NCBI GenBank assembly: GCA_017848155.1
Contig: JAGAKC010000082.1
Span: 1-16,748, forward strand
Reading direction: 5' to 3'
DNA from: Oscillospiraceae bacterium
Lineage (GTDB): Bacteria; Bacillota; Clostridia; Oscillospirales; Ruminococcaceae
Length of the DNA: 16,748 bases
Shown: positions 1 to 16,748 of the stretch, piece after piece
How the letters are laid out: each line of letters starts with the position of its first letter
Position numbering within the stretch: position 1 is the stretch's first letter
Made by a program: the position numbers and the translations under genes
The notes under the pieces: generated by a model
Databases searched by the model: none
What the model was told of the DNA's origin: nothing
What the model saw: only the letters and a program-made list of their open reading frames with translations

Positions 1-327
1 CCTGCCGTTCATCTCAGGGCATACCTCTGCGATCTGTGCAGGAATACTTTCACCTGTGTCCTCATCAGCAAATGCGGATATGTAAGCACCGTAATCGCTT
101 TCGGTGACCTCTATCTCTGCGGCTCTTTTTATGATGTCGATACCGTCATCGCCCTCATAAAACGGAACCGAAACAGGCTCGGTAACGAAGCCCTGTCCGA
201 TAGTGTTCTTGTCGGCGGCAAATATTATGTGACCCTTAGGTGCATCCTCCGCAAAGGCTGCCACGGAAAGGCTTCCCATTACTGCTGCCGACAGCATTGC
301 TGCCATGATCTTTCTTGTTGTTTTCAT
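1..327 (-). CDS. Secreted DUF4430-like (transcobalamin C-terminal-like) protein, N-terminal part, under B12 riboswitch control
   Basis: The first 109 residues are visible; the gene runs off the left edge. Residues 1-26 form a typical signal peptide: MKTTRK, a hydrophobic stretch, then AAFA before EDAPKG. The mature part reads like bacterial DUF4430 proteins: an IGQGFVTEPVSVPFYEGDD segment at about residues 42-60, an IDIIKRAAE helix, then YGAYISAF. In that family a 'VPFYEG...ILxR' segment precedes a small beta domain related to the C-terminal domain of transcobalamin and intrinsic factor. The start at 327 has a GGAGG site at 337-341. A cobalamin riboswitch lies in its leader, so expression should fall when B12 is plentiful. 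I infer a role in corrinoid binding or scavenging at the cell surface. Signal peptide and riboswitch are solid; the family call is from memory of the motif. Confidence 0.75.
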   Translation of the reverse strand, partial: MKTTRKIMAAMLSAAVMGSLSVAAFAEDAPKGHIIFAADKNTIGQGFVTEPVSVPFYEGDDGIDIIKRAAEIEVTESDYGAYISAFADEDTGESIPAQIAEVCPEMNGR

Positions 328-356
328 GCTTTTATTCCTCCGATAAAATAAAATTC

Positions 357-369
357 GGCGCTGTGCGCC
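357..369 (-). promoter_or_regulatory. Hairpin between riboswitch and start codon (candidate expression platform)
   Basis: On the minus strand GGCGC-ACA-GCGCC forms a perfect 5-bp stem with a 3-base loop. It is followed by GAATTTTATTTTATC and then the GGAGG site. It could be a weak intrinsic terminator, or a P13/L13-type element whose loop pairs with the aptamer, as in many cobalamin riboswitches. The T-tract is interrupted, so control at translation is equally possible. Confidence 0.4.
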
Positions 370-395
370 ATGTGTTATTCAACTCTACCACAGTG

Positions 396-546
396 ACAGG
401 TCTTCCGGCTCGGAATCATACACGCTCTGCCTGCCTTCCCACGGGATCGACCCTCAGTGACATGCCTTTCGGCTATGACAAAAGCGCAGCTTCCTCACGG
501 CAGCGGGGACTGCTGCGGATTTACACCGCATTCCGTATGCCGCCTG
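396..546 (-). promoter_or_regulatory. Cobalamin (B12) riboswitch aptamer
   Basis: Read on the minus strand, the leader carries the conserved blocks of the cobalamin riboswitch in the right order. CAGG at 543-546 pairs with CCTG at 397-400 to close P1. Next come GCGGTGTAAATCCGC, GCAGTCCCCGCTGCCGTGA (matching the consensus GGTGaaaaTCCgg.GC.GtCCCGC.aCTGTga), a GTCACTG block, GGGAAGGC at about 432-440, and ATTCCGAGCCGGAAGACCTG at the 3' end. It lies between a consensus promoter and the start of the secreted protein at 327. Ligands of this class are adenosylcobalamin or related corrinoids, and binding normally turns the gene off. The order and spacing of the blocks make this call strong. Confidence 0.93.
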
Positions 547-563
547 CATTAAAGCTGTATAAT

Positions 564-592
564 ATTATAATACTTTTAGGATGTGTTGTCAA
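564..592 (-). promoter_or_regulatory. Consensus sigma-A promoter for the riboswitch-controlled gene
   Basis: Minus strand TTGACA (587-592), 17-base spacer, TATAAT (564-569): a perfect match to the housekeeping consensus. Transcription would start near 557, giving a leader of about 230 bases that contains the cobalamin aptamer. A 15-base inverted repeat, TGTGTTG-T-CAACACA at 582-596, overlaps the -35 box. Confidence 0.85.
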
Positions 593-642
593 CACACATA
601 CATCCGCAAATGTTCAACAAATTTCTTTTTCTTCGACATGTA

Positions 643-671
643 TTGCCAAATTTATGATCATATGATATAAT
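643..671 (+). promoter_or_regulatory. Promoter of the cysteine-rich lipoprotein / lgt-like operon
   Basis: TTGCCA (643-648), 17-base spacer, TATAAT (666-671). The predicted transcript start is near 678. The ATG at 679 would then be almost leaderless, which favours the ATG at 730 as the true start of the next gene. It is divergent from the riboswitch promoter, with about 50 bases between the two -35 boxes. Confidence 0.75.
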
Positions 672-729
672 TATTGTCATGGACGAGATGTATCCGAAAT
701 ACTACGTCCATAGAAAAGAGGTAATTATT

Positions 730-1125
730 ATGAAAAAGATCATCGAGATCATCCTTACTGCGGCAGCAGCGGTAGCGGTGGTCGGCGCACTGCTCATGAG
801 CTGTGGATGTAAATCTGCCGAAGAACGCCTGTTTGAAGAAGTGACAGGTGTGGATTACGACACCGCTTATGTAATGGCTAATGTTGCACGGCTTATGCCC
901 GAAGCCGGATGTCTTACCTGTGTAGGCTGTATCAGTGCATCAGACGGATGCTCTTCATTCAACGGATGTATTGACTGCTTCGGAGTAACAGCATGCCGCG
1001 GCGACAATTTGGAGGATTATATGATGACAATAAAAGGCTGCGGTGGATGCTACATATCGACGTTTGCCGTACCCGATGAGTCAAACAATAAAATGATGCC
1101 CGTATACGGATGCTACAACGAATAA
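730..1125 (+). CDS. Small cysteine-rich lipoprotein
   Basis: 131 residues from the ATG at 730, which has an AGAGG site about 8 bases upstream; the in-frame ATG at 679 lies at the predicted transcript start and lacks a site. Residues 1-24 are a hydrophobic export signal ending LLMSC, a lipobox-like sequence with C25 as the lipidation candidate. There are 12 cysteines: 25, 27, 61, 64, 67, 74, 80, 83, 89, 104, 107 and 128. Most of those after residue 60 follow a glycine (GC pairs), and CxxC spacings occur at 61/64/67, 80/83 and 104/107. I recognise no named family. The pattern would suit metal or cofactor binding, disulfides, or thiol modification outside the membrane. The next gene, one base downstream, is an Lgt paralogue, so the pair may be substrate and enzyme; that link is inference. 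Confidence 0.85.
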   Translation: MKKIIEIILTAAAAVAVVGALLMSCGCKSAEERLFEEVTGVDYDTAYVMANVARLMPEAGCLTCVGCISASDGCSSFNGCIDCFGVTACRGDNLEDYMMTIKGCGGCYISTFAVPDESNNKMMPVYGCYNE

Positions 1126-1126
1126 T

Positions 1127-1894
1127 ATGGCACCGATAATACAGATAATACTGCCCTCCTACGGATTGCTTACGGTAATAGGCTTCATCGCCGCATTCCT
1201 TATACTGTACGCAAGAGGTAGCAAAAATGATATTTCCTTGCTGAATCTGGTTCAGATCGGCATATTCGCAATACTCGGACTTGCCGTGGGAAGCAGGATA
1301 CTTTTCGCCATCACCAGCATACCCGAGATGATAGCTCATCCCGAAAACATCGCAGCGATGATCATCGGCGGCGGCTTCGTCTTTTACGGCGGTCTTTTCG
1401 GAGCGATGGGCGCACTGCTGTTGTATTGCAGGCTGAAAAAGCTGGACAGGGCGATGGTATTCAATATCATCGTACCATGCTTTCCGTTGTTCCATTTCTT
1501 CGGACGTATAGGCTGCTTCATGTCGGGCTGCTGCTACGGCATACCTTGCAGCTTCGGCTTTGAGATGGTATCGGCTCCGGGAGTGCTTCGATTCCCCGTA
1601 CAGCTTGCAGAGGCCGTGTGCAATGTGGTCATCCTGATAGTACTGCTCGTACTGGAGCGGAAAAGGCCACACACTGACCTGCTAAAGGTCTATCTGCTGT
1701 CGTATGCGATGTGCAGATTTATTCTCGAATTCCTGCGTGGCGACGAGATACGAGGAATATGGCTGTTTCTGTCCACATCGCAGTGGATATCCCTCGGCAT
1801 CATAATCTTCATCGCAGCAAAAACGCTGCCGAGCAGGAACAAAAAAGCTCCTGTAGAAGCATCGCCGGAGCAATCAGAGCAACCTGACACATAA
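1127..1894 (+). CDS. Prolipoprotein diacylglyceryl transferase (Lgt) family membrane protein, non-canonical paralogue
   Basis: 255 residues with about seven membrane segments and a short hydrophilic tail rich in E, S and P. Lgt moves diacylglycerol from phosphatidylglycerol to the lipobox cysteine of preprolipoproteins. Lgt landmarks are in order: LPSYGLLTVIGF near the N-terminus, GGGFVFYGGLFGA (81-93), FFGRIGCFMSGCCYG (124-138), RFPVQL (155-160) and RFILEFLRGD (197-206). Against E. coli Lgt by memory, the arginine of GRIG (R127) and the late arginine (R204) remain. The catalytic-region histidine of HGG is tyrosine (Y87), and the usual GN(F)INGE motif is GCFMSGCCYG. It therefore belongs to the GCCYG-type group rather than the classical housekeeping form. 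It starts one base after the cysteine-rich lipoprotein stop and is surely co-transcribed. It may be a true Lgt or a specialised transferase; lgt is not assigned as a symbol for that reason. Confidence 0.85.
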   Translation: MAPIIQIILPSYGLLTVIGFIAAFLILYARGSKNDISLLNLVQIGIFAILGLAVGSRILFAITSIPEMIAHPENIAAMIIGGGFVFYGGLFGAMGALLLYCRLKKLDRAMVFNIIVPCFPLFHFFGRIGCFMSGCCYGIPCSFGFEMVSAPGVLRFPVQLAEAVCNVVILIVLLVLERKRPHTDLLKVYLLSYAMCRFILEFLRGDEIRGIWLFLSTSQWISLGIIIFIAAKTLPSRNKKAPVEASPEQSEQPDT

Positions 1895-1898
1895 CGAT

Positions 1899-1924
1899 AC
1901 CCCCGAAAGATTCCTTTCGGGGGT
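1899..1924. terminator. Strong hairpin between convergent genes
   Basis: ACCCCCGAAAG (1899-1909) and CTTTCGGGGGT (1914-1924) form an 11-bp perfect stem with a 4-base loop. It fills the 34-base gap between the lgt-like gene and the flippase-like gene, which converge here. Neither flank has a good T-tract, so it may act as a bidirectional terminator or mainly as a 3'-end stabiliser. Confidence 0.65.
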
Positions 1925-1928
1925 AAAC

Positions 1929-2909
1929 TTATTCAGCTTTTTCCGCTGTTTCCTGCGGCTCCTCCTGCTTTCTGAGCTTTATCTTTGACATCTTACGTAT
2001 CCTGGACCATATGAATGCAAGCACCACCAGAGCAAGCTCGGGGATAGTCTGCCAAAGACGGGATACAACGGAGATGACCATAGCATCTCCCTCGGGCATT
2101 ATCATCATGAGTCCTGCTACGATGATACCCTCACGCACGCCAAGACCTGACGGAGCGAATATCGCAAGTATTCCCATGATGGCGGATATTCCCCATATTC
2201 CTGCGCAGAAAAGCATCTGCGAAAGCTCTATAGAGGGATAGATGGACTGTACCAGAATAAAGAAGCCTGTGCCTACGATGAGCCAGTTTCCGATAAACAG
2301 CAGCACCACCTTAAGCATCTGTGAATACTTCATCGGTATCTTAAGGTCCTTTTTAAACAGCTTTCCGATGATACCGAGGAAGAAATTGATTATCTTCGGG
2401 TGAATGCATACAAAGAACGCAACTATCAGCGCAACCGTTATCCACTTGTAGTTTTCAAGCAGCTCGTTCGGGAAAAAGAACAGCGAAACGATAAACAGCA
2501 TCGCCGCACCAAGCAGCGTACATACATTCTCGATGAAAAAGCACACCGTGACCTTAGGGAGAGGCGCTTCCTCCTCCTTATAATAGGTGAGCCTTGCCGC
2601 AAGCATGAACACCTTTCCGGGGATATATTTTCCCAGAATGGAGTACAGATAGCTCGTGACCGCCTTTTCATAGCCTATAGCACAGTTGTTGATCTTTGTG
2701 ATGTAGTGCCACAGACTTGCAAGCGTGAACTTGTACACAAAATAAAACAGCATGGACAGCACAAAGATACCGATATCCACATTTGCTATCTTCTCGGAGA
2801 ACTCGTCCCAGTTCTTCCAGAAGTACCATACAAGGAATACCACGACCAGCACTGCGAACAGTATTTTTGATACCTTAAGGATCAGTTTTTTATTTAATTT
2901 CACTTTCAT
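1929..2909 (-). CDS. Flippase-like (LPG-synthase transmembrane-type) membrane protein
   Basis: 326 residues, with many hydrophobic membrane segments and a charged C-terminal tail rich in K and E. The stretch SYLYSILGKYIPGKVFMLAARL (about 86-107) and the downstream GLGVREGI motif are hallmarks of the UPF0104 / lysylphosphatidylglycerol synthase transmembrane-region family (flippase-like domain). No C-terminal aminoacyl-transferase domain is present, so this is not an MprF. Stand-alone members often sit among envelope-polysaccharide genes and are thought to help move or modify lipid-linked glycans; the activity is not established. It follows the pyruvyltransferase-family gene by 9 bases, with only a weak AAGGGGAAG site some distance upstream of the ATG, so translation may be coupled. 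Confidence 0.85.
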   Translation of the reverse strand: MKVKLNKKLILKVSKILFAVLVVVFLVWYFWKNWDEFSEKIANVDIGIFVLSMLFYFVYKFTLASLWHYITKINNCAIGYEKAVTSYLYSILGKYIPGKVFMLAARLTYYKEEEAPLPKVTVCFFIENVCTLLGAAMLFIVSLFFFPNELLENYKWITVALIVAFFVCIHPKIINFFLGIIGKLFKKDLKIPMKYSQMLKVVLLFIGNWLIVGTGFFILVQSIYPSIELSQMLFCAGIWGISAIMGILAIFAPSGLGVREGIIVAGLMMIMPEGDAMVISVVSRLWQTIPELALVVLAFIWSRIRKMSKIKLRKQEEPQETAEKAE

Positions 2910-2918
2910 TTCAGCAAG

Positions 2919-4202
2919 TTACTTCCCCTTTTTGGAGTTTGAAGTGATATCGTCTATAACATCACCTATAAGTCTGATATTGTCACGGGAGCTTTCCAGC
3001 ACCTCGGGAAGATGCTCCGATATCTGCTTTCTAATCGTATCATTATCTGCCATGAAGCTGTTGAACTTCTCCTTGAGTGTTTCCAGCTCAAGCGATGAGA
3101 AATCCGCAGCATATTCTCCGAGTCCGAACATGTCAAGGACCTCTTTGTACTTATGGCTCCAGCCTATAAGAAGCACAGGCGTGCACTTTTCAAGTGCGCC
3201 TATCATCGCATGGAAGCGTGAAGCCACAAGGCACTTGCTTCTTGCCAGAAGCTCACGTATCTCCTCGGGAGCCATCTCTCTCGGATACCAGCGCACCCTT
3301 GATCTATCTGCGACAGAATCATACACTTCCGTACAGATAATGAGATCATTGTTGCGTGGCTTGCTGCTGCCCTCACGTGCAGCATTTGCAATTATCAGCA
3401 CATTATAGCCCTGCCCGTTGAGCCAGTTGATAAAGCCTGTCATGCAGCCCTTGTAATCAACGCCCATCTTTTCGCATTTTTTCTGAACAACGCTGCTTAT
3501 AGACAGCGCCACCACATTGTCGCCGTAAAAATCATCAGAAGCGCACAGCCTGTCCACTTCATTCTTCCAGTATTCACTGTCAGGCATGGAAAATGCACCG
3601 TCAGCGCACAGCTTTACATTTTTTGTGATATTTATACCTGCAAGGTTATCCTGTGTGATCTTTCCACGTGCACAGATGAGCCTTATCTTAGGCAGTATCC
3701 ATTTTGCAAGGAATCTGTTCCATCCATTTTTGAAGGTACCCAGTGCCTGCGAATACTTCACGACCGGCACACCGCACATCATGGGCACCGCCGCACACAC
3801 AAAAGCATATGTGTTCATAACAAAGCCACGGCTGTCAACAAAGGATATGCCTGCCTCGTCGATGACCACATCCGCCTCGGAGTATGCCCTGATTATCTTA
3901 TTCAGTCTGAAAAGACCTCTCAGACCCGGGATAAAGCGCATAAAGCTGTACAGTATCGCTAACGGGAATGTGATAAACAGCAGCTTTTCAGGCTTTGTAT
4001 TGACCACCTTTATAAAATCATATTTCTCGGGCATCTCTGCAATAAGACGTCTGTCAGCGTCGGGATATGTGCTCATAAGCAGTATATTGAGATCATCTCC
4101 GTAGCGCTCCTTAAGCTGCTTTATCGAGCTTTGCAGCATAGCGGCAGCGCCCTTGTTACCACTGAAGCAGGCAGCGGTTATGGCTATCTTGATCGTTTTC
4201 AT
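2919..4202 (-). CDS. Polysaccharide pyruvyl transferase family protein
   Basis: 427 residues, soluble, with no signal peptide. The N-terminus MKTIKIAITAACFSGNKGAAAML has the family's GNxGA motif at about residues 15-20. The C-terminal half carries SRFHAMIGAL (328-337) followed by PVLLIGWSHKYKEVLDMFGL, the usual nucleotide- or donor-binding end of PF04230. Members attach pyruvate ketals from phosphoenolpyruvate to sugars of cell-surface polysaccharides (CsaB and WcaK types). Which glycan is modified cannot be told. It is the first gene of a two-gene leftward operon with the flippase-like protein, behind a consensus promoter at 4317-4345 and a leader of about 108 bases. The start at 4202 has a modest AGAAAG site. 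Confidence 0.9.
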   Translation of the reverse strand: MKTIKIAITAACFSGNKGAAAMLQSSIKQLKERYGDDLNILLMSTYPDADRRLIAEMPEKYDFIKVVNTKPEKLLFITFPLAILYSFMRFIPGLRGLFRLNKIIRAYSEADVVIDEAGISFVDSRGFVMNTYAFVCAAVPMMCGVPVVKYSQALGTFKNGWNRFLAKWILPKIRLICARGKITQDNLAGINITKNVKLCADGAFSMPDSEYWKNEVDRLCASDDFYGDNVVALSISSVVQKKCEKMGVDYKGCMTGFINWLNGQGYNVLIIANAAREGSSKPRNNDLIICTEVYDSVADRSRVRWYPREMAPEEIRELLARSKCLVASRFHAMIGALEKCTPVLLIGWSHKYKEVLDMFGLGEYAADFSSLELETLKEKFNSFMADNDTIRKQISEHLPEVLESSRDNIRLIGDVIDDITSNSKKGK

Positions 4203-4316
4203 TATTTCACTTTCTTTCAGTACAGTATGATCAATGGCAGCTGTTATGATACGTCAGAAACAATATGGCATTTATTTCACCGTTTTATAGCTCCGACAAA
4301 AAACGCAACCAAAAAC

Positions 4317-4345
4317 ATTATACCACTCATACGGGCATTTGTCAA
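4317..4345 (-). promoter_or_regulatory. Consensus sigma-A promoter for the pyruvyltransferase / flippase-like operon
   Basis: Minus strand TTGACA (4340-4345), 17-base spacer, TATAAT (4317-4322), a perfect consensus match. It sits only about 20 bases past the stop codon of the histidine kinase gene. I see no terminator between them, so read-through from the two-component operon is also possible. Confidence 0.85.
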
Positions 4346-4365
4346 AGGGAAACAGCAAATAATGT

Positions 4366-5688
4366 CTATTTCTCGGATATTTTCAGGCTAAGCAGTGCAG
4401 TATAACGGCCTTTTTTCTCTTCAAGGCTGAAAACGCCGTCATATTTCACAGCCAGATCATTCAGTATGCCTAGTCCCAGACCACTGCCGACAGGAAAGCT
4501 GTCATCCCTCTTATCCGAAATAGTATTCTCGCAGTTTATAAACAGATACCGCATCTCGGAAAACATCTTTATATTGACTCTGCTGTTCTTCGCTCCCGCT
4601 GAAGCCTTTACAGCATTATCAAGTATATTTCCCAGCGCACTGCACAGATCATACATCTCTACACTGCCGATGTTTCCGTTTTCATCACAGTCATCAAAGA
4701 CCGTGTTCTTTATGTCTACTGTCAGCTCCACGTCATGCTGCTGTGCAAGCTGCACCTTATCATGAAGAACAGCATTGATGAGCGGAACATCACAAAATAC
4801 AGTATAGTCCGCCATGTCGAACCTGCTCTCCACCTCACAGAAGAGCTGTATTCCGCTGTCACATGTGTCAGGATCCTCTATCAGCTTTGCCACCGCAGAA
4901 AGCTCGTTGCGGATGTCATGACGCAGCCTGCGAATCTCATTATGCGAACGGCTGAGATTCTGATAATAGCTGCGCTCTGCGGCAAGAGCCATCTCCCTGT
5001 CCGCCTTTTCCTTGTTCAGCTTTTCTGACAGCGCTGCAAGATATATGGAATGGAAGATAAAAAACTGCGATACCAGTACAAGACCAAGACATACCAGCAG
5101 TATCACCCTGTCCGCCTCTACAGCATATCCCGAACAGACAGCAAAGGCTTCTATCTGAACAAAGGGAATGATACAGTACAGTATGAGCCGCTTTCTGAGA
5201 AAGGCTACCTTTTTAACTGTCAGAACTATATATGTAGCATATGAAGAAAGCCAGTATATCGGTGCAAAGCAAGCACATGTCACCAAATGCTGTACATTCA
5301 GTGTCGCAAATGCGCCGAACTCACGCCCGAGAAGATTTTCCGCCGTTAAGCCAACGATAGCGTCAACTATACCGACAATAAGATAGAACATCAGAAACAG
5401 CAGCAGATTCTTCCAGTACGTGTCATTGCAAACGACCACAAAGAACAACGCCATCAGGCAGACTGTGATCACTCCACGCAAAAGACTGAACCATGGCATC
5501 TGATTCATGCTCATCATTCCGAAAAATGATAAAAGACCGATCACGACGCAGTACGCTGCCAATACAACAGACAGCTTGTATTTTGTACCGCATAGCTTAC
5601 ACACATACAGGCCTATGGGAAATATCTGAAATGCCGAAACCAGCATGGTAGCAGGATACAGCCATACGTATTCCGCCTCAATAAGCAT
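4366..5688 (-). CDS. GHKL-type sensor histidine kinase (AgrC/LytS-like)
   Basis: 440 residues from the ATG at 5688, chosen because GGAGGAATAAAG precedes it; an upstream extension to 5793 has no such site and overlaps the regulator. Residues 1-215 hold about six membrane segments, as in peptide-sensing AgrC-type receptors. A short coiled linker follows. The phosphoacceptor is probably H257 in RRLRHDIRNEL. The ATP-binding domain has the N box GNILDNAVKAS (353-363) and the G box GSGLGLGI (401-408). The kinase should phosphorylate the LytTR regulator encoded 2 bases upstream. The ribosome binding site lies inside the last codons of that regulator, so the two are translationally coupled. The signal is unknown; no adjacent precursor peptide or AgrB-like processing protease was found. 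Confidence 0.93.
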   Translation of the reverse strand: MLIEAEYVWLYPATMLVSAFQIFPIGLYVCKLCGTKYKLSVVLAAYCVVIGLLSFFGMMSMNQMPWFSLLRGVITVCLMALFFVVVCNDTYWKNLLLFLMFYLIVGIVDAIVGLTAENLLGREFGAFATLNVQHLVTCACFAPIYWLSSYATYIVLTVKKVAFLRKRLILYCIIPFVQIEAFAVCSGYAVEADRVILLVCLGLVLVSQFFIFHSIYLAALSEKLNKEKADREMALAAERSYYQNLSRSHNEIRRLRHDIRNELSAVAKLIEDPDTCDSGIQLFCEVESRFDMADYTVFCDVPLINAVLHDKVQLAQQHDVELTVDIKNTVFDDCDENGNIGSVEMYDLCSALGNILDNAVKASAGAKNSRVNIKMFSEMRYLFINCENTISDKRDDSFPVGSGLGLGILNDLAVKYDGVFSLEEKKGRYTALLSLKISEK

Positions 5689-5690
5689 CT

Positions 5691-6407
5691 TTATTCCTCC
5701 ACTCTTGTGCCTCTGCGCATCAGTACGATACGCTTGAATTCTTCCTTGCGGGAACGACTGACAGAAAGCTCCGTGCCGTCCGCCATGGTACACCAGCCTG
5801 CACTCAGAAGCTTAACATAATCTGAATTCACAACAAAGCTCTTATGACAGAATGCAAAGTGGTCAGGAAGCCTGTCATGCACCTGCGACAGCTTTTCATA
5901 TATCCTGTGAGTATTACCGTCTGCGCAGTGCAGAAGCAGGGAATGTCCGCAGCTTTCGATATACATTATCTCACGGCAGGAGAGGGTGACACGGTTTGAC
6001 GCTGACCTGAATGTCAGCATGGGCGTTGATTCCTTTTCGATTATGCTGTTTTTCAGCTTTTCGAGGCAGCGCTGCACGATGTCAGCAGACGGCGGCTTTG
6101 CAATAAGCGCAAACGGGGACAGCTCATCACTTTCAATAAATATGTTCTGTGAATACTTCTCCGCATATGCGGTATAGAATATCACAGGAAGCTCGGGATT
6201 GCAATGTACGAGCTTCGCCGCTGCGCTGATACCGTTTTCAGCTCCAAGCTCCACATCCATTACCACTGCGTCATATCCGCCATCCCCTATAGCCTCACAA
6301 AGACTGTCAGGATCGTTGAATCCGAAGCACTCGGCGTCCAGTTCTTTCATCAAAACGCTCAGTGCATCTATATCATTTTTATTATCATCACATATTGCGA
6401 TCTTCAT
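5691..6407 (-). CDS. LytTR-family response regulator
   Basis: 238 residues from the ATG at 6407. GGAG at 6415-6418 lies 7 bases ahead of it; starts at 6413 or 6425 would add 2 or 6 residues but sit too close to the site. The receiver domain (about 1-115) begins MKIAICDDN with acidic D7/D8, phosphoacceptor D51 in VVMDVELG, and K104 in IAKPPS. The C-terminal DNA-binding domain (about 130-232) is LytTR: IMYIESCGHSLLLHC, HRIYEKLSQV and FAFCHKSFVVNSDYV are classic. It should bind DNA when phosphorylated by the partner kinase and regulate a small target set. Such regulators often control neighbouring transporter or bacteriocin genes, so the divergent ABC operon is a fair candidate target. Confidence 0.93.
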   Translation of the reverse strand: MKIAICDDNKNDIDALSVLMKELDAECFGFNDPDSLCEAIGDGGYDAVVMDVELGAENGISAAAKLVHCNPELPVIFYTAYAEKYSQNIFIESDELSPFALIAKPPSADIVQRCLEKLKNSIIEKESTPMLTFRSASNRVTLSCREIMYIESCGHSLLLHCADGNTHRIYEKLSQVHDRLPDHFAFCHKSFVVNSDYVKLLSAGWCTMADGTELSVSRSRKEEFKRIVLMRRGTRVEE

Positions 6408-6439
6408 CAACATTCTCCGTTTCATATTTCATATCTATC

Positions 6440-6468
6440 ATTTTAACACATATCGAGCTGGATGTCAT
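6440..6468 (-). promoter_or_regulatory. Promoter of the LytTR / GHKL operon
   Basis: Minus strand ATGACA (6463-6468), 17-base spacer, TAAAAT (6440-6445). It would start transcription near 6433, about 26 bases ahead of the response regulator start. The match is good but not perfect. It is divergent from the GntR promoter, with about 30 bases between the -35 boxes. Confidence 0.6.
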
Positions 6469-6497
6469 TACTTTTTTAATTTTTTTTGACAAACCTC

Positions 6498-6526
6498 TTG
6501 ACAATTATATACACACGTGATATACT
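6498..6526 (+). promoter_or_regulatory. Promoter of the GntR / ABC / CPBP operon
   Basis: TTGACA (6498-6503), 17-base spacer, TATACT (6521-6526). The start point would fall near 6533, inside a palindromic operator. A second TTGACA lies at 6486-6491, exactly 12 bases upstream. The spacer itself contains an operator half-site. Confidence 0.85.
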
Positions 6527-6546
6527 GTGTATATCGTATATACACA
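6507..6546 (+). promoter_or_regulatory. Triple half-site operator for the YtrA-type GntR repressor
   Basis: TGTGTATAT (6526-6534) and ATATACACA (6538-6546) are perfect inverted arms with a 3-base centre CGT, covering the expected transcript start. A third copy, ATATACACA at 6507-6515, lies in the promoter spacer and is an inverted partner of the middle copy. A dimeric GntR protein bound here would block RNA polymerase, the usual autoregulation of YtrA-type genes. Confidence 0.75.
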
Positions 6547-6565
6547 ATTTAAACAGAGGTACCAT

Positions 6566-6940
6566 ATGGACATCATACTCACAAACTCATCTGATGAGCC
6601 GATCTATCAGCAGATAACCTCGCAGATAAAGACGCTCATAATGGATGGTACGCTTAGTGCGGGGGACGCCCTGCCCTCAATGCGTAATCTCGCTATGCAG
6701 CTCCGCATAAGCGTGATAACCACCAAACGAGCCTACGAGGAGCTTGAACGTGACGGGTATATCGAGACCTTTGCAGGAAAGGGCTGCTTTGTAAAAGGAC
6801 AGAACACCCAATTCCTGCGTGAGGAGAATATCCGCCAGACGGAAGAGCTTCTTGCAAAGGCATGTGTCAAGGCGAAGATGTGCGACCTTAGCCTTGACGA
6901 AATGAAAGAGATACTCGAAATGATCTACGGAGGGGAATAA
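6566..6940 (+). CDS. GntR-family (YtrA subfamily) transcriptional regulator
   Basis: 124 residues from the ATG at 6566, with AGAGG at 6555-6559; an upstream in-frame ATG at 6527 falls in the -10/operator region and is not used. The N-terminal winged helix is typical: EPIYQQITSQIKTLI, then GTLSAGDALPSMRNLAMQL, ITTKRAYEELERDGYI and FAGKGCFV. The C-terminal part is a short helical dimerisation tail of about 45 residues, which marks the YtrA group; there is no FadR- or HutC-type ligand domain. Such proteins repress their own ABC transporter operon and are relieved by cell-wall or membrane stress. The ABC ATPase gene begins one base after its stop. Confidence 0.93.
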   Translation: MDIILTNSSDEPIYQQITSQIKTLIMDGTLSAGDALPSMRNLAMQLRISVITTKRAYEELERDGYIETFAGKGCFVKGQNTQFLREENIRQTEELLAKACVKAKMCDLSLDEMKEILEMIYGGE

Positions 6941-6941
6941 G

Positions 6942-7820
6942 ATGAACACCTACGAAAATGCGATTGAGATCAACGGACTTACCAAGAAATACGATGGCTT
7001 TACACTGGACAATATCAGCTTCAATGTACCCAAAGGAAGTATCATGGGCTTTATCGGACAGAACGGTGCAGGAAAGACCACCACGATAAAGGCACTGCTG
7101 AACATCATAAAGCCTGACAGCGGCAGCATAAGCATGCTTGGACTTGACAACAAGGAGCATGAATATGAGATCAAGGAGCAGATAGCTGCGGTGTTTGACG
7201 AGCAGCCGTTCCACGAAGATTTCAGTGCGAAGGAGCTCAGCATAATGATGAGCGGTATCTATTCCGCATGGGACAAAGCAAAGTTCACCGATTTTCTCGA
7301 CAGGTTCGGACTTCCCTACAAAAAGAAGATAAAGCAGTTCTCCAAGGGCATGAAGATGAAGCTTCAGATAGCCGCTGCGCTTTCCCACGGAGCAAAGCTG
7401 CTTGTAATGGACGAGGCCACGACAGGTCTTGACCCCGTTGTCAGAAACGAGATACTTGACATCTTCCTCGAGTACCTTCAGGACGAAACGAACAGCATAC
7501 TTATGTCATCGCACATCACATCAGACCTTGAAAAGGTGGCAGACAGCGTTACCTTTATCGACCACGGAAAGCTGCTGCTGACAGGCTACAAGGACGACAT
7601 CCTTGACAGCCATGCGGTGATAAAATGCAGCAAGTCCGACTACAAGGATATAGACAGAGCAGACTTCATCAGCGCACGCCTTACCGATTTCGGTGCGGAG
7701 GTAATGGTATCCGACCGCAGTGCCGCAAAAACAAAATACTCTGGTCTTGCCATCGACAAGACCACACTTGAAGAGATCATGCTGTTCTACGTAAATGCTG
7801 TCAAAAAGGAGTGGACATGA
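6942..7820 (+). CDS. ABC transporter ATP-binding protein
   Basis: 292 residues, soluble. Walker A is GQNGAGKT (39-46), the signature loop is FSKGM (133-137, a variant of LSGGQ), and Walker B is LLVMDE (153-158), followed by ATTGLDP. The C-terminal 70 residues form the extension seen in YtrB- and BcrA-type exporter ATPases. It should power the two ABC-2 permeases encoded next. The ribosome site GGAGGGGAATAAG lies within the end of the GntR gene. The stop TGA overlaps the start region of the following gene. The substrate is unknown; gene order GntR - ATPase - permease - permease fits peptide, antibiotic or envelope-stress exporters. Confidence 0.95.
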   Translation: MNTYENAIEINGLTKKYDGFTLDNISFNVPKGSIMGFIGQNGAGKTTTIKALLNIIKPDSGSISMLGLDNKEHEYEIKEQIAAVFDEQPFHEDFSAKELSIMMSGIYSAWDKAKFTDFLDRFGLPYKKKIKQFSKGMKMKLQIAAALSHGAKLLVMDEATTGLDPVVRNEILDIFLEYLQDETNSILMSSHITSDLEKVADSVTFIDHGKLLLTGYKDDILDSHAVIKCSKSDYKDIDRADFISARLTDFGAEVMVSDRSAAKTKYSGLAIDKTTLEEIMLFYVNAVKKEWT

Positions 7821-8641
7821 TGAAAGCAAAAACATCGGCTCCGCTGAAAGGTCTGTTCTTCCGTGAGCTTTATCTCGGCAGACGTACATATATCGCGGTA
7901 ACGGGAATATTCTTCGGTATAGTGACGCTCATCCTTCTTGTACTGCTAAGTATGAAAGTCGGAAATCTCGCAAAGCTCCCCGCAGATGTAATAGAGAGCG
8001 CAAAGGGTACCATCCGCATGGCAGCGATGTTTGTTCCATCCGCAATATTCTTTATGAATACATCTGTAGTAGTGGATACAGCACCCGCCGACCTCAGCGA
8101 AAAATGGCTGAGATTTATGTATTCCTCTCCCGTATCGGAAGGAAAGATTCTCGGCGTTAAGTTTTCTGTAATGTTTATTACGGCTGCTGTAGGCTACGGA
8201 CTTTCCGCACTTCTTGCGCTTGCAGTGGGTGCGCTCATGGGCGAGCCTGCCACCATAACGGACTTTGGTATCATAGCTGCGATCATGCTGATAGTGGTGC
8301 TGTTTTCTATCCTTATAACAGTGCTTTCGTATGCATTCAAATCCACCACCGGTGCGATAGTTATAGTACTTATCCTTGCGTATTTCGGAATGGGTATAAT
8401 AATAGGACTTGCCGGAGTGGGCAACCCTGCACTTTCGGATGAGGAGCTGTTTCAGAATATAAGCGATACAATAAACGGATTCTGTAAAAGTGTATTCCCG
8501 CTCTCTCCGCTGATACTGGCGGGAATGATCGCTCTCGGCTGGGGATTATGCACAGCTATCCTTAAGCACCGTGACGCAAAGCGTCCTCAGCTTTTCCGCA
8601 AAAAGGAAAAGCCTGCAAAAGATACAGCAAAGGAGGAATAA
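7817..8641 (+). CDS. ABC-2 type transporter permease
   Basis: 274 residues from the ATG at 7817; the ATG at 7820 is equally possible and a GTG at 7811 is less likely, since AAAAAGGAG ends at 7811. About six membrane segments are visible, with a soluble stretch after the first (NLAKLPADVIESAKGT) and a basic, lysine-rich C-terminal tail. The N-terminal LKGLFFRELYLGRRTYIAV motif, with an RE..RR amphipathic helix before the first membrane helix, is typical of small ABC-2 permeases. The start overlaps the ATPase stop by 4 bases, so the two are translationally coupled. It probably pairs with the 240-residue permease downstream. Confidence 0.85.
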   Translation: MMKAKTSAPLKGLFFRELYLGRRTYIAVTGIFFGIVTLILLVLLSMKVGNLAKLPADVIESAKGTIRMAAMFVPSAIFFMNTSVVVDTAPADLSEKWLRFMYSSPVSEGKILGVKFSVMFITAAVGYGLSALLALAVGALMGEPATITDFGIIAAIMLIVVLFSILITVLSYAFKSTTGAIVIVLILAYFGMGIIIGLAGVGNPALSDEELFQNISDTINGFCKSVFPLSPLILAGMIALGWGLCTAILKHRDAKRPQLFRKKEKPAKDTAKEE

Positions 8642-8644
8642 AGC

Positions 8645-9367
8645 GTGCAAGGATTACTTTATAAAGAGTTTTACGAAAACCGCAGGTGGCTGAAGCTTTT
8701 CGCTGCTTTTGCATTTTACGGTTTTTTTATTATGCTGAGCCGCATCTTCTTCATGTTCAAGGTAAACGAGCAGCTGGAACTGCTGACAGCCTTTGCAACA
8801 CCTTTGGTACTTATGCTTATGACGGGAATTATTAATACTACGATATTCCGCTATGATGAAAAAAAGCTGTGGTCGGGCTTTGTAAGCTCCACACCGGTCG
8901 CAGCAAAGGGACAGGTGAAGTCAAAATATCTGTTTGCGCTTTTATTGTACATGATCACCCTGTCTGCCTGCTTTATAGCTGATACGTTAAACTGTGCGCT
9001 GCACGGAGCTGCTCCCGTATTTGAAACGGTGGCACTGGTGTTCTGGGTGCAGCTTATATTCAGCGCACTAGAGTTCCCCTTTGTGATACGCTTCGGCAGC
9101 AAAAAAGGCAACAATATAAGAGCCGTCATTGTTATAGCTTTATTGTTTATCATAATAGTTTATGCGCTGTTCGGCGATATTTCTATATTTATTACCGAAG
9201 AGGGCTTCTACGATTTTGCAACGAGATTATTAAAAGGCGAGATAGGCGCAAAGGAGATGCTGTGGGTGAATGCGGTAATTCCTTATGTTGCAATAACGCT
9301 GTATATCCTGTCCTATAAGCTGTCATGTAAATTCTACCAGAAGGGAGCTGAGAGCTTTGAAAACTGA
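8645..9367 (+). CDS. ABC-2 type transporter permease, second subunit
   Basis: 240 residues with a GTG start at 8645, preceded by GGAGGAATAAAGC. About six membrane segments. The N-terminus QGLLYKEFYENRRWLKLF matches the first permease (KGLFFRELYLGRRTY) in pattern, so the two look like diverged paralogues forming a heterodimeric channel. Three bases separate it from the previous gene, and its stop overlaps the CPBP gene by 11 bases. No substrate-specific feature can be seen. Confidence 0.82.
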   Translation: MQGLLYKEFYENRRWLKLFAAFAFYGFFIMLSRIFFMFKVNEQLELLTAFATPLVLMLMTGIINTTIFRYDEKKLWSGFVSSTPVAAKGQVKSKYLFALLLYMITLSACFIADTLNCALHGAAPVFETVALVFWVQLIFSALEFPFVIRFGSKKGNNIRAVIVIALLFIIIVYALFGDISIFITEEGFYDFATRLLKGEIGAKEMLWVNAVIPYVAITLYILSYKLSCKFYQKGAESFEN

Positions 9368-10253
9368 TAAGATGATCACTGTTGTCCGCCTGGTGATATT
9401 CCTTATCATCGCATGCGTGCCGGGAATCTTCATCGTCACGTGGATAAACAGCTATCTCGGCGCACCGATGTACTCAAACCCTGCGATTTCCTCAAGTCCT
9501 GTTGTCGGTCTTGCAAACTTCTGCATGATGCTGCCTGCATTCGGAGTGCTGGTGACACGTGTTTTCACAAAACAGGGCTTCAAGGATGCGCTCCTTGAAT
9601 TCAACGCAAGGGGCAACCTGAAATATTATGCTATGGCTGTGCTGATACCGCTGGCATACGGCACCATAGGAAACCTGCTTTCAAACCTCGCATCAGGCGC
9701 TGACCTCGGCAAGATGCTGACAGGCGAGGCTTTCTGGGACCTTTTCCCCATCGCACTGTATCTTCCCACATCGATTATCCCCTGTATAATAATGTTCTTT
9801 GGCGAGGAATTCGGCTGGCGTGGTTATCTCATACCGCAGCTTGAAAAGCTGATGCCTACACCCGCAGCAGTCATCGTCGGCGGTGTGATATGGGGACTCT
9901 GGCATGCACCGATCACCATATCGGGACACAATTTCGGCGTTGATTATCCCGGCTTCCCCTATGTCGGAATACTTCTGATGATACTGGACTGCATATGCAT
10001 GGGAGCTTTCCTGACACTGCTTACACGCCGCACGAAGTCCGTATGGCCTGCGGTCATCGCCCACGGAATAAACAATACTGCCACCACTGCGCTTCTGATA
10101 CCCTTTATCTCTCCCACCTATATCCCCACAGGAAGCACCACCCCTGATGTGATCGCAACATTTCTTATCTACGGCATTCCCGTTGCTGTTACTGGTATAG
10201 TGAGCTTCGTGCTGCTGTGCCTTGACTGGAAAAAGGAGCGTAAGGCTGCATAA
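9357..10253 (+). CDS. CPBP-family intramembrane glutamic endopeptidase (CAAX/Abi type)
   Basis: 298 residues with about eight membrane segments. All CPBP motifs are present: EExxxR as EEFGWR (E150, E151, R155), the second motif GGVIWGLWHAP with H183, and HGINN (H236, N239 or N240). These place it in the Abi/CAAX protease family, related to eukaryotic Rce1 and to bacteriocin-immunity and precursor-processing proteins. The TTG start at 9357 is preferred because AAGGGAG lies about 11 bases upstream, inside the preceding permease gene; the ATG at 9372 has no site. It is the last gene of the operon. It may process a peptide linked to the exporter, or protect against one. The substrate is not visible in this window. 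Confidence 0.92.
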   Translation: MKTDKMITVVRLVIFLIIACVPGIFIVTWINSYLGAPMYSNPAISSSPVVGLANFCMMLPAFGVLVTRVFTKQGFKDALLEFNARGNLKYYAMAVLIPLAYGTIGNLLSNLASGADLGKMLTGEAFWDLFPIALYLPTSIIPCIIMFFGEEFGWRGYLIPQLEKLMPTPAAVIVGGVIWGLWHAPITISGHNFGVDYPGFPYVGILLMILDCICMGAFLTLLTRRTKSVWPAVIAHGINNTATTALLIPFISPTYIPTGSTTPDVIATFLIYGIPVAVTGIVSFVLLCLDWKKERKAA

Positions 10254-10272
10254 TAAGAAGTTTCAGATACAT

Positions 10273-10303
10273 AAAAAAGCTGCGTTAAATAACGCAGCTT
10301 TTT
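10273..10303. terminator. Bidirectional intrinsic terminator
   Basis: GCTGCGTTA (10279-10287) and TAACGCAGC (10290-10298) form a perfect 9-bp stem, flanked by A6 on the left and T5 on the right. The T-tract works for the rightward CPBP operon and the A-tract for the leftward diguanylate cyclase gene, which converge here. Confidence 0.92.
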
Positions 10304-10311
10304 AGCTTTTA

Positions 10312-12243
10312 TCAGATATTTCTCGGCTGGCGCTTGTGGCGTGCCTTGTCATTGTACATCAGTCTGTCCGCAAGCTCTATAAGCTCGTCGATGGTATCCA
10401 CGCTCGAAAGCGACGCACAGTATATACCGATGCTGACATTTACGGTGTAGGGATTTCCCGATGTGCTGTTAAGACCTGCAAGAACAGAATCGAAATTCTG
10501 ACGGTATCTCTCCGCCTGCTCCTTCGCATCGCCGCTGCATATCTTTGCAACAACGAATTCGTCACCGCCGAAGCGTGAACAGATTATTTCCGTATCGCCC
10601 TTTTCAGCCGCACCTGTAAGCGCATTTGCCGTTATCCTCAGCGCTTCATCGCCCGCATGATGTCCGAAATTATCATTGATATACTTCATATCATTCAGAT
10701 CGATGGAAACGATGAACACATCCTTATTGCTGTCTGTGAATTCCGCAAAATCCTCTTTGAAGTTCTTGTAGAATCCATAGCGGTTGTATATCTTTGTAAG
10801 GTGGTCATGCGTAAACATGAACTCCATCTTCTTGTTGAGGAAGCGCATATGCTCGTGTGTACGAACATTTTCCAGACACTGATTCGCCATCATGGTATAT
10901 GTGTACATCTGATCCTTGCAAAGGTCCATCGACATATATATGCATGTATAGTAGCCGATTATCGACTCCTGCGAGTGAAGCGGCACCACGAGCAGAGTAT
11001 GCTTTCCGTCGAATACATCCATCAGATTCGGCAGCACCTGAGATGTGGGGAAGCTCTCACCCTCATGCTGTCTGCCCTCGTTGATACACTCCACAAGAAG
11101 ATGCATCTTTTCGGGGTATTTGCCGCTCCGGCTCTCTTCGATGGTCTTATTATCATCGTCTTCAGAGAAGTATCTATAATACTCGTCAGTAATACATACA
11201 CGTGTGCACTCAAAGCTGAATTTTCTCAGCACCTCGCGGGCATTGTCGAGTGTAGGATTTGCCGATATCTGATTGCCCATGTCGTTCATATGCTCTTCAT
11301 AGACCCTGGCATAGGCATAGTTACGCACATACTGAGTAAGGCTCTGACCGCTCTTAAGTACATCACGCTCTGTACAGCCACAGCTCTCGGAAAATACAGG
11401 AGAATAATCAAGCACCACGTCATACGGCTCAATGCCCGGATGTGTAACGATTTCCTCGACCAGTTCAACAAGCGCCCCGGCAAGTGCGACGTTATCACGC
11501 ACCGCTGTGGTAAGACGAGGGTCGTGATACTTTTCTATCTCCATACCATCAAAGCCTGTTACGATAACATCTTCAGGTACATTATAACCCTTTTCGGCAA
11601 GCTTAAGGCATACAGCCATCGCCATGGAATCGTTTGCACAAACAAACGCATCAGGCAGCGGCTCTCCTGTCGCAAAGAACTTATCCATAGCGTCATAAGT
11701 GGGAACATCCCAGAAATCGCCGTAGTAGATATCCTCTTCACGAAGAGTAAGACCGTGCTTCGCCATTACTTCAGCACAGCTGTCTATCCTTGTCTGGGCG
11801 AAATCATTCCCCTTTGTTCCGGCCATATGGATAATACGCTTGCAATCATGTTCTGTAATAACATGCTCAACGATCTCACCGAATGCGTTTCCATAACCGA
11901 AATTTACACAGAAAGCATTCTCACAGTGCTCGTCGATGTAGATGACAGGTACATTATGCTCGTTGCAGCGTTTTGCTATCTTATTGAACAGCTCCTTCTG
12001 CATCTCATTGGTCTGCATGATGAGCATGACATCCAGCATGTCATAGTTTATCATCTCATAGATCGTTTCAGCACCCCTGTTGCTGGGAGTGTCATAATAA
12101 AGATCCTCAAAGCAATGAAAAAGAAGCAGGCGGTAGTTTTCTCTGGCAGCGACCTCGTCAACAAGACATTCCACCACCGGTTTTACAGGCTCCTTCTGCA
12201 TTGTAGTACAGCAAAAGCCGAGTATATAACAGTTATCCGTCAC
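10312..12243 (-). CDS. LacI-type sugar sensor fused to a GGDEF diguanylate cyclase
   Basis: 643 residues, with no signal peptide or membrane helix, so cytoplasmic. Residues 1 to about 295 match the effector-binding half of LacI/GalR regulators (Peripla_BP_3): PVIYIDEHCENAFCVNF, PDAFVCANDSMAMAVCLKLAEKGYNVPEDVIVTGFDG, PRLTTAVRDN. The LacI DNA-binding helix-turn-helix is missing. Residues of about 300-480 form a linker, possibly GAF-like. The GGDEF domain follows: YNRYGFY, IDLNDMKYINDNFGHHAGD with metal-binding D515, intact GGDEF at 559-563, SIGIY, and ADRLMYNDK. The inhibitory RxxD I-site is absent (DTEI there). It likely makes cyclic di-GMP in response to a sugar or similar ligand. The GTG start at 12243 has GGGGG at 12251-12255. 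It is transcribed alone. Confidence 0.92.
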   Translation of the reverse strand: MTDNCYILGFCCTTMQKEPVKPVVECLVDEVAARENYRLLLFHCFEDLYYDTPSNRGAETIYEMINYDMLDVMLIMQTNEMQKELFNKIAKRCNEHNVPVIYIDEHCENAFCVNFGYGNAFGEIVEHVITEHDCKRIIHMAGTKGNDFAQTRIDSCAEVMAKHGLTLREEDIYYGDFWDVPTYDAMDKFFATGEPLPDAFVCANDSMAMAVCLKLAEKGYNVPEDVIVTGFDGMEIEKYHDPRLTTAVRDNVALAGALVELVEEIVTHPGIEPYDVVLDYSPVFSESCGCTERDVLKSGQSLTQYVRNYAYARVYEEHMNDMGNQISANPTLDNAREVLRKFSFECTRVCITDEYYRYFSEDDDNKTIEESRSGKYPEKMHLLVECINEGRQHEGESFPTSQVLPNLMDVFDGKHTLLVVPLHSQESIIGYYTCIYMSMDLCKDQMYTYTMMANQCLENVRTHEHMRFLNKKMEFMFTHDHLTKIYNRYGFYKNFKEDFAEFTDSNKDVFIVSIDLNDMKYINDNFGHHAGDEALRITANALTGAAEKGDTEIICSRFGGDEFVVAKICSGDAKEQAERYRQNFDSVLAGLNSTSGNPYTVNVSIGIYCASLSSVDTIDELIELADRLMYNDKARHKRQPRNI

Positions 12244-12328
12244 TAATATGCCCCCTTTATCCGCAAAGGATCACGATCTTTTTTCGTTTATCTCACACAT
12301 AAACTTGTCTGAAAATATGCTTATAGAT

Positions 12329-12357
12329 ATTTTAGCACATATTACCACAAAAATCAA
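12329..12357 (-). promoter_or_regulatory. Promoter of the LacI-GGDEF gene
   Basis: Minus strand TTGATT (12352-12357), 17-base spacer, TAAAAT (12329-12334). The transcript would start near 12322, giving a leader of about 80 bases. No clear hairpin or operator was seen in the leader. Confidence 0.72.
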
Positions 12358-12425
12358 GACTTGGCAGAAGTTTTTTTATAATATTTGTAAAAAGACGATC
12401 CTCTTATATATTTCTCATACAAATG

Positions 12426-13442
12426 TCATCTGAAGCCGTAAAGCTGGACCTGTTCAAAGCCGTCAAGAAGCTCGTTTGACATCTTGAACGCAACATCCAC
12501 ACCTCTTGCCACACATTCAATGGGCTTATCCGCAACGAAGCAAGGTGCGCCGACGTTGGCGGAGATAAGCTCTGCCAGACCGCCGAGAAGTGCTCCGCCG
12601 CCCGTGAGAGTGATGCCGTTGCTTAAAATATCTCCGACAAGCTCGGGCGGTGCAGTTTCAAGCACCAGCTTCACCTGCTCCACTATCTCCATAGCGTTTT
12701 CGTGGATTGCCTCGTCTATATCTATATCAGTGATCTCGATGCTCTCGGGCAGACCTCTCAGAAGATGCCTTCCACGCACGATCATCTTCTTTGAGCCGTC
12801 GGGATCATATACATTTGCGATCTCCATCTTAGCCTTTTCAGCAGTCTTTTCACCGATCAGTATCTTGTACTTCTGCGTGATATGGCGGATTATCGCTCCG
12901 TCGAACTTGTTTCCTGCCATCTTTACGGAACGGCTTGCAACGATACCGTTAAAGGAAACGATAGCCACGTCAGCTGTACCGCCGCCTATGTCCACTACCA
13001 TAGTGCCGTTAGGCTTCGAGATATCTATACCTGCACCGATAAGCGCTGCGATAGGCTCCTCAATAAGGTACACCTTTCTTGCACCTGCGGAAAGCGCTGC
13101 CTCAACAACGGCTCTCCTTTCAACATCTGTGACCGACGAGGGCACACACAGTACGACACGTGGCTTCATCATGAATCCGCCGTTCACCATACGAATGAAC
13201 TCCTTTATCATAGCCTGTGTCATATCGTTATCCGAAATAACTCCGTCCTTTAACGGGCGCACTGCCACGATGTATTCGGGAGTTCTGCCTATCATCTTAT
13301 ATGCTTCCGTACCAACAGCCACCACTGCCTTTTTTTTGCGGTCATAAGCCACCACTGACGGCTCACTGAGCACGATGCCCTTTCCGCTTACGGTAATGAT
13401 AATATTGGCAGTTCCAAGATCGATTCCTATATCAAGAGCCAT
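12426..13442 (-). CDS. mreB: MreB/Mbl family actin-like rod shape-determining protein
   Basis: 338 residues, full length for the family (330-350). The actin-fold ATP motifs are clear: phosphate-1 IGIDLGTAN (5-13), phosphate-2 VVDIGGGTADVA (149-160) and the adenosine motif LTGGGALLGGL near 280. EEPIAALIGAG (128-138) and the membrane-facing features are as in MreB. It polymerises on the inner membrane face and guides elongation-phase peptidoglycan synthesis. By eye it is closer to B. subtilis Mbl (DIGIDLGTAN, IVLSEPSVVA, VAVGTEA) than to MreB proper. No mreC or mreD is adjacent, so it stands alone, as Mbl and MreBH do. AGGAG at 13452-13456 precedes the ATG by 9 bases. Confidence 0.93.
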   Translation of the reverse strand: MALDIGIDLGTANIIITVSGKGIVLSEPSVVAYDRKKKAVVAVGTEAYKMIGRTPEYIVAVRPLKDGVISDNDMTQAMIKEFIRMVNGGFMMKPRVVLCVPSSVTDVERRAVVEAALSAGARKVYLIEEPIAALIGAGIDISKPNGTMVVDIGGGTADVAIVSFNGIVASRSVKMAGNKFDGAIIRHITQKYKILIGEKTAEKAKMEIANVYDPDGSKKMIVRGRHLLRGLPESIEITDIDIDEAIHENAMEIVEQVKLVLETAPPELVGDILSNGITLTGGGALLGGLAELISANVGAPCFVADKPIECVARGVDVAFKMSNELLDGFEQVQLYGFR

Positions 13443-13494
13443 TTTCTTTTTCTCCTACACATTTGATCTGTTTATATCGATAGCCGACTTTATC

Positions 13495-13523
13495 AGTATA
13501 ACACAGTTTTCGGTTTTCTGCAA
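13495..13523 (-). promoter_or_regulatory. Promoter of the mreB-like gene
   Basis: Minus strand TTGCAG (13518-13523), 17-base spacer, TATACT (13495-13500), about 50 bases before the start codon. It lies just past the stop of cca at 13550, with no terminator between, so some read-through from cca is possible. Confidence 0.78.
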
Positions 13524-13549
13524 GTTATTTTCAGCATCCGACCACTTTT

Positions 13550-14881
13550 TTATTCTGTTTTCAGGTACCGCTCAGCCTCTGCCATTAGCTTATCCCGATC
13601 GTTTGGTACCCTTCCTTCAATAACACTTTCCAGCAGGTGTTTCAAAACCTCACCTGTTCTGGGAGATGGCGGGATCAGCTCTGCAATATCCCGACCGTTT
13701 ACCGCAAGATCCTTTGCCGAAAGACACGGCTTTTGCTGTGCTATCTCCTCTGCTCTGCGTATTATAGCCTTCCACTCAGGGATACGCTTTTTCGCAAACT
13801 CCTGTTTAGCACTGTCGTCAGCGATATGCGCAAGCATTATGTCCCGAAACAGGTCAAGACCATGCTTTGAAAGCCTGCGTACGATGAATCTGTAGCTGTT
13901 TTCAGGCACCATATCATGGTATCTGATGATATCACAGACCCTTTTCCTGAACGAATTACTACAATGAAATCGTGACAGTACATCGTCCGTAAGCTCTGCG
14001 CTGACCCGTGCATGCCCATAAAAATGCCATTCTCCGTTTTCGTCTGCGCTTTGTGTGTGAGGCTTACCGATATCGTGAAGAAGCATCGCAAATCGCAGCC
14101 CCTCCTCCTTTGGGCAGGACTCTACAGCTCGTACAAGGTGCTCATACAGCTGAAACGCATGATATCTGCTGTGCTGGTCGTAGCTGATACATGGTGCAAG
14201 CTCCGGTATGACCTCTGCAAAGACCTCTGAAAACCCTCTTAGCACTGCTCCTGCATTTGCTCCGCACAGAAGCCTGCAAAGCTCTGAAAATATACGCTCG
14301 CCCGAAACACGCTTCAGAAGCTCCTTGTTGCGCCTTAAAGAATCAGCGGTCCTGCTCTCTATCTCAAAGCCTAGCACCGCCGAAAACCTCAGCGCACGCA
14401 TAATGCGCAGCGCATCCTCATTAAAGCGCCTGTCAGGGTCGCCTATGCAGCGTATCACTCCACGGCGGATATCCTCCGCTCCGCCGTATTCGTCAAACAG
14501 ACCTCTTACGGGACTATACGCAATTCCGTTCATCGTAAAATCACGACGAGCGACATCCTCCGAAAGCGACCGTGTAAACCTCACCTCATCGGGATGTCTG
14601 CCGTCAGCATACTCGCCGTCGACACGGTATGTGGTTATCTCCACAGGCTCTCCGTCAGCAAGCACAGTAACCGTGCCATGCTTCATACCTGTTTCGATAA
14701 CCCTCATATCGGAAAAGACCTGCTTTGTTTCTTCGGGAAGTGCAGATGTAGTTATGTCAAAGTCATGCGGCTGTGCACCCATAAGGCTGTCACGCACGCA
14801 GCCGCCGACTATATACGCCTCGTAGCCTGCCTGCTCCAGCCTGTCAAGCACCTGCCTTATGCTCTTTGGAATATCCATCAT
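13550..14881 (-). CDS. cca: CCA tRNA nucleotidyltransferase
   Basis: 443 residues. The enzyme adds or repairs the 3' CCA end of tRNAs using CTP and ATP. It is a class II (bacterial) enzyme: the nucleotidyltransferase loop GGCVRDSLMG (26-35), metal ligands in HDFDI (D40, D42), ARRDFTMNGIAY (111-122) and the DPDRRFNEDALRIMRALRF helix (148-166). A C-terminal HD domain follows, with LLHDIGKP (H269, D270), as in many Clostridia. HD-containing forms can hydrolyse 2',3'-cyclic phosphate. Two adjacent ATG codons (14881 and 14878) follow AAAGGGGTGGG, and either can serve. Transcribed alone from a promoter overlapping the upstream terminator. Confidence 0.95.
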   Translation of the reverse strand: MMDIPKSIRQVLDRLEQAGYEAYIVGGCVRDSLMGAQPHDFDITTSALPEETKQVFSDMRVIETGMKHGTVTVLADGEPVEITTYRVDGEYADGRHPDEVRFTRSLSEDVARRDFTMNGIAYSPVRGLFDEYGGAEDIRRGVIRCIGDPDRRFNEDALRIMRALRFSAVLGFEIESRTADSLRRNKELLKRVSGERIFSELCRLLCGANAGAVLRGFSEVFAEVIPELAPCISYDQHSRYHAFQLYEHLVRAVESCPKEEGLRFAMLLHDIGKPHTQSADENGEWHFYGHARVSAELTDDVLSRFHCSNSFRKRVCDIIRYHDMVPENSYRFIVRRLSKHGLDLFRDIMLAHIADDSAKQEFAKKRIPEWKAIIRRAEEIAQQKPCLSAKDLAVNGRDIAELIPPSPRTGEVLKHLLESVIEGRVPNDRDKLMAEAERYLKTE

Positions 14882-14905
14882 CCCACCCCTTTCAGCAATA
14901 TGTTT

Positions 14906-14934
14906 ATTGTACCACTTTTCAGAGAGAATAGCAA
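14906..14934 (-). promoter_or_regulatory. Promoter of cca
   Basis: Minus strand TTGCTA (14929-14934), 17-base spacer, TACAAT (14906-14911). Its -35 box lies within the T-rich tail of the terminator of the upstream small gene, a very compact arrangement. Confidence 0.7.
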
Positions 14935-14960
14935 GAGAAAACCGCCACTACCGAGGCGGT
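14931..14960 (-). terminator. Intrinsic terminator of the zinc-ribbon gene
   Basis: Minus strand ACCGCC (14955-14960), 8-base loop, GGCGGT (14941-14946), followed by TTTTCTCTTG. It ends six bases past the stop codon region of the small zinc-ribbon gene and directly precedes the cca promoter. Confidence 0.75.
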
Positions 14961-14966
14961 CAAATT

Positions 14967-15167
14967 TTATTTATACTGTCCACAGTTTTTACAGTAATCT
15001 GATGTATTGGGATTCTCCGTACCACATTCGTCACACGTCCATACTTTTACTATTGGCTTATCACCTGATCCAACATTATCAACTGTTTTTTTAATTATTG
15101 AGATATCCTCATCGCTGATCTTTACATCATCCTTTGTAATTATGCATTCGTTTGCCACAAATATCAC
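14967..15167 (-). CDS. Small zinc-ribbon protein of unknown function
   Basis: 66 residues from a GTG at 15167, with GAGG at 15175-15178 (7-base spacing). The N-terminal 40 residues are charged and unrecognised. The C-terminal 23 residues, WTCDECGTENPNTSDYCKNCGQYK, are a clear CxxC...CxxC zinc ribbon of the kind that ends many small or modular Firmicutes proteins. It has its own terminator, and a candidate promoter lies within the inverted repeat at 15214-15254. Base composition is AT-richer than cca or tuf on either side. No catalytic feature is visible; it may be an adaptor or nucleic-acid-binding protein. Confidence 0.75.
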   Translation of the reverse strand: MIFVANECIITKDDVKISDEDISIIKKTVDNVGSGDKPIVKVWTCDECGTENPNTSDYCKNCGQYK

Positions 15168-15209
15168 TCTCTTTCCTCAAATTATTCAGTAACTTTTATT
15201 TCACTTGCT

Positions 15210-15237
15210 ATTCTATCACAATTGGTCATTTTATCAA
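15210..15237 (-). promoter_or_regulatory. Candidate promoter of the zinc-ribbon gene
   Basis: Minus strand TTGATA (15232-15237), 16-base spacer, TAGAAT (15210-15215). Almost all of it lies inside the inverted repeat at 15214-15254, so a protein bound there would block it. Confidence 0.45.
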
Positions 15238-15254
15238 TAGACCAAATTGTGATA
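15214..15254. repeat. Long inverted repeat, candidate operator between divergent genes
   Basis: TATCACAATTGGTC (15214-15227) is the inverse of GACCAAATTGTGATA (15240-15254), apart from one extra base in the right arm; the loop is 12 bases. It lies between the leftward zinc-ribbon gene and the rightward XRE gene. The position suits an operator bound by the XRE protein, which would have controlled both genes. An RNA hairpin is the alternative. Confidence 0.65.
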
Positions 15255-15297
15255 AGCCATAATATTATTATAAATGCACAAAAGGGAAGAATAAAAT

Positions 15298-15729
15298 ATG
15301 TACAAATTAAAGTATCTTCGGGAAAGTGAATTATTGACGCAAAAACAGGTTGCGGACAAAATAGGATGCGGACATCGTGCTTATGCATATTACTAAGAAA
15401 ACAAGCGTGACATTCCAACTGAAGTTCTCATCAAAATATCTGAACTGTATAATGTTTCCATCGACTATATCCTTGATCGCATCGACGACCCTGCTCCATA
15501 TTTGCACGCCGTCGACACAACATATAAACTATCGGAAATAAGAAAGAGAAATGGATTGTCACAGATGGATGTCGCAAAAATACTGTTTATTGCGCAGAAC
15601 ACATACAGTTGCTATGAAAAACGTACTCGTGACATACCCACTGCGACACTGATCCGCCTGGCGGATTTCTACAATGTATCTGTGGATTACATTCTGGGGC
15701 GCACTGATGATCCAAAGGCCAACAGATAA
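15298..15729 (+). pseudogene. Tandem double-XRE (HTH_3) regulator interrupted by an in-frame ochre codon
   Basis: One open frame of 144 codons starts at ATG 15298 (AGGGAAG upstream) and ends at 15727-15729, but codon 33 (15394-15396) is TAA. Both halves are XRE helix-turn-helix domains joined end to end. The first reads YKLKYLRESELLTQKQVADKI, then the stop, then ENKRDIPTEVLIKISELYNVSIDYIL. The second reads YKLSEIRKRNGLSQMDVAKIL ... RDIPTATLIRLADFYNVSVDYILGRTDDP. By hand alignment they share about 29 of 65 positions. The TAA falls where the second copy has a conserved Glu (CYEKRTRDIP), so a single G-to-T change of GAA explains it. No ribosome site precedes the second domain (TTG at 15502 only), so independent expression of it is doubtful. 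The break could be a real recent mutation or a sequencing error. Confidence 0.85.
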
Positions 15730-15731
15730 AC

Positions 15732-15757
15732 GGACCCTCTCTTGTCAGAGAGGGTCC
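15732..15757 (+). terminator. Hairpin after the XRE gene
   Basis: GGACCCTCTC (15732-15741) and GAGAGGGTCC (15748-15757) form a perfect 10-bp stem with a 6-base loop, two bases after the XRE stop codon. The T-tract is poor. It probably ends rightward transcription ahead of the convergent tuf gene. Confidence 0.7.
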
Positions 15758-15764
15758 AATACTT

Positions 15765-15798
15765 CCAAAACAAAAACCGCCAACCTTTCGGTTGGCGG
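15765..15798 (-). terminator. Intrinsic terminator of tuf
   Basis: Minus strand CCGCCAACC (15790-15798), loop GAAA, GGTTGGCGG (15777-15785), then TTTTTGTTTTGG. A 9-bp perfect stem with a tetraloop and a strong T-tract, about 40 bases after the tuf stop codon. Confidence 0.93.
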
Positions 15799-15840
15799 CT
15801 ATATTTTTCAATTTAGGAATCGAATATAGTTCGCTATGAA

Positions 15841-16748
15841 TTACTCGTTGATAGCAGTAACAACGCCGGAACCTACTGTTCTACCACCCTCACGGATAGC
15901 GAAACGGAGACCCTCTTCAATAGCGATAGGAGTGATCAGCTCAACGTCCATTACAACGTTATCGCCGGGCATGCACATTTCCTTGTCAGCAGGCAGTGTG
16001 ATAACGCCTGTAACGTCTGTTGTTCTGAAGAAGAACTGAGGACGATAGTTGGAAACGAAAGGTGTATGACGGCCGCCCTCTTCCTTCTTGAGAACGTAAA
16101 CCTGACCCTGGAACTTTGTGTGGGGGTGAATGGAACCGGGCTTGCAGAGTACCTGACCACGCTCGATATCCTGACGTGTAATACCACGGAGCAGAGCACC
16201 GATGTTGTAACCAGCAACAGCCTCGTCAAGTGTCTTTCTGAACATCTCAAGACCTGTAACAACAGTGGACTTGGGCTCGTCAACAAGACCTGTGATCTCA
16301 ACTGTATCGTTAACCTTAACTACACCACGCTCTACACGACCTGTAGCAACTGTACCACGACCTGTGATTGTCATTGTGTCCTCAACAGGCATAAGGAAGG
16401 GCAGATCCTCAGAACGCTCAGGAGCAGGGATGTACTCGTCAACAGCGTCCATGAGAGCCTTGATGCAAGCGTACTCAGGAGCGTTGATGTCGTCGCTGGA
16501 GCTATCGAGAGCCTTGAATGCAGAACCGAAGATAACGGGTGTGTTATCACCGTCAAAGCCGTTCTTTGTCAGCTCATCACGGATATCCATCTCTACGAGC
16601 TCGAGCATCTCGGAATCCTTGTACTCGCCTGTTGTCTCATCGAATGTGCAGTCATCAACGTCATCGCACTTGTTTACGAATACTACAATAGAGGGAACGC
16701 CTACCTGACGAGCAAGCAGGATGTGCTCTCTTGTCTGAGCCATAGGAC
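15841..16748 (-). CDS. tuf: Elongation factor Tu, C-terminal three quarters (5' end beyond the window)
   Basis: The last ~300 residues of EF-Tu; the gene enters from the right edge, so about 100 N-terminal residues, including the P-loop, are missing. The visible part starts within domain 1 at [28 protein letters not shown], where NKCD is the guanine-specificity motif. Domain 2 follows ([26 protein letters not shown]) and domain 3 ends with [21 protein letters not shown]-Tu brings aminoacyl-tRNA to the ribosome with GTP. The repetitive choice of a few codons suits a highly expressed gene. The ATG at 16741-16743 is internal, not the start. Confidence 0.97.

Follow-up and report, generated by a model that had tools for sequence, protein, structure and literature searches.

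The Lgt-family gene at positions 1127-1894 of the window, by which we mean the whole analysed stretch of 16,748 nucleotides (Oscillospiraceae bacterium, GenBank contig JAGAKC010000082.1), may well encode a diacylglyceryl transferase dedicated to one partner. It belongs to a large group of Clostridia Lgt paralogues that carry a triad of cysteines and are mostly paired with a single cysteine-bearing partner protein. A preliminary description of the same DNA had reported this gene and a small cysteine-rich lipoprotein as a candidate two-part system, and had named three outcomes that would count against it: a pairing confined to this genome, the lack of any other lgt, and a small protein that is not lipidated. 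None of these was found, because the pairing recurs, a housekeeping-type lgt exists and a lipobox is present. The reported pair is real and is part of something larger.

The gene pair

The preliminary description of a 131-residue protein with 12 cysteines, encoded one base before an Lgt-family gene, agrees with the coordinates and with the PF01790 match of the second product. The two genes are on the same strand and base 1126 is the sole spacer between them. The pair and its flanking elements are as follows:

643-671, + strand: promoter-like site of the pair (TTGCCA, 17-nt spacing, TATAAT, with TG before the second hexamer; 11/12 consensus)
730-1125, + strand: small Cys-rich lipobox protein, 131 aa, 12 Cys (ATG at 730, stop at 1123-1125)
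1127-1894, + strand: Cys-triad (CCYG) Lgt paralogue, 255 aa, PF01790 (ATG at 1127, stop at 1892-1894)
1900-1923, no strand assigned: inverted repeat of 10 bp, perfect, in the space that separates the Lgt gene from a convergent gene (1929-2909), read from the sequence

The ATG at 730 is preceded by AGAGG, which resembles a ribosome-binding site, and a start at the alternative in-frame ATG (679) would lengthen the protein by 17 residues. The promoter-like site at 643-671 is only suggestive because the region yielded six such sites where 2.9 would be expected. The inverted repeat at 1900-1923 is a possible transcript end of the pair; no run of T follows it and it does not appear in the terminator scan.

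The small protein is headed by an N-terminal hydrophobic segment. Either LMSC at 25 or SCGC at 27 is a lipobox candidate by pattern, so that at the level of sequence its description as a lipoprotein stands. The cysteines are found at positions 25, 27, 61, 64, 67, 74, 80, 83, 89, 104, 107 and 128. GC dipeptides hold eight of the 12, compared with a mean of 1.2 GC in 5000 shuffles of the protein's own residues, none of which reached eight.

The family of this protein comprises 23 database members, one of them almost identical to the window's copy; two further database matches are due to a foreign N-terminus only. A loose lipobox pattern is present in 21/23 other family members, and one of the two exceptions is a short record. 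In the 22-row family alignment C61, C80 and C83 are invariant, C64, C67 and the G26-C27 columns are nearly so, and the core spacing is CLxCxGC. One member (P0018) has a C-terminal hydrophobic extension, which may reflect a gene fusion or an error of assembly. The small protein matched no Pfam family above the cut-off, no NCBIfam family, not PF13828 (DUF4190) at E 0.1 and no sequence in the PDB (best E 0.39). Its AF2 model is weak (pLDDT 68.7, pTM 0.46), and Foldseek gave no match for it under E 0.001.

A cysteine triad in the Lgt fold

The product of the second gene matches the PF01790 LGT profile with 140.4 bits (cut-off 24.9) and misses the NCBIfam lgt equivalog TIGR00544 (85.3 bits vs a cut-off of 118.9). 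Its AF2 model (pLDDT 90.9) supports the Lgt fold, the best PDB match in Foldseek being E. coli Lgt (5azb; E 2e-7, TM 0.67/0.61). In the 5azb alignment, Y12, R127, G138 and R197 coincide with Y26, R143, G154 and R239, which are listed among the residues required by E. coli Lgt in PMC13251419 (mBio 2026). Y87 and C130 take the sites of H103 and N146, both essential in E. coli, and C130, C135 and C136 stand at N146, E151 and L152 (E. coli numbering is used for sites from here on).

Column counts were taken from an alignment of 67 rows: the window's Lgt, 62 other paralogues and four housekeeping copies. Cysteine occupies the N146, E151 and L152 sites in 63/63 paralogues but in 0/4 housekeeping copies, which have N, E and A. 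All 63 paralogues keep R143, R239, Y235, E243 and R246, whereas G154 is kept in 62/63 and Y26 in 61/63; in the window's own clade Y26, G99, R143, G154, Y235, R239, E243 and R246 are kept in 7/7.

The YGG and GRIGCFMSGCCYG motifs of the window's Lgt read as had been claimed. The tyrosine in place of histidine, offered as a sign of oddity, turned out to be ordinary: it is found in 4/4 housekeeping copies of the same alignment and, according to PMC13251419, Firmicutes Lgts have Y in place of H103. The change at the NGE site is a different matter, as the triad does mark this Lgt, although N146C by itself does not, being known in other Lgts. PMC13251419 reports that more distantly related Lgts have C at N146 and C or D at E151, and that about 1,300 genomes contain two Lgt copies. 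The individual exchanges are thus not new, since the same ones are reported there for other Lgts. As read from the alignment, the distinguishing mark of the window's Lgt is the cysteine triad combined with the retention of most essential residues.

We also considered whether this gene is simply the housekeeping lgt. The presence of a separate copy had been put forward as a point to check, and one does exist in the window's genome (77% complete): only a C-terminal part of it is present, which adjoins the edge of contig C10 and precedes folD. Because this fragment reads like the housekeeping copies, the window's Lgt is not the housekeeping enzyme. An lspA gene is present in the genome as well. 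Across 81 genomes, the window's included, PF01790 matches form two score classes: full-length housekeeping proteins score about 189-271 bits, and the second copies in the genus about 114-144 bits. Such second copies occur in 30/43 genomes of the genus, as counted from the PF01790 table.

A wider group paired with DUF4190-like proteins

Members of the group were collected by searches of the order (394 genomes), class (391) and family (297), and from low-scoring PF01790 copies among relatives. Neighbours were inspected at 141 distinct loci (103 + 38 new). In the second batch of 46, eight loci (the window plus seven more) had already come up and were not recounted; L046 (a housekeeping fragment) and L085 (no Lgt match) were omitted. 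Six of the 77 order-search matches fall outside the neighbour count (G282:C45, G220:C8, G392:C29, G153:C5, G100:C56 and G092:C7). The motif GC....CC.G is present at 140/141 loci, the exception being L151 with GYSYG.

A DUF4190-like membrane protein is encoded within 350 bp upstream of the Lgt at 110/141 loci (78/103 + 32/38), as called with profiles that were built from the Lgt-adjacent set and thus from part of the same loci. A Cys-rich lipoprotein is the partner at 7/141 (6 + 1), and neither kind is directly upstream at 24/141 (19 + 5). Among the latter, L232 has a DUF4190-like gene at a distance of 923 bp upstream and L229 has one 92 bp downstream, a different Cys-bearing TM protein adjoins the Lgt at L079, and L256 is truncated close to the end of its contig. 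When seven of the DUF4190-like partners were scanned with Pfam, PF13828 scored above its cut-off in two, below it in four and was unlisted in one (L147). This wider association speaks for the dedicated pair suggested earlier, and the 24 loci with no partner directly upstream speak against it.

Two comparisons connect the partner to the Lgt. Within the genus, DUF4190 occurs in 22/28 genomes possessing a Cys-triad Lgt that does not belong to the window's clade vs 0/15 genomes without such an Lgt (Fisher 4e-7), and by coordinates at least one copy adjoins the Lgt in 21 of these 22. Furthermore, a cysteine stands at one alignment column, where the last TM segment ends, in 76/78 Lgt-adjacent DUF4190-like proteins vs 1/13 non-adjacent ones (Fisher 4e-12), the alignment resting on the Lgt-adjacent profiles mentioned above and the controls not all being independent, because the 14 control proteins come from nine loci, several of them tandem. 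These controls derive from 17 hits: three, with E above 1e-7, were removed, and the column is occupied in 13 of the 14 remaining rows; extra DUF4190 copies near an Lgt in the genus were left out. A cruder count looked for tails with at least two Cys among proteins that have the anchor motif, and gave 60/70 for the adjacent set (70 out of 78) vs 0/11 for the non-adjacent one (11 out of 17). Despite the profile bias, most of the raw non-adjacent tails are likewise devoid of the Cys motif.

At 30 housekeeping lgt loci (motif GRWGNF.N.E), to which the same rules were applied as to the paralogues, there was no DUF4190-like neighbour or Cys-rich lipoprotein; an upstream ORF is present at 29 of them. 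One of these loci (L018) has a 152-aa Cys-rich ORF at a distance of 283 nt, without a signal peptide, which resembles an out-of-frame read.

In 51/76 partners the TM-end cysteine is preceded by A, S, T or G, and further cysteines follow at +3 in 50/76 and at +6 in 28/76, giving C-x2-C-x2-C. No N-terminal lipobox was seen in these proteins by inspection, and we read their topology as probably N-in/C-out. The DUF4190-type partners of L147, L044 and L134 have long runs of Cys, e.g. SCVACGGCAGCLACIG in L147, and look intermediate between partners with a TM-end cysteine and Cys-rich lipoproteins.

The C-x2-C-x2-C spacing recurs as CLxCxGC in the window's family, and its presence in both kinds of partner, together with a triad confined to the paralogues (63/63 vs 0/4), brings up the strongest rival to a partner-dedicated transferase: lipid transfer would have been abandoned, with the extracytoplasmic triad and the CxxCxxC of the partner performing thiol or metal chemistry on an Lgt fold reused as a scaffold. 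We regard this as unlikely. A mere scaffold would not need Y26, R143, G154 and R239, so that their retention in nearly all rows counts against it, as does the partial help that the L. interrogans Lgt, which has N146C, gives to an E. coli lgt strain according to PMC13251419.

The next alternative makes the paralogue a second general Lgt, and its small neighbour no substrate but a regulator, chaperone or stabilising subunit. The DUF4190-like partners would suit it in that they show no N-terminal lipobox and resemble small integral membrane subunits. A subunit role, however, does not predict that the partner cysteine should track adjacency to the Lgt (76/78 vs 1/13), nor that two partner types should have cysteines in common but no evident mature fold, and we think it improbable.

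Recurrence of the Cys-rich partner in the window's clade

The pairing reported for the window extends beyond one genome. At 7/7 loci seen of the window's Lgt clade, which span three families and two orders, a Cys-rich protein is encoded directly upstream of the Lgt. The gap is 1 nt in the window, 3 in L048, 2 in L074, 5 in L082, 3 in L083, 25 in L117 and 2 in L219. A lipobox is visible in the partner at 6/7 loci; the partner at L074 (genome G032) is cut by the contig start, which hides the lipobox region.

The window's small gene itself occurs in 4/43 genomes of the genus (the window's, G016, G032 and G035) and is directly followed by the Lgt in the first three. A profile search of contigs with the small family returned three loci, namely those of G016, G032 and G035 already counted. 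In G035 the gene is chimeric and truncated, and a PF01790 search found no Lgt of the window's clade in that genome. On its contig C162 (L006/L009) the small gene, truncated at the C-terminus, is fused to the N-terminus of another secreted family (P0024, PF02368), and by eye a recombinase-like fragment adjoins it.

Elsewhere, the same kind of Lgt lies behind Cys-rich lipoproteins that the family profile missed: in G004 and G014 of the genus and in G187 of another family (14 Cys in 115 aa, 11 in 89 and 13 in 75, respectively). In G790, from another order of the class, the partner has 185 aa and 17 Cys, with a gap of 2 nt. When the window family was compared by hhalign with the L082 and L083 partners, the signal-peptide region alone aligned; the alignment with the L117 partner was weak but longer, with some Cys paired (71% probability). 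A search with the L082 partner returned two close copies only. Of the earlier characterisation of the partners as 'GC-repeat' proteins, Cys richness and a signal peptide, where visible, are thus common to the clade, but a conserved fold is not, the mature parts compared being mostly unalignable.

Eight further Cys-rich/Lgt pairs are implied, by an indirect linkage, from contig sizes. Eight of the 23 small proteins match at least one of the 120 Lgt hits listed (of 7173) in the exact size of the longest contig, whereas 5000 trials with jittered lengths gave a mean of 0.2 such matches and never more than 3.

That a redundant lgt happens to share its operon with an ordinary lipoprotein gene, the product of which is handled by the housekeeping enzyme, would fit the usable lipobox pattern and the presence of a housekeeping-type lgt and of lspA, yet it is very unlikely, as chance linkage or simple inheritance is hard to accept for 7/7 loci in three families whose mature partner parts are mostly unalignable.

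Phylogeny of the Cys-triad Lgts

Two trees place the Lgts with a Cys-rich partner together. In FastTree (184 rows), six of them form one clade with 75 database proteins (support 100), and this clade contains 0/78 DUF4190-paired rows; the tree took 75 of the 120 listed protein hits, and L219 is not among its six. In a quick IQ-TREE run (67 rows), seven Cys-rich-paired, eight size-linked and 18 context-unknown Lgts form one clade (SH-aLRT 96), which contains 0/30 DUF4190-paired Lgts. L219 is on a long branch and the backbone of the tree is weakly supported. Because DUF4190 rows surround the window's clade, the simplest reading is a swap of partner, from DUF4190 to a Cys-rich lipoprotein, through which the window's version would have arisen within the larger Cys-triad group.

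Proposed function

We favour the view that the window's Lgt acts on its own partner. Across most of the group this partner is the DUF4190-like membrane protein, whose last TM segment ends with a cysteine. A secreted Cys-rich lipoprotein would have taken its place in the window's clade. The two genes, whose order and spacing are observed, would be co-transcribed and the pair co-expressed. The partner would then be inserted so that its cysteine is at the outer face of the membrane, and the Lgt would transfer diacylglyceryl from phosphatidylglycerol to that cysteine, here presumably the lipobox cysteine. Finally, the general LspA, the gene of which is present, would cleave the lipobox partner. 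The housekeeping Lgt could also be the handler of a lipobox partner.

Lgt is usually regarded as a housekeeping enzyme for lipobox cysteines. A bolder version of the proposal, possible but rather doubtful on present evidence, is that the Cys-triad Lgts are a separate class of cysteine-lipidating enzymes. They would attach diacylglyceryl to uncleaved multi-pass partners, at the TM end of DUF4190 proteins, with no need of a lipobox or of signal peptidase. The targets in the window's clade would be one or several cysteines of a Cys-rich secreted partner. If most members of a class-wide group of paralogues are indeed bound to a cysteine-bearing partner of their own, lipid attachment to proteins in Clostridia would be broader and more specialised than thought. 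The Cys-triad group would then give a first handle on DUF4190 proteins, and the pairs would serve as natural enzyme-substrate sets for studying how Lgt chooses its cysteine. In the literature searched, which leaves out most subscription papers, we found no paper using the name DUF4190 and no description of an Lgt/DUF4190 or Lgt/Cys-rich pair.

Comparison with known systems

The window's Lgt resembles E. coli Lgt (5azb, PF01790) in its fold and in the positions of Y26, R143, G154, R239, Y235, E243 and R246. Unlike that enzyme, it has cysteine at all of N146, E151 and L152, falls below the lgt equivalog cut-off and is coupled to one partner gene. Second Lgt copies and Lgts with N146C are also surveyed in PMC13251419, MSMEG_5408 of M. 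smegmatis and the L. interrogans Lgt among them, and resemble the window's Lgt in these respects; the available part of that paper mentions no partner gene of this kind, except for plasmids with lgt and conjugation lipoproteins.

DUF4190 (PF13828) is the partner of the sister Cys-triad Lgts, but the window's partner is not a member of it. The Lgt-adjacent DUF4190-like proteins themselves differ from non-adjacent ones in the Cys motif, which is mostly missing in the latter. DAG-RiPPs, according to PMC12636315, are small peptides that enter the lipoprotein pathway, as we propose for the window's partner. They are described there as products of an MNIO enzyme together with the usual lipoprotein pathway. 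A Pfam scan of six window proteins returned no MNIO, and the contig breaks off upstream of the pair.

Other features of the window

A role of the pair in defence was considered and dropped, as PADLOC matched neither the pair nor the one DUF4190 partner submitted to it. Upstream, on the - strand, a cobalamin riboswitch (RF00174, 69.9 bits) occupies 378-568; a promoter-like site at 592-564 matches the consensus at 12/12 positions and is divergent from that of the pair. The riboswitch precedes the gene of a secreted-looking protein (1-327, - strand) that is cut by the contig edge. Downstream, 1929-4202 (- strand) encodes a membrane protein of the LPG_synthase_TM type beside a polysaccharide pyruvyl transferase, and 4366-6425 (- strand) a GHKL histidine kinase and a LytTR response regulator with overlapping frames. 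By eye from the ORFs, 6527-9367 (+ strand) holds a GntR-like and ABC-transporter-like set, and a long ORF at 10312-12243 (- strand) resembles a LacI-type sensor domain fused to GGDEF.
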